NCBI GenBank assembly: GCA_031287685.1
Contig: JAITSQ010000025.1
Coordinates: 1 to 64,000, forward strand
Direction: 5' to 3'
Length of the DNA: 64,000 nt
From: Clostridiales bacterium
GTDB lineage: Bacteria; Bacillota; Clostridia; Lachnospirales; WQUN01
In this document: positions 1 through 64,000 of the stretch, one piece after another
How positions within the stretch are numbered: position 1 is the first letter of the stretch
How the letters are laid out: every line of letters begins with the position of its first letter
The notes under the pieces: generated by a model
What the model was told of the DNA's origin: nothing
Seen by the model: the letters and a program-made list of their open reading frames with translations, nothing else
The model's database searches: none
Translations under genes and position numbers: made by a program

Positions 1-32
1 AACGCTACTAATAGACCGAAGGCTTGTCCGCT
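1..32 (+). rRNA. 23S rRNA, 3' end only
   Basis: The opening bases (TACTAATAGACCGA then GGCTTG) match the conserved 3' terminus of bacterial 23S rRNA. The rest of the gene lies before the window. No 5S rRNA is recognisable between this tail and the tRNA-Asn promoter, although that is the usual place for it. The exact 3' end is estimated. Confidence 0.75.
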
Positions 33-155
33 TGGTTAGTCTGATTTCGGATAAGGTTATGGAAATGTGGAGATGTTGTTGGAAGCTGCTGTTCGGTTTT
101 TTAGCTGCGTTGGGCCGAGAAAAGGCCTTGGATGCGAAGAAAATAAATATTTTGC
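33..155. other. 23S-to-tRNA spacer without a 5S gene
   Basis: This stretch separates the 23S tail from the next promoter. I see no 5S signature (no conserved CCGAAC loop and no matching terminal helix) and no ORF. It probably holds 23S processing and termination signals. Confidence 0.5.
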
Positions 156-185
156 TTGACAACCCCTTTTAAAAGGTATTATAAT
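156..185 (+). promoter_or_regulatory. Sigma-A promoter of tRNA-Asn
   Basis: TTGACA at 156-161 and TATAAT at 180-185 are separated by 18 bases, and the tRNA begins 17 bases after the -10 box. The tRNA is therefore transcribed independently of the rRNA operon. Confidence 0.8.
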
Positions 186-202
186 ATAATTATTTAAGTT
201 AT

Positions 203-274
203 TCCTCGATAGCTCAGCGGTAGAGCATTCGGCTGTTAACCGAAGGGTCGTAGGTTCGAATCCTACTCGGGGAG
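203..274 (+). tRNA. tRNA-Asn (GTT)
   Basis: The cloverleaf is complete: acceptor TCCTCGA/TCGGGGA, anticodon GTT at 235-237, T-loop TTCGAAT. CCA is not encoded. This is the tRNA that the AspRS/GatCAB genes later in the window would charge by transamidation. Confidence 0.97.
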
Positions 275-317
275 TATTTTATTGGGAATTTGTAGCGAAC
301 GAAGCGGAATACTCAAT

Positions 318-354
318 AAAAAACCGCAGGGGAATTTTTTTCCCGCGGTTTTTT
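318..354. terminator. Bidirectional terminator, tRNA-Asn / metA
   Basis: A hairpin with stem AAAAAACCGC/GCGGTTTTTT and an inner GGGGAA/TTCCC is flanked by A- and T-runs on both strands. It lies between the convergent tRNA-Asn and metA and overlaps the metA stop codon. Confidence 0.85.
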
Positions 355-1288
355 ATTGTGCCCGTATTTCGCCGATTTTATTCACGTCATACGGCGTGGT
401 CTGATAAACGCAGTAATTCAGCCAGTTGGCGAACAGCAGGTGAGAATGTGCCCGCCATTTCACCGTTACGTCCCCGGAGGGGTCGTCATCGCTCACGAAA
501 TAATTGCGCGGCAAATCTATAGTCAGGCCGTTCTCTAAATCGCGGAAATATTCGGTTTTGAGGGTATCGGGGTCATATTCCATATGGCCCGTGACGAAAA
601 TCAAACTCCGGTCGCGGCTGGCGAGTATGCCAGCCCCGGAATCATCGGAGGCCGCCAAGATCGCCAAGTCGGCGCGTTTTTCTATGTCCTCGACGCGAAT
701 TTCGGTATGGCGGGATTGCGGTATGAAAAAAACGTCGTCAAAACCCCGCAGCAGGATTTCGTTAGGGGCCAACTTGCGCTGGGCAAACACGCCGAACATC
801 TTGCGGGGAAGCGGATATTTCGGCACGCCGTAATAATGGTAAAGCGCTGCCTGTGCGCCCCAGCATATGAAAATCGAGCTATTGACGCGGTTTTTGGCCC
901 AGTCAAAAATTTTTGTAAGCTCCGCCCAATAGGTAACTTCTTCAAACGGCAGGCGCTCCACGGGAGCGCCTGTGACTATGAGGCCGTCGTAACGCTTATC
1001 CTTGATTTCTTCAAACGACGTATAAAATTCCGTCAGATATTCCCAGGAAGTATGCTTCGGCACGCGGCTTTCCGTGTAAAGCAGAGTCACCTCCACCTGG
1101 AGCGGAGTGTTGCCGATAAGGCGCAGGAACTGCTCCTCCGTGGCCTGTTTGTTTGGCATAAGGTTCAGAAGCGCTATGCGCAGGGGGCGAATATCCTGGC
1201 CCGCCGCGCGGGTTTCCGGCATTAGGAAAATTTGTTCCTGCTTGAGGAGTTTGGCGGCGGGCAGCCTGTCAGGGATTTTTATGGGCAT
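353..1288 (-). CDS. metA: Homoserine O-acetyltransferase (MetA family)
   Basis: The 311-residue protein is of the MetA family and activates homoserine for methionine synthesis. The start is MPIKIP at 1288, preceded by GGAG; a longer frame to 1339 has no better start. Catalytic Cys142 lies in ICWGAQ, with the family His/Glu pair in GHMEYD. Family knowledge: residue 111 sets acyl donor choice (Glu for acetyl-CoA, Gly for succinyl-CoA). Here APVERLPF places Glu at 111, so I infer the acetyltransferase despite the 'succinyltransferase' label this family often gets. Its start lies inside the 3' end of the helicase gene upstream (20-base overlap). It is the last gene of the SAM-riboswitch operon. 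Confidence 0.95.
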   Translation of the reverse strand: MPIKIPDRLPAAKLLKQEQIFLMPETRAAGQDIRPLRIALLNLMPNKQATEEQFLRLIGNTPLQVEVTLLYTESRVPKHTSWEYLTEFYTSFEEIKDKRYDGLIVTGAPVERLPFEEVTYWAELTKIFDWAKNRVNSSIFICWGAQAALYHYYGVPKYPLPRKMFGVFAQRKLAPNEILLRGFDDVFFIPQSRHTEIRVEDIEKRADLAILAASDDSGAGILASRDRSLIFVTGHMEYDPDTLKTEYFRDLENGLTIDLPRNYFVSDDDPSGDVTVKWRAHSHLLFANWLNYCVYQTTPYDVNKIGEIRAQ

Positions 1289-3128
1289 TATAATTCTCCA
1301 TTCCTTTGAAAATTGGGGAAATGTTTGCCGGCTCCCCATGTCGGGTTTTCGGCGCCGTGATTATAATCCGCTTTTTCGCGCGAGTTATGGCGACGTACAG
1401 GAGCCGGCGCTCCTCCTCGATTTTTGCGAGCCGGTGGGGGAGGATCTTATCAATGGCGGAGCAGATAAAAACCGTATCGAATTCAAGCCCTTTGGCGCCG
1501 TGCATAGTGGTCAGGAGCACGCCGCCCTTGTCGGGCGGGGGAAGCTCCGCGTTTTCCAGCCGCTCAATATATTCGCGGACGGTGAGGTTATCGCTGCAGT
1601 CGTCGTAAAGCTCGTTAAGTATGTCGATAAGTTCGTCCAGGTCAGCTCCTTTATAGGCCGAGTATTCGGCGAGGTGCTTCTCATAGTCCATAGTTCGGCG
1701 GATATATTCAAAGGCTTTTTTCGCGTTTTTTATTTTGGAAAGCGCGCGGCAAAGCTCCAGAAACTCGTAAATTTTGCGTTTGCGCCAACCCTCCATTGTC
1801 GGGTCGGCAAGCAGGTTTTTTATGAAGCCGCGTTCTTCCCCGTGCCGCAGAGCCGCCGAGACGTACCTGTTGCCGACGCGCCGGTCGGGCTTGTTGATAA
1901 CCCGGGCGGCGGAGGGTTCGTCGCGGAGGTGGGCGAATTTCATAAACGCCGCCAAATCGCTTGCGATAAAGCTGTCGTAAAGGCTTGAAAAACCGCCTTC
2001 GACGCGGCAGGGCACGCCCGCTTCAGACAGGGCCTTAAGAATAGGGTGAGCCTGCGTGTTCACGCGGTAGAGCACCGCCATTTCCGAAAAGGGCAAGCCC
2101 GCGCGGCGCGCTTCGTTTATAATTCGGGCGATGAGCGCGCGTTCCTCCGAGGGGTTTTCCGGGCGGATAATCAGCGGAGGCTCGCCCGACCCGGAAACTC
2201 CGGTAATCTCCTTCGGGAAGCGGTCGGCGTTGCGGCTTATGACGGAACGCGCAAAATCTATCAAGCTGTCTGTGGAGCGATAATTAACGCTCAGGACGAC
2301 ACGGCGCGCTCCGGGAAAATCCTTCTCAAAATCAAGCAGGAAACGCGGCGACGCTCCGCGGAAGGCATAAATGCTCTGGTCATCGTCCCCGACGGCAAAG
2401 AGGTTGTTTTCCGGCGCGGCCAGCGTTTTTATTATTTCATACTGAGCGCGGGAAATATCCTGAAACTCATCCGCCATTATGTAAGAAAATTTTCCGCGCC
2501 ACAAAGCCAGCGTTTCCGGTTCAGCGCGAAAAAGCTCAAAGCATTTGAGGTTCATATCGTCAAAGTCTATTTTGCCGGCGGATTTTTTGTACGCCTCGTA
2601 ATGGGCGAAAACGCGCGCGAAAGGGGCGGCGCTTTCGGAGACGGCGTAATAGTCCGCCAAGCGGGACAGGTCGTTTTTCACGAAGCTCATCTCTCGACGG
2701 AAATCGTCAAAAGAACGCGCCTTCGCGGACAGGCCGGCCTCAGAGAGCATTTTCCGAAAAACCTCGTCCGTTTCCCGCTCCGTCATTATGTCGTCGGAGG
2801 AGAAGCCGAAACGCGCCGACAGAATCCGGAAAAACAGCGCGTGAAAAGTATGGATATTCACGGGCAGGGCGCGGCGTTCGTTTTTTAGCGCCTCCGCGCC
2901 GGGAAAGCCGCTTTCTCGCGCCATTTCCTCGACGCGGCGCCTCATTTCGGCGGCAGCGGCCTTGCTGAAAGTGACCGCGAGTATTCTTTCGGGCGGCGCG
3001 CCGGATTCAAGCAAATGAAACAGCCGCCGCGTAACGACGGTCGTTTTGCCGCTGCCCGGGCCCGCCAGGGCCAGGAGAGGCCCGTCCTTGCGCAGGACGG
3101 CCTCCCGCTGGCTGTCGTTCAGGTTCAA
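1269..3128 (-). CDS. UvrD/PcrA-like superfamily 1 DNA helicase
   Basis: The 619-residue ATP-dependent 3'-5' helicase shows all core motifs in order: Walker A GPGSGKT at residues 23-29, motif II DEFQD near 220, [13 protein letters not shown], motif [11 protein letters not shown], and motif [14 protein letters not shown]. It is about 100 residues shorter than typical PcrA or UvrD (720-750) and lacks a long C-terminal extension, so it may be a paralogue rather than the housekeeping PcrA. Its start overlaps the metK stop by 4 bases and its end overlaps the metA start by 20 bases, so it is translationally coupled within a methionine operon. That is an unexpected place for a repair helicase. Confidence 0.9.
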
Positions 3129-4282
3129 GGGTTTACTTCGTTTTTAAGCGTCTGGGCAAGGTCGGTCGCCTCCCAGGGGAAGGAATCCCGCCCGAAATGC
3201 CCATAAGCCGCGGTTTGCTTATAAATCGGCCGGCGGAGGTTCAGCTTATTTATAATCGCCGTGGGGCGCAGGTCAAAATGCTTGTCGATAAGCTCCAGGA
3301 TTTTCTCGTCTGAAACCTTGCCCGTGCCGAAAGTATCAACGAAAACGGAAACCGGCTTAGCCACGCCAATCGCGTAGGCGATTTCGATTTCGCACTTTGC
3401 GGCCAGGCCCGCGGCCACGATGTTTTTAGCCACGTAACGCGCCATATAAGCCGCGGAGCGGTCAACCTTGGTCGGATCTTTTCCGGAGAAAGCGCCGCCG
3501 CCGTGCCGCGCGTAGCCGCCGTAAGTATCGACGATGATTTTGCGCCCGGTCAAGCCGGAATCCCCCTTCGGGCCGCCCAGAACGAAGCGCCCCGTAGGGT
3601 TGATATGATATTGCGTCGCGCCGCCAAGCAGGCCGCCGGGGATAACTTCCTTTATAACTTTGTTTATCATATCCTCCCGGATTTGCTCCTGGGAAACCTC
3701 CGGGCCGTGCTGAGTGGAGATGACTACGGCGGTGACGCGGGCGGGCCTGCCGTCCTCATACTCGACGCTCACCTGGGACTTGGCGTCCGGCCGGAGATAT
3801 TTAATCGCGCCGCTTTTGCGCAGCAGGGCCAGCTTTTTCGTCAGCTCGTGCGCGAGGTATATCGGCAGCGGCATAAGCGCGTCGGTTTCGTCACAGGCGA
3901 AGCCGAACACCATACCCTGGTCGCCCGCGCCGTTCTCGGCCTCGCTGTCGGAGGCGTGGTCAACGCCCATCGCTATGTCGGGAGACTGGGAATGTATGGA
4001 AGTAATGACGGAGCAGGTCTCGCAGTCGAAGCCGAAAGCCGCGTCGGTATAGCCGATTTCCCGCACGGCGTCGCGGACTATGCCCTCAACGTCAACATAA
4101 GCGGTCGTGGAAATCTCCCCGGCGACGAGCACAAGGCCGGTCGTCGTGAAGGATTCGCACGCCACGCGCCCCTGAGGGTCTTTCTCCAGCACTGCGTCCA
4201 GCACCGCGTCCGAAATCTGGTCGCACATTTTGTCCGGATGCCCCTCCGTGACGGACTCGGACGTGAAAATAAATTTGCTCAT
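3125..4282 (-). CDS. metK: S-adenosylmethionine synthetase
   Basis: The 385-residue enzyme makes SAM from methionine and ATP. Visible signatures are [12 protein letters not shown] near the N-terminus, the [10 protein letters not shown] loop, and the glycine-rich [14 protein letters not shown] segment. The start ATG (MSKFIF) follows an AAGGTAGG ribosome site. It is the first gene after a SAM-I riboswitch and terminator, giving direct feedback by its own product. The helicase and metA follow without a gap. Confidence 0.98.
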
Positions 4283-4334
4283 TGCATAAAACCTACCTTC
4301 AAGAATAATGTATTTGACTTATCCTGTCAGCGGG

Positions 4335-4359
4335 AAAAAAATAACCCCTTGCAGGGGTT
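4335..4359 (-). terminator. Riboswitch expression-platform terminator
   Basis: On the minus strand, AACCCC-TGCAA-GGGGTT is followed by a U-rich run (A-run at 4335-4341 on the plus strand). It lies between the SAM aptamer and the metK ribosome site and is the expected OFF structure. Confidence 0.85.
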
Positions 4360-4370
4360 CGAAAATTTTC

Positions 4371-4479
4371 CTCATCTTCCGGCAAAAAACGCCGGGGGAA
4401 TTAGCACCTTGTCCAAGCGCGCGGCTTGGACGGTTGCCGGGTTTCACAGGGCCTGCTCCCTCCACCTCTCTGGATAAGC
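4371..4479 (-). ncRNA. SAM-I (S-box) riboswitch
   Basis: The minus strand contains the S-box consensus blocks in order: CTTATCCAGAGAGGTGGAGG, then CCTGTGAAACCCGGCAACC, then AAGGTGCTAATTCC. A P3 arm GTCCAAGC/GCTTGGAC, a P4 arm CCGGC/GCCGG and a P1 pairing CTTATC/GATGAG close it. SAM binding should favour the terminator at 4335-4359 and shut off metK-helicase-metA. A second GGATAAG, also complementary to the P1 5' strand, occurs at 4318-4324 beyond the terminator; its role is unclear. Confidence 0.96.
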
Positions 4480-4496
4480 GTATTTAATTTTAATAG

Positions 4497-4525
4497 AGTA
4501 TATCACGGCTTTTCCGGTTTGTCAA
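4497..4525 (-). promoter_or_regulatory. Sigma-A promoter of the met operon
   Basis: On the minus strand TTGACA (4520-4525) and TATACT (4497-4502) have a 17-base spacer, placed just upstream of the riboswitch. Confidence 0.8.
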
Positions 4526-4529
4526 GAAC

Positions 4530-4565
4530 AAAGCCGCGCAAATTCGGAAAAATTCGCGCGGCTTT
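4530..4565 (-). terminator. Hairpin after the leftward tRNAs
   Basis: AAAGCCGCGC/GCGCGGCTTT form a 10-bp stem downstream of tRNA-Met on the minus strand, with only a weak T-run. It probably ends the Pro-Met tRNA transcript ahead of the met promoter. Confidence 0.55.
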
Positions 4566-4596
4566 GCTTAATTAAGGAGGTAGTAAATACTGCCCA

Positions 4597-4670
4597 TAGC
4601 GGAAAAGGGACTTGAACCCCCGACACCGCGGGTATGAACCGCGTGCTCTAGCCAGCTGAGCTATTCCGCC
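4597..4670 (-). tRNA. tRNA-Met (CAT), elongator type
   Basis: Anticodon stem CGCGG/CCGCG with loop TTCATAC; acceptor GGCGGAA/TTCCGCT. The sequence resembles elongator tRNA-Met and lacks the initiator's G-rich body. An Ile2-type tRNA with a modified CAT is not excluded. No encoded CCA. Confidence 0.9.
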
Positions 4671-4674
4671 AGAC

Positions 4675-4748
4675 TCTGGGTGACAAGATTTGAACTTGCG
4701 ACCTCTAGAACCCCATTCTAGCGCGCTACCAAACTACGCTACACCCAG
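4675..4748 (-). tRNA. tRNA-Pro (GGG)
   Basis: Acceptor CTGGGTG/CACCCAG; anticodon loop ATGGGGT gives GGG. It lies 4 bases upstream of tRNA-Met in the same transcript. No encoded CCA. Confidence 0.95.
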
Positions 4749-4766
4749 ACGAAAATAACAATAATT

Positions 4767-4795
4767 AGTATACTCCGTTTGGGCGGCCGTGTCAA
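4767..4795 (-). promoter_or_regulatory. Sigma-A promoter of tRNA-Pro/Met
   Basis: On the minus strand TTGACA (4790-4795) and TATACT (4767-4772) have a 17-base spacer. It is back-to-back with the rightward tRNA promoter. Confidence 0.8.
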
Positions 4796-4818
4796 TAGCA
4801 AAAGATTAAAAAATATTG

Positions 4819-4847
4819 TTGACAAAACTTTTTTTATGTTGTATAAT
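4819..4847 (+). promoter_or_regulatory. Sigma-A promoter of rightward tRNA array
   Basis: Consensus TTGACA (4819-4824) and TATAAT (4842-4847) with a 17-base spacer, 26 bases before tRNA-Ser. It probably drives Ser-Ser-Pro and perhaps the later tRNAs. Confidence 0.88.
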
Positions 4848-4873
4848 ACAAACCGCACCGTAATATAGGATTC

Positions 4874-4958
4874 GGAAAGGTGTCCGAGCGGTTTAAGGAA
4901 CCGGTCTTGAAAACCGGCGGCGTGAGAGCGCCCGTGGGTTCGAATCCCACCCTTTCCG
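4874..4958 (+). tRNA. tRNA-Ser (TGA)
   Basis: Class II tRNA with a long variable arm; acceptor GGAAAGG/CCTTTCC; anticodon loop CTTGAAA gives TGA. No encoded CCA. Confidence 0.96.
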
Positions 4959-4985
4959 TCGGGAAGGGTTTTACAGGGTTTAAAT

Positions 4986-5073
4986 GGAGAAGTACCCAAG
5001 TGGTCGAAGGGGCTCGCCTGGAAAGTGAGTAGGTCGTGAAAGCGGCGCGAGGGTTCGAATCCCTCCTTCTCCG
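4986..5073 (+). tRNA. tRNA-Ser (GGA)
   Basis: Class II tRNA; acceptor GGAGAAG/CTTCTCC; anticodon loop CTGGAAA gives GGA. Long variable arm. No encoded CCA. Confidence 0.96.
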
Positions 5074-5100
5074 GCCGTGCGCCCCGCGCGGGAAATTCGG

Positions 5101-5174
5101 CGGGGTGTGGCGCAGTTTGGCAGCGCGCTTGATTTGGGATCAAGAGGCCGCAGGTTCAAATCCTGTCACCCCGA
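5101..5174 (+). tRNA. tRNA-Pro (TGG)
   Basis: Acceptor CGGGGTG/CACCCCG; anticodon stem CTTGA/TCAAG with loop TTTGGGA gives TGG. A dispersed repeat starts 2 bases after its end. Confidence 0.96.
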
Positions 5175-5176
5175 TA

Positions 5177-5357
5177 AGGAAGCGGCTTTTTCGGCGGGTC
5201 AACTTGCTCGGTGTTTTGGATTGTCTAAAAAAGATTTAGACAATCCAAAGCCCCCTTCTTGGTCGGCCCGGTTTTAACCCGGAGACGCGTTTAGTGTTCG
5301 CGCGGCTTTAGGCGCGAACACTACGCCGGAGGGCCGTCGAAAAAACGCTGAGCAAGG
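5177..5357. repeat. Modular palindromic repeat, copy 1
   Basis: This insert in the tRNA cluster starts GCGGCTTTTTCGGC and ends GTCGAAAAAACGCTGAGC, so the two ends pair. Nested inside are a 15-bp perfect hairpin (arms TTTGGATTGTCTAAA, loop AAAGA) and a 10-bp hairpin (GTGTTCGCGC/GCGCGAACAC, 5294-5321). Its first ~117 bases are nearly identical to 57087-57204 inside the pdxK gene. No gene is seen here. Confidence 0.85.
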
Positions 5358-5388
5358 TTTCTTGTCTAACCGTAAATCTGTACTTGTT

Positions 5389-5462
<74 letters not shown>

Positions 5463-5490
5463 GTTTGCGCTGTTAGCGCCTGCAAAACGC

Positions 5491-5565
5491 GGTGGGCATA
5501 GCTCAGTTGGTTAGAGCGCTGGATTGTGGCTCCAGAGGTCGTGGGTTCAACTCCCACTGTTCACC
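5491..5565 (+). tRNA. tRNA-His (GTG)
   Basis: Anticodon stem CTGGA/TCCAG with loop TTGTGGC gives GTG. The extra G(-1) at 5491 pairs with discriminator C5565, the hallmark of tRNA-His. Confidence 0.96.
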
Positions 5566-5570
5566 TGCCG

Positions 5571-5649
5571 CGATTTTCGCGAAGCGAAAACTCGCGTGAA
5601 ATTTTGCGATGGCAAGGTTTGCGAATAAACCGAGCGGAAGCAAAATTTC
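5571..5649. repeat. Structured spacer between tRNA-His and tRNA-Lys
   Basis: A short hairpin around TTTTCGC-GAA-GCGAAAA is followed by a 10-bp perfect stem GAAATTTTGC/GCAAAATTTC (5598-5607 with 5640-5649) enclosing GGTTT/AAACC. The first hairpin resembles part of the dispersed repeat at about 57233-57256 (TTTTTCGC-AAA-GCGAAAA). Confidence 0.5.
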
Positions 5650-5697
5650 CTTAAAATTAAGTTAAGTTTTTTCGATGAAGCGCGTTATTCAAAATCA

Positions 5698-5770
5698 GGG
5701 TCACTAGCTCAGTCGGCAGAGCACCGGACTTTTAATCCGGTTGTCCCGGGTTCGAACCCCGGGTGGCTCA
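5698..5770 (+). tRNA. tRNA-Lys (TTT)
   Basis: Acceptor GGGTCAC/GTGGCTC; anticodon stem CCGGA/TCCGG with loop CTTTTAA gives TTT. No encoded CCA. Confidence 0.95.
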
Positions 5771-5802
5771 TCTTACAATGAAGGTAAAGGCGGTTTTGGG
5801 GA

Positions 5803-7086
5803 TTGAAAAAAATTATTTTGGCGTTGTTATTTTGCGTTTCTCTGGCGTCTCCGGTTTACGCGGCGGAGAGTCCCGTTAAGGTTCTGGTTGACGGCAGGGA
5901 GCTTAAGGCGGACGTGCCTCCGCAAATAATTGACGGGCGGGTTATGCTGCCGGCGCGGGCGGTTTTTGAGGAGATGGGCGCGGTCGTCGCCTGGAGCGAG
6001 GGCAGCGGCTTAATCCAGGCGGTGCGCGGCGATATGACCGTGAAAATACGCGTGGGCGAGCCGGTTATGTATGTCAATGGGCGGCAGGTAGACCTGCCTG
6101 GCGGCGTGGTTCCGCAGATTATTGACGGCAGGACGCTTTTTCCGGTGCGCGCCGCGGCAGATTCGCTTGACCTTGCCGTGGAGTGGGACGAAGCGAGCCG
6201 CACAGTAACCTTGACAAGCCCCGCGGCTGAAACGCCGGAGGACGATAAAAAAACGGATGCGGACGATAAAAAAGCAATAACTGACGGCGCTCCGGCTAAA
6301 GGCGGCGACTCGCCGGTTAAAGAAGACGACAGAACGCTGACAATGCAGAACGGCGAAACGGTAACTTTAGGCGGCCTTCCCTCAAGCGGCTACACGCGGG
6401 AGGAAGTAGGTATGGGCGGCTTTACGTGGCGCGTTTACAACGCGGATTACACGAATTTTCATATGGTCGCCGTTGAAAAGGGCCTTGTCTGCGGGGTTTA
6501 CTCTAACTCGCGCGGTTTCTCTTTCGGCGGGGTTTCTTATGGGGATAAGCCGAAAGACGCGTCCATCGACGGGTATAACGTTAAGTTCTATACCGATAGC
6601 GGCGCGGACGGCGCGGCTGTCGCCGTTCTCGTTCTCCCGAAAGACCTTGAGAACCGGGGGGAGATGGAGACGGACGAGGCGTTTCTGGCGGCGCAGAGCC
6701 TTGAAAACTTCGATATGGTGAACGCGTTCCGCGCGGGCAACGGATCCTCTCCGCTTGAGTGGGACGAGGCGGCGGAGGAGGCGGCGCGGCTTCACAGCGC
6801 GGATATGGCCGATAACAACTATTTCGACCACGTTTCGCCAGACGGCCGCCGGGCTATAAACCGCTATCTTGAGGCGGCGGGGGAGAGCGTTCCCTATACT
6901 ATTTGGGGCGAGAATATCGTCGCGGGTTATGAGTACGGCGCGGACGCCTTTGACGCGTGGCTCAACTCCCCTAAGCACCGGGAGAATATGATAAACCCGG
7001 AGTTCCGGTATATGGGCGTGGGTTCGGCCTATAACGCGGAGTCCACATATTATTACTACGCGACGCAGGTTTTTGTGACGTATTAA
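5803..7086 (+). CDS. Secreted CAP-domain protein with copper amine oxidase N-like domain
   Basis: The 427-residue exported protein has a signal peptide (residues 1-20, cleavage near VYAAE). Two copper-amine-oxidase N-terminal-like repeats (about 28-75 and 82-138, each with a PPQIIDGR or VPQIIDGR motif) follow, then an Asp/Lys-rich linker (about 142-180), a CAP-associated segment (about 180-300) and a C-terminal CAP/SCP domain (about 305-427, with NYFDHVSPDG and NSPKHRENM). Its role is probably cell-envelope associated; no substrate is known. The start is TTG at 5803: the frame is closed by TAA at 5785, and AAAGGCGG lies about 10 bases upstream. The gene sits between tRNA-Lys and tRNA-Leu. Confidence 0.88.
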   Translation: MKKIILALLFCVSLASPVYAAESPVKVLVDGRELKADVPPQIIDGRVMLPARAVFEEMGAVVAWSEGSGLIQAVRGDMTVKIRVGEPVMYVNGRQVDLPGGVVPQIIDGRTLFPVRAAADSLDLAVEWDEASRTVTLTSPAAETPEDDKKTDADDKKAITDGAPAKGGDSPVKEDDRTLTMQNGETVTLGGLPSSGYTREEVGMGGFTWRVYNADYTNFHMVAVEKGLVCGVYSNSRGFSFGGVSYGDKPKDASIDGYNVKFYTDSGADGAAVAVLVLPKDLENRGEMETDEAFLAAQSLENFDMVNAFRAGNGSSPLEWDEAAEEAARLHSADMADNNYFDHVSPDGRRAINRYLEAAGESVPYTIWGENIVAGYEYGADAFDAWLNSPKHRENMINPEFRYMGVGSAYNAESTYYYYATQVFVTY

Positions 7087-7123
7087 GGGGTTTTCCGCGC
7101 GTGGTTTAAGCGCGCGGCTTTGA

Positions 7124-7206
7124 GCCGGTGTGGCGGAATGGCAGACGCGGCAGACTCAAAATCTGCTATAGGCGACTATGTGGGGGTTCGAGTCCCTTCA
7201 CCGGCA
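7124..7206 (+). tRNA. tRNA-Leu (CAA)
   Basis: Class II tRNA; acceptor GCCGGTG/CACCGGC; anticodon stem GCAGA/TCTGC with loop CTCAAAA gives CAA. No encoded CCA. Confidence 0.96.
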
Positions 7207-7223
7207 TCCCTTTATCAGAGTGT

Positions 7224-7949
7224 TTATCGCAAGATAATTATTGCCGTAACTATTCCGTTCAATGTATTGAGAATTGGGTGAAGAATACCGAGGCGAAGAC
7301 TTTTCTTATACCAAACGGCGTAAGTATATGGGGTAATCGCTAAAATTCGAGTGAAAAACTCCCAAGGAGTAATAAAATGATACAGCGAGAACAGAGCGGT
7401 ATTACAAAGCGGAGCCATTTTACCCAAAATATTCATGCGCGGAAGCAAAAAGCCTCGAAAATATAATTCCTCGACAAAAGGCGCCAATAGGCCGTTAAGG
7501 GTTATATTAAGGACGGCAATCAATATCAAAACTTCCTTGGAAAGCCCTTCGGGTGAAAATTTATCCAAGCGAAACCATTGCGGCGCCCAATCAAAAATCG
7601 TCCATAAAGGGCGCTCGAAAGGGGCGGCTGACGAGTAAACGAGAGCGGCAAATATCAGCAGCGGTAAAACCCACAAGAACGTTTTGACAGCGGACATTTT
7701 TTCGGTAAAAGGTATTATATCTTTTATCTTCTTATTTTCTTTTCGGGCAGCGAAATAGAGGACGCCGAGTTGCGCGGGGGCAAGGCCGAGAGGAATAGCC
7801 AATAATACGGATAATAAAATAGGCAGCCCTGCTCCGCAAGCAGGGTTCGACAGCAAAATCACAATAACTAAAATCGGAATACCCGGCAACAAATGAAAAC
7901 ACAAAATTTCACCTATTCCCATTTGCTTGACATTTAGTGAGTTATTCAT
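7224..7949 (-). CDS. CPBP family intramembrane metalloprotease
   Basis: The 241-residue polytopic membrane protein has about six to eight hydrophobic segments. The CPBP (Abi/Rce1-type) motifs are present: EELYFR, the FxxxH element FSLYH, and a late HPILN. Family members cleave membrane-bound or lipid-modified substrates or serve in immunity and secretion; the target here is unknown. The start is MNNSLN at 7949 because AAGGAG lies 7 bases upstream; a frame to 7970 would bury that site. It is AT-richer than its neighbours and stands alone, converging on tRNA-Leu, which may point to acquisition. Confidence 0.88.
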   Translation of the reverse strand: MNNSLNVKQMGIGEILCFHLLPGIPILVIVILLSNPACGAGLPILLSVLLAIPLGLAPAQLGVLYFAARKENKKIKDIIPFTEKMSAVKTFLWVLPLLIFAALVYSSAAPFERPLWTIFDWAPQWFRLDKFSPEGLSKEVLILIAVLNITLNGLLAPFVEELYFRGFLLPRMNILGKMAPLCNTALFSLYHFITPWEFFTRILAITPYTYAVWYKKSLRLGILHPILNTLNGIVTAIIILR

Positions 7950-7987
7950 AATTCGCTCCTTAGCTTTCAATAATATAATAATTGTGC

Positions 7988-8016
7988 ATTATACCACAAA
8001 ATCTTACAATTTTCAA
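7988..8016 (-). promoter_or_regulatory. Promoter of the CPBP protease gene
   Basis: On the minus strand TTGAAA (8011-8016) and TATAAT (7988-7993) have a 17-base spacer. Confidence 0.75.
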
Positions 8017-8039
8017 TGGAAAAATTTTTATTTTAGGTA

Positions 8040-8068
8040 TTGCCAAGCTGTAAATTTTGTGATATAAT
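8040..8068 (+). promoter_or_regulatory. Promoter of tRNA-Arg (ACG)
   Basis: TTGCCA (8040-8045) and TATAAT (8063-8068) with a 17-base spacer, 27 bases before the tRNA. Confidence 0.75.
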
Positions 8069-8095
8069 TTTTTCGTGCCTATGAAAAGGGCGTGT

Positions 8096-8169
<74 letters not shown>

Positions 8170-8195
8170 TAAAAAACGGCTGAAAAAGCGCGGAC

Positions 8196-8230
8196 AAGGG
8201 CGTTGTGCTTAACACACAAACGCCCTTTCT
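8196..8230 (+). terminator. Hairpin between tRNA-Arg and the symporter gene
   Basis: AAGGGCGTTGTG pairs with CACAAACGCCCTT (one bulge), followed by a short pyrimidine run. It may end the tRNA transcript or attenuate the symporter gene. Confidence 0.5.
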
Positions 8231-8265
8231 CGTTTATTTCAGTAATTCAGGGTATAGGTGATGTT

Positions 8266-9735
8266 ATGTCCGGCATTATTGAAACGGCGGCAAATGTAAA
8301 CGGCGCGGTGAACGCGGTCGTGTGGGGTCCGCCGATGATTGCGTTGATTCTGGCTGTGGGCGTTTATATGACCGTAAGAACGAAGTTTTTCCAGCTGTCT
8401 CACGCGCGGCACGTCGCGCGTGAGACGCTGTTCGCCATTTTCCGCAAAAAATCCGTGACCAAATCGGACGATAAAAACGCCATTTCCCAATTTCAGGCGC
8501 TTTCGACGGCGCTTGCCGCCACAATCGGCACGGGGAATATCGCGGGCGTGGCCACGGCTATAGCCGTCGGCGGCGCGGGCGCGGTTTTCTGGATGTGGGT
8601 GTCCGCCTTTTTCGGCATGATGACCAATTACTCCGAGAACGTCTTGGGTATATACTATCGGAAACGCAACGATAAGGGCGAGTGGAGCGGCGGCGCGATG
8701 TATTACATTGAAAACGGGTTCAAAGGGACGAAAGCGGCGCCCTTCGCCCGGCCGCTGGCCGTGCTTTTCTGCGTGTTCTGCGTGCTGGCCAGCTTCGGCA
8801 TAGGCAATATGTCGCAAATTAACTCTATCGCCGCCGCGATGGAGATTTCGTTTGAAATCCCCAAAATCGTTACGGGCGTCCTGCTGGCGGTTTTGGCGGG
8901 CCTTGTGATTATCGGCGGAATTAAGCGAATCGCCGGAGTGACGGAGCGGCTCGTGCCGTTTATGGCGGTTGCGTACATCATAGCGTCGCTCGTGATATTT
9001 TTTAGCCATATAGCGGAAATCCCCGCCGTTTTCGTCGATATTTTCAGGGGTGCTTTCGGGATTCAGGCGGTCGGCGGCGGCGTTTCCGGCGCGCTTATGA
9101 AACAGGCCGTGACAATAGGCTTCAAGCGCGGCATATTCTCAAATGAGGCCGGGCTTGGCTCCTCCGTAATGGTTCATTCCGCCTCAAACGTCAAAGAGCC
9201 TGTCGTTCAGGGGATGTGGGGCATTTTTGAGGTGTTTTTTGACACGATTATCGTCTGCTCTCTGACAGCGTTCACGATTTTGTCTACCGGCGTCCTGGGG
9301 AGCGGCGTGGCTGACCAGGAGGGCGGCGTGGCGCTTATGACGGAGGCCTTCAGCACTTTTTTCCACCAGTCGGCGGGCGGGCTGCTTTCGGTAGCCGTGC
9401 TTCTTTTCGCCTTCTCGACGGTTCTGGGCTGGTCTTTCTACGGCTCGAAAGCGCTTGAATACCTGCTCGGAATTAAGGCGGCGCTCGTGTACAAAGTGGT
9501 ATTCGTCCTGTTTATCATCGCCGGCGCGACAATGAACCTGCGCTTGGCGTGGAATATTTCCGACACGCTGAACGGGCTTATGGCAATCCCTAACCTTATC
9601 GGGGTTTTGGGGCTTTCGGGGCGAGTTTTCGCCATAACTCGGAATTATATTAACAGACGCCTGAAAGGGATTAAGGAGGAGCCTATGCTTTCGGCCTATC
9701 CGGCGGCGCAGACGGAGCAGGCGGCGGCCCGTTAG
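8266..9735 (+). CDS. Alanine/glycine:cation symporter (AGCS family)
   Basis: The 489-residue sodium- or proton-coupled amino acid importer has about ten to twelve membrane spans. Family hallmarks include the ATIGTGNIAGVA segment, the GGAMYYIENG loop and GIFSNEAGLGSS. Family members move D/L-alanine or glycine; the exact substrate is inferred. ATG at 8266 (MSGIIE) follows AGGTGAT. A TTG further upstream at 8203 lies inside the hairpin and is rejected. It may share the tRNA-Arg promoter or use a weak one of its own. Confidence 0.93.
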   Translation: MSGIIETAANVNGAVNAVVWGPPMIALILAVGVYMTVRTKFFQLSHARHVARETLFAIFRKKSVTKSDDKNAISQFQALSTALAATIGTGNIAGVATAIAVGGAGAVFWMWVSAFFGMMTNYSENVLGIYYRKRNDKGEWSGGAMYYIENGFKGTKAAPFARPLAVLFCVFCVLASFGIGNMSQINSIAAAMEISFEIPKIVTGVLLAVLAGLVIIGGIKRIAGVTERLVPFMAVAYIIASLVIFFSHIAEIPAVFVDIFRGAFGIQAVGGGVSGALMKQAVTIGFKRGIFSNEAGLGSSVMVHSASNVKEPVVQGMWGIFEVFFDTIIVCSLTAFTILSTGVLGSGVADQEGGVALMTEAFSTFFHQSAGGLLSVAVLLFAFSTVLGWSFYGSKALEYLLGIKAALVYKVVFVLFIIAGATMNLRLAWNISDTLNGLMAIPNLIGVLGLSGRVFAITRNYINRRLKGIKEEPMLSAYPAAQTEQAAAR

Positions 9736-9760
9736 TTTTCATAAAATAGCGAGGCTTGGC

Positions 9761-9789
9761 TTGACAAACATAAAGCCGTATATTATAAT
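9761..9789 (+). promoter_or_regulatory. Promoter of rpmF
   Basis: TTGACA (9761-9766) and TATAAT (9784-9789) with a 17-base spacer, 45 bases before the ATG. Confidence 0.85.
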
Positions 9790-9833
9790 AAAAATGGTAT
9801 GAATTGACCGAAAATACGAAAGGAGCAATAAAA

Positions 9834-10007
9834 ATGGGTGCGATTTGTCCGAAAGGCAAAATATCCAAGGCGCGTCGCGATAAACGCCGCGCTCAATCTT
9901 GGAAAATAGCCGTGCCGAACCTTGTGGCCTGCGGAAAATGCGGCGAGCTTGTGCGTTCTCACCACGCGTGCAAGGCTTGCGGGACGTACAACAAAAAGGC
10001 GGTGTAG
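9834..10007 (+). CDS. rpmF: Ribosomal protein bL32
   Basis: The 57-residue large-subunit protein has a basic N-terminal half (KGKISKARRDKRRA) and a zinc ribbon with two CxxC pairs (CGKC and CKAC), the zinc-bound form. ATG at 9834 has AGGAG 9 bases upstream; an upstream TTG at 9804 would add ten residues not found in the family. The usual upstream DUF177 gene is absent; plsX and rnc follow as in many Firmicutes. Confidence 0.97.
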   Translation: MGAICPKGKISKARRDKRRAQSWKIAVPNLVACGKCGELVRSHHACKACGTYNKKAV

Positions 10008-10014
10008 GCCGCGT

Positions 10015-10044
10015 AAAACCGCGCCCGGCGCGGTTTTATTATTC
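10015..10044 (+). terminator. Terminator or attenuator after rpmF
   Basis: Stem AAAACCGCG/CGCGGTTTT with a 5-base loop, then TTATTATT. It lies between rpmF and plsX, so it may reduce rather than end downstream transcription. Confidence 0.7.
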
Positions 10045-10075
10045 TAAACTATAGTTAAATGGGGACGAATCACGT

Positions 10076-11098
10076 ATGGATGACAAAACGAAACCGCCCA
10101 TAATCGCCATAGACGCAATGGGCGGGGATTTGGCCCCCGCCGCCTGCGTAGAGGGCGCTGTGCTTGCGGCCAATTCCCAAAAAGTACATATAGTCCTTGC
10201 GGGCCAGCCCGAAGCCATAGAGGCGGAGCTTAAAAAGTATGACTACCCGCGTGAGCGGTTGGAAATCGTCCCCGCTTCCGAGGTGATTAGCTCTGATGAA
10301 CAGCCCACGGCGGCGATTAAACAGAAGAAAGACTCGTCAATCACGGTAGGTTTGCGCTTGCTTGCGGAGAACCGGGCCGACGCCTTTATTTCGGCCGGCT
10401 CTACGGGCGCGCTGCTCACTGGGGCAACCTTGCTCGTCGGGCGGCTGCCGGGAGTTCTGCGCCCGGCGCTGGCGGCAATGCTGCCGAACGAGCGCGGTTT
10501 TACGATGCTGCTGGACGCGGGGGCGAATATGGACGCGAAGCCGTCTTATCTCTTGCAATTCGCGAAAATGGGCGCGCTGTATATGGAGCATATAATGGAA
10601 GTGAAAAATCCGCGCGTGGGCATCGTAAATGTAGGCGCGGAGCGGGAAAAAGGCAATATCCTGACGAAAGAGGCTTACGGGCTGCTGGAGGGAGGCGGCC
10701 TTAATTTCGTGGGTAACGTCGAGGCGCGGGAGCTTTCGTCCGGAGTCTGCGACGTCATAGTGTGCGACGCTTTCGTGGGCAACATAATCCTGAAATATAC
10801 GGAGGGGTTCGCCAAATCCCTCTTTAATATTATAAAGCGGGAGGCTTCGCGCTCGTTTTCCGCGAAAATCGGCGCCTTTATGATGCGCGGCGCTTTTTCG
10901 GAAACGCGCCGGAGCTTTGATTATACGGAGGTCGGCGGAGCGCCGCTTCTGGGGCTTAATTCCCTGGTGTTCAAGGCGCACGGCTCGTCTAACGCCAAGG
11001 CTGTGAAGGCGGCCGTCGGACGATGCGCGGCTTTCGCGGAGCGCGGCGTCGTTACGAAAATACGCCAGGAAATGGAAAATATGAAGGCGGAAACTTGA
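10076..11098 (+). CDS. plsX: Phosphate acyltransferase PlsX
   Basis: The 340-residue cytoplasmic enzyme makes acyl-phosphate from acyl-ACP for membrane phospholipid synthesis (used by PlsY). The N-terminal IAIDAMGGDLAP signature and the AGSTGALL segment are clear, and the length is normal. GGGGAC lies 9 bases before the ATG. rnc starts on the base after its stop, so the two are coupled. acpP, often between plsX and rnc, is not here. Confidence 0.97.
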   Translation: MDDKTKPPIIAIDAMGGDLAPAACVEGAVLAANSQKVHIVLAGQPEAIEAELKKYDYPRERLEIVPASEVISSDEQPTAAIKQKKDSSITVGLRLLAENRADAFISAGSTGALLTGATLLVGRLPGVLRPALAAMLPNERGFTMLLDAGANMDAKPSYLLQFAKMGALYMEHIMEVKNPRVGIVNVGAEREKGNILTKEAYGLLEGGGLNFVGNVEARELSSGVCDVIVCDAFVGNIILKYTEGFAKSLFNIIKREASRSFSAKIGAFMMRGAFSETRRSFDYTEVGGAPLLGLNSLVFKAHGSSNAKAVKAAVGRCAAFAERGVVTKIRQEMENMKAET

Positions 11099-11773
11099 AT
11101 GAATACTCAGAACATAACCGGACATAGCTTCAAAAACCCCGGAATACTCGCTGTGGCGCTCACCCACAGCTCTTTCGCCAACGAAAACGGCGGCGGGGAC
11201 AACGAACGGCTTGAGTTTCTTGGAGATGCGGTGCTTGAACTTGTGATCACCGAGTATTTATTTAATACGTACTCGGAGATGAACGAGGGCGAAATGACAA
11301 AATTCCGGGCGGGGGTGGTGTGCGAAGCTACTCTGGCGAGAGCCGCGCGCGCGCTTGGCATACCTGAGCTTCTGCAGTTAGGCAGGGGCGAGGGCCTGAA
11401 CGGAGGGAGAGAGAGGGACTCCATTCTGGCCGACGCCTTTGAGGCGGTCATCGGCTCGGTGTTTTCCGACGGAGGGTTCGGCGAAGCGAAGAAATTCGTG
11501 ATCTCCGCCCTAAAAGACGAGATAGAGCAAATGCGCGGCATTTTTATGACGAGCGACTATAAGTCTCAATTGCAGGAATACATTCAGAAGGCCGAGCCGG
11601 CAAACCTTGTGTACGAAATTTACAATGAGGAAGGCCCGCCCCACGACAGAGTATTTTTCGCGCTTGTCCGAAAAGCCGGGCGCGTAATAGGCGAGGGCGT
11701 GGGCCGCTCGAAAAAAGAAGCGGAGCAGGCGGCGGCAAGGGAAGGGCTTCTCCGGCTGCAGAAGGAAGTGTAA
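11099..11773 (+). CDS. rnc: Ribonuclease III
   Basis: The 224-residue double-strand-specific endonuclease processes rRNA and mRNAs. The catalytic signature [14 protein letters not shown] is at residues 37-50 and the second acidic cluster is DAFEAVIG. The C-terminal double-stranded RNA-binding domain begins about residue 152 and ends with [16 protein letters not shown]. It starts immediately after the plsX stop. Confidence 0.97.
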
Positions 11774-11846
11774 GATTCGTCAGACTTTTTCGTAAAACCC
11801 GCGTAAATTATTGTAAATACATAAACGCGGCAAGGAGAAACGACCT

Positions 11847-13004
11847 ATGGACAACCCTAAAATGGAAATACTAAAGCTCCTGCGGGACGGGAAAATAACG
11901 GCGGAGGAAGCCTCCGAGAGGCTTGGCGGCAATGAGAACTGCGGCGCGGCCAGTCTGTCCAAGCGGACGGATTTTCCCGGCAATGCTCAAACGGGGCAAA
12001 CCGCCCAAATGCCGCCCGCTGCCCCTCCGAGAGATTACGCGGGGGAGCTGTCTAAAAAATTTGAAAATTTTACGCGAGGCATGGAGCCGAAGATTTATAA
12101 ACTGGCGGAAAGCGTGGCGGGCGGCGCGGAGCGCCTGAGCGAAAAAATATCAAGGACAATCGCGAGTTCAGGCGCGTCCGCGGCGTACCCCGAAAAGGCG
12201 CCGGCCGGTTTCCAGGAGGCGCTGTTTGAGTACGCCGTTGACGCGGGCGCCTGGAGCGAGCTTTCTATCTCCTCGTTGCGCGGCGGCATAACCGTCAAGG
12301 GCTATAATGGGGACAAGATAAGCGCCGGGGTGCGATACCGGCTGAAAAATCCCGCCGCCGCTATCCAGCTGGTTAAGCTCGGAGGCAAGTATTACCTTGA
12401 TTATGACGAGGACGGGTTTGACTTCGTGGAGGTAAGCGCGTTCGTGCCGGAGCGGGCGTTTAAGAACGTCTTTGTTTCGGCGGTAAACGGCGATATTTCC
12501 GTATCAGGCTTGAGTTGCGAGTTTTTCACGGTGCGAGGGCAGTCCGCGCCCGCGCAGGTTTCGGAGGTGTCAGCGGGGAATTTTACGGCGGAAATGGCCG
12601 ACGCGCCGCTGAAGCTCCGCTCCGTTCGCGCGGACTCGGCGCGCGTCGAGAACACAAACGGCTCCATTTTGGCGGAATTGCTTGACGTCAGGGCGCTTAG
12701 CGCGACCGCGCTTAACGGCGCGGTTTCCGTGCTGGGCGCGGATTTCAACAAATTCGCCGAATATTTGTGGGATTTGTCGTCGTCCAACGGGAAGCTCAGC
12801 TTGAACCTGCCCACAATGCCGGGCTTGGGGTATCATATCAAAGGCCACGCGACCTTTGGAAAGATAAGCGTCGGATTGTCCGGCGTCCGGCTCACCCGGA
12901 ACGAGGCGGATTACGTAGAGCTTATGTCGGACGGGTTTGACCGCGCGGAGAAAAAAGCGCGGTTCAGCCTTGAGGTGTCAAACGCTGGAATAACTATCAA
13001 CTGA
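11847..13004 (+). CDS. YvlB-like protein with DUF4097 beta-helix domain
   Basis: The 385-residue protein begins with a YvlB/SHOCT-like motif (MEILKLLRDGKITAEEASERL, two short helices). A Pro/Ala linker follows, then a long amphipathic helix (about 65-115) and a C-terminal DUF4097 'putative adhesin' repeat region (about 130-385) rich in short beta strands. Relatives occur in envelope-stress operons, but function is not established. A good AAGGAG site lies 10 bases before the ATG. No membrane segment is obvious. Confidence 0.75.
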   Translation: MDNPKMEILKLLRDGKITAEEASERLGGNENCGAASLSKRTDFPGNAQTGQTAQMPPAAPPRDYAGELSKKFENFTRGMEPKIYKLAESVAGGAERLSEKISRTIASSGASAAYPEKAPAGFQEALFEYAVDAGAWSELSISSLRGGITVKGYNGDKISAGVRYRLKNPAAAIQLVKLGGKYYLDYDEDGFDFVEVSAFVPERAFKNVFVSAVNGDISVSGLSCEFFTVRGQSAPAQVSEVSAGNFTAEMADAPLKLRSVRADSARVENTNGSILAELLDVRALSATALNGAVSVLGADFNKFAEYLWDLSSSNGKLSLNLPTMPGLGYHIKGHATFGKISVGLSGVRLTRNEADYVELMSDGFDRAEKKARFSLEVSNAGITIN

Positions 13005-13025
13005 CGGAATAGAGGCTTTAGCGCT

Positions 13026-13526
13026 ATGAATTTTTTAATGGCAATCATAAAAGGAACGCCGGTTTACGTATGGGTAATATTAGCCCTTTTAATCAGCCGC
13101 GCGATTGCCGCAAGCAAAGACAGCCCTGTTTCAGTGCGCAAATCAATGCTGATGCCCGCTATTTTTATTGTTTGGGGGCTTGAAAAAGTTATAGACGGTT
13201 TTGGCTTTCCGGCGCAGTCTTTGATAACTTACGTTATTTCCGCTGCTGCCGGAACAGGGCTTGGGTATCTGCTTTACTCAAAAACGCTGAAATTTGAAAT
13301 GCGCGAAGGCGTATTCACTCGTTTGGGAAGCCCTGTGCCGGGCGTGGTTATCATTGTGAATTTTGTCGTAAAATACGTGGAAAACGTGGCTATGGCGGTT
13401 GATAAGCAGTTGCTTCTGACTTTGTGGTATAACATTACGTACTGCGTAATTTCAGGCTTGACAGTCGGCTTGTTTATCGGCGGAACCTTAAACACCGCCG
13501 CTAACCGGAAGCAAATAATTAATTGA
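13026..13526 (+). CDS. Small membrane protein, DUF6622-like
   Basis: The 166-residue protein has about five hydrophobic segments (near 13-28, 40-55, 62-82, 105-125, 135-155). The opening IIKGTPVYVWVILALL and overall layout resemble the DUF6622 family of unknown function; assignment is by eye. It follows the YvlB-like gene by 21 bases and may be co-transcribed. It ends just before a strong terminator. Confidence 0.65.
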   Translation: MNFLMAIIKGTPVYVWVILALLISRAIAASKDSPVSVRKSMLMPAIFIVWGLEKVIDGFGFPAQSLITYVISAAAGTGLGYLLYSKTLKFEMREGVFTRLGSPVPGVVIIVNFVVKYVENVAMAVDKQLLLTLWYNITYCVISGLTVGLFIGGTLNTAANRKQIIN

Positions 13527-13537
13527 ATACAGGCTCT

Positions 13538-13566
13538 AAAAAAACGCCCCGCAGGGCGTTTTTTTA
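13538..13566. terminator. Bidirectional terminator
   Basis: AAAAAAACGCCC/GGGCGTTTTTTT between two convergent genes (the DUF6622-like gene and gapA), with T-runs on both strands. Confidence 0.92.
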
Positions 13567-13578
13567 GTTTATCCTTTT

Positions 13579-14592
13579 TTACTTCAATTCCGAGAAATAC
13601 TTAATCGTCCTTACCATCTGGCTCGTGTATGAGTTTTCATTGTCGTACCACGAAACAACCTTAACAAGCGTCTGGCCATTCGGCAGGGGAGTTACTTTCG
13701 TCTGGGTCGCGTCGAAAAGCGAACCGAAAGTTATGCCGATGATGTCGCTTGAGACAAGCTCATCTTCCGTATATCCGAAAGAATCGGAGGAAGCGGCTTT
13801 CATAGCGGCGTTTATGTCGTCCTTGGTGATTTCTTTATTTACCACAGCCACAAGCTCCGTAAGAGAACCGGTCGGCACGGGCACGCGCTGAGCCGCGCCG
13901 TCAAGTTTCCCCGCAAGCTCCGGAACAACAAGCCCGATTGCCTTAGCCGCGCCGGTCGAGTTCGGCACGATATTCACGGCGGCGGCGCGAGCGCGGCGAA
14001 GGTCGCCCTTCGGGTGCGGCCCGTCGAGGGTCATCTGGTCGCCGGTGAAAGCGTGAATCGTGGTCATAAAGCCCTTCTCCACGGGCGCGAGCTTATTAAG
14101 CGTCGCCGCCATAGGCGCGAGGCAGTTCGTTGTGCAGGAAGCCGCCGAAATAATAGTGTCGGACGGTTTGAGCGTCTTTTCGTTTACGCTGAATACGACG
14201 GTGGGCAGGTCGTTGCCAGCGGGAGCCGAGATTACAACCTTTTTCGCGCCCGCGTCAACATGCGCCTGTGATTTTTCCTTGCTTACGTAAAAACCCGTGC
14301 ACTCAAGCACAACATCTACGTCAAGCTGTTTCCAAGGGAGGTTTTTAGCGTCCTTTTCGGCGTAAATCTTGATTGTTTTGCCGTCCACGACGATAGAATC
14401 CTCCGTTGAAGAAACCTTGTCCGCAAGAGCGTAGCGCCCCTGCGCGGAGTCGTACTTGAGCAGGTGAGCCAGCATTTTGGGCTTCGTCAGGTCGTTTATC
14501 GCCACGACGTCATAACCCTGCGCGCCGAACATCTGCCGGAACGCTAAACGCCCTATGCGCCCAAACCCATTGATTGCAACTTTTACAGCCAT
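13579..14592 (-). CDS. gapA: Glyceraldehyde-3-phosphate dehydrogenase
   Basis: The 337-residue glycolytic enzyme oxidises glyceraldehyde-3-phosphate with NAD. The Rossmann opening INGFGRIGR, Asp in INDLT (NAD preference) and catalytic Cys153 in SCTTNC are present, with the partner His in [10 protein letters not shown]. The AGGAGG site is strong. It is a single-gene unit with its own promoter and terminator. Confidence 0.98.
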
Positions 14593-14635
14593 TATTAAAA
14601 ACCTCCTGTGCGTTTATTGAACTGTCCTTTAAATA

Positions 14636-14664
14636 AGTGTAACACAAATGTTTCCAAAGCGCAA
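14636..14664 (-). promoter_or_regulatory. Promoter of gapA
   Basis: On the minus strand TTGCGC (14659-14664) and TACACT (14636-14641) with a 17-base spacer. Confidence 0.65.
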
Positions 14665-14726
14665 GGGGTATTTTTGAAAAAAATTTCGGCGGCTGACGCC
14701 GGGCGCGGTGGTTTGGAGTGGTCTTA

Positions 14727-14798
14727 GGCCGAGGCTTCCCGCCAATTACGCCGTCCCCAGCCGTTTACGCGGGGCCGGTTTCTTGAAGGGCCTCGGCC
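14727..14798. repeat. Long inverted repeat between gapA and spoIVA
   Basis: GGCCGAGGC (14727-14735) and GCCTCGGCC (14790-14798) are perfectly complementary across a 54-base loop that holds a smaller CCCC/GGGG hairpin. There is no T-run, so it is not a classical terminator. The gapA-spoIVA gap holds no gene. Confidence 0.45.
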
Positions 14799-14802
14799 GC
14801 CA

Positions 14803-16281
14803 TTAAAGTATTATGCATATCAGGCCGCCGCTGCCTTCGTTTATAATTCTCTGCAGGGTTTCCTGGAGCTTCATCTGCGCGTCGTCGGGCATACGATAAA
14901 GTTTGCTCATTAGGCCGTCCTTAACAAGGTCGTGCATAGATTTGCCGAACATATTCAGCTCCCATATTTTCGAGGGATTCTCGCTCATTTCGGAGTTAAG
15001 GTAGGAGATGAGATCACGGGATTGCTGCTCCGTGCCGACGATAGGGGAGATTTCCGTTTCAATATCCGCTCTTATAAGGTGTATGCTTGGCGCCGCCGCG
15101 CGGATTTTCACGCCGTATTTCGCGCCATGCTTGACCATTACCGGCTCGTCGAGCGTCATTTCCTCAAGCGCCGGGGTGACTATGCCGTATCCCTTGCGGC
15201 GCACTTCATCAAGGGCGTAGCGCACCTTGTCAAACTCGCGCTTGGCCTCCGCGAGTAGCTTTATGGTCGATATAAGCTGATACTCTCCGTCGATGGCCAT
15301 ACCCGTGGTTTCGCTCAGAACGATGTAAAAGAGGTCGTCGCGCAGCGTCGCCTCGACGGAGGCGGCCCCGCGGCCAAGCTCTATCGCGTCGATGTAGGCC
15401 TTTTTTACGCTGTCGCTTTCTTCAAAACCGGCGAGGGATTCTTTTATGTCGCGGAGTTTGCTGACCCGCGCGGCCATACCCCGGACAAGGTTTATAAGCT
15501 CGCGCTTCAGAGCGTGCGTATTCGGCAGGGTCTCAATCCATTTCGGGAAATTAACGCGGATTTCCCTCGCGGGAAACTCATACAGCATATTTTCCATAAT
15601 AGAGCAAATGTCGTCCGCCTTGAGCTGAGCGCAGTTTACCGCTACAACCGGCACGTTGTGCTCGTCGGCCAGCTTCACGCGCAGGGTCTCGGTCTCGGTG
15701 GCGTAAGGGTGCGTCGTGTTAAGCAAAACTAAAAACGGCTTGTTCATCGCCCGAAGCTCGGAGATTACGCGGGTTTCGGCTTCTATGTAGTCGTTCCGGG
15801 GAATGTCCGTTATGCTGCCGTCGCTCGTTATGACGACGCCTATTGTCGAGTGCTCCGTGATTACCTTTTTTGTGCCGATTTCGGCGGCCTCCGAAAAAGG
15901 GATTTTATCCGCCAGCCAGGGCGTGCTCACCATACGCGGCGCGTCGCCCTCCATATGGCCGGAGGCGTTCGGCACAAGGTATCCCACGCAGTCTATAAGC
16001 CGCACCTTGAAGCGTATATTTTCGTCGAGAGACAGCTCGACCGCGTCGCTTGGGATAAACTTCGGCTCCGTGGTCATAATAGTCTTGCCCGCCGCGGACT
16101 GAGGCAGTTCGTCCCGCGCGCGCTCCCGCGCGTAAGGGTTTTCGACGTTCGGCAGGACAAGCGTGTCCATAAACCGCTTGATGAACGTGGATTTGCCAGT
16201 GCGCACCGGACCCACGACCCCGATGTAAATATCGCCGTTCGTGCGGCTGGCGATGTCGCGGTAAATGTTGAAATCGCTCAT
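14803..16281 (-). CDS. spoIVA: Stage IV sporulation protein A (spore coat ATPase)
   Basis: The 492-residue ATPase polymerises on the forespore surface as the base of the spore coat. Walker A GPVRTGKST is at residues 24-32; the P-loop domain is followed by the long middle and C-terminal regions typical of SpoIVA, ending in the conserved GGLICIIL tail. Length is normal. It shows that the organism is an endospore former. It is expected to be made in the mother cell, and a matching sigma-E-like promoter is seen upstream. Confidence 0.98.
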   Translation of the reverse strand: MSDFNIYRDIASRTNGDIYIGVVGPVRTGKSTFIKRFMDTLVLPNVENPYARERARDELPQSAAGKTIMTTEPKFIPSDAVELSLDENIRFKVRLIDCVGYLVPNASGHMEGDAPRMVSTPWLADKIPFSEAAEIGTKKVITEHSTIGVVITSDGSITDIPRNDYIEAETRVISELRAMNKPFLVLLNTTHPYATETETLRVKLADEHNVPVVAVNCAQLKADDICSIMENMLYEFPAREIRVNFPKWIETLPNTHALKRELINLVRGMAARVSKLRDIKESLAGFEESDSVKKAYIDAIELGRGAASVEATLRDDLFYIVLSETTGMAIDGEYQLISTIKLLAEAKREFDKVRYALDEVRRKGYGIVTPALEEMTLDEPVMVKHGAKYGVKIRAAAPSIHLIRADIETEISPIVGTEQQSRDLISYLNSEMSENPSKIWELNMFGKSMHDLVKDGLMSKLYRMPDDAQMKLQETLQRIINEGSGGLICIIL

Positions 16282-16321
16282 AAAAATTCTCCTTTACAGT
16301 AAATTATAAGGTGTTGGTTAA

Positions 16322-16349
16322 AGTATATGAGGAATTTCGGGAAAATAAT
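16322..16349 (-). promoter_or_regulatory. Candidate sigma-E promoter of spoIVA
   Basis: On the minus strand ATTATT (16344-16349), a 14-base spacer, then CATATACT (16322-16329) resembles the sporulation sigma-E pattern (ATATT, N14, CATACAAT), at a fitting distance from spoIVA. Confidence 0.5.
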
Positions 16350-16351
16350 AC

Positions 16352-16380
16352 TTGACACGCCGTTTCGTATGTGATATATT
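16352..16380 (+). promoter_or_regulatory. Promoter of the membrane protein/HTH pair
   Basis: TTGACA (16352-16357) and TATATT (16375-16380) with a 17-base spacer, divergent from the spoIVA promoter only a few bases away. Confidence 0.75.
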
Positions 16381-16386
16381 TATCAC
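16371..16386. promoter_or_regulatory. Operator-like palindrome over the -10 box
   Basis: GTGATA-TATT-TATCAC covers the -10 element, and a further ATCAC half-site follows before the start codon. It is the likely binding site of the HTH protein encoded as the second gene, implying autorepression. Confidence 0.55.
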
Positions 16387-16402
16387 GATATAAATACATC
16401 AC

Positions 16403-16768
16403 ATGCGGGAGGTAATTTTTACGGCGGATTATGAAAAGAGATTGAGAAACCTCAGCCGGGTCAGTTCGCGGCTCGGCGCGCTCGGATTTTTTGGGTTTTT
16501 CGGCTATTTTTTCTGGGGGCTTCTGGGGCGGGAAAAAATGGACGAGCGGCTCCTGGAAAACATTCGGGAGGCGGATTATATCGCGCCCCGGCTTGGGGCG
16601 TTCGCCTGGTTCGCGGCAATTTACCCGCTCACGATAGGCGAGGGGGTGTATCCCCGGCTTAACATACCAACGAAGTATGTAATTACGGGAAGTTATCTGG
16701 TCTGGGGGCTTACGGTTGGCGTATTATCCCCGGCGCTTGCTTATTTCAAGGACAAAAAGGGAGCCTGA
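16403..16768 (+). CDS. Small membrane protein paired with an HTH regulator
   Basis: The 121-residue protein has about three membrane spans (near 26-45, 64-82, 90-112). I do not recognise the family with certainty; DUF3796-type proteins with similar layout also sit beside HTH regulators. ATG at 16403 is only about 16 bases after the expected transcription start and has no ribosome site upstream. A GGGAGG lies just inside the frame, so the start is unsure. The XRE-type gene follows 8 bases after its stop. Confidence 0.6.
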   Translation: MREVIFTADYEKRLRNLSRVSSRLGALGFFGFFGYFFWGLLGREKMDERLLENIREADYIAPRLGAFAWFAAIYPLTIGEGVYPRLNIPTKYVITGSYLVWGLTVGVLSPALAYFKDKKGA

Positions 16769-16776
16769 GCGGATAA

Positions 16777-16992
16777 ATGCCCGAATTTACTTGCAAACTC
16801 AAAGAATACCGTACCGGCGCGGGCCTTACCCAGGAGCGGCTTGGGGAAATGACGGGCGTGCGCCGGGAGACCATTATCAGGCTTGAGGCGGGGAAGTACA
16901 ACCCCTCGCTCAGGCTGGCCATAGACATTTCAAGGGCGGTCGGCGCGCCGATTGAGGAAATATTTATATTTCAGTATAGCAATTCCGTTTGA
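16777..16992 (+). CDS. XRE-family HTH transcriptional regulator
   Basis: The 71-residue single-domain DNA-binding protein has an HTH core LTQERLGEMTGVRRETIIRL (residues 17-36) typical of small Cro/CI-like regulators. Its last six residues (YSNSV with the preceding Q) and stop codon are read from the end of a MITE-like element, so the original C-terminus was replaced or trimmed by insertion. It probably binds the palindrome at 16371-16386. Confidence 0.9.
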   Translation: MPEFTCKLKEYRTGAGLTQERLGEMTGVRRETIIRLEAGKYNPSLRLAIDISRAVGAPIEEIFIFQYSNSV

Positions 16993-17123
16993 TATTGGCG
17001 TTCTTTCGCGCCGAAAACGCGTTGAAGCCGGTGTTTTTTCGGCACTAATGCCTGCCGAAAAAGCCACTTTCTTGCCCGCGATTTTCGGCTTGAACAACGC
17101 CAATCAAACATGGAATTGCTATA
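16975..17123. mobile_element. MITE-like element 1 (149 bp)
   Basis: The ends are TATAGCAATTCC and its complement GGAATTGCTATA, extended by GTTTGATATTGGCGTT on the left and the related AACGCCAATCAAACAT on the right. The outer TA on each side would fit a TA target duplication. The core contains a palindrome TTTTTTCGGCA/TGCCGAAAAA (17034-17062) of the dispersed repeat family. No coding capacity. Confidence 0.75.
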
Positions 17124-17124
17124 G

Positions 17125-17153
17125 TTGACAGACGGACCGGTATGTGTTAAAAT
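17125..17153 (+). promoter_or_regulatory. Promoter of the ABC-F leader
   Basis: TTGACA (17125-17130) and TAAAAT (17148-17153) with a 17-base spacer, directly abutting the MITE-like element. Confidence 0.8.
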
Positions 17154-17188
17154 AACAAAAATTATAAATTTACGGAGGCGCGCAGGGA

Positions 17189-17212
17189 ATGGAGATAATT
17201 TCTCGCAAATAG
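17189..17212 (+). CDS. Leader peptide MEIISRK of the ABC-F attenuator
   Basis: Seven codons plus stop, with GGAGG 10 bases upstream of the ATG. Its last codons (TCTCGCAA) form the 5' arm of an RNA hairpin, so a ribosome stalled here by an antibiotic would open that hairpin. This is the standard arrangement for ribosome-mediated attenuation of ABC-F resistance genes. Confidence 0.65.
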   Translation: MEIISRK

Positions 17213-17296
17213 TTCGATGTTATAATTGCGGGAAAAATCTGACGTTGTTTGCGTGCCTTTTTACTTAGGAGCCGCGGTTTTCCCGTGGCTTTTTTT
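17201..17296 (+). promoter_or_regulatory. Ribosome-mediated transcription attenuator
   Basis: Three mutually exclusive pairings are visible. Hairpin 1: TCTCGCAA (17201-17208) with TTGCGGGA (17226-17233). Antiterminator: CGGGAAAA (17229-17236) with TTTTCCCG (17278-17285), 8 of 8. Terminator: AGCCGCGG (17270-17277) with CCGTGGCT (17283-17290), then a T-run. Stalling in the leader peptide breaks hairpin 1, frees CGGGAAAA and disrupts the terminator. Confidence 0.75.
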
Positions 17297-17329
17297 CGTT
17301 TTTTTATCTTTATTAATTAGGAGAATTAT

Positions 17330-18844
17330 ATGTCTTTAATCAGCGTGCAAAACTTGACCTTTGCCTATGGCGGAGGGGAGCCGGTTTTCGATAACGTGAG
17401 TTTTCAGATTGACACGGACTGGCGGCTTGGCTTCGTCGGGCGCAACGGGCGCGGGAAGACGACTTTTTTGCGGATTCTGGCGGGGGAGCTTGAATACTCC
17501 GGGAAAATTTCCGCGAGCGTGAGTTTCGACTATTTTTCTTATAACGCCGATAGTTTCGCGCGGTGTTTTAAGTCGCCTGAAAAGAGTTATACAGCTCAAA
17601 GCCCTGTTCTTGGCGCAACGCGCCGGGTTCTGGCCGGGATAGCCCCGGAGGCGGAGAAATGGGAAATTGAGAGCGAAATATCGCGCATAGGGCTTGACGA
17701 GGAGGTTATGAGCCGGGATTTTGCCACCCTGTCCGGCGGGGAGAGGGTCAAGGCGATGCTTGCCGCTATGTTTTGCCGCCGGGGCGGGTTCCCGCTGATT
17801 GACGAGCCGACGAATCACCTTGATATGAACGGGCGCGCGGCTGCGGCTAGCTACCTGCGCGGCAAAAAAGGCTTCATATTAGTGTCGCATGACCGGGAAT
17901 TTCTGGACGGCTGCGTGACGCATATCTTGGCTGTTAATAAGGCCGGCGTCGAAGTTTCGCGCGGGAATTTCTCAACCTGGCGGGAGGACAAGGAGCGGCG
18001 GGATAATTTTGAGGAGGGGCGCAACCGCCGGTTGGAAAAGGACATAAAGCGGCTTGACGAGGCGAAAAAACGCGCGGCGGGATACAGCGGCGCGGCGGAG
18101 GCGTCCAAAATAGGGCAGGGGCCTTGCGACAGGGGTTTCGTGGGCCACAAGGCCGCCAAGCTGATGAATCGCGCCAAGAACGCGGAGCGCCGCCGGGAGC
18201 GGGAAATTGATGAAAAAGAGGGCCTGCTGAAAAACATAGAATACAGCCCGGATTTGAAAATAACCCAGGAGGAGTATCCAGCGCGGGTTTTGGTCTCTTT
18301 GCGGGGCGTGGCGGTGAATTATGGCGGCGCGGACGTGTGCTCGGGGGTGTCGTTTGAGATTGAGCGCGGCGACAGGATAAGCCTGCAAGGCGGCAACGGG
18401 AGCGGCAAGAGCAGCGTTATACGGCTGGTTTGCGGGTACGCCGCGGCGAGCGCCGGGGAAGCGCGCTTGGGCGGCGGGTTAAAAATTTCTTACGTAGGCC
18501 AGGAAACTTCAGACTTAAACGGGGATTTGGACGAATACGCGCGGGGTTTCGGGATTGATATAAGCCTGTTTAAGACGATTTTGCGCAAGCTGGATTTTGC
18601 GCGGGCGCAGTTTGACAAGCGGCTTGAGGACTTGAGCGAGGGGCAGAAGAAAAAGGTTGGCCTCGCCCGGAGCCTGTGCGAGCGGGCGCACCTGCACGTG
18701 TGGGACGAGCCGCTTAACTATGTGGACGTGCTGTCAAGAATACAGATAGAACGGATGATTATTGAATATAAACCGACGATGATTTTTGCGGAACACGACA
18801 AAATGTTTTGCGAAAAGGCGGGAAATAAAGTCGTAAAATTATGA
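17330..18844 (+). CDS. Lsa-type ABC-F ribosomal protection protein
   Basis: The 504-residue cytosolic protein has two ABC ATPase domains and no membrane domain. NBD1: Walker A GRNGRGKTT, signature LSGGERVK, Walker B LIDEPTNHLD. The inter-domain linker is long and charged. NBD2: GGNGSGKSS, LSEGQKKK, WDEPLNYVD. The GHKAAKLMNRAKNAERR linker and EPLNYVD form resemble the Lsa group, which displaces lincosamides, pleuromutilins and streptogramin A from the ribosome. The drug range is inferred. AGGAG precedes the ATG. The attenuated leader supports an antibiotic-inducible role. Confidence 0.92.
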   Translation: MSLISVQNLTFAYGGGEPVFDNVSFQIDTDWRLGFVGRNGRGKTTFLRILAGELEYSGKISASVSFDYFSYNADSFARCFKSPEKSYTAQSPVLGATRRVLAGIAPEAEKWEIESEISRIGLDEEVMSRDFATLSGGERVKAMLAAMFCRRGGFPLIDEPTNHLDMNGRAAAASYLRGKKGFILVSHDREFLDGCVTHILAVNKAGVEVSRGNFSTWREDKERRDNFEEGRNRRLEKDIKRLDEAKKRAAGYSGAAEASKIGQGPCDRGFVGHKAAKLMNRAKNAERRREREIDEKEGLLKNIEYSPDLKITQEEYPARVLVSLRGVAVNYGGADVCSGVSFEIERGDRISLQGGNGSGKSSVIRLVCGYAAASAGEARLGGGLKISYVGQETSDLNGDLDEYARGFGIDISLFKTILRKLDFARAQFDKRLEDLSEGQKKKVGLARSLCERAHLHVWDEPLNYVDVLSRIQIERMIIEYKPTMIFAEHDKMFCEKAGNKVVKL

Positions 18845-18883
18845 AAACCTCGCGCGGACAAGGTTTCGCGGGCGAGGTTTTCT
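18844..18883. terminator. Terminator between the ABC-F gene and prs
   Basis: AAAACCTCGC/GCGAGGTTTT stem between two convergent genes, with T-rich flanks. Confidence 0.75.
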
Positions 18884-18921
18884 TGCGGGGGAGGAACTTA
18901 TTTTTGATTGCGTAAAATGCC

Positions 18922-19875
18922 TTACTTAAACAGCTCCGACACTGTGCCGCCTTTATGAATCCGGTCTATGCTGTCGGCAAAAAAATCCTCCACGGATATA
19001 ATCTTGATTTTGTCAATACGGCTTTCCGCCGGAATATTTGTGGTGTTAAGGACGACAAGCTCATTTATCGCGCTTTTCTGAATCCGCTCCGCAGCCGGGT
19101 GGGAGAGCAGCGCGTGGGTGCAGCAGGCGTACACGTCGAGCGCGCCCATATTTTTAATCGCGTCGGCGGCGTTCGTTATGCTGCCCGCCGTGTCAATCAT
19201 ATCGTCAACGAGGATTATATTCTTGCCGCGCACTTCGCCGATAATGTTCATAACTTCACTGACGTTGGCCCTCTGGCGCCGCTTGTCCACTATGGCGATA
19301 GGGATATTCAGCCGCTCGGCGAAAGAGCGCGCGCGGGTGACGCTGCCTAAATCCGGCGAAACGGCCACGAAATTAGACAAATCGGAAATGCGGCTCCGGA
19401 AATACGAAGCCAGGAGCGGCACGCCTACGAGGTGGTCAAGCGGGATATCGAAAAAGCCCTGAAGCTGGGCGCAGTGCAAATCCATTGTCAGGACGCGGTT
19501 GACCCCCGCCGTGGTGATAAGGTTCGCCACGAGCTTGGCGCTGATCGGGTCGCGGCTGCGGGCCTTGCGGTCCTGCCGCGCGTAGCCGAAATACGGTATG
19601 ACGGCGGTAATCCGCCCGGCCGAGGCGCGGCGCATAGCGTCCGTCATTATGAGCAGTTCCATTAAATAATCGTTCACGTGCGGAGGCGACGTGGACTGAA
19701 TTATATACACGTCGGCGCTGCGCACGCTTTCGTCGATTCTCAGAGAGGTTTCCCCGTCCGCGAAGTGCGAGACCTCCGCCTGGCCCATAGGCAAGCCGAG
19801 CTTTTTGGCGATGCTTTCCGCCAGGGGGCGGTTTGAGTTGCAAGCGAAAATTTTTATAGAACTGTATGTAAGCAT
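18922..19875 (-). CDS. prs: Ribose-phosphate pyrophosphokinase
   Basis: The 317-residue enzyme makes PRPP from ribose-5-phosphate and ATP for nucleotide, His and Trp synthesis. Signatures are [10 protein letters not shown] (ATP site), [12 protein letters not shown] and the PRPP loop [12 protein letters not shown]. The length is standard. It is the last gene of a thiI, glmU-like, prs run with gaps of 11 and 15 bases. Confidence 0.97.
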
Positions 19876-19890
19876 AGTAGAACCCCTTCC

Positions 19891-20934
19891 TTAATTATCC
19901 TTAAGTTTCCAGCCTGATTTATTTACCTGCCTGGCGCGGGCGATTGACAGGCAGCCCTCCGGCGCGTCCTCCGTAAGGGTGCTTCCGGCGGCCACGAACG
20001 CGCCGCGCCCGACGGTCACGGGAGCCACGAGGTTCGAGTTGCAGCCGATGAACGCGCCGTCCTCCACGACTGTGCGGTGTTTGCGCCGCCCGTCATAGTT
20101 GACGGTTATGGAGCCGCAGCCGATATTTATATTCTCCCCGAAATCCGAATCGCCTATGTAGGTCAGGTGCGAAGCCTTGGTGTTATTCCCCACGCTGGAG
20201 TTTTTCACCTCCACGAAATCGCCGATTTTCACGTTGTCGCCGATTACGCAGCCGGGCCGGATATAGGCGAACGGCCCGATATGGCAATTTTCGCCGATTT
20301 TTGAGGAATACGCGCGCGCCGCGTCAATTTCCGTGCCGGAGCCGATTTCCATATCGACGAGCTTGCTCCCGGGGCCGAGCACGCAGTTTTCGCCGATTAC
20401 GGTCTCCCCCTCTATAACCACGTTCGGATGAATCACCGCCCCCGGCGCTATCCTGACGCGCGGGCCGATGTACGCCGTTTTCGGGTCAAGGATAAAAACC
20501 CCGCTCTTCAAGAGTTTTTTGTTTATGCGCTTTTGGAGGATTTTGACGCACTTGGCGTAGCCCTCGCAGGTTCTCGACGAAACAAGCTCCTTTCGCGGGG
20601 CGTAGGAGTGGATTGCGAAAAAATCGTCTGGGACGGAGGAAATTTCACAGTCAAGCTGAAATATCCCGGCTTGGTTTATATCCCGCCCGTTTTCTTTCGC
20701 GGAGCGGAAAAGCGCCTTGAAAGTTTTCGGCTTAATAAGCGGCATTTTTTCAATAAACATTACGAAACACGCTTCTTCGCGCTCCTTGAACAGGGACTTC
20801 GGGCAGCTGCCGTCGTTGGACTTTATAACCTTAAAGCCGGCTTTTTCCGCCGACAGCTCTATGTAATAGGAAGCGGGTTCGCCCAGAATCTTTTGAGAGC
20901 CTTCTTTTTCCAATATTACGGCAAATTTTTTCAT
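19891..20934 (-). CDS. GlmU-like acetyltransferase with collapsed uridyltransferase domain
   Basis: Residues ~150-347 form a left-handed beta-helix with the GlmU acetyltransferase core (NNTKASHLTYIGD, GCGSITVNYDG). That part normally acetylates glucosamine-1-phosphate. The N-terminal part is only about 115-140 residues instead of ~230. It keeps traces of the fold (KKFAVILEK, MPLIKPKTFKAL) but lacks the GxGTRM nucleotide loop and the downstream Lys. Total length is 347 versus ~450. I infer loss of uridyltransferase activity, so another enzyme must make UDP-GlcNAc. AGGAGG precedes the ATG. Position before prs is the common glmU-prs order. Confidence 0.85.
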   Translation of the reverse strand: MKKFAVILEKEGSQKILGEPASYYIELSAEKAGFKVIKSNDGSCPKSLFKEREEACFVMFIEKMPLIKPKTFKALFRSAKENGRDINQAGIFQLDCEISSVPDDFFAIHSYAPRKELVSSRTCEGYAKCVKILQKRINKKLLKSGVFILDPKTAYIGPRVRIAPGAVIHPNVVIEGETVIGENCVLGPGSKLVDMEIGSGTEIDAARAYSSKIGENCHIGPFAYIRPGCVIGDNVKIGDFVEVKNSSVGNNTKASHLTYIGDSDFGENINIGCGSITVNYDGRRKHRTVVEDGAFIGCNSNLVAPVTVGRGAFVAAGSTLTEDAPEGCLSIARARQVNKSGWKLKDN

Positions 20935-20945
20935 CGAAAATCCTC

Positions 20946-22127
20946 CTAAAACTCATACGTTTCCGCTTTTTCCGCCGCTTCCAGCCAAAATTGAGGCAAA
21001 TCGGGCATATTGCGCTCGATGCTTTCGATAATGCTGACTTTCGGCTTCGTCTCCGGGTGACGCGCCACGAAAAGCGTGCAGCAGTCCTCAAACGGGCGTA
21101 TGGAGACGTCGTAGGTGCCTATTTTTACGGCAAGGTCGGTTATCTCCCGCTTGTCGAAGCCCAGCAGAGGGCGCAGGACAGGCAGGTTAAGCCCGTGGTC
21201 AATAGCCGCCATACTTTTAATGGTCTGGCTGGCCACCTGGCCCAGCGAATCCCCGGTGACGAGGGCGTCGCAGCCGTTTTTGGCCGCCAGAAGCTCCGCC
21301 GCGCGCAGCATACTCCGTTTGAGCAGGATTGTGAATTTTTCGGGCGGCGTCCGCTCCAGAAGCCGGGTATGCGTCGGGGTGATGTTTACGACGCTCAGCT
21401 TGTACCCGCCGGTGTATACAGCGAGCCGCTCACACACGTCCAGCACCTTTTGCAGGGCGCGCTCGGAGGTATGAGGCGGGGAGTGGAAGTAAACCGACTC
21501 GACATAAGCGCCGCGCCGCGCGGTGAGGTAGCTTGCCACGGGGCTGTCTATGCCCGCCGACAGTAGCGTCAGCGCGCGCCCGCAGCTTTCCGGCGGCAGG
21601 CCGCCAAGCCCCGGGATAAAGCGGCTGTAGATATAGGCATAGTTGCGCAGCTCGATTTTTACGGTAATATCGGGGTTTTTTACGTCAACTTTAAGCCGCG
21701 GGATATTTTCCAATATGAAACCGCCCGTATCCGCGCAGATTTCCTGAGAGCGCAGAGGGTAGGTCTTGTGGGCGCGCGTGGCGGCCACCTTGAAAGTCCG
21801 CGCGGCCGGGTTTTCCGCCAGCGCTTCCCGCGCGGAAATAAGCGCCGCTTCCCGCAGGGCGGCAATCCCCGTGTCTCGGCTCCGCAGAGCGGGGGATAGC
21901 CCCACAAGCCCGAAAACGACCGAAACCCTGGGTATTATCGCGTCCGCGTCAAAATCCCCGCCGTCCGCGCGCTCGACGATATAACGCCCGATTTCCCGCG
22001 TTACGCGGTATTCGGGGAAAGGGCGTATATTGCGGCGGATTGCCTCTATAAGGCGGTTCTCGAGGATATAGCGGTTGCTCCCGCGCAGGGCCACTTCTCC
22101 AAATTTTATAATTATCACGTTATCCAT
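20946..22127 (-). CDS. thiI: tRNA 4-thiouridine synthetase ThiI
   Basis: The protein of about 393 residues has an N-terminal ferredoxin-like and THUMP tRNA-binding region (1-165) and a C-terminal PP-loop ATPase domain. The PP-loop reads LSAGIDSPVAS instead of the usual SGGIDS, a Gly-to-Ala change. There is no rhodanese domain, as in other Firmicutes, so sulfur comes from a partner cysteine desulfurase. MDNVII at 22127 matches family N-termini; ATG at 22136 is an alternative, and no strong ribosome site is seen. glmU-like and prs follow closely. Confidence 0.93.
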   Translation of the reverse strand: MDNVIIIKFGEVALRGSNRYILENRLIEAIRRNIRPFPEYRVTREIGRYIVERADGGDFDADAIIPRVSVVFGLVGLSPALRSRDTGIAALREAALISAREALAENPAARTFKVAATRAHKTYPLRSQEICADTGGFILENIPRLKVDVKNPDITVKIELRNYAYIYSRFIPGLGGLPPESCGRALTLLSAGIDSPVASYLTARRGAYVESVYFHSPPHTSERALQKVLDVCERLAVYTGGYKLSVVNITPTHTRLLERTPPEKFTILLKRSMLRAAELLAAKNGCDALVTGDSLGQVASQTIKSMAAIDHGLNLPVLRPLLGFDKREITDLAVKIGTYDVSIRPFEDCCTLFVARHPETKPKVSIIESIERNMPDLPQFWLEAAEKAETYEF

Positions 22128-22235
22128 AAGAATCATTTTACCATATCCGCGCCAAGTAATCAACAGTTCTGACAAAAAAATGCGCGCTTGGCGCGGAGAA
22201 AGTCAAAACATCGGATTCAACGCGTTTCCGGCGAT

Positions 22236-22450
22236 GAAGAAGGCGGCTTTTTCGCGGGGCAGTAACCGCGAAAAAACGCCGAGCAAGGAAGCGGCTTTTT
22301 TGGCGGGTCAACTTGGCCACCCGGCCAGCAAGCAGAGCTTGCGAGAGGGCAGTAGCGCCGAAAAAACGCTGAGCAAGGAAGCGGCTTTTTTGGCGGGCAG
22401 TAGCGCCGAAAAAACGCTGAGCGCAGCTTATGTCAAACGGAATTGCTATA
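22236..22450. repeat. Array of modular palindromic repeats, MITE-type right end
   Basis: At least three ~45-base units lie in tandem, each with outer ends GCGGCTTTTT and AAAAAACGCYGAGC. Arms seen: CGCGG/CCGCG (about 22252-22275) and GGCG/CGCC (about 22388-22410). A middle unit has a long nested loop with GCAAGC-AGA-GCTTGC. The array ends in TCAAACGGAATTGCTATA (22433-22450), the MITE terminal sequence. The opposite end is too eroded to place. It fills the thiI-ylbJ gap; no gene is seen. Confidence 0.8.
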
Positions 22451-23411
22451 ACCGCCTCGCGCCGGCCCAGAGCGGCTCGAGCAAAAGCCCCAGGAGCGCG
22501 GTAATCACGGCGTGGAGGGCCTTGCGAAATACATAGCGGCCCAGGCTCAAATCCGTGTCGCGCAGGAAATTCGCGGACTGGGCGCACACCGAAAGGCCCC
22601 CGAAGGAGACCAGCGCCGCGGCGGCGATTATCGCGGGTTTATTCGCGCCACCGGCGGAAAGAGCGGCGCAGCCGCTCGTCACTTCGACCAGCCCTGTGGC
22701 TATGGCGGCGGCGAACGGCGGCATAGCCCGGAACGCCCCCGCCAGCCGCAGGATTTTAACCGCGACGCTGAACAGGACTAGGAAGCCGCCTATTTGCAGG
22801 ATTGTTTCCACGGCGTTTTTTACCGAATATGTAAAGGCTTGCGCGAACGGCGGCTGTTTTTTGCGCGAGCCGGGCGGCGTTCGCGGCGGGGAGGGCGGCT
22901 CGTTATCCATAGCCCGCAGGAGCAGCCCCAGGAGGACCGCGCCGAGATAGTGTATAAACAGGATAAACCAGCCCGCGGCCGGGCTTCCGAACATACCCGC
23001 GCCAAGCGCGCCGGTCACGAAGGCCGCGCCGGAGTTATTCGCGCAGGCCATAAGGCGCTCCGCCTGCCGCCGCGTCAGGAGGCGCTCCCGGTAAAGGTCG
23101 GCGGCGACCTTCGCCCCCACGGGATAACCGGAGGTGAAGCCGCAAAAGACGCCAAGCGCGCCGCTTTCGGGCAGGCCGAACAGCGCGCGGCAAAGGAGCC
23201 TTAAAAACCCGGCCCGCCGCGCGAAGTCAAGCTGGAGCATAAGGTTCGCGCCGACGAGGAATGGGAAAAGCGACGGGAAAACCGCGTCTTTCCAAAGGGC
23301 GGCGCCGGAAAGCGCGGCCTCCGAAACCTCCCGAGGGTTGAGCAGGAGAAACGCGCAGAACAGCGCCATAAACAGCGGCAGAAAAAAATTCGAGATTTTC
23401 TCGGCGGACAT
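22446..23411 (-). CDS. YlbJ-like sporulation integral membrane protein
   Basis: The 321-residue polytopic membrane protein has about eight hydrophobic segments. The FCGFTSGYPVGAK element and 'Gate' (nucleoside-recognition) organisation fit the YlbJ group, needed for late spore resistance. It is shorter than Bacillus YlbJ (~400). Start follows GGAGG. The stop codon TAG is formed by the TATAGC end of the adjacent repeat element. It is divergent from the glycosyltransferase. Confidence 0.8.
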   Translation of the reverse strand: MSAEKISNFFLPLFMALFCAFLLLNPREVSEAALSGAALWKDAVFPSLFPFLVGANLMLQLDFARRAGFLRLLCRALFGLPESGALGVFCGFTSGYPVGAKVAADLYRERLLTRRQAERLMACANNSGAAFVTGALGAGMFGSPAAGWFILFIHYLGAVLLGLLLRAMDNEPPSPPRTPPGSRKKQPPFAQAFTYSVKNAVETILQIGGFLVLFSVAVKILRLAGAFRAMPPFAAAIATGLVEVTSGCAALSAGGANKPAIIAAAALVSFGGLSVCAQSANFLRDTDLSLGRYVFRKALHAVITALLGLLLEPLWAGARRL

Positions 23412-23468
23412 AAAAACACCTCCGATTATTAAGTTATTCGGCGGCGCGCGGGATAGTACAAGTTTCGC

Positions 23469-23497
23469 TTGACAGATTCCGGAAAAAGGTGTAAAAT
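23469..23497 (+). promoter_or_regulatory. Promoter of the glycosyltransferase gene
   Basis: TTGACA (23469-23474) and TAAAAT (23492-23497), 17-base spacer. The leader is short, with GAAGGA at 23528-23533 directly before the tetranucleotide tract. Confidence 0.8.
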
Positions 23498-23539
23498 ATA
23501 CAAGGTTTAGGTCAGTTTACAGGGAAAGAAGGAACCGAA

Positions 23540-24429
<890 letters not shown>

Positions 24430-24440
24430 GGCGGCCTTTC

Positions 24441-24881
24441 TTATTCCGTTTTCGGCGCCGCCTGCTCGCAGTATACGCAGCGGTAGGAGCGCGCGCCCTC
24501 GTTCGTCAGCTCGAAGATATGGTCGACTTCCTGCTCGATAGAGGTTATGCAGCGCGGGTTCTTGCATTTCACTATGTTTCGGATGCGCGTGGGCAGGATT
24601 AGTTTCTGCTTGCCCGTAATAACGCCGTCCTCGATTACGTTGACCGTGATATTCGGGTCGAGATAGCCCAGGACGTTCAGGTCAAGGTATATGTTGTTCT
24701 CGATTTTAATTATGTCCTTGTGGCCGTATTTGCCGCTTTTAACATTACGAATCATCGCCACGGCGCAGTCCAGGTCGTCAAGGTTCAGGTGATGATAAAT
24801 CTTCATGCCGCTGCCCGCGCTTATATGGTCAATGACAAGCCCGCGCTCAATGCGGTCAACTGTAAGAGAATGGTGAGTCAT
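24441..24881 (-). CDS. pyrI: Aspartate carbamoyltransferase regulatory chain
   Basis: The 146-residue regulatory subunit of ATCase binds CTP or ATP in its N-terminal domain (IERGLVIDHI). It contacts the catalytic chain through a C-terminal zinc domain with four cysteines (VKCKNPRC and YRCVYC). It overlaps pyrB by 4 bases, so the two are translated together and form an E. coli-type allosteric holoenzyme. Confidence 0.96.
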   Translation of the reverse strand: MTHHSLTVDRIERGLVIDHISAGSGMKIYHHLNLDDLDCAVAMIRNVKSGKYGHKDIIKIENNIYLDLNVLGYLDPNITVNVIEDGVITGKQKLILPTRIRNIVKCKNPRCITSIEQEVDHIFELTNEGARSYRCVYCEQAAPKTE

Positions 24882-25795
24882 CCCCGGGCCTCCTTCAGCA
24901 AATCCTTTATAAGCGCCATTCGTATATAACAGCCGTATTCAGCCTGCTTGAAATACAGGGCGCGCGGGTCCCGGTCGATTTCGGTGGAGATTTCGTTGAC
25001 GCGGGGCAGGGGGTGCATAACCGCCAAATCGGGCCGGGCGGAGGCCAGCTTCTGTTTATTGAGGATATAAGTGTCTTTCAGGCGGACGTAATCCTCCTCG
25101 TTAAAGAAGCGCTCCCGCTGAACGCGCGTCATGTAAAGCACGTCCATATCGGCGATGGTCTCGCCGAGGTTGTCGGTCTCCGCGCAGGGCGCGCCCGCCG
25201 CCTCGATTTCCTCCCGGACGTAGCCGGGCAGCTTAAGCTCCCTGGGAGAGACGAGGATAAAGCTGACGCCGTGATATTTCACGCAGGCGGAAATAAGCGA
25301 ATGAACCGTGCGGCCGAACTTCAAATCTCCGCAGAAACCGATTGTCAGGCGGTCGAGCCGCCCCTTGACGTTATAAATAGTCATAAGGTCGGTGAGGGTC
25401 TGCGTGGGGTGCTGGTGCCCTCCGTCGCCCGCGTTTATAACGGGTATGAGCGCGTGGCGGCTGGCCACGAGCGCCGCGCCCTCTTTCGGGTGGCGTATCG
25501 CGCACACGTCCGCGTAAGAAGAAACTATGCGGATGGTATCCGCCACGCTCTCCCCTTTTGAGGCGGAGGAGGAGCCGGAGGACTCAAAGCCTATGACGCT
25601 CCCGCCGAGCCGGAGCATAGCCGACTCGAAGCTCAGGCGCGTGCGCGTGCTTGACTCGTAAAACAGCGCCGCCAGAATCTTTCCGGCGCAGGAGGACGCG
25701 TGCGCGGCGGGGTTTTTAATAATGTCCCCGGCGTCAGCGATAAGCGCGTCGATGTATTCGGGCGTGAGGTTTTTCGCGGTGATTAAGTGTCGGAT
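24878..25795 (-). CDS. pyrB: Aspartate carbamoyltransferase catalytic chain
   Basis: The enzyme of about 305 residues joins carbamoyl phosphate and aspartate, the committed step of pyrimidine synthesis. The carbamoyl phosphate motif FYESSTRTRLSFE, NAGDGGHQHPTQ and MHPLPRVNE are intact. Conserved sequence runs up to RHLITAKNLTPEY. Directly before it the frame has no ATG, GTG or TTG back to a stop at 25826-25828. A perfect AAAGGAGG lies 7 bases before ATC at 25793-25795, so the gene seems to start at AUC. The first ATG (25618) would remove the active-site loop. It has the normal length of the family only with the AUC start. Confidence 0.93.
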   Translation of the reverse strand: MRHLITAKNLTPEYIDALIADAGDIIKNPAAHASSCAGKILAALFYESSTRTRLSFESAMLRLGGSVIGFESSGSSSASKGESVADTIRIVSSYADVCAIRHPKEGAALVASRHALIPVINAGDGGHQHPTQTLTDLMTIYNVKGRLDRLTIGFCGDLKFGRTVHSLISACVKYHGVSFILVSPRELKLPGYVREEIEAAGAPCAETDNLGETIADMDVLYMTRVQRERFFNEEDYVRLKDTYILNKQKLASARPDLAVMHPLPRVNEISTEIDRDPRALYFKQAEYGCYIRMALIKDLLKEARG

Positions 25796-25827
25796 ATAAA
25801 AACCTCCTTTGTTACAGCCGGGTGCTC

Positions 25828-25856
25828 ATTAAACGGCTATGTCAGTTTTTTGTAAA
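25828..25856 (-). promoter_or_regulatory. Candidate promoter of pyrBI
   Basis: On the minus strand TTTACA (25851-25856) and TTTAAT (25828-25833) with a 17-base spacer. A weaker match than other promoters here. No PyrR or UTP-attenuator structure was seen. Confidence 0.4.
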
Positions 25857-25881
25857 ATTGTTATACGCTGAAAACCCCTCC

Positions 25882-26084
25882 TATAGCAATTCCGCTTGAT
25901 ATTGGCGTTGTCCGGTGTTTTTTCGGGCCTGCTTCCGCCCGAAAAAGCCCCCTTCTTGCCCGGTGTTTTTTGGCCTGCTCCCGCCCGAAAAAGCCCCCTT
26001 CTTGCCCGGTGTTTTTTCGCGGTTACTGTCCCGCGAAAAAGCCCCCTTCCTTGAACGACGCCAATCAAACATGGAATTGCTCTA
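25882..26084. mobile_element. MITE-like element 2 (203 bp) with three palindromic units
   Basis: The ends match element 1: TATAGCAATTCC on the left and GGAATTGCTCTA on the right, with ATTGGCGTT and ACGCCAATCAAACAT inside. Between them are three ~48-base units with arms CGGGC/GCCCG, an eroded GGC form, and CGCGG/CCGCG, separated by CCCCCTTCTTGCCCGGTG-like spacers. The right end forms the pheT stop codon. Confidence 0.78.
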
Positions 26085-28451
26085 TTCGCGCAATTTCGCC
26101 CCGGTTTTTTCCTCGATGTTTTTAAGAATCTTCGCGATTGCCGCCGCCGCCTCGTCCTCGGTCAGCGTCCGCTCGGACGAGCGCAGCGTCAGGTTATACG
26201 CTACGGACTTACAGCCTTGCCCGATCTGATTGCCGGAGTATACGTCGAAAAGCTCGGCGCTTTCGAGTATTTTTCCGCCCCGCTCAAAGATTGCCCGCTC
26301 AATTTCCGCGACGGGGACTTCCTCCCGCGCCAGAAGCGCTATATCTCGGGTTATGGCCGGAAATTTAGGCAGAGGCGCGTGCCGGCGGCTCAAGTCCGCC
26401 GATTCAATCAGCGCGTCCCCGTCCAGCGCGGATATATACGCCCGCCGCCCGATTTCATAATTAGCGGCGGCCGTCGGGTGAAGTTCGCCTATAAAGCCGA
26501 GGGTTACGCCGTCTTTCGTGATTTTGGCGGCGCGGCCGGGGTGCGCGTAAGGCAGGTCGGAAACCGCCAGAAACTCCGCTTTTATCCCCAGAACGTCAAG
26601 CAGGGCGCAAACCGCGCCTTTCATATCAAAAAAGTCAAATTTTTCGCCATACGCGCCGAGCGTCACGGCAAACTTCTCCTCCGGCAGGCCGCCGTCCCGC
26701 GGGGCGTAGGTCCTGGCCGCGTTGAACAGGCGGCACTCCTTGTTGCGCCGGGCGCAGTTGAGCGAAAGGCTCTCCGCCATACCGTTAAGCGGGGTCGTGC
26801 GCATTACGCTGTAGTCCGAGCCGAGCGGGTTTTGTATTTTGACGGCGCGGCGCTCCGGCGCGTTTTCGGGGAAAAGCAGGCGGTCGAAGGCTTTCGGGCT
26901 TTCAAACGAATAGGTCACGCACTCGAAATAGCCCTGCGCGGCCAGAGTGTCTTTAATAAGCTCCGTTATTTTCTGGCGGCGGGAGAGCCTTCCGGCGGTC
27001 GCCGCGGGGGAGGCGGAGGACTCTATTTTATCGTAGCCGTAGAGGCGCGCGGCCTCCTCCGCCAAGTCGGCCTGAAGCTCTATATCCGCGCGGAAGGTGG
27101 GGATATGGGCGACGCCGCCCCGCGCCTCAATGAACGCGCGGGTGAGCAGCGCGTCAATTTCGTCGCGTGACAAGGAGAAGCCTATGAGGGCGTTTATTTT
27201 GTCATATTCTATCGGGAGCGTCACGGGAGGCTTCGGTTCCGGGTAATTGTCGGAGATTCCGGCGGCGGCCTCCCCCGCGCCGAGCAGCTCTATTAAATGA
27301 GCCGCGCGGTTGACGGCGTAATCACAAAGGTTGGGGTCAAGCCCCTTTTCGTATTTGGAGGAAGCGTCCGTGCGCAGGCCGAGCTTTTTTGAGGTCTGGC
27401 GGATATTAGCGCCGGCAAAGCAGGCGGACTCAAGCAGAATCGCGGAAGCCCCCGCCGTCACCTTTGAGTTCTCCCCGCCCATAACCCCGGCTATGGCCAC
27501 GGCTTTTTCCGGGTCGGCTATGACCATCATAGAGGAATCAAGCGCGCGCTCGTTCCCGTCAAGGGTTATGAATTTTTCGCCGTCCCGCGCGCGCCGGACG
27601 ACGACGCGCCCGCCCGCTATGCCGTCGGCGTCGAAGGCGTGCATAGGCTGGCCGAGTTCAAGCATTACATAGTTTGTAACGTCCACAATGTTGTTGATTG
27701 GGCGCACGCCGCAGGCTATGAGGCGGTGGCGCAGCCACAGCGGGGAGGGTTCTATCTTTACGTTTTTTATGACGCGCGCGCAATAGCGGAGGCAGTCCGG
27801 ATTCTGAATATCTATGGAGATATATTCGGAGGCCGAGCCGCCCGCCGCCTCTTTTACGGAAGCGTCCGGCGGCGTAAACGGCGCGCCGAACGCGGCCGCC
27901 GCTTCCCGCGCGATTCCCACGATGCTGTTGCAGTCGGTGCGGTTGCTGGTGATTTCAAACTCCGCCACCTCGTCGTAAAGCTCTAAAAGGGAGACGACGG
28001 AAACGCCGGGTTCCTGCGGCTCCGTGAATACGTATATACCGTTTTCGGGCGCTTCGGGATATTCGCTCCGGGAATACCCAAGCTCCTCGATTGAGCAGAG
28101 CATACCGTTTGACTCGACCCCGCGCAGTTTCCCGCGCTTGATTTTCGTTCCGTCCGCGAGCGTCGCCCCGTCCGTGGCGACGGGGACGAAATCCCCAACT
28201 TTGAGATTTGCCGCGCCGGTGACTATCTGAAGCGTTTCGGAACCCGCGTCAACTTTTGTAACGACAAGTTTGTCCGCGTCCGGGTGTTTTTCTATGCTTA
28301 AAATTTTCCCGGCGACGACTCCGGAAACCGACCCGCCTAATACCCGCGTCGTCTCTACTTTTGAGCCGCTCATCGTCATTACGTCCTCAAATTCCTTGAT
28401 ACTGCAGGCGACGGGCGTGTATTCCCTGACCCAAGAAATTGGCGCTTCCAT
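26082..28451 (-). CDS. pheT: Phenylalanine-tRNA ligase beta subunit
   Basis: The 789-residue subunit of the alpha2-beta2 PheRS has an N-terminal tRNA-binding OB domain (about 40-150), the B3/B4 editing region (about 200-390), B5 (about 400-480) and a C-terminal ferredoxin-like anticodon-binding domain (about 695-789). The length is normal. Its stop codon TAG is supplied by the terminus of MITE-like element 2. It follows pheS by a 119-base gap. Confidence 0.97.
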   Translation of the reverse strand: MEAPISWVREYTPVACSIKEFEDVMTMSGSKVETTRVLGGSVSGVVAGKILSIEKHPDADKLVVTKVDAGSETLQIVTGAANLKVGDFVPVATDGATLADGTKIKRGKLRGVESNGMLCSIEELGYSRSEYPEAPENGIYVFTEPQEPGVSVVSLLELYDEVAEFEITSNRTDCNSIVGIAREAAAAFGAPFTPPDASVKEAAGGSASEYISIDIQNPDCLRYCARVIKNVKIEPSPLWLRHRLIACGVRPINNIVDVTNYVMLELGQPMHAFDADGIAGGRVVVRRARDGEKFITLDGNERALDSSMMVIADPEKAVAIAGVMGGENSKVTAGASAILLESACFAGANIRQTSKKLGLRTDASSKYEKGLDPNLCDYAVNRAAHLIELLGAGEAAAGISDNYPEPKPPVTLPIEYDKINALIGFSLSRDEIDALLTRAFIEARGGVAHIPTFRADIELQADLAEEAARLYGYDKIESSASPAATAGRLSRRQKITELIKDTLAAQGYFECVTYSFESPKAFDRLLFPENAPERRAVKIQNPLGSDYSVMRTTPLNGMAESLSLNCARRNKECRLFNAARTYAPRDGGLPEEKFAVTLGAYGEKFDFFDMKGAVCALLDVLGIKAEFLAVSDLPYAHPGRAAKITKDGVTLGFIGELHPTAAANYEIGRRAYISALDGDALIESADLSRRHAPLPKFPAITRDIALLAREEVPVAEIERAIFERGGKILESAELFDVYSGNQIGQGCKSVAYNLTLRSSERTLTEDEAAAAIAKILKNIEEKTGAKLRE

Positions 28452-28570
28452 CTATAAATACCTCCGTTGCTTTTGGTTTGTTAAGAACCGGTTAAAAGAT
28501 TTAAGCTTCAGCCGCGAAACGGGGCGAACGCCGCCGTAATCGAAGAAAATACGCCCCGAGGTTTTGGATT
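28452..28570 (-). other. pheS-pheT intercistronic region
   Basis: On the minus strand CGGGGCG and CGCCCCG form a 7-bp stem with a ~25-base loop before the pheT ribosome site GGAGG. It may tune pheT relative to pheS. No ORF. Confidence 0.4.
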
Positions 28571-29590
28571 TCAGAACTGGCTTAAAAACTTCACGTCGTT
28601 TTCGTATAAAAGCCGCATATCGGAAATGCCGAATCTCTGCATAGCGATTCGCTCAAGGCCCAGGCCGAACGCGAAGCCGGTATAGACCTCGGGGTCTATG
28701 CCGCGCATAGAGAGCACGCGCGGATGCACCATGCCGCAGCCGAGAATCTCTATAAAGCCGCTGTCCTTGCACACGCGGCAGCCTTTGCCCCCGCAGGCGA
28801 AGCAGGACACGTCAACCTCCGCGGACGGCTCCGTAAACGGGAAATGGTGCGGGCGGAAGCGGAGTTTTGTTTCCTCGCCGAAAAGTTCTTTGAGGAATAC
28901 GGAAAGCGTGCCTTTCAGATGAGCCATTGTCACGCCTTTATCGACGACAAGGCCCTCGAGCTGGTGAAACACGGGGGAATGTGTCGCGTCCACCTCGTCC
29001 GCGCGGAAAACCCGCCCCGGCGCGATTATGCGAATAGGAGGCTTTTTCGCCTCCATTGTCCGCGCCTGCACGGGGGAAGTCTGCGTGCGGAGCACGTGCC
29101 CGTCCGTCGTGTAGAAGGAGTCCTGGCTGTCCCGCGCGGGGTGGTCGGCGGGAATATTAAGCGCGTCAAAATTGTATCGCGTAAGCTCGATTTCCGGCCC
29201 TTCGGCCACTTCATAACCCATACCGATAAAAATTCCGGTGATTTCGCGGATAATCTGCGAAAGCGGGTGAAGCCGCCCGGTCTCGCGCCGCTTCGGCGGC
29301 AGGGTCACGTCGATTTTTTCAAGCTCTATCGCCGCGTCAAGCTGTTTGCGGGAAAGCCCGGTTTTCGCGGCTTCCAGGGCGGACTCAAAAAAATCCCTCG
29401 TTTCGTTGATTAAAACCCCGGCGGACGGGCGCTCCTCCGGCGGAAGGTCCTTCAGCCCCTTCAGGATTGCCGTAAATTCGCCCTTTTTGCCCAAATATTT
29501 AACGCGGGTTTCCTCAAGGGATTTTAAGTCCGGAGCGTCCGCCAGCTCCGACCGGAAGGATTCTGTAAGTTTTTCAAGTCGTTCACGCAT
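28571..29590 (-). CDS. pheS: Phenylalanine-tRNA ligase alpha subunit
   Basis: The 339-residue catalytic subunit has an N-terminal coiled coil (1-85) and a class II core with motif 2 FHQLEGLVVDKG and motif 3 GFAFGLGLERIAM. The HPLSQIIREI element is conserved. Its start overlaps the end of the phosphatase gene by 8 bases. I see no T-box leader in the operon. Confidence 0.97.
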   Translation of the reverse strand: MRERLEKLTESFRSELADAPDLKSLEETRVKYLGKKGEFTAILKGLKDLPPEERPSAGVLINETRDFFESALEAAKTGLSRKQLDAAIELEKIDVTLPPKRRETGRLHPLSQIIREITGIFIGMGYEVAEGPEIELTRYNFDALNIPADHPARDSQDSFYTTDGHVLRTQTSPVQARTMEAKKPPIRIIAPGRVFRADEVDATHSPVFHQLEGLVVDKGVTMAHLKGTLSVFLKELFGEETKLRFRPHHFPFTEPSAEVDVSCFACGGKGCRVCKDSGFIEILGCGMVHPRVLSMRGIDPEVYTGFAFGLGLERIAMQRFGISDMRLLYENDVKFLSQF

Positions 29591-30260
29591 AAACCGCGCC
29601 TCCGTTAAATTCTTTTATTATGTCGAGCAGCTCAAGAGGGCGTTCGATAATCCTCGCCGCCCCGTGCCCCGAAAGCTCCTCTCGAGAGCGGAAACCCCAC
29701 AGAGCGCCTATCGGGGTGGCGCCGGCGTTTTTCGCGGTCAGCATATCCACCTTTGTATCGCCGAGAAACAGGGCTTCCTCCGGCGACGCGCCGAGCAGAC
29801 AAAGGGCTTTGAGCGCCGTTTCGGGGTCGGGTTTCGGCGGCAGGCCGGGGATATTCCCGCAGACGGCGCCGAAGGAGGCTTCGCCGAAATAGCGGGATAT
29901 AACCTCCAGCGCTTGGTCGTTAGGCTTGTTGGTGACGACGGCGCGCTTTACGCCAAGCTCCGCGAGCGCGGAAAGCAGTGGGTTTACGCCGTCGTAAGGC
30001 GCGGTTTTGTCGGCGGAATGAGCCTTATAATACGGCAGGTAAATTTCAAGGGCCGCGTCTATTTCTTCTTTATTATTGCGCTCCGGCGGCAGAATCCGCT
30101 CCATAAGGGTGATAACGCCGTTCCCGACGAAATATTTATACGCTTCGACGGGATGCACCGGGTATCCACGCGCGGCGAGGGCGTAGTTGGCGGCGTCCGC
30201 CAGGTCGTCGAGAGTGTTCAGCAGGGTGCCGTCGAGGTCGAACAAAACGGCTTTAATCAC
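29583..30260 (-). CDS. HAD hydrolase, phosphoglycolate phosphatase-like
   Basis: The 225-residue soluble HAD phosphatase has motif I FDLDGTLLNT (nucleophile Asp), motif II VTNKP, and motif III/IV around FLGDTKVDMLTA. Family members remove phosphate from phosphoglycolate or pyrophosphate; the substrate is inferred. It leads a three-gene run into pheS and pheT, with coding overlap to pheS. Confidence 0.88.
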   Translation of the reverse strand: MIKAVLFDLDGTLLNTLDDLADAANYALAARGYPVHPVEAYKYFVGNGVITLMERILPPERNNKEEIDAALEIYLPYYKAHSADKTAPYDGVNPLLSALAELGVKRAVVTNKPNDQALEVISRYFGEASFGAVCGNIPGLPPKPDPETALKALCLLGASPEEALFLGDTKVDMLTAKNAGATPIGALWGFRSREELSGHGAARIIERPLELLDIIKEFNGGAVYA

Positions 30261-30346
30261 GTGAAAGCCTCCTTAAAAATAAATTTTGCCGCGCCTCGCT
30301 TGCGCACCCAGGTTGACAAGGACGACCGGCCCGCGCGAAAACAAGC

Positions 30347-31162
30347 TCACGGCGTTATATAAACATTGTGCCGCTCGTCAATCTCCACGCCCATTCCAAG
30401 GGCGTCCATAAAAAAGAACGCGGAGACAAAGGCCTTGCCCTCCGCGATTTTAGCGTTGTAGCCGCGCGAGGGCGATTCCCAAGCGAAAATTTGATATTTC
30501 ACGCCGTCCTTGGAAAGGGTGATTATTTTCGCGCCGCCGTCCCAGTCCACGGCGAAGCCCAGACGCTCGGCGCACATTCGCAGCGGCACGCAGGGGACGT
30601 TTTTTTTCAGATACATAACCTGCCCGGCGAGCAGTTCTCCGCCGATAAAAACGCTGTTTTCGATTATTTTTTCCTCCTCCGGGAAGGTCATCGCGCCGCG
30701 CAGGAAGTTAATATCGGACAGCTTTTCGTCGTAATAGGAGTAAAGAATCCGGTCGGCGGCGTAGGCGAAAACCGGCGCTTTCCGCGTGGTGTAGACCGTG
30801 AACATATACCGCTCGGTCTCATAAAGAAGCTGCCAGCGGTTGTTGTCCGAAAAAAAGCGCCGGTCGAACACGTTGACGCTCAGGAGCAGGGCGGGCTTCG
30901 CGGACTTGTCTATGGGGAAAAAGTAAAACTCGATTTTTTCCATCATTCGGGAATCGGCGGGCAGCACCTGATGATACGCCCGGATATACTCGCGCAGGTC
31001 GGGCGGCAGGGTTATGGTGAAATCGCAGGTTTCGCCGCGGATAAGCCCGGAGGAGAGGTCAATTCGGACGGCGGCGGGATTAAACTCGGCGGCGGAAACG
31101 GGCGCGCGTTGCAAAAAAACAACAAAGGCAAAAATTATCGCTTTTAGCTTGTTTTTTGTCAT
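30347..31162 (-). CDS. Exported protein with copper amine oxidase N-like domain
   Basis: The 271-residue protein has a signal peptide (1-24, cleavage near VSAAE). The middle region (25-185) is not recognised. A C-terminal copper-amine-oxidase N-like repeat (about 190-271, VPLRMCAERLGFAVDWDGG then DALGMGVEI) is the same domain type as in the CAP protein at 5803. Probably envelope-associated; no enzymatic function is implied. Confidence 0.75.
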   Translation of the reverse strand: MTKNKLKAIIFAFVVFLQRAPVSAAEFNPAAVRIDLSSGLIRGETCDFTITLPPDLREYIRAYHQVLPADSRMMEKIEFYFFPIDKSAKPALLLSVNVFDRRFFSDNNRWQLLYETERYMFTVYTTRKAPVFAYAADRILYSYYDEKLSDINFLRGAMTFPEEEKIIENSVFIGGELLAGQVMYLKKNVPCVPLRMCAERLGFAVDWDGGAKIITLSKDGVKYQIFAWESPSRGYNAKIAEGKAFVSAFFFMDALGMGVEIDERHNVYITP

Positions 31163-31229
31163 ACGCGCCCCTTAATAGAAATTCGTTTTATATAAGCAAA
31201 ATTCGTTCCCTAAGCTGAAAACGCGGCGT

Positions 31230-32111
31230 TTACTTATTGGCGCCGGTTTCGTTCGGCTTATATTCGGAGGTTTCCATTTTCTGGATAATTATGTCCGTAA
31301 GCGGCTTGTCGTTTTCGTCCGTCTCGGCCGCCGAGATTTTATCAACAACGTCCATACCCTCTATAACCTGCCCGAAAACGGTGTAGTTGTAGTCAAGGTC
31401 CGAGCGCCCGCCGACTTCCTTATATTTGGCTATAACCGCGTCGGAAAAGAGCGGGTCGTATTTTTGGGAGGCTTCCGAAAAGAAATAGTCCTTATAAGTG
31501 ACGTTATTGCCGTCCTGGTCCTGAAAAAGGACGAGGCTTGACGGGTCCTTCAGCGCGTCGGCCACCTGCTGCTCCAGCTTATGGCTGCACACTATATAAA
31601 ATTGGGAGCCGACCGAGTTCAGCGCGTCGGAACGGGCCATGCCGAGCGCACCCGAAAAATGGTGAAGTTTATCGGTTGACTCCACCTCAAAATCGTCGCC
31701 GTATATGCTTTCGCCGCCTCGCCCGGTGCCGGTGGGGTCCCCGCTCTGGATAACAAATTCGTTGACCACGCGGTGGAAAGTCAGCCCGTCGTAATACCCG
31801 TCCTTAGCGTGCTTGACGAAGTTTTCGACGGATTTTGGCGCGTATTCGGGGAAAAAGCGCAGCTTAATATCGCCCAGGCCGGTTTTCATGGTTACGATAG
31901 TTTCTCCTTCTTTAAGCGGGGAGAACTGCGGCAGCTCCTCCTCGGCGGAGCCGTCCCGCTTTTCGGCGGGCGGAGCGGACTGCCCGCCCGTTTGTTTCGT
32001 TGCGGCCTGCTCGCCCGTTTGTTTCGGCGCGCAGCCGGCTATGCCCAGAGCGCCGAGGGTGAAGGAAAGCGTCAGAACAAAAACGGTTTTTAATGCCTTG
32101 CTTGGTTTCAT
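31230..32111 (-). CDS. Lipoprotein peptidyl-prolyl isomerase, cyclophilin type
   Basis: The 293-residue extracellular foldase has a lipoprotein signal with lipobox GIAGC (Cys near residue 27). A Gln/Thr/Glu linker carries a near-duplicate KQTGEQAATKQTGGQ segment. The cyclophilin domain (about 65-283) has YYDGLTFHRVVNEFVIQSGD and SQFYIV. An insertion of about 45 residues (near 185-235) relative to minimal cyclophilins is visible. It likely assists folding of secreted proteins. Confidence 0.93.
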   Translation of the reverse strand: MKPSKALKTVFVLTLSFTLGALGIAGCAPKQTGEQAATKQTGGQSAPPAEKRDGSAEEELPQFSPLKEGETIVTMKTGLGDIKLRFFPEYAPKSVENFVKHAKDGYYDGLTFHRVVNEFVIQSGDPTGTGRGGESIYGDDFEVESTDKLHHFSGALGMARSDALNSVGSQFYIVCSHKLEQQVADALKDPSSLVLFQDQDGNNVTYKDYFFSEASQKYDPLFSDAVIAKYKEVGGRSDLDYNYTVFGQVIEGMDVVDKISAAETDENDKPLTDIIIQKMETSEYKPNETGANK

Positions 32112-32194
32112 AAAAGTGTTCTCCTGACTTTTGTGGTTTTGTATATTTATAGTAATTATAACTCAAAAATTATGTAAATGGAAGTGTTTTTTTG

Positions 32195-32227
32195 AAAAAA
32201 CGCGGCGCTTAGGGGAGCGCCGCGTTT
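32195..32227 (-). terminator. Terminator of the spore coat genes
   Basis: AAAACGCGGCGCT/AGCGCCGCGTTTT with a U-rich tail on the minus strand, between the CotF-like gene and the cyclophilin gene. Confidence 0.85.
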
Positions 32228-32237
32228 TCGGGTTTCG

Positions 32238-32513
32238 TTAAGCCATAGTGCCGATGGTCTGCATACTGGAGTCGGTCAGGCTGTTTTTTATCGTGCTCGT
32301 TTCCTGGGCGGTGGCGTCGGGAGAGGTTATATAATACCCTTTCTGCTCCGCGATCCGGTAAAGGTCGTACTGGAACTTCTCGTCGCCGTCGCGCATCTGC
32401 TGAAACGAGCGCCGCAGGTTCTGGTCGGCGCATTCCGTGATTACCTTGGAGTAAGAGCCTATGCTGGCCTTCGCGCTTGAAAGCGCGTCAAGAACCATTT
32501 CTTTTTCCTGCAT
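32238..32513 (-). CDS. CotF-type spore coat protein
   Basis: The 91-residue helical protein resembles the CotF family (MVLDALSSAKASIGSY, then a QYDLYRIAEQKGYYITSPDA stretch). It is expected in the spore coat or mother cell. It pairs with the smaller gene upstream and adds to the sporulation evidence. AGGAGG precedes the ATG. Confidence 0.82.
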   Translation of the reverse strand: MQEKEMVLDALSSAKASIGSYSKVITECADQNLRRSFQQMRDGDEKFQYDLYRIAEQKGYYITSPDATAQETSTIKNSLTDSSMQTIGTMA

Positions 32514-32535
32514 TAAAATTCCTCCTTTTCTTAAC

Positions 32536-32602
32536 TAACATTTGAATAAGGTTTTGAGCGCTCTGCTCTTATAACATTTGAATAAGGTTTTGAGCGCTCT
32601 GC
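32536..32602. repeat. 31-bp direct repeat at the end of a coat gene
   Basis: TAACATTTGAATAAGG and the following 15 bases occur at 32536-32566 and again at 32572-32602. The second copy is the 3' end of the 60-residue coat gene; the first is a spare copy in the spacer, as if the gene end was duplicated. Confidence 0.85.
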
Positions 32603-32751
32603 CGGGCCTGCTGGGCCGCCGTCCCGAACATCTGCTTGATTTGCGGGTCGTGGCACGATTCGGCGTAAGTGCAGAGCTTTGAAGCCGTGGTAAGGTGCGT
32701 CGTAACTACCTCCCGCACGGAATTAAGCTCGCTGTGGCTTAAAGTCGCCAT
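32569..32751 (-). CDS. Small CotF-like spore coat protein
   Basis: The 60-residue all-helical protein (SHSELNSVREVVTTHLT start) is similar to the short partner proteins found beside CotF genes in Clostridia. AAAGGAG lies before the ATG. Its last codons are duplicated downstream. Function is inferred from family and pairing. Confidence 0.78.
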   Translation of the reverse strand: MATLSHSELNSVREVVTTHLTTASKLCTYAESCHDPQIKQMFGTAAQQARQSAQNLIQML

Positions 32752-32841
32752 TGTGAAAACTCCTTTCGGCTGCTGTAATTTGGTTTGCGTAAATTATTTT
32801 GGATAATTATTAAAAAAATATTCATAAAAGTTGCGCGATGC

Positions 32842-32870
32842 TTGCGCGTTTTTTTCAGATGTGGTAAAAT
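32842..32870 (+). promoter_or_regulatory. Promoter with leaderless start
   Basis: TTGCGC (32842-32847) and TAAAAT (32865-32870), 17-base spacer. The ATG of the next gene begins 7 bases after the -10 box, where transcription itself should start. Confidence 0.65.
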
Positions 32871-32876
32871 ATTAAA

Positions 32877-33410
32877 ATGATATATATAGCGACTCCTCTG
32901 CCGCGCGGGAAAACTTACAAAGAAGCGGCGCGGCTGCTCCTTCGGGAGGTTCTTTTGAGGCGCGGGGTTTCGGAGGCTGAAATCGCTTGCGGAGAAAACG
33001 GCAAGCCGTACCTGAAAAACCGCCCCGATATTTACTTTAATTTAAGCGGCTGCCCGGAGGGCGTTCTGTGCGCGGTCGGGCCGGCGCCAGTCGGCGTTGA
33101 CGTCGAGGCGGTCCGCCAGGTGAGCGGGAGGCTCGTCCGCCGCGCCTGCAATGAGCGGGAGTACGCGGAGATAAAATCCTCTCGAGACCCGGCGCGCGCT
33201 TTTATACGCTTGTGGACGGCCAAGGAAAGCTCGCTTAAGCTTTCGGGCAAGGGCATAACCGGAAACATAGCCCAGACCTTAAAAACAGCTGTGGACTTAG
33301 AAAAAATAGATTACCTGTTTTACGACGGGGGAAGTTTTATCGCCTGCCGCGCCGTTTACAGGAGGGACGCGGAGATTTACGGAAAAATTAAATTTATGGA
33401 AATAACGTGA
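32877..33410 (+). CDS. 4'-phosphopantetheinyl transferase, Sfp superfamily
   Basis: The 177-residue enzyme attaches the phosphopantetheine arm to carrier proteins. Motifs: GENGKPYL, FNLSGCPEGVLCAV, the Mg site GVDVEAV, and WTAKESSLKLSGKGI. It is shorter than Sfp (~225). Substrate could be a PKS/NRPS carrier or the fatty-acid ACP; no such gene is here. There is no ribosome site, and the ATG falls at the predicted transcript start. Confidence 0.9.
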   Translation: MIYIATPLPRGKTYKEAARLLLREVLLRRGVSEAEIACGENGKPYLKNRPDIYFNLSGCPEGVLCAVGPAPVGVDVEAVRQVSGRLVRRACNEREYAEIKSSRDPARAFIRLWTAKESSLKLSGKGITGNIAQTLKTAVDLEKIDYLFYDGGSFIACRAVYRRDAEIYGKIKFMEIT

Positions 33411-33432
33411 CACAATATAAGGATAACTGCGG

Positions 33433-34458
33433 GTGATTCGTATGGATATGTCAAGCGGCAGAATAATAATAGCCACGCAAGACCTGGCGTTTTTCGCGGA
33501 AATATGCGCGACGCTTTCCGCCGAGTCCGGCGTTGGGGCGGTGATAAACGCGTCCACCCTTGACGGCGTCGCGAATAAAATAGGGTTCGGGCGGCTGAAC
33601 GTTATTATTTTTGACGTGGACTCCCCTCTTGGCATATCCCCGCAGAGCCTCCGGAGCCTGCAGGCGAAGTATTCCCCGCTTATAATACTGGTGGGAAAGG
33701 CGATAACGGCGGCCCAGGTTTACACAATGCAGGGAATACGGGATTTCGTCTTTAAAAGGAAGAATAACGCGAGGGCGTTTGTGAACGACATTATGGTTAA
33801 GGTTCGGGAGCGTACGCAGCCGGTTTTAGCTAAGGCGAAGCCGGCGCTTGGGGGAGGCGCGCTTTCTCTGAACGCGCATATCGGCGTAAACGATAAGGTC
33901 GTTGTTATAGCTTCGTCCACGGGGGGGACGGACGCTCTTGAAAAGGTTTTCGCCGTCCTGCCCGCCGACTGTCCGCCGACGCTGGTGGTGCAGCATATGC
34001 CGTCGGGCTTTACGAAGCTGTTCGCGGACAGGCTGAACAATATTTACCCGATGACCATAAAAGAAGCCGAAAACGGAGATTACGCGCTCCGCGGTCAGAT
34101 TCTCATAGCGCCGGCGGATCAGCATATGAGCGCCTTCTTGAAAGGCGGCAAGCTGGCGGTCAACTGTTTCATCGGAGAGAGAATCCACGCGGTTATGCCG
34201 GCCGCGGACGTGCTCTTCGAGTCCCTTGTGCCGATTATGAAAGGCAGCGCCGTGGGGGTCGTCCTGACGGGAATGGGCGCGGACGGCGCGCGCGGGCTTT
34301 ATAAAATGCACGCCGTCGGAGCGAAAACAATAGTGCAGGACGCGGCCACGAGCGTCGTCTACGGGATGCCCAAAGTGGCTTACGAAATGGGCGCGGCGGA
34401 CTATCAGCTGCCCATAGGCGAAATCGGGAAAAAAATTATGGAGCTTGCGGCGAAGTAA
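33433..34458 (+). CDS. CheB-like protein-glutamate methylesterase
   Basis: The 341-residue protein has a C-terminal CheB methylesterase domain (about 150-340) with the triad in ASSTGGTDAL (Ser), VVQHMP (His) and TGMGADGARG (Asp). The N-terminal 115 residues look like a weakly conserved receiver (IIFDVDSPLG could carry the phospho-Asp). No other chemotaxis genes adjoin. Start is GTG 33433 (AAGGA upstream) or ATG 33442; the choice is unsure. Confidence 0.85.
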   Translation: MIRMDMSSGRIIIATQDLAFFAEICATLSAESGVGAVINASTLDGVANKIGFGRLNVIIFDVDSPLGISPQSLRSLQAKYSPLIILVGKAITAAQVYTMQGIRDFVFKRKNNARAFVNDIMVKVRERTQPVLAKAKPALGGGALSLNAHIGVNDKVVVIASSTGGTDALEKVFAVLPADCPPTLVVQHMPSGFTKLFADRLNNIYPMTIKEAENGDYALRGQILIAPADQHMSAFLKGGKLAVNCFIGERIHAVMPAADVLFESLVPIMKGSAVGVVLTGMGADGARGLYKMHAVGAKTIVQDAATSVVYGMPKVAYEMGAADYQLPIGEIGKKIMELAAK

Positions 34459-34502
34459 GCCCCTTCAATAAATTACCAGGACATTTTTAAGGAGAGGTAT
34501 AA

Positions 34503-35786
34503 GTGACAGTTACTGTACAGGAGCTTCGGACTTTTCTGGGGGGGAGCGCGAAGGCCGCTGGAATGGTGCACGATTTGAAGGATATGGGCAAATTCGCCTT
34601 TATACGTCTGCGTATGGCGGACGGCGTTATCCAGTGCGTGTATAATTACGGTGAGGAGCGCGTGAGGCCGCGGCACGAGCAGGCGGTCGTCATAACCGGG
34701 GAGCTTGTGGAGGAGCCGCGTTCGCCGCACGGGTTTGAGCTTCGCGCGGAGGAAATAACGGTCTTGTCCGAACCCGCCTCCGAAGCGCCGGATTTAATCA
34801 AAAGCCGCGTGAAAACCGGCCTGGAGGCGGATTTGAAATACCGCGCGGCTTCTTTGCGAAACGACCGGCGCAGAGCGGCTTTCAGGATTCAGGCGGCGCT
34901 GGCGGGCGCTTTCCGCGCGTATTTGGCCGGAAACGGCTTCACTGAAATCTTTTCGCCGAAAATAGTCGCCGGGAGCGCCGAAGGCGGCGCGAACATATTC
35001 AAGCTCGAATATTTCGGCCAAAAGGCTTTCCTGGCGCAAAGCCCTCAGTTTTATAAACAGACGCTCGTGCCGGCTTTTCTGCGCGTGTTTGAGATAGCTC
35101 CGGTTTTCCGCGCGGAGAAACACGACACGCCGCGCCACTTGAACGAGTATATAAGCGTGGATTTTGAGATGGGCTTCATAGAGAGCTTCCGCGACGTATG
35201 CGAAATGGAGCGCGGGATGTTAAGTTACGCTTTCGATTACCTGCGGGAGAACTGCGCGGACAGCCTGTCCGCCTTAAAATGCGAGCTGCCGGAGGTCGGG
35301 GAGATTCCCTACGTCACTTTCCGGGAGGCCAAAGAGCGCGTGGCGGAGCGGTTCGGCCGCCGGATAAAGGACCCGCACGACCTTGAGCCGGAGGAGGAGC
35401 GCTTGATTTCCCAGATGTTTAAGGAGGATACGGGGAGCGATTTTGTTTTCGTGACCCATTATCCGGATAAGAAACGTCCGTTTTACGCCAAAAACTGCGC
35501 GGAGGACCCGAAGCTGACCGAAAGTTTCGACCTGCTTTATAAAGGTATGGAAATTACGACGGGCGGCCAGCGTATTCACGATTACGACGAGCAGACGGCC
35601 AAAATGGAGCGGAAGGGCCTTGTTCCCGCCGATTTTGAAAGTTTCCTGCAAATGCACAAATACGGCGCGCCGCCGCACGGCGGGCTGGGTATGGGCCTTG
35701 AGCGGCTTTGTATGAAGCTGTTCGACGACGACAACATAAGGTGGGACTCGATGTTTCCGAGGGATACGGGGCGGCTGGCCCCCTAA
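34503..35786 (+). CDS. aspS: Archaeal-type aspartyl-tRNA synthetase, likely non-discriminating
   Basis: The 427-residue class IIb synthetase has an N-terminal OB domain (1-95) and a catalytic core with motif 2 FRAEKHDTPRHLNEY and motif 3 GLGMGLERL. Motif 2 reads as AspRS and not AsnRS. Family knowledge: archaeal-type enzymes with Trp26/Lys85 are specific, while His/Pro at those places charge both tRNA-Asp and tRNA-Asn. Here the equivalents are His23 (GMVHDLKD) and Pro75 (PRSPHGFE), so I infer a non-discriminating enzyme. The GTG start has AAGGAGAGG upstream. gatC follows 16 bases later. Confidence 0.93.
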   Translation: MTVTVQELRTFLGGSAKAAGMVHDLKDMGKFAFIRLRMADGVIQCVYNYGEERVRPRHEQAVVITGELVEEPRSPHGFELRAEEITVLSEPASEAPDLIKSRVKTGLEADLKYRAASLRNDRRRAAFRIQAALAGAFRAYLAGNGFTEIFSPKIVAGSAEGGANIFKLEYFGQKAFLAQSPQFYKQTLVPAFLRVFEIAPVFRAEKHDTPRHLNEYISVDFEMGFIESFRDVCEMERGMLSYAFDYLRENCADSLSALKCELPEVGEIPYVTFREAKERVAERFGRRIKDPHDLEPEEERLISQMFKEDTGSDFVFVTHYPDKKRPFYAKNCAEDPKLTESFDLLYKGMEITTGGQRIHDYDEQTAKMERKGLVPADFESFLQMHKYGAPPHGGLGMGLERLCMKLFDDDNIRWDSMFPRDTGRLAP

Positions 35787-35802
35787 GACGACGAGGTGTA
35801 TA

Positions 35803-36099
35803 ATGGCTGAAAATCAAGTTGAAATAAACGACGAACTGATAGATTACCTGCAGGGGCTTATGCGCCTGCGCCTGACGGACGCGGAGCGCGAAAAGACCAA
35901 GGGGGACCTTAAAAAGGTTCTGGGCTATGTTTCCACGCTTTCGGACGCGCCGGATTACGAGGTCGCTTATAATTTCGCCGCTGAAGCGGATTTGCGGGAG
36001 GACGCGCCGAGCGGTTCCTTCCCCCGGGGGGAGATTCTGCGAAACGCGCCGAGGAAATCAGACGAGTATTTTAAGGCGGCCAAAGCGGTGGAGTCTTAG
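35803..36099 (+). CDS. gatC: Asp-tRNA(Asn)/Glu-tRNA(Gln) amidotransferase subunit C
   Basis: The 98-residue GatC ties GatA and GatB together. The pattern of an N-terminal helical stretch (ELIDYLQGLMRLRLTDAERE) and a C-terminal extended tail (GEILRNAPRKSDEYF) is typical. It lies between aspS and the SUFU-like gene in the same run. Confidence 0.93.
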   Translation: MAENQVEINDELIDYLQGLMRLRLTDAEREKTKGDLKKVLGYVSTLSDAPDYEVAYNFAAEADLREDAPSGSFPRGEILRNAPRKSDEYFKAAKAVES

Positions 36100-36113
36100 G
36101 AGCGTGTTGCGTT

Positions 36114-36800
36114 ATGGGAATTTTTGACAGGATAATCGGCGTTTTCGGAAAAAAGGACGCGTCCGAGATATATTTGTATTCCGAAAAGGAATGGGACGTC
36201 GTCGAGGGGCATATCTCCAAACGTTTCGGCGAATACGGAGCAGTGTTACACGAGATTGTTTCGCCCGATATACACGTGGATATTTACGCCGTCAAACCCA
36301 CGGCGGAGCGGAATTATTATACTCTGGTGACTATGGGCATGGGCGCGAGGAAAATGAACATCCCGAAGGAGCTTCGGAAACGCGGGCTCAACAGGGCGGA
36401 AGTTCTGATAACTATGCCGCCGGACTGGGAGATTAAAAATGAGGACGAAAAATGGTATTGGCCGATTCGCTGGCTGAAAATTCTGGCGAGGCTTCCCATT
36501 ACGCAAGATACTTGGCTGGGTTATGGGCACACCGTCCCGAACTTTGACGGGAAGCCTTTCGCCGAAAACACAGGGCTTTGCTGCGTTCTGCTGACTTTTC
36601 CGTATCACTTCGGTTCTGAAGCGTTTATTTGCAAACTCCCGAACGGGGAAGAAGTCAGATTTTACCAAATATTCCCGATTTATGAGGACGAGATGAATTT
36701 CAAACTGGAACACGACGCGGAATCGCTTGAGAAGCTGTTCGGCGAAAATTTTGATATGGTTCTCGACCTTTCGAGGGAAAGCGTTGTGAAGCGCGTTTGA
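36114..36800 (+). CDS. Suppressor-of-fused (SUFU) domain protein
   Basis: The 228-residue soluble protein carries a bacterial SUFU domain. Hallmarks are LVTMGMGARKMNIP, LITMPPDWEI, WYWPIRWLKILARLP and GYGHTVPN. Bacterial members are of unknown role and are often linked to immunity or polymorphic toxin loci. Here it interrupts gatC and gatA with gaps of 14 and 24 bases in the same direction, so it is likely co-transcribed with the amidotransferase. Confidence 0.9.
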   Translation: MGIFDRIIGVFGKKDASEIYLYSEKEWDVVEGHISKRFGEYGAVLHEIVSPDIHVDIYAVKPTAERNYYTLVTMGMGARKMNIPKELRKRGLNRAEVLITMPPDWEIKNEDEKWYWPIRWLKILARLPITQDTWLGYGHTVPNFDGKPFAENTGLCCVLLTFPYHFGSEAFICKLPNGEEVRFYQIFPIYEDEMNFKLEHDAESLEKLFGENFDMVLDLSRESVVKRV

Positions 36801-36824
36801 AGTTTAATTGAAGCAGGAGGGTTT

Positions 36825-38285
36825 ATGAAGACAGCGTTGCAAGCGGGACGAGCGATACGGGAGCGTAAAATAAGCGCGCCGGAGCTTCTGGAGGAAACCT
36901 TTAGAAACATAGATGAAAACGAGAAAAAAATACGCGCCTACACCCGCGTTTTTAAGGAAGAAGCGCGCGCGCGCGCGCGCGAAGTCCAGGCGAAAATTGA
37001 CGCGGGAGAGGAACTTTCGCCGCTGGCCGGCGTCCCTATGGGGATAAAGGACAACATTTCGACGAAGGACTTTGAGACAAGCTGCGCGTCTCGCTCACTT
37101 TCGGGCTATATACCCGCGTTTGACGCGACGGCGGCGGAGAGGCTGCGCGAGGCCGGGGCTGTGCTTGTCGGCAAATGCAATATGGACGAGTTTGCTATGG
37201 GCGGCTCGACGGAAACTTCGTTTTACGGTAAAACACGCAACCCGTGGGATTTGGGGCGGGTGCCGGGAGGCAGCTCCGGAGGCTCGGCGGCGGCCGTGGC
37301 GGCGGGGGAGGCGTTCTACACTCTTGGCAGTGATACGGGCGGCTCGATACGCCAGCCCTGCTCTTTCTGCGGCGTTTCGGGCATAAAGCCGACCTACGGC
37401 GCGGTCTCGCGCTGGGGGCTGGTGGCTTACGCGTCGTCGCTTGACCAGATAGGGCCGATAGGGCGGGACGTCGCCGACTGCGCCGAAGTATTGAAAATTA
37501 TCGCGGGGCACGACGGGAAGGACTCGACCTCTTCAAAAGCTCAGCTTAATTTGGGGGCTGAGGTTGACGTGAAGGGCCTTAAAATAGGCCTTCCGTCGGA
37601 ATATTTGTCTCGGGGCATAGACGGCGGGGTGCTTCGCGTCGTTAAGGAAACCGCCGGGATTTTTGAGGAAATGGGCGCGTCCGTTTCGGAGTTTGACTTC
37701 AAAACGCCGCGGCTCGCGGATTACGCCGCCGCCGCTTATTACGTCACGGCTTGCGCGGAGGCCAGCTCGAACCTTTCGCGTTACGACGGCGTGAAATACG
37801 GGTACGCCGCGCCGCCGCCGGAGGACGGCGAGGCTGACTTGGCCGAGCAGTATATACGCGCGCGGAGCGAGGGCTTCGGAATAGAGGTTAAGCGGCGGCT
37901 TATGCTCGGCGCGTTTGTGCTAAGCTCCGGTTTCTACGACGCGTACTACCGCAAGGCGCAAAAAGCGCGCGCGCTCCTTTCGGACGAGTGGGCCGGCGTT
38001 TTTGAAAAATTCGACGTCGTGTTAAGCCCGGTCGCGCCCACCGCCGCCTACAGGCTTGGCGAAAACGTGGACGACCCGCTCAAAATGCTTCTCGGAGACA
38101 TGTATACCGTGGCGGTGAATATGGCGGGGCTGCCGTCCGTGGCGGCGCCGGCTGGTTTTTCGGAGGGATTGCCCGTCGGGGTTCAGTTAATTGGAAAGAA
38201 ATTTTCCGAAAATACGCTTATAGAGGCCGCGAGAGCCTTTCAGGGGCGGACGGATTTCCACCTGAAATCCGCGCCGATTGTTTAG
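36825..38285 (+). CDS. gatA: Asp-tRNA(Asn)/Glu-tRNA(Gln) amidotransferase subunit A
   Basis: The 486-residue amidase subunit releases ammonia from glutamine. Ser-cisSer-Lys elements are visible: GIKDNI (Lys), GGSSGGSAAAVAAG and TGGSIRQP. Length is standard. AGGAGG precedes the ATG. gatB follows 14 bases after the stop. Confidence 0.97.
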   Translation: MKTALQAGRAIRERKISAPELLEETFRNIDENEKKIRAYTRVFKEEARARAREVQAKIDAGEELSPLAGVPMGIKDNISTKDFETSCASRSLSGYIPAFDATAAERLREAGAVLVGKCNMDEFAMGGSTETSFYGKTRNPWDLGRVPGGSSGGSAAAVAAGEAFYTLGSDTGGSIRQPCSFCGVSGIKPTYGAVSRWGLVAYASSLDQIGPIGRDVADCAEVLKIIAGHDGKDSTSSKAQLNLGAEVDVKGLKIGLPSEYLSRGIDGGVLRVVKETAGIFEEMGASVSEFDFKTPRLADYAAAAYYVTACAEASSNLSRYDGVKYGYAAPPPEDGEADLAEQYIRARSEGFGIEVKRRLMLGAFVLSSGFYDAYYRKAQKARALLSDEWAGVFEKFDVVLSPVAPTAAYRLGENVDDPLKMLLGDMYTVAVNMAGLPSVAAPAGFSEGLPVGVQLIGKKFSENTLIEAARAFQGRTDFHLKSAPIV

Positions 38286-38299
38286 GGAGGGCCGGAATT

Positions 38300-39727
38300 A
38301 TGGATTACGAAACGGTAGTTGGGCTTGAGGTTCACGTCGAGCTTGCCACGAAAACGAAAATTTTCTGCGGCTGCGGGACGGGGTTCGGCGCGGAGCCGAA
38401 TACGCAGGTTTGCCCGGTTTGCTCGGGCATGCCGGGGAGCCTGCCCGTGTTCAATAAGGAAGTGGCGCGGTTTGCGGCGCTGGCTGGCCTCGCGCTTAAT
38501 TGCGAGATAAACCGGCGGAACGTGTTCGACCGAAAAAACTATTTTTACCCGGATTTGCCTAAGGCGTACCAGATTTCACAGTTGTATCAGCCGATTTGCC
38601 GAAACGGATTCCTTGAGATAGGCGGCGGCAAAAAAATCGGCATACACGAAATCCATATGGAGGAGGACGCGGGCAAGCTCCTGCACGATCCGTGGGAGGA
38701 CTGCAGCAATATCGACTATAACCGCTGCGGCGTGCCGCTTATAGAAATAGTGAGCGAGCCGGATTTCCGCTCGGCGGGAGAGGTCGTCGATTATCTTGAG
38801 CGGCTCCGGGAGATACTGCTGTATCTCGGCGTGTCGGACTGCAAGATGCAGGAGGGTTCTATGCGCGCGGATATAAACCTGTCGGTGCGCCCGAGCGGCG
38901 CGGCGGAATTCGGCGTGCGCACGGAAATGAAAAACATGAACTCCTTCAAGGCGATTTACCGCGCGGTGGAGTTTGAGGCGAAGCGTCAGACCGAGCTTAT
39001 AGACGCGGGCGGCCGCGTCACCCAGGAGACGCGCCGCTGGGACGACAACAAGGAAGCGTCGTTCTCTATGCGGAGCAAGGAAAACGCCCAGGATTACCGG
39101 TATTTTCCCGACCCGGACCTGCTGGCGCTCGATTTGAGCGAGGAATTTATAGAGGAAATCCGCGCGAATATGCCGGAGAGCGCCGCGAGCAAGCGAAGCC
39201 GCTTCACGGGGGAGCTGGGCCTGTCCGCTTACGACGCGGGCGTCTTGACCGCAGAGAAGCCGCTGTGCGACCTTTTCGAGCGCACAAGCGCCCTGTGCGG
39301 CAACCCCAAAGAGGCGGCAAACCTCATAATCGTTGAAATCTGCCGGCTTATCAAGGAGGACGCGGCCACCACGGAGGACGCCTGCCGCCGCGTCGCGCCG
39401 GAAAGCCTGGCCGCGCTGATAAAAATGATTACCGGCGGGGAAATTAACCGAACCGTCGGAAAGGACGCGCTGGCGGCCATTTTTAGGGAACAGGCCGACC
39501 CGGAGGAGTACGTGCGGGAGCGTAACCTGCTTATCGTAAACGACGCGGGGCTGATAGACGAAGTTATAGACAGGGTATTGGAGGCGAACGAGAAATCCGT
39601 CGCGGATTTCCGAGCGGGCAAGGAAAAGGCGTTCGGCTTTCTGGTCGGCCAGGCGATGAAAGAGCTTAAGGGCACGGCTAACCCCGGCGCGGTGAACGGC
39701 GCGCTGAAAAAAAGGCTGGGGCAGTGA
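38300..39727 (+). CDS. gatB: Asp-tRNA(Asn)/Glu-tRNA(Gln) amidotransferase subunit B
   Basis: The 475-residue subunit binds and activates the mischarged tRNA. Signatures: GLEVHVELATKTK, the zinc cysteines (FCGCG and CPVCSGMPGSLP), RKNYFYPDLPKAYQISQ, and a C-terminal YqeY-like tail. The last codons run into a terminator shared with the convergent kinase gene. Confidence 0.97.
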   Translation: MDYETVVGLEVHVELATKTKIFCGCGTGFGAEPNTQVCPVCSGMPGSLPVFNKEVARFAALAGLALNCEINRRNVFDRKNYFYPDLPKAYQISQLYQPICRNGFLEIGGGKKIGIHEIHMEEDAGKLLHDPWEDCSNIDYNRCGVPLIEIVSEPDFRSAGEVVDYLERLREILLYLGVSDCKMQEGSMRADINLSVRPSGAAEFGVRTEMKNMNSFKAIYRAVEFEAKRQTELIDAGGRVTQETRRWDDNKEASFSMRSKENAQDYRYFPDPDLLALDLSEEFIEEIRANMPESAASKRSRFTGELGLSAYDAGVLTAEKPLCDLFERTSALCGNPKEAANLIIVEICRLIKEDAATTEDACRRVAPESLAALIKMITGGEINRTVGKDALAAIFREQADPEEYVRERNLLIVNDAGLIDEVIDRVLEANEKSVADFRAGKEKAFGFLVGQAMKELKGTANPGAVNGALKKRLGQ

Positions 39728-39756
39728 GGTAACCCCTCACATTCCCAGCCTTTTTC
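39707..39756. terminator. Nested bidirectional terminator, gatB / histidine kinase
   Basis: AAAAAGGCTGGG and CCCAGCCTTTTT pair around an inner GTGAGG/CCTCAC hairpin. The structure covers the 3' ends of both convergent genes, with T-runs on both strands. Confidence 0.88.
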
Positions 39757-42700
39757 TTTCCCGTTTTCCTTGTTTCAGGTATTTTTCCAGCTTGTCGCCC
39801 ATTTTGTCGAAATTGATGGGCTTGCTCAAATGGTCGTTCATACCGGCGTTCAGGCATTTTTCGATGTCCTCCCGCATAACGTTGGCGGTCAGGGCCACTA
39901 TGGGGATTTTTTTCGCCCAAGGGAAATCCGACGCGCGGATTTTTTCAGTGGCTTCGTAGCCGCTCATAACGGGCATTTGAATGTCCATGAAAATCATATC
40001 GAAATTCGGCTCAGCCGTGAAAAGCTTCACTGCCTCCGCCCCGTTTTCGGCGGTTTTTATCTCAAGGTTCGTCTCCTCAAGCAGGGATATGACGATTTCC
40101 CGGTTGACCTCCACGTCGTCAACAAGAAGCAGCTTATAACCGGAAAAATCACGGATTTTTTGCGAAAATCCGAAAGAGTCGTCGTAGGAGGAGCTTAGGC
40201 TTTCGTTTATGCAGTCCATAATCGCGGAGGCGAAAATCGGTTTGGGCAGGAATTTATCCACCCCCGAGCTTTTCGCGTCAACTTGTATGCTATGCCACTC
40301 GACGGCGGAAATCATCACCACGACGGCGGTGCTGCCCGACGCGCGGCGGATATGGCGCGAAAGGGCAAGCCCGTCAAGCTCTCCTTTAAGGCGATAGTCG
40401 ATAAAATACATATCATAGCTGTTTTTATTTATAAGCGAGACGGCCTCTTTTGAATCAGAAGCGGCGTCAAAGTTTATGCTGAGGTTTTCGGCCGTTTCGT
40501 GGAACTGGGCCAGCACCGCCTCGTCGTCGTCAACCACAAGGGCTTTCAGGTTTTCGGAGGTGATTTCGGCGGGCAGGAGGCGCTTATCCTCTTTTGAGCT
40601 TTGGCGGAACCGCGCGGTGAAGCTGAACGTCGAGCCTTTGCCGGGTTCGGACTCAAGCCAGATTTCCCCTCCCATCATCTCAACGATAGTTTTTGAAATG
40701 GCCAGGCCAAGGCCGGTGCCGCCGTAGTTTCGCGCGGTGGAGTTGTCGCCCTGCTCAAACTTGGTGAACATAAGTTTCTGGGCGGATTTGCTTATGCCGA
40801 TGCCGTCGTCCTTAACGTCGAACCGGATAAGGCTCGTCGGAGCCTCCTCAAGCAGGCTGGCCGACAGGCTGATGTTGCCGCCGTCCGGCGTGAACTTCAT
40901 AGCGTTTGAAAGCAGGTTCGTCAGCACCTGCGTAAGGTGCGACTCGTCCCCGTAAAGCGCCGCCGGTATGTTGCTGTCAATGGTTGAGCTAAAATTCTGG
41001 CGTTTTTCTTCCATGTAAATGGATATGTTGAGCACGGAGCGGTTGATAGCCTGCGCAAGAGAAAAAGTGTCATAGTAAAGCGACATTTTATTGGCTTCTA
41101 TCTTAGCCATATCGAGAATATCATTTATTACGCTTAGAAGATGCTTTGACGCGCCCTCGATTTTTTTGAGGCACTCGTTGCGCCGCTCAAGGTCGTTCGT
41201 ATTGCGGGAAATAACGGTCATGCCTATGACGGTGTTAAGCGGCGTGCGGATTTCGTGGCTCATATTCGCCAAAAACTCGCTCTTGGCTTTGTTGGCGGCC
41301 TCGGCGGCGACCTTCGCGTTGGTGAGCGCGGTGACGTCTCTTAAAAGCAGAGTGACGCAGGAGACTTTGTCGCACATTCGGCGCATAGTCAGGTCATACG
41401 AAAACATTGTCTTTTCCGGCCCGACGAGGTTAATGTCCGCGGAGAAAGACGCGTTTTCCAGCGCGTCGTCAAAAAGGGCCTCCGCCGCCGGCGGCAGGCT
41501 GATTTCCTGGCCGGAGGAAACAAGCAGCGCAATCATGGACTTGCTGCTTCCGTTGATTTCGTGCCGCGCCAGAAATTCCCCCATAGCCTTATTGTGGTAA
41601 AGCAGGTTTTTATGAGTGTCAAACATGGCGAAGGCCGCCGACAGGCAGTCAAAGTGAAAACAGAACAAATCGGCCATTTCGTTTACGCCGACCATAATCC
41701 GCTGATAATCACCCTTGAAGCCCTCCGTCTCCGCGCGGGAGGAAAAGCGCCCCTCCCGCAGGTCGCCGGTTATGCGCGCGGCGGAGCCTATAAGGCCGTG
41801 GACGGCCAGCGCCATAGATGAAAAAGTCCGGCTGAGCAGGCCGATTTCGTCGTCACGCTTGTCCGTTTCGGACTCATTGGTAAAATCGAAGGAACCCTCC
41901 GCGAGCTTTTCCACGCGGCTCATAACAAGCCCCAAGGGGACTTCCAGCAATTTATTGAGAACGACGCTTAAAACGATCATCGCCAGCGACACGCCGAAAA
42001 CGGAGATGATTACGCTCAGCGCGAGAGTCCTTTGTATGGTTTCGGCCAGCTCGCTTCGAGGCAGCTCGACGGAGAGCGCCCATTTCGTGCCGCGGATAGG
42101 GGAGTAGGCGATATACTCGGGCGCGCCGCTGTCGTCCACAAGGCTGGAGGCGGCGGCCCCGCGAGTCATCATATAAAGAGCGTCGTGCTCCTCCCCGCTT
42201 TCCCCGAACAGGCCCTCCGCCGAAACCCCCTCCTTCAGGAGGGGGGAGGCGTTCCGCTTGCTGGCGATAATCTTGCCGTTTTCGTCCACAATCCGCGCGA
42301 AGACGTTCGTGCCTATATTGATGCCGACCAGAACGTCGTCTATAACGTCGTAGCTGTACGCGCCCATAATATAGCCGCCGGGCGCGCCGCCGTCCCGCTT
42401 GACGGGCGTGCCGACTAAGATTTCGTGAACGCCTCTGTTGGTAAAATCCTCAACGGCGAGGCTCTCGGTTTCGTCGATGACGCCTTTTATTTTCAGGCTT
42501 CGGACGGAGGAAGGGGCGTCGGGGCTGCCGGAGTTAAACGCGCCGTCAGCGTCGTAAAGGCCTATCCAGTTAAGCTCCACGCCCGCCTTAAAGTAGGCGA
42601 GCGCGCGTCCCTGGCTCTCCGCAGCGGAATCCGCCCGGGTAAAGGCCTCGTTATCGGCCAGCATTACGAAACGGTCGGTGAAAGTATGCAGGTTCGCCTC

Positions 42701-42883
42701 TATGTCCTTGGCGGAGGCCTTGGCTATGGGCTGAAGTATTTTAAGCATCACGCGGTCCATAAGGTTATTGGTCAGCCGCATCGTCACGGCGACTATGCCT
42801 CCGGTCAGCAGGAGCAGCGTAAGTATCACGGCGGACATTATCTTTGTCGTAATTTTTTTTCCGGCGAACCGTAAAAATTTCAA
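39737..42883 (-). CDS. Hybrid sensor histidine kinase with two receivers
   Basis: The 1048-residue membrane sensor is built as follows: TM1 (about 13-35), extracellular Cache-like sensor (36-285), TM2 (about 290-312), HAMP (about 313-370), PAS-like region (405-520), HisKA with [12 protein letters not shown] (phospho-His), HATPase with [14 protein letters not shown] and [11 protein letters not shown]1 (FIDYRL) and REC2 ([14 protein letters not shown]). No phosphotransfer domain or DNA-binding partner adjoins. It is divergent from a sugar ABC transporter, so it may sense the same nutrient, but this is inference. Confidence 0.93.
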
Positions 42884-43205
42884 GGGGAAAACCTCCCAGC
42901 ACTATAGTGGCGCTTTGAGCGTTGAAGCGCAAAAAGCGAAATTTCAAGCATAAAAATATTATACACCAATTTTTTAGCAATTTCCAGAAAAAAATTGACT
43001 TTTTATTAAAAGCATGGTAACATAGCTGTAACGCGGGTTTTTTACATTAGATTTACGCGGCGCGCGCAAGGCATTGAAAACGCAAAAATTTGAAAAGGGG
43101 GTTTGCTTAATTTTATTAAGTAATTTTCACTTCGTATAATTTTTCGCGCCGCGAAGCAAATTATCTTAAAAAAAACGGAAATTTGAATTGGAGGAGTTTA
43201 TCACA
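42884..43205 (+). other. Divergent intergenic region, kinase / sugar transporter
   Basis: This stretch holds the transporter promoter at 42995-43023 and a ~175-base leader that is AT-rich. A TGAAAACG half-site (from about 43075) is like part of a catabolite-response element but mismatched in the other half. No gene seen. Confidence 0.5.
42995..43023 (+). promoter_or_regulatory. Promoter of the sugar ABC transporter
   Basis: TTGACT (42995-43000) and TAACAT (43018-43023), 17-base spacer, giving a long 5' leader. Confidence 0.6.
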
Positions 43206-44654
43206 ATGAAAAGAGGTAAATTTTTAAGGGCGCTTTCGTCGGGGCTGGCGGCTTCGATTATGGCGCTTTCGCTTGGCGCGTGCGCGCCGAAAAGCACTGA
43301 GCAGAGCGGCGGCCCGAGCGGCAACCCTTCGGCGCCCGAGGCGCCGAAGCCTTCGACCGGCGTGACGGATACGGTGCCCGTAGACCTGCCGAACAATCAG
43401 CTGGCTTATAAAGGCAAACTCAGTTTCGCGCATTTCTCAAGCGCGGAGGAGGAGAGAGGCGGTTCCGCGGAAGCCACCGCGATGCGCGCCGTTATCGCCG
43501 AGTGGAAGAAGGTCCACACGGACGTCAACCTTGACGAGAACGTGCTGGCCAATAACGAATACAAAGACAAAATAGCCGCTTTGGGCGCGGCGAACGACTT
43601 GCCCGATATGTTCATTATCCAGGGCATGAATACCCGCCAGTGGGCGCGCCAGGGGCTTCTTTACGACTTGAGCCAGCCGATTGCGGATTCTCCCTACGCG
43701 GCGGATTATCACCTGAACAAGCTTTATCCCTTCACTGGCGACGACGGGGCTTATTACGCTTTGCCGGCATTGGCGGAGGGCACTTGCTCCGTTGTGCTCT
43801 ACAACAAGCAAATGTGGGCCGACGCGGGCTTTGACAAGTTCCCCGACAACTGGGACGACGTTATTTCAGCCGCGCAGGGCTATTTTAAGGACAACGACAA
43901 GGACGCGATCGCTTTCGGCAACGGCAGCAAATGGCAAATCAACTCGACCTTCCTTGACGTAATCGGCGACCGCTTCACCGGCGGGGACTGGTATAAATCC
44001 ATAATCGAAAAGAAAGGCGCGAAGTTTACCGACCCGGAATTCGTGCAGGCGCTTGAGTTCACCAAAAAGATTTTCAGCCCGGAAACCGGCGTGTTCAACG
44101 GGGATTTTAACGCGGTTACGAATGAGGACGCGCGCGAGTATTTCCTGGCGGGAGACGCGGCCGCCTTTATCGGCGGCAAATGGGACGTTTCCTATATCCG
44201 CACCGCCGCCGAGCAGAGCGGTATGATTGACGACATCGGCTTCGCGCTGATTCCGCAGCCGGAAGGCGCTACGAAGTCTTTTAATACCCACGCCACCGGG
44301 CAAGGCTACGGCGTAGCCATAAGCGCCAAAACGGCGGAGGACCCCGACAAGCTGGCGGCGGCGCTTGACTTGGCGTATCAGCTGACGGGCAAGCCGTTCG
44401 CGGTTTATCTGGCGCAGAACTTCGCCGAAACGAGCTTCACGGACCCCGGCGAAGTTGACCTCAGCAAGTTTAACCAGTTTACCCAGGATTATTATCATTT
44501 TTATGACAATACGGGCTGCGAAATTTACGACAGTTACCTCACCGGAGCGATTTGGGACGTTATGAACACTGGCTTGCAGGAAATGCTTAACGGCAACAAG
44601 GATCCGCAGGCGTTGGCTGCCGAATCTCAGAAAGCCTATGAGGAATCGTACTAA
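43206..44654 (+). CDS. Sugar ABC transporter substrate-binding lipoprotein
   Basis: The 482-residue family 1 solute-binding lipoprotein has a signal peptide with lipobox SLGAC and a Ser/Pro/Gly-rich linker. The binding domain shows DLPDMFIIQGMNTRQWARQG-type and AAFIGGKWDVSYI elements. It probably binds oligosaccharides (CUT1 importer type). ATG 43206 follows GGAGGAG by about 10 bases. Two permease genes follow, separated by a stable hairpin. Confidence 0.92.
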   Translation: MKRGKFLRALSSGLAASIMALSLGACAPKSTEQSGGPSGNPSAPEAPKPSTGVTDTVPVDLPNNQLAYKGKLSFAHFSSAEEERGGSAEATAMRAVIAEWKKVHTDVNLDENVLANNEYKDKIAALGAANDLPDMFIIQGMNTRQWARQGLLYDLSQPIADSPYAADYHLNKLYPFTGDDGAYYALPALAEGTCSVVLYNKQMWADAGFDKFPDNWDDVISAAQGYFKDNDKDAIAFGNGSKWQINSTFLDVIGDRFTGGDWYKSIIEKKGAKFTDPEFVQALEFTKKIFSPETGVFNGDFNAVTNEDAREYFLAGDAAAFIGGKWDVSYIRTAAEQSGMIDDIGFALIPQPEGATKSFNTHATGQGYGVAISAKTAEDPDKLAAALDLAYQLTGKPFAVYLAQNFAETSFTDPGEVDLSKFNQFTQDYYHFYDNTGCEIYDSYLTGAIWDVMNTGLQEMLNGNKDPQALAAESQKAYEESY

Positions 44655-44693
44655 AATTTATAAATTTATTGTAAACTTATAACGAAATTTTAA

Positions 44694-44727
44694 GTATTTC
44701 CCCTTCCGGCGGCGGGAGGGGAAATAC
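44694..44727 (+). promoter_or_regulatory. Intercistronic mRNA hairpin
   Basis: GTATTTCCCCTTCC pairs with GGGAGGGGAAATAC (14 bp, one G-T). No T-run follows, so it likely stabilises the binding-protein mRNA and lowers permease expression. The 233-base gap holds no gene. Confidence 0.7.
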
Positions 44728-44887
44728 CCGCGTTCGTCCGCGCCACGCGTTTTCGGCGGCTTACGCTTCAGGGCTTATCGCAAGTATTCCGCGCTGAAAA
44801 CGGCGCGGGCTTTGCTATAGGCGCTGAAGCGGCGCGGAAGGCCGCCGGGTCGATGTCTCAAATACATATATAAAGGAGGCTTCAGCA

Positions 44888-45802
44888 ATGCTTGATTCAA
44901 TAAAGCCGAAAGGCCGCGTAATTTTCCTTTATCTTCTTGCTCCGGTGCTTATTTATATGTTCACCGTGTTTGTGCCGCTTGTGGCAGCCCTTTATTTCAG
45001 CTTTTTCGAGTGGAAGGGCGGCCCGCATATGAAATTCAACGGCGTCGCCAACTATGTGGAGCTGCTCAAGGACGGCACCTTCTGGCAGGCGTTCGGCCAC
45101 AACGCTTATCTTATAGTGGCGTGTATCATAGGACAGATAGGCATAGCGTTCGTGTTCGTGCTTATAATCAACAGCCGCCTGGTTAAGCTGAAAAATATCC
45201 ACCGCGTTTTCGTGTTCTTCCCAAGTACAATCGCGGCGGTGTCTATCGGTTTTATTTGGACGATGATTTACGACCAGCGCCGAGGCATACTTAATCACAT
45301 AATCGCCAATGTTACTCATAAATCCATCAAGGACCTGCCAATCTGGCTCAACAACCCCAAGACGGTTATGCTCCTTGTGGCGATTCCGCTGATTTGGCAG
45401 TATATCGGATATTATATGGTTATCCTCTTTTCCGCAATATCCTCGGTAGACCCGGAGATTTTTGAGGTGGCGGAGCTTGACGGCGCGACGGCTATTCAGC
45501 GCGCCATACACATAACTTTCCCGCTTATAAGGGACACTCTGCTCGTGTGCGTGACGCTCTGCATCGCGGGCAATATGAAAGCCTTCGACTCCATTTATAC
45601 GCTGACCAGCGGCGGTCCGGGCAACGCCTCAAACGTTATGGCGCTGTACGGATATAACGTGTCGTTTAAGCAAAGTAATATGGGCTACGGCTCCGCCATA
45701 TCCATAGGTATATTCGTTCTGAGCCTTGGGGTTATACTTATTTCTCAATTGCTGACCGCCAAGAAATCTGAGAAAAAGGAGCGGATTGAAGATGAAATCT
45801 AA
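44888..45802 (+). CDS. Sugar ABC transporter permease (MalF-type)
   Basis: The 304-residue inner-membrane permease has six spans and the EAA loop FEVAELDGATAIQRAIHITFP near residue 196. It pairs with the downstream permease. AGGAGG precedes the ATG. Confidence 0.95.
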   Translation: MLDSIKPKGRVIFLYLLAPVLIYMFTVFVPLVAALYFSFFEWKGGPHMKFNGVANYVELLKDGTFWQAFGHNAYLIVACIIGQIGIAFVFVLIINSRLVKLKNIHRVFVFFPSTIAAVSIGFIWTMIYDQRRGILNHIIANVTHKSIKDLPIWLNNPKTVMLLVAIPLIWQYIGYYMVILFSAISSVDPEIFEVAELDGATAIQRAIHITFPLIRDTLLVCVTLCIAGNMKAFDSIYTLTSGGPGNASNVMALYGYNVSFKQSNMGYGSAISIGIFVLSLGVILISQLLTAKKSEKKERIEDEI

Positions 45803-46739
45803 AAATACGCCGACACATTCAACCCGTAACGCGCCGGTGGACAAAAACTCTCCCGCCGGCGAGGTTTCGCCTAAATATGAGCTTAGCAAGGAGGATAAAG
45901 AGCGCATAGCCCGCGACAGGGTTTTATCCGTCGTGCTGAACGCGGCGATGTGGCTCTTTACCATAACCTGCTTTTTTCCGATGATTTGGATGTTCTATTC
46001 GTCGCTGAAATCCAAAATGGAGTTCAATAAGGACGTTATATCCTTGCCCGCGGCGCCGTCTTTTTCGAACTATATAACGATTCTGACCGAGCCGCAGTAT
46101 AACGTAGTCCGCCCGATGCTCAACAGCCTCCGCACGACCGTCGCGTCGCTCGTTCTTATCGTGGCTTTCAGCTTCATTTTGGGTTATATGATAAGCCGCA
46201 TCGGTTTTAAGGGCAACAGGGCGCTCTATTACGCCCTGCTCGTGGGTATGCTTATACCGATACATTCCCTGCTTGTGCCGATTTACGTCGTGTTTAAGCA
46301 CTTCAATTTAAATGATAAATGGTTCACCCTGCTTTTCCCTTACGTGTCTTTCGGGCTTCCTATGGGGGTTTTCCTCGTGGACAGCTTTATGAAAGGAATA
46401 CCGACGGCTATGGAGGAGGCCGCCGCGATGGGCGGCAGCTCTTTCCACCGGACGCTGTTCACGGTTATTTTGCCGATTTGCCGGCCGATTCTGGTAACGA
46501 CGGCGATTATACAGACGTTCGTTTGCTGGAATGAGTTTTCCTTCGCGCTGGTGCTCCTGCAAGATCCCGCCCTTCAGACCGTCCCGCTGGCGATGACGCA
46601 GTTCACCGGGCAGTTTTCTTCGGATTATCCGCGGATTATGGCGGGTATGCTCATTACTATGCTCCCCGTCGTGATTTTCTACTTCGGATTCAGCAAGCAA
46701 ATTATTGAGGGTATGGTCGCGGGCGCGGTCAAAGGTTAA
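45792..46739 (+). CDS. Sugar ABC transporter permease (MalG-type)
   Basis: The 315-residue second permease has a hydrophilic N-terminal 45 residues, six spans, and the EAA loop AMEEAAAMGGSSFHRTLF. ATG 45792 is 9 bases after AAGGAG; it overlaps the first permease by 11 bases. No ATPase gene follows, so a shared MsmX/UgpC-type ATPase is expected elsewhere. Confidence 0.95.
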   Translation: MKSKNTPTHSTRNAPVDKNSPAGEVSPKYELSKEDKERIARDRVLSVVLNAAMWLFTITCFFPMIWMFYSSLKSKMEFNKDVISLPAAPSFSNYITILTEPQYNVVRPMLNSLRTTVASLVLIVAFSFILGYMISRIGFKGNRALYYALLVGMLIPIHSLLVPIYVVFKHFNLNDKWFTLLFPYVSFGLPMGVFLVDSFMKGIPTAMEEAAAMGGSSFHRTLFTVILPICRPILVTTAIIQTFVCWNEFSFALVLLQDPALQTVPLAMTQFTGQFSSDYPRIMAGMLITMLPVVIFYFGFSKQIIEGMVAGAVKG

Positions 46740-46766
46740 ATTAGAATTAGATTAGATTTTTCGCGG

Positions 46767-46810
46767 CCTGCGGAAAGGGAGCGTTTTGCCGCTTTCCGCA
46801 GGTTGTTTTT
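46767..46810 (+). terminator. Terminator of the transporter operon
   Basis: CCTGCGGAAAG/CTTTCCGCAGG stem followed by TTGTTTTTATT. Confidence 0.88.
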
Positions 46811-46831
46811 ATTGCGTGAATATGATATACT
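46803..46831 (+). promoter_or_regulatory. Promoter of rnhB
   Basis: TTGTTT (46803-46808) and TATACT (46826-46831), 17-base spacer; it overlaps the T-run of the preceding terminator. Confidence 0.6.
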
Positions 46832-46854
46832 ATTAAGGAAGGCGTGTATTTTCG

Positions 46855-47487
46855 ATGAAGGAAAAAGAGCGCGCGCGGCTTGAGGCTATGCTGACGTATG
46901 AAAAGGAAGCCTGGGAGCGAGGCGCGGGTCTGGCGGCGGGGCTTGACGAAGTGGGGCGCGGATGTTTGGCCGGGCCGGTCGTTGTGTGCGCGGTGATACT
47001 TCCGCGCGGATTTACATATGAGGGCATAAATGACTCAAAAAAAGTCTCGCCAAAAAAACGTGAATACCTTTCCGGGATTATACGGGAAAACGCGGTCGCG
47101 GTTTCTTTCGCGATGGAAGAACCTGACGTAATAGACGAACTCAATATTCTGCGGGCGACTATCCGCGCCGCCGGGCGCGCCGTTTTGGCGCTTTCCCCAC
47201 AGCCGGACGCGCTGCTGACGGACGCGCTGACCCTGCCGGGAATAAATATTCCACAGACGCCAATAATCGGCGGCGACGGAAAAAGCCTGACAATCGCCTC
47301 GGCGAGTATTTGCGCCAAGGTTTACCGCGACGAGCTTATGAATAAATATCACGAAATATACCCGGAGTATGGTTTCGACAGACATAAGGGATATGGAACA
47401 AAGACCCATATAGAAGCGCTCCGGCGGCACGGAGCCTGCCCCATACACAGGAAGAGTTTTATGAAAAAGATACTGCCGAAGGAATAA
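46855..47487 (+). CDS. rnhB: Ribonuclease HII
   Basis: The 210-residue enzyme cleaves RNA in RNA-DNA hybrids and removes misincorporated ribonucleotides. DEVGRG with LAGPVV, the third Asp in DALT and the fourth in YRDELM form the acidic active site. It heads an rnhB-ylqG-ylqH set conserved in Bacillus and relatives. Confidence 0.97.
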   Translation: MKEKERARLEAMLTYEKEAWERGAGLAAGLDEVGRGCLAGPVVVCAVILPRGFTYEGINDSKKVSPKKREYLSGIIRENAVAVSFAMEEPDVIDELNILRATIRAAGRAVLALSPQPDALLTDALTLPGINIPQTPIIGGDGKSLTIASASICAKVYRDELMNKYHEIYPEYGFDRHKGYGTKTHIEALRRHGACPIHRKSFMKKILPKE

Positions 47488-47502
47488 ATATTAAGCGAAG
47501 TG

Positions 47503-48792
47503 ATGTTGTTGACAGAACAGATAACGCGGAACGCCCTCCTGACGCCGGTTGCGGCGGCCCTGCTCGGAGAGGCGGAAAGAGCCGCTCTTTCCAGGCTTTT
47601 GGAGGGCGGGCGGCTTCTGGCCGAAGTTAAAAATTTGGCGATACTCGTTCCGGGGGACGTTTTCAAGGCGCGGGTGACGGACATCCAGCAGGACCGCGTG
47701 ACCATATACGCGGGCGGGGAGAGCCTGACGGCGCGTTCCGTGAACCTGCCCGAAGCGCGAATCGGCAGCGACGCTTATTTTTCGGTAAAATCAACGGGCG
47801 GCGGCCAGATTGTGCTTGAAATGGTGCGGCAGGACGCGCTTCTGGGCGGAGTGGCCAAAGAAGCGCTCGACTCGGCGGGTCTGCCGGGGACGCTTGAAAA
47901 TTCAAAGCTCGTGCGGCTACTAATGGAAAACGGCCTGCCGATAGACGGTGAAACCCTTCAGAAAGCCGCGTTTTTCCGATATTCGGGGTTTGACGCGGAG
48001 CTTCCTCGGGAGCGCGAAAAACTTTTGTTCCTTCTGAAAGAGGGCTTCGCGCCGAGTAAAGCCTCGGTTTCGGCGCTTGAGGGCGTTTTGTCGGAAAAAG
48101 GAAACCTGGCGGCGCTTATAGCCCGCGTTCTGCCCAAGCTGCGGGCGGCGGACGGCGGCGGGGCGCTTAAGCGCTTCGCCGAGCGGATGAACCCGCTTGA
48201 AGTCCGGAGCAAGGACGATTTGCTGAAAGCGCCGGAGTTTTTGCGCGAACTTCGGAAAACGGCGGAGGCGGCCGCGAAAAGCCTCTCGGAGCCGGCTTTG
48301 GAAAAAAGCGGCGCGGAAGGGCGGGAGGAGCTTCTCCGCGACCTCGAGGACATAAAAACAAACCTTGATTTCGCGGGGCGGATTACGTCCAAGGAATACG
48401 TCGCCCTGCCGATAAACGTGGACGGCGAGCCGCGCAATCTGGAGCTTTTCGTATTCCGCGACGGTAAAAACGGCGCCGCCAAACCGCCGGGAGAGCGGGC
48501 AAGCGTTCTGCTCGCCTTGGATTTGCCCAGCCTTTCCCGCGTGGAGGTTTATATAGCCAAAAACGGGCGGGAGCTTGCCGTTCAGTTTAAGTCAGACAAA
48601 AAGGAGAGCCTGTTCACGCTTTCGGCGGAGCAGGGGGTTCTGGCCGAAGCCTTGAATAATTCGGGCTATACTCTGCGCCCCATAACCTTTATGGATATAA
48701 AGGAGCCGTTTAACGTCTGTAAGGAGCCGGGCGGCGGGGAGGACGGCGCAAAGCCGCCGCGCAGGAGATATTCGTTTGATATGAGGGTGTGA
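47503..48792 (+). CDS. YlqG-like protein with FliK-type C-terminal domain
   Basis: The protein of about 429 residues has a divergent N-terminal region and a C-terminal part (about 300-400) like the flagellar hook-length control fold (LFVFRDGK, LPSLSRVEVYIAKNG). Its position between rnhB and the FlhB-like gene matches Bacillus ylqG. Role unknown. GTG 47500 and ATG 47503 are both possible starts. Confidence 0.78.
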   Translation: MLLTEQITRNALLTPVAAALLGEAERAALSRLLEGGRLLAEVKNLAILVPGDVFKARVTDIQQDRVTIYAGGESLTARSVNLPEARIGSDAYFSVKSTGGGQIVLEMVRQDALLGGVAKEALDSAGLPGTLENSKLVRLLMENGLPIDGETLQKAAFFRYSGFDAELPREREKLLFLLKEGFAPSKASVSALEGVLSEKGNLAALIARVLPKLRAADGGGALKRFAERMNPLEVRSKDDLLKAPEFLRELRKTAEAAAKSLSEPALEKSGAEGREELLRDLEDIKTNLDFAGRITSKEYVALPINVDGEPRNLELFVFRDGKNGAAKPPGERASVLLALDLPSLSRVEVYIAKNGRELAVQFKSDKKESLFTLSAEQGVLAEALNNSGYTLRPITFMDIKEPFNVCKEPGGGEDGAKPPRRRYSFDMRV

Positions 48793-48799
48793 CTCGTTT

Positions 48800-49087
48800 A
48801 TGGCGGAACAAAAGAAGCCGAACTCCAAAGCCGTCGCCCTGAAGTATGAAACGGGAGACGAGGCTCCCCGCGTCGTCGGCAAGGGCAGGGGATACGTCGC
48901 CGATAAGCTGCTGGAGCAGGCCAAGCTGAACTCTATTCCGGTTTACCGCGACGCGAAGCTCGTGGAGGAGCTGACGGGCATCTCCCTCGGGGACAACATC
49001 CCGCCGGAGCTTTATGAAATAGTGGCTCAGGTGCTTGTTTTCGTAACGGATTTAGACAAGCGGGGCAAATATCTGTTAAAGAAGTGA
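48800..49087 (+). CDS. YlqH-like protein, FlhB C-terminal domain homologue
   Basis: The 95-residue soluble protein corresponds to the cytoplasmic tail of the flagellar export protein FlhB (AVALKYETGDEAPRVVGKG, then GDNIPPELYEIVAQVL). The NPTH autocleavage site of true FlhB is absent. It pairs with the FliK-like gene before it, but a flagellar function is not shown. Confidence 0.9.
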   Translation: MAEQKKPNSKAVALKYETGDEAPRVVGKGRGYVADKLLEQAKLNSIPVYRDAKLVEELTGISLGDNIPPELYEIVAQVLVFVTDLDKRGKYLLKK

Positions 49088-49094
49088 TTTATTG

Positions 49095-50642
49095 ATGAAG
49101 AAACACCTTTTCACCGTCTTGATGAGCGCGCTCGCGTTACCCGTAATTCAGGGCTGCGCCGGAGCGAACGCCAGGAACGCGCCGGAGAAGCTCCGGGTGG
49201 AGGTTTTTGAGCGCGAGAACGCCAATTCCTCCCCCGCGGAGAATAATTACTACACCGACTGGATAAAGGAGCGGTGCCTTAAGGAACTGAACCTTGATAT
49301 TGAGTTTGTGCCGGTTTCCCGCTGGAGCGAGGGGGGGGAGCTTCGCGCGCTTACGGAGGCGGGGAGCGCGCCGGACGTTTGCGCGACTTACGACTTGAGA
49401 TTAGTCAACGAACTTCATAAGGCGGGGAAACTTTCGGACCTAAAGCAGGCTTTGGAGCGGGAGGGCGAGGACCTTACCGCTTTTCTTGGCGCGGATTTGA
49501 GCAAGCGCTTTTCGGACGAAAAAACGGGAGAGGTTTACGCCCTTCCGGCACGGCGCGTCTATCAGGCGCGCAGCGGTGCGTTTATCCGCAAGGATTGGCT
49601 TGACGCGCTGGGTCTGGCCGTACCCTATACCACGGAGGAGTTTTACGACGTTATGGTCGCTTTCCGGGACAAAATCCCGCAAAAAGACGGAAAAATAACG
49701 CCGCTTGTTATGAATAAAAACGTCGCCTGGCGCGCCGCGCCCTTGCTCGAGTCCTTTATAGACGCGGGCCTCACGGAAGAGGACAGATACGCGCTTCTGG
49801 CCGCCGAATCCTCCGTGCTGATGCCGGGCTATAAGGAAGGCGTCCGATTTCTCAACAAAATGTATAACGATAAACTTATAAACGAGGATTTCGGGGACGA
49901 GAACTTTTCCGGCGTTGGGGACGACTTGGCGAAAAACGGGCTTGTCGGCGCGTATATGGGCGAGTGGGACGCGGTGTACAGGGTGACCCCGGGGATTCAG
50001 ACCGAGCTTGCGAAAAACGTCGGAGGCGGTGTCTTTTTCCCGATGAATCCTTTTCAGAACGCGAACGGGGTGACTTTTAAGAGCGTTTACGGCAAAAGCG
50101 GCGTGTTTATAATCTGCCCGACGAAGAACGCCGAAAACGCCGTCAAATACCTCAACTGGCTGTCGGTTGCGGAAAACCGGCGCTACCTTCAATTAGGGGA
50201 CAAAGGCGTAACCTGGGACGACGTTGACGGCGTTCCCCAAATGAAGAATATTGAGGGGGAGCGCGCTATGAACTCTCAGTATAACATAGATTATACGCTT
50301 ATCATAAACGGGCTTGATATGGGCAGCGAGGAGCTGAATATGCGGGCGCTGGCCGCGGGTTACCCTGTGCGGGAGGACCTTGTGAGGCGGGCGTATGAGC
50401 ACAGTATGTTTGGAGGATACGCCTATCCGGAAATTAATCAGGAAATCGAAGCGGAGACTATGTTCGGCGAAGAGCTTAACGCAATCGCCCAGCAGCTTCT
50501 TATAGACGCGGTGCGGGCCGCCCCCGGCCGCTTCGACGAAATTTGGGGCGAGGGGATACGAAGGTTTCTGGCCGCGGGGGGCGAAGAAGTCGTCGAGGAG
50601 CGGCGCGAAGCCTATCGCAAGGACGTTTTGGACGCGCGTTAA
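49095..50642 (+). CDS. Orphan extracellular solute-binding lipoprotein
   Basis: The 515-residue lipoprotein has a signal peptide with lipobox VIQGC (Cys near residue 20). The body resembles large family 1 binding proteins of carbohydrate importers (EAGSAPDVCATYD, FIRKDWLDALGL, GAYMGEWDA). No permease genes adjoin. ATG 49095 has a weak ribosome site and follows ylqH by 7 bases. Confidence 0.87.
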   Translation: MKKHLFTVLMSALALPVIQGCAGANARNAPEKLRVEVFERENANSSPAENNYYTDWIKERCLKELNLDIEFVPVSRWSEGGELRALTEAGSAPDVCATYDLRLVNELHKAGKLSDLKQALEREGEDLTAFLGADLSKRFSDEKTGEVYALPARRVYQARSGAFIRKDWLDALGLAVPYTTEEFYDVMVAFRDKIPQKDGKITPLVMNKNVAWRAAPLLESFIDAGLTEEDRYALLAAESSVLMPGYKEGVRFLNKMYNDKLINEDFGDENFSGVGDDLAKNGLVGAYMGEWDAVYRVTPGIQTELAKNVGGGVFFPMNPFQNANGVTFKSVYGKSGVFIICPTKNAENAVKYLNWLSVAENRRYLQLGDKGVTWDDVDGVPQMKNIEGERAMNSQYNIDYTLIINGLDMGSEELNMRALAAGYPVREDLVRRAYEHSMFGGYAYPEINQEIEAETMFGEELNAIAQQLLIDAVRAAPGRFDEIWGEGIRRFLAAGGEEVVEERREAYRKDVLDAR

Positions 50643-50655
50643 TTTATAAATTGCG

Positions 50656-50684
50656 TTGACTTTATTATACTGACATGGTATAAT
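50656..50684 (+). promoter_or_regulatory. Sigma-A promoter of flagellin
   Basis: TTGACT (50656-50661) and TATAAT (50679-50684), 17-base spacer. No sigma-D type (TAAA-N15-GCCGATAT) element is seen. Confidence 0.8.
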
Positions 50685-50734
50685 AAGTTTAATTAATTTC
50701 AATCGGGTTACAAAATTATCGAAGGAGTGGTTTT

Positions 50735-51616
50735 ATGAGCGTAATCTCGGGAATGAACGGCATAAGCGGCCAGCTTTATAAGGCGTATCAACAGCTTTCG
50801 ACCGGTAAACGCATAAATTCAGCCGCGGACGACGCCGCGGGCCTTGCCATAGCGAATCAGTTTGAGAAGCAGGTGCGGGGCCTTGAAGTGGGCACAAGGA
50901 ACGCTCTTGACATGCAGGGACTTCTGCGCACGGCGGAGGGCGGGCTTTCGACGATTTCGGACGCGCTCACGCGCGTGCGGGAGCTGTCAATCCAGGCGTT
51001 TAACGGCATAAACAACGGAGAGGACGTGGGCGCGCTTCAGCAGGAAATAAGCCAGATGATTGAGCATATTGACTTTACCGCGAAAGGGGTTCAGTTCAAC
51101 AACCAGAACCTCTTGGGCGGGAAATTTGTTGACAAGCTCGCCGCGACGTCTCCGGACGGGTCGGGTATGACCGTTTCAATCGGCTCTATGTCCGCCGCCT
51201 CTCTGGGAATCTCGGGTTATGACGTGCGCAAAGTCACGGCGCAGACCCTTGTAGACGCGGGCAAAGCCGCTTACGGGGACGATTTTGACCTCACCGCCGC
51301 TATGGCGGGCGCTTACAAAGGGTGGGACAAAGTGGCCGCGGACGCCACGGGCCTCTCGAAAATCGACGACGCGCTCAGTATGGTTAATTCTATGCGGAGC
51401 CAAATCGGCGCGCAGGAGAACCGCCTGGACTACACCGTGAACGCGAACGAAACTTCCTACCTTAACCATATGCAGGCGCTTTCCACAATCGCCGACGCGG
51501 ATATGGCGAAGGCGTACACGCGGAAAAATCAGCTGGAGCTTCTGGGCCAGTACGCGACATTTATGCAGACGCAGCAAATGCGCCAAAAATACACGATGCT
51601 TGATTTGTTCAGATAA
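50735..51616 (+). CDS. Flagellin-like protein
   Basis: The 293-residue protein has flagellin D0/D1 helices at both ends: STGKRINSAADDAAGLAIAN at residues 22-41 and RLDYTVNANETSYLNHM near 231-247. Two features are unusual. The N-terminus lacks about 10-15 residues of the classic MRINxN start. The C-terminus ends YTMLDLFR rather than the usual VLQLL. The middle is short. It has its own promoter and terminator and no flagellar neighbours. It could be a minor flagellin or a flagellin-related filament protein. Confidence 0.88.
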   Translation: MSVISGMNGISGQLYKAYQQLSTGKRINSAADDAAGLAIANQFEKQVRGLEVGTRNALDMQGLLRTAEGGLSTISDALTRVRELSIQAFNGINNGEDVGALQQEISQMIEHIDFTAKGVQFNNQNLLGGKFVDKLAATSPDGSGMTVSIGSMSAASLGISGYDVRKVTAQTLVDAGKAAYGDDFDLTAAMAGAYKGWDKVAADATGLSKIDDALSMVNSMRSQIGAQENRLDYTVNANETSYLNHMQALSTIADADMAKAYTRKNQLELLGQYATFMQTQQMRQKYTMLDLFR

Positions 51617-51634
51617 GGACGCTGAAATAACGGG

Positions 51635-51659
51635 GGCGCCGCAGAAGCGGCGCCTTTTT
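51635..51659 (+). terminator. Terminator of the flagellin gene
   Basis: GGCGCCGC/GCGGCGCC with an AGAA loop and TTTTT. Confidence 0.93.
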
Positions 51660-51677
51660 GAGGCAAAGGATTTTCAT

Positions 51678-51770
51678 ATGAAACCCGCCGGGCGGCAAGC
51701 GTTTAACTTAAAAATTATTTCAAGGCCCAGGCTCGGGCTTAGCGTCAAAAATGAGCGGGAACGGCTGTAA
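51678..51770 (+). CDS. Candidate 30-residue basic small protein before trpE
   Basis: ATG 51678 has AAAGGA 7 bases upstream and an open frame to TAA at 51768. The product (starting MKPAGRQAFN) is rich in Arg and Lys and has no Trp, so it is not a classical trp leader peptide. It lies between the flagellin terminator and trpE. No homologue is known to me. Confidence 0.3.
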   Translation: MKPAGRQAFNLKIISRPRLGLSVKNERERL

Positions 51771-51800
51771 AACAAAATAAAATACACGAAGGAGATTCAT

Positions 51801-53273
51801 ATGGAAGTTTACCCGACCCTTAACGAAGTAAAGGCCTTGGCGCGGGAATATCGCTTGGTGCCGGTGATGACCCGCGAGATGGCGGATATGACCACGCCCG
51901 TGAACGTCTTTTTAAACGCCAGCCGCTTTGGGGAATACTGTTTCTTGCTCGAAAGCGCCGAAAAGGCGGCGGACGCGGGCAAATTCAGCTTCGTGGGCTT
52001 CGACCCGGAGACGGTTCTGACTTATCGGAACGGAGAAATGACCATAAAAACGCGGGACGGGCAGACGACGGCGAAAGAGGCCGCTCCGTTCGAGCGCGTG
52101 AACGAGTTTATGGCCGCGCGGACTATGCCGCTGATTCCGCAAATGCCGAAATTCGCGGGGGGCTTCGCGGGTTATTTTGGATACGATACCGCGCGTTACT
52201 CGGAGCCGTCCGTTAAGGACGTCCCGGAGGACGACCTGGGCCTTCCGGAAATAGTTCTTATGGACTGCCGCAGGATAATCGCTTTCGAGCATTACAAGGA
52301 GCGCGTGACGCTTATTACTCACGTTTGCGCCGACGGGGACGTGGAGGAGAATTACGCCGCCGCGGTCAAAGTGTTGGAGGAAATGGCGGAGACGGCGCGA
52401 AAAGCCTACCCCTCGCGGGAGGAGACCGCCTCCGGAGCGTATGAAACCACCTCCGCCACGGACCGGGAAACCTTCCTCGGAAACGTTGAAAAAGCGAAGG
52501 AATATATAAGAAACGGAGATATTTTCCAAGTCGTCATCTCCCGGAGGCTTGACATAGCGAACGCCCCGGATCCGTTCAAAGTATACCGCAGTCTGCGCGC
52601 CTCCGAGCCGTCGCCGTATATGTATTACTTTGCGCTGGGCGATACGGTCGTCGTCGGCTCGTCGCCGGAAAAGCTCGTGAGCGTCGAGAACGGGCTTGTG
52701 ACCACGAACCCTATCGCCGGCACAATCCGGCGCGGGGCCACGGAAGCGGAGGACGCGGAGCTTGAGCGAACGCTCCTGAACGACGAGAAGGAGCGCGCCG
52801 AACACGTTATGCTGGTGGATTTAAGCCGCAACGATATAGGCAAAATATGCGAGTTTGAGACGGTCGTTGTTGATAAATTTATGGAAATCGGCCGTTTTTC
52901 GAGGCTTATGCACATAGTAAGTCAAGTCAGCGGCACCCTCCGCAAGGATTTCGGCCTGATAGACGTTCTCCGCGCCGTTCTGCCGGCGGGGACTCTCTCC
53001 GGCGCGCCGAAAATCCGCGCTATGCAGATTATAGACGAGCTTGAGAGCGCCAAACGGGGGCTTTACGGCGGGGCGATTGGCTATATCGGCTTTAACGGCG
53101 TTATGGACGCTTGTATAGCCATACGCACGGCCGTTTTCAAGGGCGGCGGGGCCTATGTCCAGGCCGGTGCGGGCATAGTGGCGGATTCCGTGCCGGACAA
53201 GGAGTACTTGGAGTGCCAAAATAAAATGTCCGCTATGCTTATGGCTTTTGAAAAGGCGGTGGAGCTTAAATGA
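51801..53273 (+). CDS. trpE: Anthranilate synthase component I
   Basis: The 490-residue enzyme makes anthranilate from chorismate. The LLES tryptophan feedback motif, the SPERL-type SSPEKLV element and the GTIRRG, LVDLSRNDIG and AGTLSGAPKIRAM active-site segments are clear. AAGGAG precedes the ATG. trpGD overlaps its stop by 4 bases. No T-box or Trp-rich leader is visible. Confidence 0.97.
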   Translation: MEVYPTLNEVKALAREYRLVPVMTREMADMTTPVNVFLNASRFGEYCFLLESAEKAADAGKFSFVGFDPETVLTYRNGEMTIKTRDGQTTAKEAAPFERVNEFMAARTMPLIPQMPKFAGGFAGYFGYDTARYSEPSVKDVPEDDLGLPEIVLMDCRRIIAFEHYKERVTLITHVCADGDVEENYAAAVKVLEEMAETARKAYPSREETASGAYETTSATDRETFLGNVEKAKEYIRNGDIFQVVISRRLDIANAPDPFKVYRSLRASEPSPYMYYFALGDTVVVGSSPEKLVSVENGLVTTNPIAGTIRRGATEAEDAELERTLLNDEKERAEHVMLVDLSRNDIGKICEFETVVVDKFMEIGRFSRLMHIVSQVSGTLRKDFGLIDVLRAVLPAGTLSGAPKIRAMQIIDELESAKRGLYGGAIGYIGFNGVMDACIAIRTAVFKGGGAYVQAGAGIVADSVPDKEYLECQNKMSAMLMAFEKAVELK

Positions 53274-54904
53274 TATTGATAGTTGACAATTACGATTCGT
53301 TCACGTATAATATATACCAGTACATTGGAGGGATGTGCCGAGAGATTCGCGTGGTCAGGAACGACGCTTTTTCAGTAGAAGAAATATTGGCGGAGCCGCC
53401 GCGGGCTATAATTATTTCCCCAGGGCCAGGGTATCCGAAAGACGCGGGGCGTTGCGTGGAGCTAATCCGGGCGGCGGCTGGGAAAATCCCGATTTTGGGC
53501 GTCTGTCTGGGCTTTCAGGCGATTGTCGAGGCTATGGGAGGGAAAATCGTCCCGGCGCGGGAGCTTATGCACGGCAAGACCTGCAGCATAAATTTTGACA
53601 CGGACTGTCCGTTGTTTGAGGGTCTGCCGAAGGTTTCCGAAGCGGCGCGCTATCACTCGCTCGCGGCGGACAAAGATTTGCCGAAAACTCTTACCGTCGC
53701 GGCCTCCGCCCCCGACGGGGAGATTATGGCGGTTTATCACTACGGCAGGAAGCTCTACGGCGTGCAGTTTCACCCGGAGTCGATTATGACAGGCGCGGGG
53801 AAGCGGATTCTGCGTAATTTCCTGAAAATCGCGGGGATAGCCGTGCCCGAAATAGCCGAGCTTCCCAAAGGGAAGGAAACCGAGGAGCTGAAGCCGTACC
53901 TTAAAAAAGTCATCGACCTGAATAACTTGAGCGAGGACGAGGCTTTCTCCGCGATGAACTCCATAATGAGCGGGCACGCCACAAACGCTCAGATAGGCTC
54001 TTTTCTGACCGCGCTGCGAATGAAGGGCGAAACTACGGCGGAAATAACGGGTTTTGCGCGGGCTATGCGCGGCAAGGCCCTGCCGATGGAGCCGCTCTCC
54101 GGCACAATTGACATTGTGGGCACCGGCGGGGATTTGGCGCACACGTTTAACATCTCCACCACCTCGGCTTTCGTGGCGGCGGCGGCGGGCGCTCGGGTCT
54201 CCAAACACGGGAACAGAAGCGTGTCCTCCCTTTCGGGGAGCGCCGACGTTCTTGAGTCGCTCGGCGTGAGGATTGACATATCGCCGGAGCAGGCGCTGGA
54301 GTGTCTCAAAATAACGGGCCTGTGCTTTATGTTCGCCCCAGTGTTTCATAAATCAATGCGTTTTGCCGCCAGCCCGCGCAAGGAAATCGGCGTGAGGAGC
54401 GTGTTCAACATACTCGGCCCCCTCGCCAACCCCGCGAAGGCCGAATATATGCTGCTGGGGGTTTACGACGAGGCGATTATGGAGCAAATGGCCGTCGTGC
54501 TCAAAAACCTTGGCGTTAAAAAGGCGCTCGTCGTGCACGGGCGGGATGGTCTGGACGAAGCCACCGTCACCGGGCCGACGGAAATTTGCGAAATAGAAGC
54601 GGCGGGCGGCGGGCGGATAGCGAAATACAGCGTTTCCCCGGGGGATTTGGGCCTCGGCACGGCTCGGCCCGCGGATCTTGTGGGCGGCTCCGCGCGTGAC
54701 AACGCGAATATTACCCAAAATATTCTGCGGGGGGAAAAAGGCCCGAAGCGGGACATTGTGCTGCTGAACTCCGCGGCGGCGCTGTACGCCTCGGGCGTGG
54801 CGGAGGATATGAAAAAGGGCGTGGAAATGGCGCGAGAAGCCATAGACTCCGGCAAAGCGTTGAAGAAACTGGAGGAAGTCGCGGAGACGACTAATAGGCT
54901 GTAG
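53270..54904 (+). CDS. trpGD: Fused anthranilate synthase glutamine amidotransferase / anthranilate phosphoribosyltransferase
   Basis: The 544-residue fusion has residues 1-195 as TrpG (class I amidotransferase: Cys in GVCLGFQ, His-Glu in FHPES) and about 205-544 as TrpD (IVGTGGDLAHTFN, the Ser-Thr PRPP site, and KHGNRSVSS). It delivers ammonia to TrpE and then phosphoribosylates anthranilate. trpC, trpF, trpB and trpA are not downstream. Confidence 0.97.
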   Translation: MILIVDNYDSFTYNIYQYIGGMCREIRVVRNDAFSVEEILAEPPRAIIISPGPGYPKDAGRCVELIRAAAGKIPILGVCLGFQAIVEAMGGKIVPARELMHGKTCSINFDTDCPLFEGLPKVSEAARYHSLAADKDLPKTLTVAASAPDGEIMAVYHYGRKLYGVQFHPESIMTGAGKRILRNFLKIAGIAVPEIAELPKGKETEELKPYLKKVIDLNNLSEDEAFSAMNSIMSGHATNAQIGSFLTALRMKGETTAEITGFARAMRGKALPMEPLSGTIDIVGTGGDLAHTFNISTTSAFVAAAAGARVSKHGNRSVSSLSGSADVLESLGVRIDISPEQALECLKITGLCFMFAPVFHKSMRFAASPRKEIGVRSVFNILGPLANPAKAEYMLLGVYDEAIMEQMAVVLKNLGVKKALVVHGRDGLDEATVTGPTEICEIEAAGGGRIAKYSVSPGDLGLGTARPADLVGGSARDNANITQNILRGEKGPKRDIVLLNSAAALYASGVAEDMKKGVEMAREAIDSGKALKKLEEVAETTNRL

Positions 54905-54917
54905 ACAAGGAGGACTT

Positions 54918-55451
54918 ATGGAACCATTTGAGGTAATTTCAAGCGAGAAAGTGTACGACGGGCGGATTATAAGAGTCGAGAGCGACGTCCTGCGTATGCC
55001 GGACGGAAAAAGCGCCGGGCGGGAGGTCGTGATAAAATCCGAGGCGGCGGCGGTCGTCCCCGTGGACGGCGACGGGAACATTATTTTCGTGCGGCAGTAT
55101 CGTCACGCTTTCCGTGGGGAAACTATAGAAATCCCGGCGGGGGTGCTTGACCCCGGCGAGGAGCCGCTCCAGTGCGCCGCGCGCGAGCTTGAGGAGGAAA
55201 CGGGCAAGATAGCGGGGAAAATGACGAAATTATTCGATATGTGGCCGTCTATTGGCTTCTGCACGGAAATTGTACACATATACTTGGCGGAGGATTTGCG
55301 CGAGGGTAAGCGGAATCTAGACCCGGATGAGTTTGTCGAGGTCCTGAGTTTCGGCCCGGAGGAGGCGCTCCGAAGGATAGAGAGCGGGGGGATTCCCGAT
55401 TCAAAGACTATCGCGGGGGTCTTGGCCTATTGCCGGAGGACAGGCAAATGA
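54918..55451 (+). CDS. NUDIX hydrolase, ADP-ribose pyrophosphatase type
   Basis: The 177-residue enzyme has a Nudix box GVLDPGEEPLQCAARELEEE at residues 75-94 and the ADPRase-type VRQYRHA and GFCTE elements. It probably clears ADP-ribose. It overlaps the ECF gene (ATGA). Confidence 0.92.
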   Translation: MEPFEVISSEKVYDGRIIRVESDVLRMPDGKSAGREVVIKSEAAAVVPVDGDGNIIFVRQYRHAFRGETIEIPAGVLDPGEEPLQCAARELEEETGKIAGKMTKLFDMWPSIGFCTEIVHIYLAEDLREGKRNLDPDEFVEVLSFGPEEALRRIESGGIPDSKTIAGVLAYCRRTGK

Positions 55452-55957
55452 GCGGGCGGGGGTCGCGTTTTCTCGCGCTGTCCGCGCTGATGTGCGCGGT
55501 TGTGTTTTGTGCTACTTATTTTATAAAAATCCCCGTGGGCGTAATGGGCGGATACATAAACGCGGGCGACGCGGTCATCTGCGCGGCGGCGCTGCTCCTG
55601 GGGCGCGGGGCCGTCCTGCCGGCGGCGGTCGGCTCGGCCTTGGCGGATTTGCTTGGGGGCGCGGCTGTCTACGCCGCCCCGACTTTTGTAATCAAGGGCG
55701 CGATGGGCTATGCCGCCGCCATTATTCAGGGCCGGAAGCTCGCGGAAAACGGAGGGAAGCCCTCTTTCGCGCGATACCTCCTTTCCGCCGGCGTCGCGGG
55801 GCTTATTATGACGGCGGGGTATTTCTTAGTGGAAGCGCTCTTTTTCGGCTTGAAATACGCGGTGGCGGGGATGCCCTTTAATCTGGTTCAATGGGGCGGG
55901 AATGTGCTGATTTCAGCCGCGCTGTACAGGCCTTTGAAAGGGATACCCAATGTCTGA
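55448..55957 (+). CDS. ECF transporter substrate-binding component, probably vitamin B6 related
   Basis: The 169-residue membrane protein has about six spans. The GGYINAGDAVICAAALLLG and KGAMGYAAAII segments fit ECF S-components of the HmpT/PdxU type. Specificity is inferred from the pyridoxal kinase two genes downstream. ATG 55448 overlaps the NUDIX stop. The shared ECF A/T module is not here. Confidence 0.85.
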   Translation: MSGRGSRFLALSALMCAVVFCATYFIKIPVGVMGGYINAGDAVICAAALLLGRGAVLPAAVGSALADLLGGAAVYAAPTFVIKGAMGYAAAIIQGRKLAENGGKPSFARYLLSAGVAGLIMTAGYFLVEALFFGLKYAVAGMPFNLVQWGGNVLISAALYRPLKGIPNV

Positions 55958-56540
55958 TATTATTTATACTTACGGTAAAAACCTATACGTCAACCTCACC
56001 AATGACTGTCCCTGCGCCTGTTCGTTCTGCGTACGGCGCGAAGGGCCGGCCTTGGGGAGCGCGTCAGACCTCTGGCTGGGTTCCGCGCCGGGCGCGCCGG
56101 AGGTCATAGCCGCGCTTGAAAAAACCGGCCTTTCCGAGTATCCGGAGGTGGTTTTCTGCGGATACGGAGAGCCGTTCTGCGCGCTGCCGGCGCTTCTTGA
56201 GGCGTGCGGGTACTTGAAAGGGCGCGGGGCCGTGGTTCGCGTGAACACAAACGGCTTAGGCGACCTTATAAACGGAGAGAGGACCGCGCCGAAACTGCGG
56301 GGTATAGTTGACTGCGTATCAATCAGTCTTAACGCGCATAACGCCGAAGAGTACGACAGGGTATGCAAGCCTAAATACGGAGAGGCGGCTTTTCCCGCGA
56401 TTCTGAGCTTCGCGGCGGATTGCCGGGGGTACGTGCCGGAGGTGCGCTTTACCGTCGTGCGCGGTTCCTGCGACGTCGAAAAATGCCGGGAAGTGGCCGA
56501 AAACGCTGGTATTTCCCTTAGAGTGAGGGAGCCGGAGTAA
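55950..56540 (+). CDS. TatD-linked radical SAM protein
   Basis: The 196-residue radical SAM enzyme has the 4Fe-4S motif CPCACSFC (Cx3Cx2C, first Cys near residue 20) preceded by LYVNLTNDC. It fits the TatD-linked radical SAM group, though no TatD nuclease gene is in the window. It overlaps the ECF gene by 8 bases and precedes pdxK by 2 bases, suggesting joint expression. Substrate unknown. Confidence 0.87.
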   Translation: MSDIIYTYGKNLYVNLTNDCPCACSFCVRREGPALGSASDLWLGSAPGAPEVIAALEKTGLSEYPEVVFCGYGEPFCALPALLEACGYLKGRGAVVRVNTNGLGDLINGERTAPKLRGIVDCVSISLNAHNAEEYDRVCKPKYGEAAFPAILSFAADCRGYVPEVRFTVVRGSCDVEKCREVAENAGISLRVREPE

Positions 56541-56542
56541 TT

Positions 56543-57790
56543 GTGGAAAGAACTATTAAAAATGGGCGCGTTTTAACAATTCAGGATATTTCGTGCTTCG
56601 GGCGATGTTCGCTGACGGTGGCCCTGCCGATTTTGTCGGCGGCGGGTTTTGAAACTACGGTAATCCCTACGGCGCTACTTTCGTCGCACACGGGTATTCC
56701 AGGCTTCACCCTGCGTGATCTGGGCGGCGAAATCCTGCCGATAGCCCGCCATTTTAAGGAAATCGGACTGCGCTTTTCGGCGGTGTACACGGGGTATTTG
56801 GCGAATAATGAACAAATAGGCATTGTCGGCGAAGTTATAGAGCTGCTCGCGGACAAGGACACTTTAATTGTTATCGACCCGGTTATGGGGGACGACGGGC
56901 GGCTCTACAAGGGGCTTCCGCCGGATTTTCCCGCCGAAATGCGGAGGCTTTGCCGCCGCGCGGACGTAATAACGCCAAACTTGACGGAGGCGCGGTTTCT
57001 CACCGGAAGCGACGTTGGCGTCGGCGAGGCGCTGGAAAGGCTTTCGGAGCTTGCGCCGCGCGTCGTTCTGACTGGCGTTGAGGAGAAGGAGGCGGCTTTT
57101 TCGGCGGGACAACTTGCTCGGTGTTTTGGATTGTCTAAAAAAGATTTAGACAATCCAAAGCCCCCTTCTTGGCCGCCCGGTTTTAACCCGGAGACGCGTT
57201 TAGGCTTGGCGCGGGCACGAACATTTGCGGCAGCTTTTTCGCAAAGCGAAAATAGCGAGAGCAAGAAGGTGGCTTTTTGGCGCGGCACCAAGCGCCAAAA
57301 AACGCCGAGCAAATGTGGGGAGGCGCGAACATTGCGCCGGAGGGTTGTTAACCCGGAGGCGCGTTTAGGTTTGGCGCGGGGTCAAGCGCCAAACCTGCGC
57401 CGGAGGGCCAGCAAGCGGAGCTTGCGAGAGGGCATCAGCGCCGAAAAAACGCCGAGCAAGAAGGTGGCTTTGTGGCGAGGCTTCAATCGCCAAAAAACGC
57501 CGAGCAAGGAGCGCCTCCTGTCCGCCTCTTTCGACCGCCTGACGGGGGAGGCTTCGCGGGTGTTTGTCGATAAACTTCCTAAAAACTTTTTCGGCACGGG
57601 AGATGTGTTCGCGAGCGTCCTTACGGCGGCGCTCCTGCGGGGAATGGCCTTAGAGCGGGCTATGCGCGCAGCGTCGGCTTTTACCCAGGCGGCCATAGCG
57701 GCGACGAACCCGGCCGCCGGCCCTGAAATGGGCTTGGATTTTGAGAGGGCGCTTACGAAACTGCCGGAGATACTGACGATTAAGGAGTAA
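56543..57790 (+). CDS. Pyridoxal/pyridoxamine kinase with in-frame repeat insertion
   Basis: The ribokinase-fold enzyme phosphorylates B6 vitamers. N-terminal ISCFGRCSL, DPVMGDDG and TPNLTEARFL, and the catalytic FGTGDVFAS near the C-terminus are intact. Without the insert the protein would be about 275 residues, the family size. The actual ORF is 415. Residues ~182-322 come from the dispersed palindromic repeat family and form an Arg/Lys/Ser-rich segment with repeated KTPSK and VAxWRG words. It replaces a loop just before the C-terminal ATP-binding strands. The GTG start has a nearby GGAG. The catalytic Asp is preserved, so activity may be too. Confidence 0.9.
   Translation: MERTIKNGRVLTIQDISCFGRCSLTVALPILSAAGFETTVIPTALLSSHTGIPGFTLRDLGGEILPIARHFKEIGLRFSAVYTGYLANNEQIGIVGEVIELLADKDTLIVIDPVMGDDGRLYKGLPPDFPAEMRRLCRRADVITPNLTEARFLTGSDVGVGEALERLSELAPRVVLTGVEEKEAAFSAGQLARCFGLSKKDLDNPKPPSWPPGFNPETRLGLARARTFAAAFSQSENSESKKVAFWRGTKRQKTPSKCGEARTLRRRVVNPEARLGLARGQAPNLRRRASKRSLREGISAEKTPSKKVALWRGFNRQKTPSKERLLSASFDRLTGEASRVFVDKLPKNFFGTGDVFASVLTAALLRGMALERAMRAASAFTQAAIAATNPAAGPEMGLDFERALTKLPEILTIKE
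57087..57510 (+). repeat. Composite palindromic repeat inside pdxK
   Basis: About 424 bases remain open in the pdxK frame. Order: a block nearly identical to 5177-5294, a TTTTTCGC-AAA-GCGAAAA hairpin, a unit with arms GGCGC/GCGCC (about 57273-57302), a 10-bp hairpin GGTTTGGCGC/GCGCCAAACC (57368-57395), a module GCAAGC-GGA-GCTTGC shared with 22328-22342, and a unit with arms TGGCGA/TCGCCA (about 57472-57497). Confidence 0.88.
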
Positions 57791-57794
57791 AATA

Positions 57795-60700
57795 ATGCCG
57801 GACAGCAAATCTAAGCCTAAGCCTAAGACCAAGCCCGCCGAATTTGCTCACCTCCATGTCCACACCGAGTACAGCCTGCTTGACGGGCTGTCCAAAATCG
57901 GGGAGCTGACGGAGCGGGCGGCCGCGCTCAATATGAAAAGTATCGCGATAACCGACCACGGCGTGATGTACGGGGTTATTGAGTTTTATAAGGCGGCGGT
58001 CTCGCGCGGGATAAAGCCGGTGCTGGGGTGCGAGGTTTACGTGGCTTCAGGCAGCCGCCTGAACAAGGAGCAGTCCGAGGACAATTATTATTATCATCTC
58101 GTGCTGCTGGCGGAAAACGAGGAGGGCTATAAGAACCTCATAAAGCTCGTTTCTTCCGGCTTTACGGAGGGGTTTTATTATAAGCCGCGCGTTGACCGGG
58201 AGCTTCTGCGGCGGCACGGCAGGGGGCTTATAGCGCTGTCCGCCTGCGTGGCGGGGGTCGTGGCTAAGGATTATCTTATGTACGGATATGAGCGCGCGCT
58301 TGAAAGCGCCAGGGTTTACGCGGATATTTTCGGGCGGGATAATTTTTTTATTGAGATTCAGGACCACGGCTTGGAAAAGGAGCGGGAGTCCGCCGGGCCT
58401 CTTATTAAAATAGCCGGGGAGCTTGGCCTGGGGCTTGTCGCCACGAACGACGCGCATTACATATATCAGCAGGACGCCGCCGCCCACGACGTCTTGCTTT
58501 GCGTGCAGACGGGAAAGACCGTAGACACTCCGGAGAGGATGAGGTACGACACCGACCAGATGTACTTGAAATCTCCCAAAGAAATGGCGGAGTTGTTCGC
58601 CCGCGCGCCGGAGGCTGTCGCCAACACAGTGAAAATAGCCGAGCGGTGCAATGTTAAGATAGAATTTAACAGCTACAAGCTGCCGAGCTTCAAAACCCCG
58701 GCGGGGAGGGAGGGCGCTGAATATCTGGCGGCTCTTTGCGAAAAGGGCTTAGAGTCACGCTTTACCGAAATTACGGACGAAATAAGGGAGCGCCTGGCCT
58801 ACGAGATTTCCGTTATTAAAAACATGGGGTTTGTCGATTATTTCTTGATTGTGTGGGATTTTATACGCTACGCGGGAGAGCGGGGCATTGCCGTCGGACC
58901 GGGCCGGGGAAGCGCGGCGGGCAGCCTCGCGAGCTACTGCCTTGGCATAACGAGCGTTGACCCGATACGCTATAACCTGCTGTTTGAGCGATTTCTTAAC
59001 CCGGAGCGCGTTTCTATGCCGGATATAGATATTGACTTCTGCTTTGAGCGGCGGCAGGAGGTCATAGATTATGTAATAAGCAAATACGGCCAGGACAAGG
59101 TGGCGCAAATCATCACTTTCGGGACTATGGCCGCGCGCGCGGCAATCCGGGACACGGCGCGCGCGTTGGGTATGCCCTACAGCTTCGCGGACAGGGCGGC
59201 GAAGCTCATCCCCCATACGCTTGGAATAACGATAGAGGGCGCGCTTGACGCCAGCCCGGAGCTTTTTGACCTTTATAAAAAGGAGGACGACGCGCGGCGG
59301 CTGATTGATATGGCCAAGCGCCTGGAGGGTTTGCCGCGCCACGCGTCCACCCACGCGGCGGGCGTGGTCATCGTGCCGGAGCCGATTATGGAATATGTGC
59401 CGCTGAATGTGAACGACGGCGTGGTGACGACCCAATTCCCAATGGGGACTATTGAGGAGCTTGGCCTGCTTAAAATGGACTTCCTGGGCCTGCGCACGCT
59501 CTCCGTAATAAGGCGGGCCTGTGAGGAAATAAAGAAAAACCACGGACTGGAAATTGATTTCAATAACTGCGGTTACGACGACCCGGCCGTGTACGCGCTT
59601 ATGTCAAGCGGCCAGACCGACGGCGTGTTTCAGCTTGAAAGCGCCGGCATGCGCTCCTTTTTCCGGGAGCTTTCGCCCTCCTGCCTTGAGGACGTGATAG
59701 CGGGAATAGCCCTTTTCCGCCCCGGGCCTATGGACTTTATACCAAAATACCTTGAGGGCAAGAACAGAGGCGGCCGCGTCACCTACACGCACCCGGCGCT
59801 TGAGCCGATTCTGGCGGAGACTTACGGCTGCATCGTCTATCAGGAGCAGGTTATGCGAATTGTGCGCTCCCTGGCTGGGTACGGCTTGAGCCGGAGCGAC
59901 CTTGTGCGCCGCGCTATGTCCAAAAAGAAAACCGAGGTTATGGAGCGGGAGCGGGAGGCTTTTGTCGGCGGGTGCGTCGAGCGAGGGATAGAGAGGGCCT
60001 CCGCCGCGCGGATTTTTGAAGAGATGACGGATTTCGCCAAATACGCTTTCAATAAATCCCACGCGGCGGCCTACGCCGTCGTCGGATACCGGACGGCGTA
60101 CCTTAAGGCGCATTATCCGGTGGAGTTTATGGCGGCGCTTTTCACCTCCGTTATGGACGCGGCGAATAAAATAACCGAATATTCCGCCGCCTGCAAGCGC
60201 CTTGGGATAGAGCTGGCCCCTCCGGATATAAACGAAAGCGAGCCGTTTTTCTCCGTGAGCGGCGGAAAAATCCGCTACGGGCTGTCCGCCATTAAAAACC
60301 TCGGGACGAATTTCGTGCTTGCAATAAGGGCGGAGCGGGCCGAAAAGGGCGCGTTCCGGACGCTGACGGAGTTTATAAGCCGTATGCTTGAGCGCGCCGG
60401 AGAGACCAACAAGCGGCAGCTTGAAAGCCTTATTATGGCGGGGGCGTTCGATTGCCTGGGCAAGACCCGCGCCAGCCTTATGCTGATATACCCCGACTGC
60501 GCCAAAAGCGCGGAGGAGGGCATTAAAAAAAGCAGAACCGGCCAGCTGAGCCTGTTTGACATAGGCGATTCCTCCGCGGCTTACGACGACCCGGCGGTGT
60601 CCCTGCCGGAGTTTCCGAAAAAAATCCTGCTGGCCAAGGAAAAGGAGGTTTTAGGGGCGTATGTGAGCGGGCATCTTCTGGACGACTATATGCCTGTGAT

Positions 60701-61079
60701 GAATCCTTATATAAACTGCTCCGCGCACGATTTTGTTTATTCCGACGGCGGCCACAACGTGGCGGACGGGCAGGGCGTGGTCATAGGCGGACAAATTGTC
60801 GCGCTGAAGGAATATACAACCAAAGCGGGCAAGCGAATGGGTTTTCTTTCCCTTGAGGATTTATACGGCGTGGTGGAGGTGGTGCTTTTCGCGCCGGTTT
60901 ACGAAAGGGCCAGGGAGCGCCTGAGCGTGGGCGAAGTCGTTATGGTCAAGGGCAGCGCCTCCCTCAAGGAGGAGGAGGACGCGAAAATATTGTGCGACAG
61001 GATAGGCTTTTACGACGACATTGCGCGGCGCGTGGCTGAAAAACCATTGAAAACCATTGAAATGGCGGCGGATAAATAG
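57795..61079 (+). CDS. dnaE: DNA polymerase III alpha subunit
   Basis: The 1094-residue replicative polymerase has an N-terminal PHP domain (HLHVHTEYSLLDG, ITDHGVMYG) and a C-family polymerase core with catalytic PDIDIDF near residue 412. KKKTEVMEREREAF and KSHAAAYA elements, helix-hairpin-helix and an OB domain (about 990-1060) follow. It is the DnaE1 type, slightly shorter than usual (~1150). It starts 4 bases after the pdxK stop region. A promoter for the next gene lies in its 3' end. Confidence 0.97.
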   Translation: MPDSKSKPKPKTKPAEFAHLHVHTEYSLLDGLSKIGELTERAAALNMKSIAITDHGVMYGVIEFYKAAVSRGIKPVLGCEVYVASGSRLNKEQSEDNYYYHLVLLAENEEGYKNLIKLVSSGFTEGFYYKPRVDRELLRRHGRGLIALSACVAGVVAKDYLMYGYERALESARVYADIFGRDNFFIEIQDHGLEKERESAGPLIKIAGELGLGLVATNDAHYIYQQDAAAHDVLLCVQTGKTVDTPERMRYDTDQMYLKSPKEMAELFARAPEAVANTVKIAERCNVKIEFNSYKLPSFKTPAGREGAEYLAALCEKGLESRFTEITDEIRERLAYEISVIKNMGFVDYFLIVWDFIRYAGERGIAVGPGRGSAAGSLASYCLGITSVDPIRYNLLFERFLNPERVSMPDIDIDFCFERRQEVIDYVISKYGQDKVAQIITFGTMAARAAIRDTARALGMPYSFADRAAKLIPHTLGITIEGALDASPELFDLYKKEDDARRLIDMAKRLEGLPRHASTHAAGVVIVPEPIMEYVPLNVNDGVVTTQFPMGTIEELGLLKMDFLGLRTLSVIRRACEEIKKNHGLEIDFNNCGYDDPAVYALMSSGQTDGVFQLESAGMRSFFRELSPSCLEDVIAGIALFRPGPMDFIPKYLEGKNRGGRVTYTHPALEPILAETYGCIVYQEQVMRIVRSLAGYGLSRSDLVRRAMSKKKTEVMEREREAFVGGCVERGIERASAARIFEEMTDFAKYAFNKSHAAAYAVVGYRTAYLKAHYPVEFMAALFTSVMDAANKITEYSAACKRLGIELAPPDINESEPFFSVSGGKIRYGLSAIKNLGTNFVLAIRAERAEKGAFRTLTEFISRMLERAGETNKRQLESLIMAGAFDCLGKTRASLMLIYPDCAKSAEEGIKKSRTGQLSLFDIGDSSAAYDDPAVSLPEFPKKILLAKEKEVLGAYVSGHLLDDYMPVMNPYINCSAHDFVYSDGGHNVADGQGVVIGGQIVALKEYTTKAGKRMGFLSLEDLYGVVEVVLFAPVYERARERLSVGEVVMVKGSASLKEEEDAKILCDRIGFYDDIARRVAEKPLKTIEMAADK

Positions 61080-61085
61080 TATAAT
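61057..61085 (+). promoter_or_regulatory. Promoter of the isomerase gene
   Basis: TTGAAA (61057-61062, inside dnaE) and TATAAT (61080-61085), 17-base spacer. Confidence 0.78.
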
Positions 61086-61123
61086 TAAAGCGTGGTTTCT
61101 ATATTATAAAAGGGGGATTCCCA

Positions 61124-62605
61124 ATGTTAAATATTCCTGAAGTAAAACTCGGCGTCGTGGCGGTCAGCCGCGACTGTTTCCCAAGCACGCTCAGCTTGCG
61201 CCGGCGGCAGGCGGTCGTGGCGGAGGCGGAGAAGCGGCAGGTTTCGCTTTATGAAGCCAAGACAATTGTGGAAAATGAAAACGACGCGCTCAAGGCTCTT
61301 GACGAGGTAAAGGCGGCGGGCGTGAACGCGCTTGTGGTGTTTCTGGGCAACTTCGGGCCGGAAGGCCCGGAGACGCTGCTCGCGGCGAAATTCGGCGGCC
61401 CGGTGATGTTCGCGGCGGCGGCTGAGGAAACGAAAGACGACCTTATAAACGGGCGCGGCGACGCTTACTGCGGCATGCTCAACGCCTCCTACAACCTGGG
61501 GCTTAGGAACGTTCGCGCGTATATCCCGGAATACCCAGTGGGCACGGCTTCGCGCACGGCGGAGAATATCGCGGATTTTGAGGTTATCGCCCGCGTTATA
61601 CTTGGCGTGAAAAACCTTAAAATCCTGGCGTTCGGGCCTCGCCCGTTTGACTTTCTCGCCTGCAATGCGCCGATTAAGCCGCTGTATGATTTGGGCGCGG
61701 AAATCCAAGAAAACTCGGAGCTTGACCTTTTCGCCGCCTACAACGCGCACGCGGGCGACCCTCGCATAGACGGCATCGTGGCGGATATGGAAAAGGAGCT
61801 TGGCGCGGGCAATAAACAGCCGGGCGTGCTCCGCCGGTTGGCGCAGTATGAGGCGACGCTCCTCGACTGGGCGGAGAAGAACAAAGGCGCCAGCCCGTTC
61901 GTGGCGTTCGCCAACAAATGCTGGCCCGCGTTTCAGACGCAGTTCGGCTTTGTGCCGTGTTATGTGAACGGGCGGCTGGCCGGCCGCGGGATACCCGTGG
62001 CGTGCGAGACGGATATTTACGGCGCGCTGACGGAATATATGATAATCCTGGCCACGCTTCAGCCGCCGGCCCTGCTTGACATAAACAACACCGTGCCGCG
62101 GGATTTATATGACGAGTTTAAGGAGAACGTGAAGGACTACAAGCCGTGCGATATGTTTATGGGTTTTCATTGCGGCAACGGCACGGCCTGCACGCTGAAA
62201 GACCCGGAAATGAAGTATCAGCTTATAATGAAGCGCGCGCTTGAGCCGGACGGAGAGCCGGACATCACCCGAGGGACGCTTGAGGGCGATATAAAGCCGT
62301 CGGAAATCACGCTTTTCCGCCTGCAGTCCGCCGCGGACACCGCTCTGAAGGCGTATCTGGCCGAGGGCGAGGTGCTTGATGTGCCGTCGCGGTCCTTTGG
62401 GACGATCGGAGTAATCGCCGTGGACGAAATGGCGCGTTTTTACCGCCACGTGCTCGTGGCCGGGCGCTATCCGCACCATGCGGGCGTGGCGTTTAAGAAA
62501 GTCGGCAAGGTGCTGTTTGAGGCGCTGAAACTTCTTGGCGTAACGGATATTGGGATAAACCTGCCGAAAGAAGTGCGGTATCCGGGAGAAAATCCCTGGA
62601 AGTAA
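61124..62605 (+). CDS. L-fucose/L-arabinose isomerase family protein
   Basis: The 493-residue protein is of the FucI/AraA-like fold. Signatures include VFLGNFGPEGPE, AFGPRPFDF, and the metal-site surroundings ETDIYGALTEYM, LLDINN and GFHCGNG. It probably interconverts an aldose and ketose; the sugar cannot be told. It is shorter than E. coli FucI (~590). GGGGGA lies before the ATG. A strong terminator follows. Confidence 0.88.
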   Translation: MLNIPEVKLGVVAVSRDCFPSTLSLRRRQAVVAEAEKRQVSLYEAKTIVENENDALKALDEVKAAGVNALVVFLGNFGPEGPETLLAAKFGGPVMFAAAAEETKDDLINGRGDAYCGMLNASYNLGLRNVRAYIPEYPVGTASRTAENIADFEVIARVILGVKNLKILAFGPRPFDFLACNAPIKPLYDLGAEIQENSELDLFAAYNAHAGDPRIDGIVADMEKELGAGNKQPGVLRRLAQYEATLLDWAEKNKGASPFVAFANKCWPAFQTQFGFVPCYVNGRLAGRGIPVACETDIYGALTEYMIILATLQPPALLDINNTVPRDLYDEFKENVKDYKPCDMFMGFHCGNGTACTLKDPEMKYQLIMKRALEPDGEPDITRGTLEGDIKPSEITLFRLQSAADTALKAYLAEGEVLDVPSRSFGTIGVIAVDEMARFYRHVLVAGRYPHHAGVAFKKVGKVLFEALKLLGVTDIGINLPKEVRYPGENPWK

Positions 62606-62630
62606 GTAAGGCCCGCAAGAAGTAATTATA

Positions 62631-62661
62631 AAAAAACCGCGTCCTGAAGGCGCGGTTTTTT
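62631..62661 (+). terminator. Terminator of the isomerase gene
   Basis: AAAAAACCGCG/CGCGGTTTTTT, followed by a T-run. Confidence 0.93.
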
Positions 62662-62728
62662 GCTTTACAGGGCTACTGCGCGCGACACTAATTGTTATAA
62701 GTAGACAGCGCGAAAAGGAGCTAATGAC

Positions 62729-63013
62729 ATGGATATTGACAAAATCACGATAGACTTCTCCGGGGTGAAAAATTTTTGTGATCTGCACCGAGTAATAAGC
62801 GAAAGCCTCGACTTTCCAGATTGGTACGGGAAAAACCTTGACGCTCTATGGGACTTACTCACCGGCTATATAGGCGGCGGTTGGGAAATAACATTAAAGG
62901 GCTGCGATAAAATCCCTAAACCGCTTCAAGAGTATATGGGGAAAGTGGTGAACATTTTTTTGAGGGCTGAAAAAATGTACGGGCAAATTAAGGTTTTTAT
63001 GGAAGAACTATAG
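62729..63013 (+). CDS. Barstar-family ribonuclease inhibitor
   Basis: The 94-residue acidic protein has the barstar core (LDFPDWYGKNLDALWDLLTG, residues 27-46). Family members inhibit barnase-like RNases or act as immunity proteins. No toxin gene is nearby. AAAAGGAG lies 6-7 bases before the ATG. Confidence 0.92.
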   Translation: MDIDKITIDFSGVKNFCDLHRVISESLDFPDWYGKNLDALWDLLTGYIGGGWEITLKGCDKIPKPLQEYMGKVVNIFLRAEKMYGQIKVFMEEL

Positions 63014-63184
63014 AACTCGGGGGTGATTTGTGTGAGAAAAACAGCGGCCTCTCTCATTTATCGGGCGGTACGTATAAGCATAAAGGGAAACGAGGGCGGA
63101 TAAGCCCCGCTTCCCTCAGAACCGCGCGTTTAAGCGCGTTGTTAACGCTTAGTCGCGGCGCGCCGAAAGGCCTTTTTTGTTTTC
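63014..63184. other. Barstar / TolC-like convergent spacer
   Basis: A hairpin GGGAAACG.../CTTCCC (about 63084-63117) and a GGCC-rich stretch with a T-run near 63170 could end transcription. A 67-codon frame across this region is compositionally unconvincing and not called. Confidence 0.4.
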
Positions 63185-64000
63185 CTACTTCGCTCCCGCC
63201 GCCAGATATGGCCGCTCCGCAAGGAACCTGAGCGAATCATATGAAATTTTATTTTTTTCAATATCGGCTTCGGCTTTCATAACGCCAAGCTCCGCCTGCT
63301 TCACTTGAAACTCAATTATATTGCCCGCCTTGAAGCTCAGGAGAGCGTTGTTATAGGTGTTCACGGCTTGGGCGCGGACCGCCTCGAGGGCCTTCCGAGC
63401 GCTCTCAAGCTGGCTTATATTGTCGCACAGGCCGCGTATCGTTTTTTCTAAATCGGCCCGCGCGTCGGAAAGCGCGCGCTCGGCGGAGTTCACGTCGTTT
63501 TCGAGCTGGATGTCGTGCTGCTCGACCTCGCTCAGGGCGAACATATCTTTTTGACCCGTCACCCAGTCGTAGCCAGTGCCGGACACGCTTTTCGCGTACC
63601 GCGCGGCCTCAAGCGCGAATTCCTTGGACTTGACCGTGGGCGCGTCGTCTATCGTGTCGTACATCTGGACGATGTATTTCTCCGGGTTCATTTTCGTTTC
63701 GTCCGGCTTATAAGCCACAGGGGATTTATCCGCCATATCGCGCCCAAGAGCGCGGTTTATGGCCGTCATAGAGCCGTCCGCGGACATTTTAAGGGCCGCC
63801 AGGTTCGCCTTGTCCGCCTGCAGAGACAGCTTCGCCGCCTCCAGCTCGCTTTGCGATTTTACGCCCAAACCCACCTGAAGCTCCAGGTTCTTGGCGTTTT
63901 GCTCCCCAAGCCCGACTGAGCGCTCAAGCAGGGCTATGTCAATCTTTTTGGTCTCTAAATCCGTCACGGCGGAGAGCAGCACGTATTCCGCGCTTTCTTT
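63185..64000 (-). CDS. TolC-like outer membrane efflux family protein (5' part outside window)
   Basis: At least 272 C-terminal residues are present; the frame runs open through the window edge. The long heptad-rich helices (NAKNLELQVGLGVKSQSELE and ALLSFKAGNIIEFQVKQAEL) and the two-fold helical pattern match the TolC coiled-coil barrel family. In spore-forming Clostridia such proteins occur without a clear outer membrane, so the role is uncertain. Confidence 0.85.
   Translation of the reverse strand, partial: KESAEYVLLSAVTDLETKKIDIALLERSVGLGEQNAKNLELQVGLGVKSQSELEAAKLSLQADKANLAALKMSADGSMTAINRALGRDMADKSPVAYKPDETKMNPEKYIVQMYDTIDDAPTVKSKEFALEAARYAKSVSGTGYDWVTGQKDMFALSEVEQHDIQLENDVNSAERALSDARADLEKTIRGLCDNISQLESARKALEAVRAQAVNTYNNALLSFKAGNIIEFQVKQAELGVMKAEADIEKNKISYDSLRFLAERPYLAAGAK

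Follow-up and report, generated by a model that had tools for sequence, protein, structure and literature searches.

Lincosamides, pleuromutilins and streptogramin A arrest ribosomes at the start codon of published ABC-F leaders, or close to it (PMC9226507, PMC10201436, PMC12421871). The precedents are VmlR (PMC9226507), CplR (PMC10201436) and TiaA/Are5sc (PMC12421871). For vmlR it was shown that a lincosamide or pleuromutilin stall at initiation frees the antiterminator strand (PMC9226507), and antitermination at cplR is likewise stall-dependent (PMC10201436).

In this study, a leader upstream of an Lsa-like ABC-F gene was analysed in a 64 kb window, the whole stretch of DNA examined. We consider it very probable that this leader is a ribosome-mediated transcription attenuator, turned on by a drug-held ribosome at the leader AUG. 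Our verdict is that it represents a real, compact and divergent case of the known ribosome-mediated attenuation of resistance ABC-F genes.

Leader elements and the Lsa-like gene

The region comprises the following features.

17125-17153, + strand: promoter TTGACA-17 bp-TAAAAT with extended -10 (TG before the -10), 11/12 consensus matches
17174-17178, + strand: Shine-Dalgarno site GGAGG of the leader ORF, 10 nt 5' of the leader ATG
17189-17212, + strand: leader ORF MEIISRK* (ATG GAG ATA ATT TCT CGC AAA TAG)
17199-17206, + strand: anti-antiterminator strand TTTCTCGC within the leader codons, pairs with 17228-17235
17226-17236, + strand: antiterminator 5' strand TTGCGGGAAAA, partner either the leader codons or the terminator loop/3' arm
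17248-17260, + strand: anti-Shine-Dalgarno strand, partner 17174-17186; if freed, part of it pairs with the terminator 5' arm
17267-17296, + strand: intrinsic terminator with T-run 17290-17296; stem core 17269-17277/17283-17291, terminator-like hairpin 17267-17293
17278-17288, + strand: antiterminator 3' strand TTTTCCCGTGG, formed by the terminator loop and 3' arm
17319-17323, + strand: Shine-Dalgarno site AGGAG of the ABC-F gene
17330-18844, + strand: Lsa-like ABC-F ribosomal-protection gene, 504 aa

The initial annotation had proposed a seven-codon leader (MEIISRK), a hairpin over its last codons, a perfect 8-base antiterminator pairing and a terminator with T-run; all of these are present within a few bases of where it had placed them. 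The hairpin, in which codons TTTCTCGC pair with GCGGGAAA (17228-17235) with one G-U, forms the inside of a longer stem that had been overlooked, whose outer part closes over the leader Shine-Dalgarno region (17174-17186 paired with 17248-17260). The antiterminator strand CGGGAAAA (17229-17236) is a perfect 8-bp complement of TTTTCCCG (17278-17285), and G-U pairs extend this helix to TTGCGGGAAAA/TTTTCCCGTGG. The codon/antiterminator and antiterminator/terminator pairings are mutually exclusive and overlap the upstream ORF (uORF), with marginal energetics of the stalled state. An Rfam scan of the window matched no family at the leader.

The DNA just upstream (16975-17123) is an imperfect palindrome, TATAGCAATTCC...GGAATTGCTATA, a dispersed repeat of MITE-like form for which the genome holds 86 matching pieces, with a possible TA target duplication. 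It provides the stop codon of an HTH ORF (16777-16992) and ends just 5' of the -35 box of the lsa promoter. Within it, all 10 nt of AAAAAGCCAC (17058-17067) are complementary to the terminator 3' arm (17285-17294); because it lies upstream of the promoter, this complementarity would possibly matter for read-through transcripts only, and is perhaps due to chance. An antiterminator reported inside the repeat by an automatic switch finder was rejected as false, the search there not having been restricted to the transcript.

The NCBIfam Lsa model NF000167 was by far the best model for the 504-aa product, matching over its full length with 611.8 bits, below the cut-off of 750. The product passed the ribosomal-protection-like ABC-F model NF000355 (410.4 bits, cut-off 380). 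The gene, annotated as Lsa-type, is thus better called Lsa-like, while its assignment to the ribosomal-protection ABC-F proteins stands. Its closest solved structure was Lsa(A) (7nhk, 380 bits). The DEP motif is kept in both ATPase domains, and the loop region of the ribosome-reaching domain is similar to that of the nearest relatives. No other Lsa-like gene was found in the 1.88 Mb genome. In a quick tree the protein sat on a long branch, grouped with weak support with Oscillospiraceae genes L001, L019, L024, L027, L059, L077 and L115. The predicted resistance spectrum is lincosamide, pleuromutilin and streptogramin A. From reading of their translations, we take the neighbouring genes to be SpoIVA-like, GAPDH and Prs, a context that suggests a spore-forming host within the Bacillota.

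Folding of the leader and the proposed mechanism

The leader RNA folded at -57.3 kcal/mol compared with -37.7 ± 4.1 kcal/mol in shuffles (z -4.8). The free RNA formed one long hairpin (17174-17260) and the terminator, with P(term) 0.99. Ribosome states were represented in all stall simulations by masked bases in an equilibrium fold. With a ribosome masked at the leader AUG, the antiterminator was ahead during transcription to 17284-17288 (-19.2 vs -16.0 kcal/mol at 17288). Once the terminator was complete, the antiterminator was behind by about 2 kcal/mol at equilibrium, with P(term) 0.86. The RNA folding check suggested in the initial annotation bore out the claimed fold of the free RNA, but at equilibrium the stalled state kept the terminator.

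Because the complete terminator beats the antiterminator at equilibrium even in the stalled state, the modelled switch must act during transcription, through kinetic, co-transcriptional folding, or it may be leaky or weak. The same calculations suggest a window antiterminator weaker than in several relatives and dependent on co-transcriptional folding. With the footprint at codon 4 or later, the Shine-Dalgarno stem reformed and P(term) was 0.99; folding favoured the antiterminator only with the footprint at the first codons.

In the proposed mechanism, without drug a ribosome would translate the seven-codon leader and leave. The leader would then fold into one long hairpin, with the strand 17226-17260 held by its Shine-Dalgarno region and last codons; the terminator would form and RNA polymerase would stop near 17296. 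A drug would hold the initiating ribosome at the leader AUG, covering about 17174-17205. The freed strand could then pair with the emerging terminator loop/3' arm and part of its 5' arm, the terminator would be pre-empted and the Lsa-like ribosome-protection gene would be transcribed. We infer that the leader is translated, that the ribosome stalls at its start codon and, as a prediction for this gene, that lincosamides, pleuromutilins and streptogramin A induce it.

The leader class at Lsa-family genes

Upstream regions were read for about 100 Lsa relatives, and 60 were parsed into one leader type. This leader consists of a short uORF (usually M..FSC* or M* alone), a middle hairpin, the strand GCAAGAAAGTTAC, the anti-Shine-Dalgarno sequence CACTC and the terminator GAGCTGCAAGAAAGTAACTTTCTTGCAGCTC. 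In the relatives, the terminator 3' arm is copied by the end of the uORF region (TTTCTTGC), and part of the 5' arm by the Shine-Dalgarno sequence GGAG. One downstream strand can therefore pair with the leader or, alternatively, with the terminator.

RNAalifold analysis of 33 leaders recovered the leader-Shine-Dalgarno stem, the codon/antiterminator helix and the terminator, with 14 of the 29 consensus pairs staying paired through changes on both sides. Pairing in the relatives reached 92% for the leader/anti-Shine-Dalgarno and codon helices, against 44-62% after sliding, and 91% for the antiterminator helices, against 39-51% after sliding. Double-sided changes exceeded column shuffles in both states, though, as the sequences are related, the shuffle comparison does not yield probabilities. 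In the aligned set the codon helix hardly varied; variation appeared in Oscillospiraceae leaders, for example GCTTCCTGC/GCGGGAAA/TTCCCGC in L019. Alignment A2, which holds reverse-strand chance matches, was excluded from the results.

The covariance model R1 was built from relatives without the window. In 92 related genomes, nine of its ten matches at E <= 0.001 lay directly upstream of an lsa gene. R1 also matched the leader of plasmid lsa(E) of Enterococcus faecalis (NZ_OM574793, L180; 109.7 bits) and that of a plasmid lsa gene of Paenibacillus urinalis (142.3 bits). As judged from sequence, this leader class is common to Lsa-family genes across Bacillota, transferable lsa(E) included. Within an incomplete coverage of the literature, we found neither ATG-stop leaders nor this type of Lsa leader described, and an earlier description is possible.

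Several loci depart from this layout. The same-family genomes L118, L127, L119, L122 and L124 carry another leader type with the uORF ATG-TAG or MIR*; in L118, L124 and L127 a terminator-like hairpin takes in the Shine-Dalgarno site of the main gene. The uORF MRVNSCR* of L115 adjoins the lsa gene (upstream of 1501) with no terminator between them, an arrangement suggestive of a deleted attenuator. In L180 (lsa(E), 541-700), L034, L058 and L120, the stretch from the terminator to the lsa gene contains a second possible short ORF with its own Shine-Dalgarno site.

When R1 was run on the 64 kb window, the leader described here was the best match, aligned end to end, the ATG and the codon strand both falling in register, at a weak 14.4 bits (E 0.31). 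The E-value was 0.0048 when the search was limited to 1 kb. In the whole 1.9 Mb host genome R1 found no match, the window included, its match being too weak at that size. Model R2, made from mixed divergent relatives without the terminator (a poor alignment with only 6 base pairs), matched the window more weakly than R1 (E 1.6). Compared with the usual length for the class, the window leader lacks about 75 nt, and in place of the middle hairpin between the uORF and antiterminator strand it has only a short loop. The distance from the ATG to the pairing codon strand is 11 nt, compared with 9-14 nt in 59 of 60 relatives. MEIISRK* aligns gap-free with MRIFSCK* (L059) and MRVNSCR* (L115), and the TGC codon common in the relatives' leaders is CGC here, the other two strands being changed to match. 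We take the window leader as a divergent member of the Lsa leader class, chiefly because of its architecture and register and less because of its score.

ATG-stop leader ORFs, in which the start codon is directly followed by a stop, were found in 31 of the 60 parsed relatives (TAA 18, TAG 7, TGA 6), mostly Paenibacillaceae. The loci are as follows.

First part: L003-L007, L009-L011, L013-L015, L017, L020, L022, L023, L028, L029
Second part: L039-L044, L047, L054, L056, L060, L062, L064, L065, L067

Their Shine-Dalgarno spacing is often long (12-13 nt), and initiation at these leaders is therefore still putative. Since so many leaders are ATG-stop, with all three stop codons in use, the signal is probably the position of the ribosome and not the peptide sequence. 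The TTCTTGC stretch stays conserved in these leaders though untranslated, which argues for selection on the RNA strand and ribosome position, not on the peptide. A simulated start-codon stall lowered P(term) from 0.95-0.99 to 0.00 in L052, L005 and L120 and from 0.68 to 0.00 in L032, and largely flipped L055 and L046; L078, L058 and L001 kept the terminator, and L061 and L129 were mis-parsed. The initial annotation had placed the stall within the leader; the stall model was retained, but the position is more precisely the start codon, given that half of the parsed relatives are ATG-stop and the window folding depends on a footprint at the first codons. We give even odds to a broader proposal, that at many Lsa-family genes the ribosome sensor is reduced to its minimum, a start codon and an immediately adjoining stop, where an antibiotic flips the RNA by trapping a single initiating ribosome. 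The window leader would then be a compact coding version, its peptide a by-product of RNA pairing.

Alternative readings and comparison with known leaders

Fortuitous complementarity between a short transcript and the ordinary terminator that follows it was assessed with 5000 dinucleotide shuffles of 17160-17266, each compared with the unshuffled terminator loop/3' arm. In 87 shuffles there was an antiterminator with 8 or more Watson-Crick pairs, but only four also had the 8-bp hairpin strand, and the full arrangement, with the strand inside a Shine-Dalgarno-preceded ORF, appeared in just one. Leaders of lsa genes across Bacillota show this arrangement again, and such conservation disfavours chance strongly, making it highly improbable. 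More serious, though still unlikely, is a degenerate attenuator, descended from a working switch whose antiterminator was weakened by compaction and which now only limits expression, with little induction. The missing middle hairpin and spacer, the terminator kept in the stalled state by equilibrium folding, the weak covariance-model score and the long tree branch of the protein are all consistent with decay. However, all three strands have changed together (TTTCTCGC/GCGGGAAA/TTTTCCCG vs TTTCTTGC/GCAAGAAA/TTTCTTGC), which drift would not preserve, and the second contact, between the anti-Shine-Dalgarno strand and the terminator 5' arm, is also kept.

The remaining alternatives concern what the leader senses. 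Leaders of erm genes work by drug-dependent nascent-peptide stalling. MsrDL is a resistance leader of the same kind (PMC10314930), and MEIISRK could similarly arrest the ribosome during elongation with a drug such as a macrolide. We regard this as improbable: the peptides of the class are not conserved beyond what RNA pairing explains, a nascent chain is impossible in the start-stop forms, and a footprint at codon 4 or later leaves the terminator in place. Least probable of all is sensing of charged-tRNA shortage (Cys in the relatives, Arg here). Many relatives' leaders do have a Cys codon directly before the stop, but the ATG-stop leaders encode only fMet and keep TTCTTGC untranslated, the window leader has no Cys codon, and the downstream gene is one for ABC-F resistance, not for amino acids. 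The best reading remains the one first annotated, a leader-ORF attenuator before an ABC-F gene of the Lsa kind, its architecture being conserved at Lsa-family genes of other genera and at plasmid lsa(E).

The start-codon attenuator predicts inducing drug classes for an uncharacterised Lsa-like gene and ties its leader to that of lsa(E), a resistance gene that is transferable. Should drugs switch lsa(E) and its relatives, susceptibility tests done without induction could understate resistance. Natural start-stop leaders offer a direct test of whether the position of the ribosome is enough for initiation inhibitors to be sensed, with no nascent peptide involved.

Among the described systems, the vmlR leader of Bacillus subtilis (uORF MIN) shares with the window a uORF inside the anti-antiterminator hairpin and a terminator upstream of an ARE ABC-F gene; it differs in a hairpin sequestering the Shine-Dalgarno site of the main gene and a NusG pause hairpin, neither seen in the window (PMC9226507). 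The two ABC-F proteins belong to different subfamilies, and the likeness described here is one of architecture. In the cplR leader of Clostridioides difficile (uORF MRI), a 5' hairpin also sequesters the uORF and a terminator follows, but its stem includes the Shine-Dalgarno site of the main gene, which in the window lies outside the terminator (PMC10201436). The LsaA uORF of Enterococcus faecalis is also a short uORF upstream of an Lsa gene; compared by peptide alone, its consensus MAGN is unlike the MxxFSC and ATG-stop leaders (PMC10201436). The lsa(E) leader belongs to the same class as the window leader, with the uORF MYNFSC*, the strands TTTCTTGC/GCAAGAAAG/TTTCTTGC and a terminator before an Lsa-family gene. 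It differs in having about 160 nt between terminator and gene, with the second possible short ORF within. The window leader, shorter than that of lsa(E) by about 75 nt, has its three strands changed to TTTCTCGC/GCGGGAAA/TTTTCCCG.

Follow-up and report, generated by a model that had tools for sequence, protein, structure and literature searches.

The window considered here, a 64,000-nucleotide stretch of a Clostridiales genome, raises the question of how an array of palindromic repeats can lie within the gene for a pyridoxal kinase and be read in frame, and whether the extra protein segment is tolerated, useful, or the mark of a dead gene. The open reading frame at 56543-57790 has 415 open codons, and without the insert it would encode about 276 aa, in line with a preliminary description that had estimated the kinase parts at about 275 aa and placed the in-frame array at 57087-57510. 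The array is real, and the measured island differs from that placement by 1 bp. The features of the gene and its insert are as follows.

56543-57790, plus strand: pdxK, pyridoxal/pyridoxamine kinase, 415 aa with the insert and about 276 aa without it, with a GTG start
57086-57511, plus strand: composite palindromic repeat island in pdxK, read in frame as residues 182-323, net gain of 139 aa compared with relatives
57116-57170, minus strand: 55-bp unit in antisense orientation, palindrome GGATTGTCTAAA...TTTAGACAATCC
57183-57215 and 57348-57380, plus strand: pair of 33-bp direct repeats framing the middle of the composite
57263-57310, plus strand: 48-bp unit, peptide KKVAFWRGTKRQKTPS
57411-57433, plus strand: GCAAGCGGAGCTTGCGAGAGGGC module, present at 46 sites in the genome; four genomes of the family have a related module
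57458-57505, plus strand: 48-bp unit, peptide KKVALWRGFNRQKTPS

The insert had been described as a palindromic repeat array; the repeats are present, but the composite is more structured than this implies, combining 48- and 55-bp units with other modules. Its internal build includes a 66-nt segment occurring twice, 33-nt direct repeats, and a palindrome with 20-nt arms, and its RNA folding energy lies 6 standard deviations below that of shuffled versions. The unit at 57458-57505 has arms unlike those of the copy at 57263 that nevertheless still pair (GGCGA/TCGCC). The insert has no match in Rfam, PHROGs, or PDB and has 84 matches across the genome, far above chance.

We compared the kinase with 28 kinases encoded at other loci, mostly from the same family and order. 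All 28 align to PdxK residues 1 to 180 and then to approximately residues 325 to 412, with nothing between, and because the distance from the LTG motif to the GTGD motif is 31 to 35 residues in these relatives (median, 33) and 172 in PdxK, the site is empty elsewhere. A homologous, nonrepetitive segment in relatives would have refuted the preliminary description; by alignment, the segment is absent from 28 of 28, and the nearest solved structures (3mbh and 3h74) likewise lack it. The net insertion of 139 aa corresponds to 417 bp, which is divisible by three. A match to the pyridoxamine kinase model NF005491 (E value of 4e-66) consists of N- and C-terminal stretches flanking a gap of ∼140 residues, and we infer that the insert forms a loop running from the strand that ends in VVLTG to the GTGD motif. 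Structure prediction without an alignment was of little help here, with a mean pLDDT of only 39.

A 139-aa insertion is large for an enzyme of about 276 aa, no relative carries it, and expression data are lacking, all of which would be compatible with pdxK being a young pseudogene, inactivated by the repeat and open by accident. We consider this rather improbable. The alignment bears out the earlier claim that the GTGD motif is undamaged, the other kinase motifs are intact as well, and the gene remains tightly packed in a cluster (NUDIX, ECF S component, radical SAM, pdxK, dnaE), with neighbors only 2 to 5 bp away on each side. In addition, PdxS was not convincingly found in this genome (a doubtful match of 28.5 bits against a cutoff of 27), so salvage may be needed.

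The preliminary description had equated the pdxK repeats with those of two intergenic regions near 5177 and 22236, and the sequence identities support this. Four further repeat islands lie in the window, two of them absent from that description.

5176-5336, plus strand: intergenic copy in the tRNA cluster, matching the first part of the pdxK insert at 94 to 95% identity over ∼130 bp
16975-17123, strand not given: further repeat island with a genome-repeat depth of 33, not described earlier
22229-22450, plus strand: intergenic array of 48-bp units, 80 to 90% identical to the pdxK insert, in pieces
25908-26084, minus strand: further island of the same repeat family, not described earlier

The tRNA-cluster copy contains a stop in the frame equivalent to that of pdxK, due to a 1-bp length difference. 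The same holds more widely: compared with the start of the pdxK insert, copies from contigs C5, C11 (at 49.5 kb), C21, and C27, like that of the tRNA cluster, show 1-bp indels and an in-frame stop, whereas pdxK combines length variants that keep the frame open. Copies that span only the later part of the insert (C7, and C11 at 99.8 kb) are stop-free. Between pdxK and the intergenic copies, changes at third codon positions are mildly in excess, although these comparisons are not independent. The contrast between an open frame in pdxK and stops in the intergenic versions would fit selection for openness and speaks against a frame left open by accident in a pseudogene. Long composite arrays that are ∼92 to 93% identical to the pdxK insert over 276 bp also occur on two different contigs (L062:5813-6534 and L063:3609-4225), which suggests that whole composites, and not units alone, may be copied.

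The repeats belong to a large family in this genome, which is a 1.88-Mb draft in 37 contigs, estimated at 97% completeness. Within ∼0.65 Mb selected around repeats, a survey that provides no full census of genic copies, we found roughly 200 islands of 30 to 720 bp each. Their common unit has the form AAG[A/G]AGGSGGCTTT, followed by a variable palindrome and AAAACRCCGAGC, with conserved ends (AAG[A/G]AGG and CCGAGC) and lengths of mainly 48, 54, or 55 bp, and units occur singly, in tandem, or nested. Three motifs from the pdxK insert have 188, 104, and 46 sites in the genome, compared to 14, 0, and 0 for reversed-pattern controls, and the unit pattern itself has 152 matches, compared to none for its reversed control. 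Although the arms vary, they do so together. Columns 19 and 28 of the 48-bp units are paired (G-C, C-G, or A-T) in 70 of 75 distinct copies (27 in shuffles), and columns 15 and 38 of the 54-bp units in 48 of 55 (16.5 in shuffles), while the copy in comEA carries a double compensating change affecting both arms (GGATAGTC/GACTATCC). The unit ends pair imperfectly, with the lower-stem columns 4-42, 5-41, and 7-39 paired in most copies.

Outside this genome the family largely disappears. The unit pattern gives a single match in each of 4 of 391 other genomes of the order, which is at chance level and without a matching palindrome, and a contig scan with the most common palindrome returned just two unrelated, chance-like matches (the genome itself was possibly excluded from that scan). 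The best reading of these sequence comparisons is that of a non-autonomous hairpin repeat putatively private to the lineage. The sole module with relatives in four family members is GCAAGC..GCTTGCGAGAGGGC, which is apparently intergenic there. The related module in these four same-family genomes (L104, L105, L106, and L107) has the form GGCC[G/A]CCCGGCCAGCAA-stem-TTGCGAGAGGGC, and on this basis some of the repeat repertoire may predate the genus.

Other genes carrying KTPSK-type peptides, as anticipated in the preliminary description, were found, including the gene for the replicative polymerase PolC. A codon-score scan, which needs coding-like flanks on both sides and therefore misses already decayed genes, classed 192 islands as 168 intergenic, 15 in frame, and 9 candidates for disruption. 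These nine are located at gene ends, with the upstream stop codon mostly at the island edge, and none of the 192 classed islands clearly breaks a gene. In PolC (contig C15, L117:2429-2547), two tandem 48-bp units add 32 aa shortly before the C-terminal HHH region, in the context SKFTVTE-AAFSAGISAEKTPSTEAAFLGGSKREKTPST-GG. Eighteen relatives are shorter at this point by exactly 32 residues, or nearly so, and Geobacillus PolC (3f2b) also lacks the insert. That the essential PolC tolerates a similar insert is a further argument against reading pdxK as a pseudogene, and a PolC-type polymerase, together with the relatives, is consistent with the earlier attribution of this DNA to a Firmicute.

In an NRPS-like multidomain protein, of which 2,932 aa lie in the stretch examined, one linker region holds three tandem units and a single unit follows further on, before a terminal reductase-like domain (L197:9710-9852 and 7196-7246). 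The remaining hosts include FolC, a U32 peptidase, an Amidase_2 protein, a VanY-type peptidase, a DUF6765 protein, ComEA, ZapA, SLH-type cell wall enzymes, and others. The evidence for insertion is less clean in FolC, where the host loop varies among relatives, and in PepP, which contains a unit in a region that is similarly long in relatives. We note that two cell wall hydrolases sharing an SLH-like tail (SDWAKEAWEWA) carry repeats at matching positions (L144:2501-2596 and L063:2483-2546), perhaps inherited via duplication, and that ZapA (L072:1381-1530) has a different in-frame repeat, NMAARPVSEAYER, ahead of its coiled coil that is apparently another module. At L075:3106-3366, an upstream gene (...CGIDNC) appears to terminate inside a repeat, which supplies its last residues and the stop codon. 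Four apparent N-terminal repeat fusions (L066, L079, L078, and L152) were not counted, as the likely gene starts lie downstream of the repeat.

The number and consistency of these inserts bear on whether the pdxK composite could be an artefact, with repeats stitched into the gene by metagenome misassembly. The genome is a draft in 37 contigs with many near-identical repeats, and, without read support, this explanation is not excluded. We nevertheless regard it as unlikely, to the point of giving it very little weight, given that about a dozen other ORFs contain inserts whose frame is consistent; moreover, the two pdxK flanks are halves of one gene and share its frame, the closest copies differ from the insert by about 8%, and the PolC insert is exactly two units long.

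Each unit encodes 16 or 18 residues, and the frame in which it is read depends on the host. Four frames of the 48-bp unit are mostly open, while the 54-bp unit is open only in sense frame 0 and antisense frame 1. In a stricter unbiased scan, all seven islands (FolC, PepP, PolC, U32, amidase, and two in NRPS) use sense frame 0, an agreement with a chance probability of about (1/4)^6 given four open frames. This frame, used by soluble hosts, encodes the peptide KEAAFSAGSSAEKTPS and is hydrophilic (mean GRAVY of −0.70 to −0.91). The hydrophobic antisense frame (mean GRAVY of +0.28 to +0.59) is read by two membrane proteins, a member of the YhhN family and an unnamed protein in L148, with host GRAVY values of 0.74 and 0.40. 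The division of frame use by protein class (11 versus 2 hosts; P of about 0.013) points to selection on the product, over an insertion mechanism with a fixed frame, insofar as sequence alone can indicate this. Across the repeat pool, the openness of these frames is accounted for by the consensus alone, with no sign of extra selection.

These frames also bear on whether the pdxK insert is translated at all. Ribosome bypassing has been described for mobile hairpin elements of some yeast mitochondria, and the very stable hairpin structure into which the insert folds could suggest that it is skipped in this way or removed by splicing. Skipping would place no demand on the frame or on the absence of stops. 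Every genic island found nevertheless keeps the frame, no out-of-frame unit was seen to split a gene, and a single frame serves all soluble hosts; we find little room for this explanation. Most likely, the repeat contributes additional amino acids to these host proteins as the cell makes them, although there are no protein, transcript, or enzyme data.

With good confidence, then, we interpret the pdxK array as a composite copy of a non-autonomous palindromic repeat that is private to the lineage and whose genic survivors preserve the frame and are tolerated, with translation, activity, and mobility all inferred. We hypothesize that units insert regardless of genes, that frame-shifting copies and those landing in structured parts would be purged, and that surviving copies would be translated, adding hydrophilic loops or linkers tolerated by the host protein. 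How the units are copied is the weakest step. Given the fixed ends and covarying arms, copying may depend on the hairpin, formed either by single-stranded DNA or as a cruciform, and may use replication or a trans-acting enzyme, although the covariation could alternatively come from hairpin-templated correction between arms. No match to a REP transposase (Y1/RAYT, PF01797) was found in this 97% complete genome, and 70 isolated units showed no excess of target duplication over shuffled flanks; REP and classical MITE routes are therefore unsupported. ACG at both ends of the PolC insert and GAG flanking one NRPS site are no more than suggestive.

The preliminary description had inferred repeats that are either tolerated or domesticated, and of these, tolerance is supported, whereas a positive function is not. 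Domestication, for example in regulating mRNA stability or tuning enzymes, could be argued from arms that covary even in genic copies. This covariation is, however, as expected for the whole pool and not specific to genes, the host functions are unrelated, units are strongly depleted from genes, and relatives do without them, making usefulness quite improbable as an explanation. A bolder extension, which we offer only as an outside possibility, is that a coding-compatible mobile repeat has evolved: lengths in multiples of 3 together with a palindrome would yield an in-frame linker in either orientation, with a hydrophilic strand for soluble and a hydrophobic strand for membrane proteins, the hairpin would be kept by dedicated copying, and the genome would be steadily adding peptide loops to essential enzymes.

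As a kind, repeats tolerated in coding genes are already known from the Rickettsia palindromic elements (RPE), the parallel drawn in the preliminary description and one that our analysis supports. Like the RPE and the Wolbachia WPE, the repeats described here are palindromic, form hairpins, and occur both between genes and in frame in unrelated conserved genes (PMC3767692, PMC2229807, PMC10969869), and the insertions are absent from homologues outside the lineage (28 PdxK and 18 PolC) in genes that are otherwise intact. RPE lie in frame in many conserved genes, including that for DNA polymerase III alpha of R. japonica (PMC3767692), and PolC here likewise carries a repeat; for a Rickettsia guanylate kinase with an RPE, translation and activity have been shown (reviewed in PMC2229807). 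RPE are single elements of 100 to 150 bp in Rickettsiales, whereas this family, private to one PolC-bearing lineage, has 48-, 54-, and 55-bp units, often tandem or nested, and two coding frames split by protein class. What is new here is thus the unit length, the tandem and nested build, the host lineage, and the use of two frames. A search of a limited body of literature found no report of such in-frame palindromic repeats in Firmicutes, which is not proof of absence.

Other known systems are less similar. REP, BIME, and REPIN sequences are also high-copy short hairpins in mostly intergenic arrays, but REPs have GTAG/CGTC tags and RAYT transposases (PMC3733652, PMC2817692), neither of which was found here, and in-frame genic copies are no hallmark of theirs. 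Bacterial MITEs with ORFs (ERIC, Coxiella QMITE, and BOX) are small non-autonomous repeats able to fuse in frame with genes (PMC10969869, PMC5896051), while the present units are modular and tandem, with imperfect inverted ends and no target duplication above shuffles. PARCELs are palindromic DNA encoding a repeated peptide, but one of 25 amphipathic residues in dedicated, often membrane-targeted ORFs (PMC2996958), in contrast to units of 16 to 18 aa in conserved enzymes. The coding palindromes of Nematomorpha mitochondria are inverted repeats within protein-coding genes (PMC6649704) but are confined to the genes of small mitochondrial genomes, with no dispersed family common to bacterial intergenic DNA.

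In-frame palindromic repeats in conserved genes have so far been found chiefly in Rickettsia and Wolbachia, where the decay of obligate endosymbiont genomes could be blamed. A dense, separate family in an unrelated lineage, in a 1.9-Mb genome and reaching the replicative polymerase, indicates that the phenomenon arises repeatedly. Annotation and structure prediction can be led astray by such inserts, and the choice of frame by protein class makes selection versus mechanism testable. The inserts are also natural insertion experiments, showing where PdxK, PolC, and NRPS have loops that accommodate 16 to 139 added residues.
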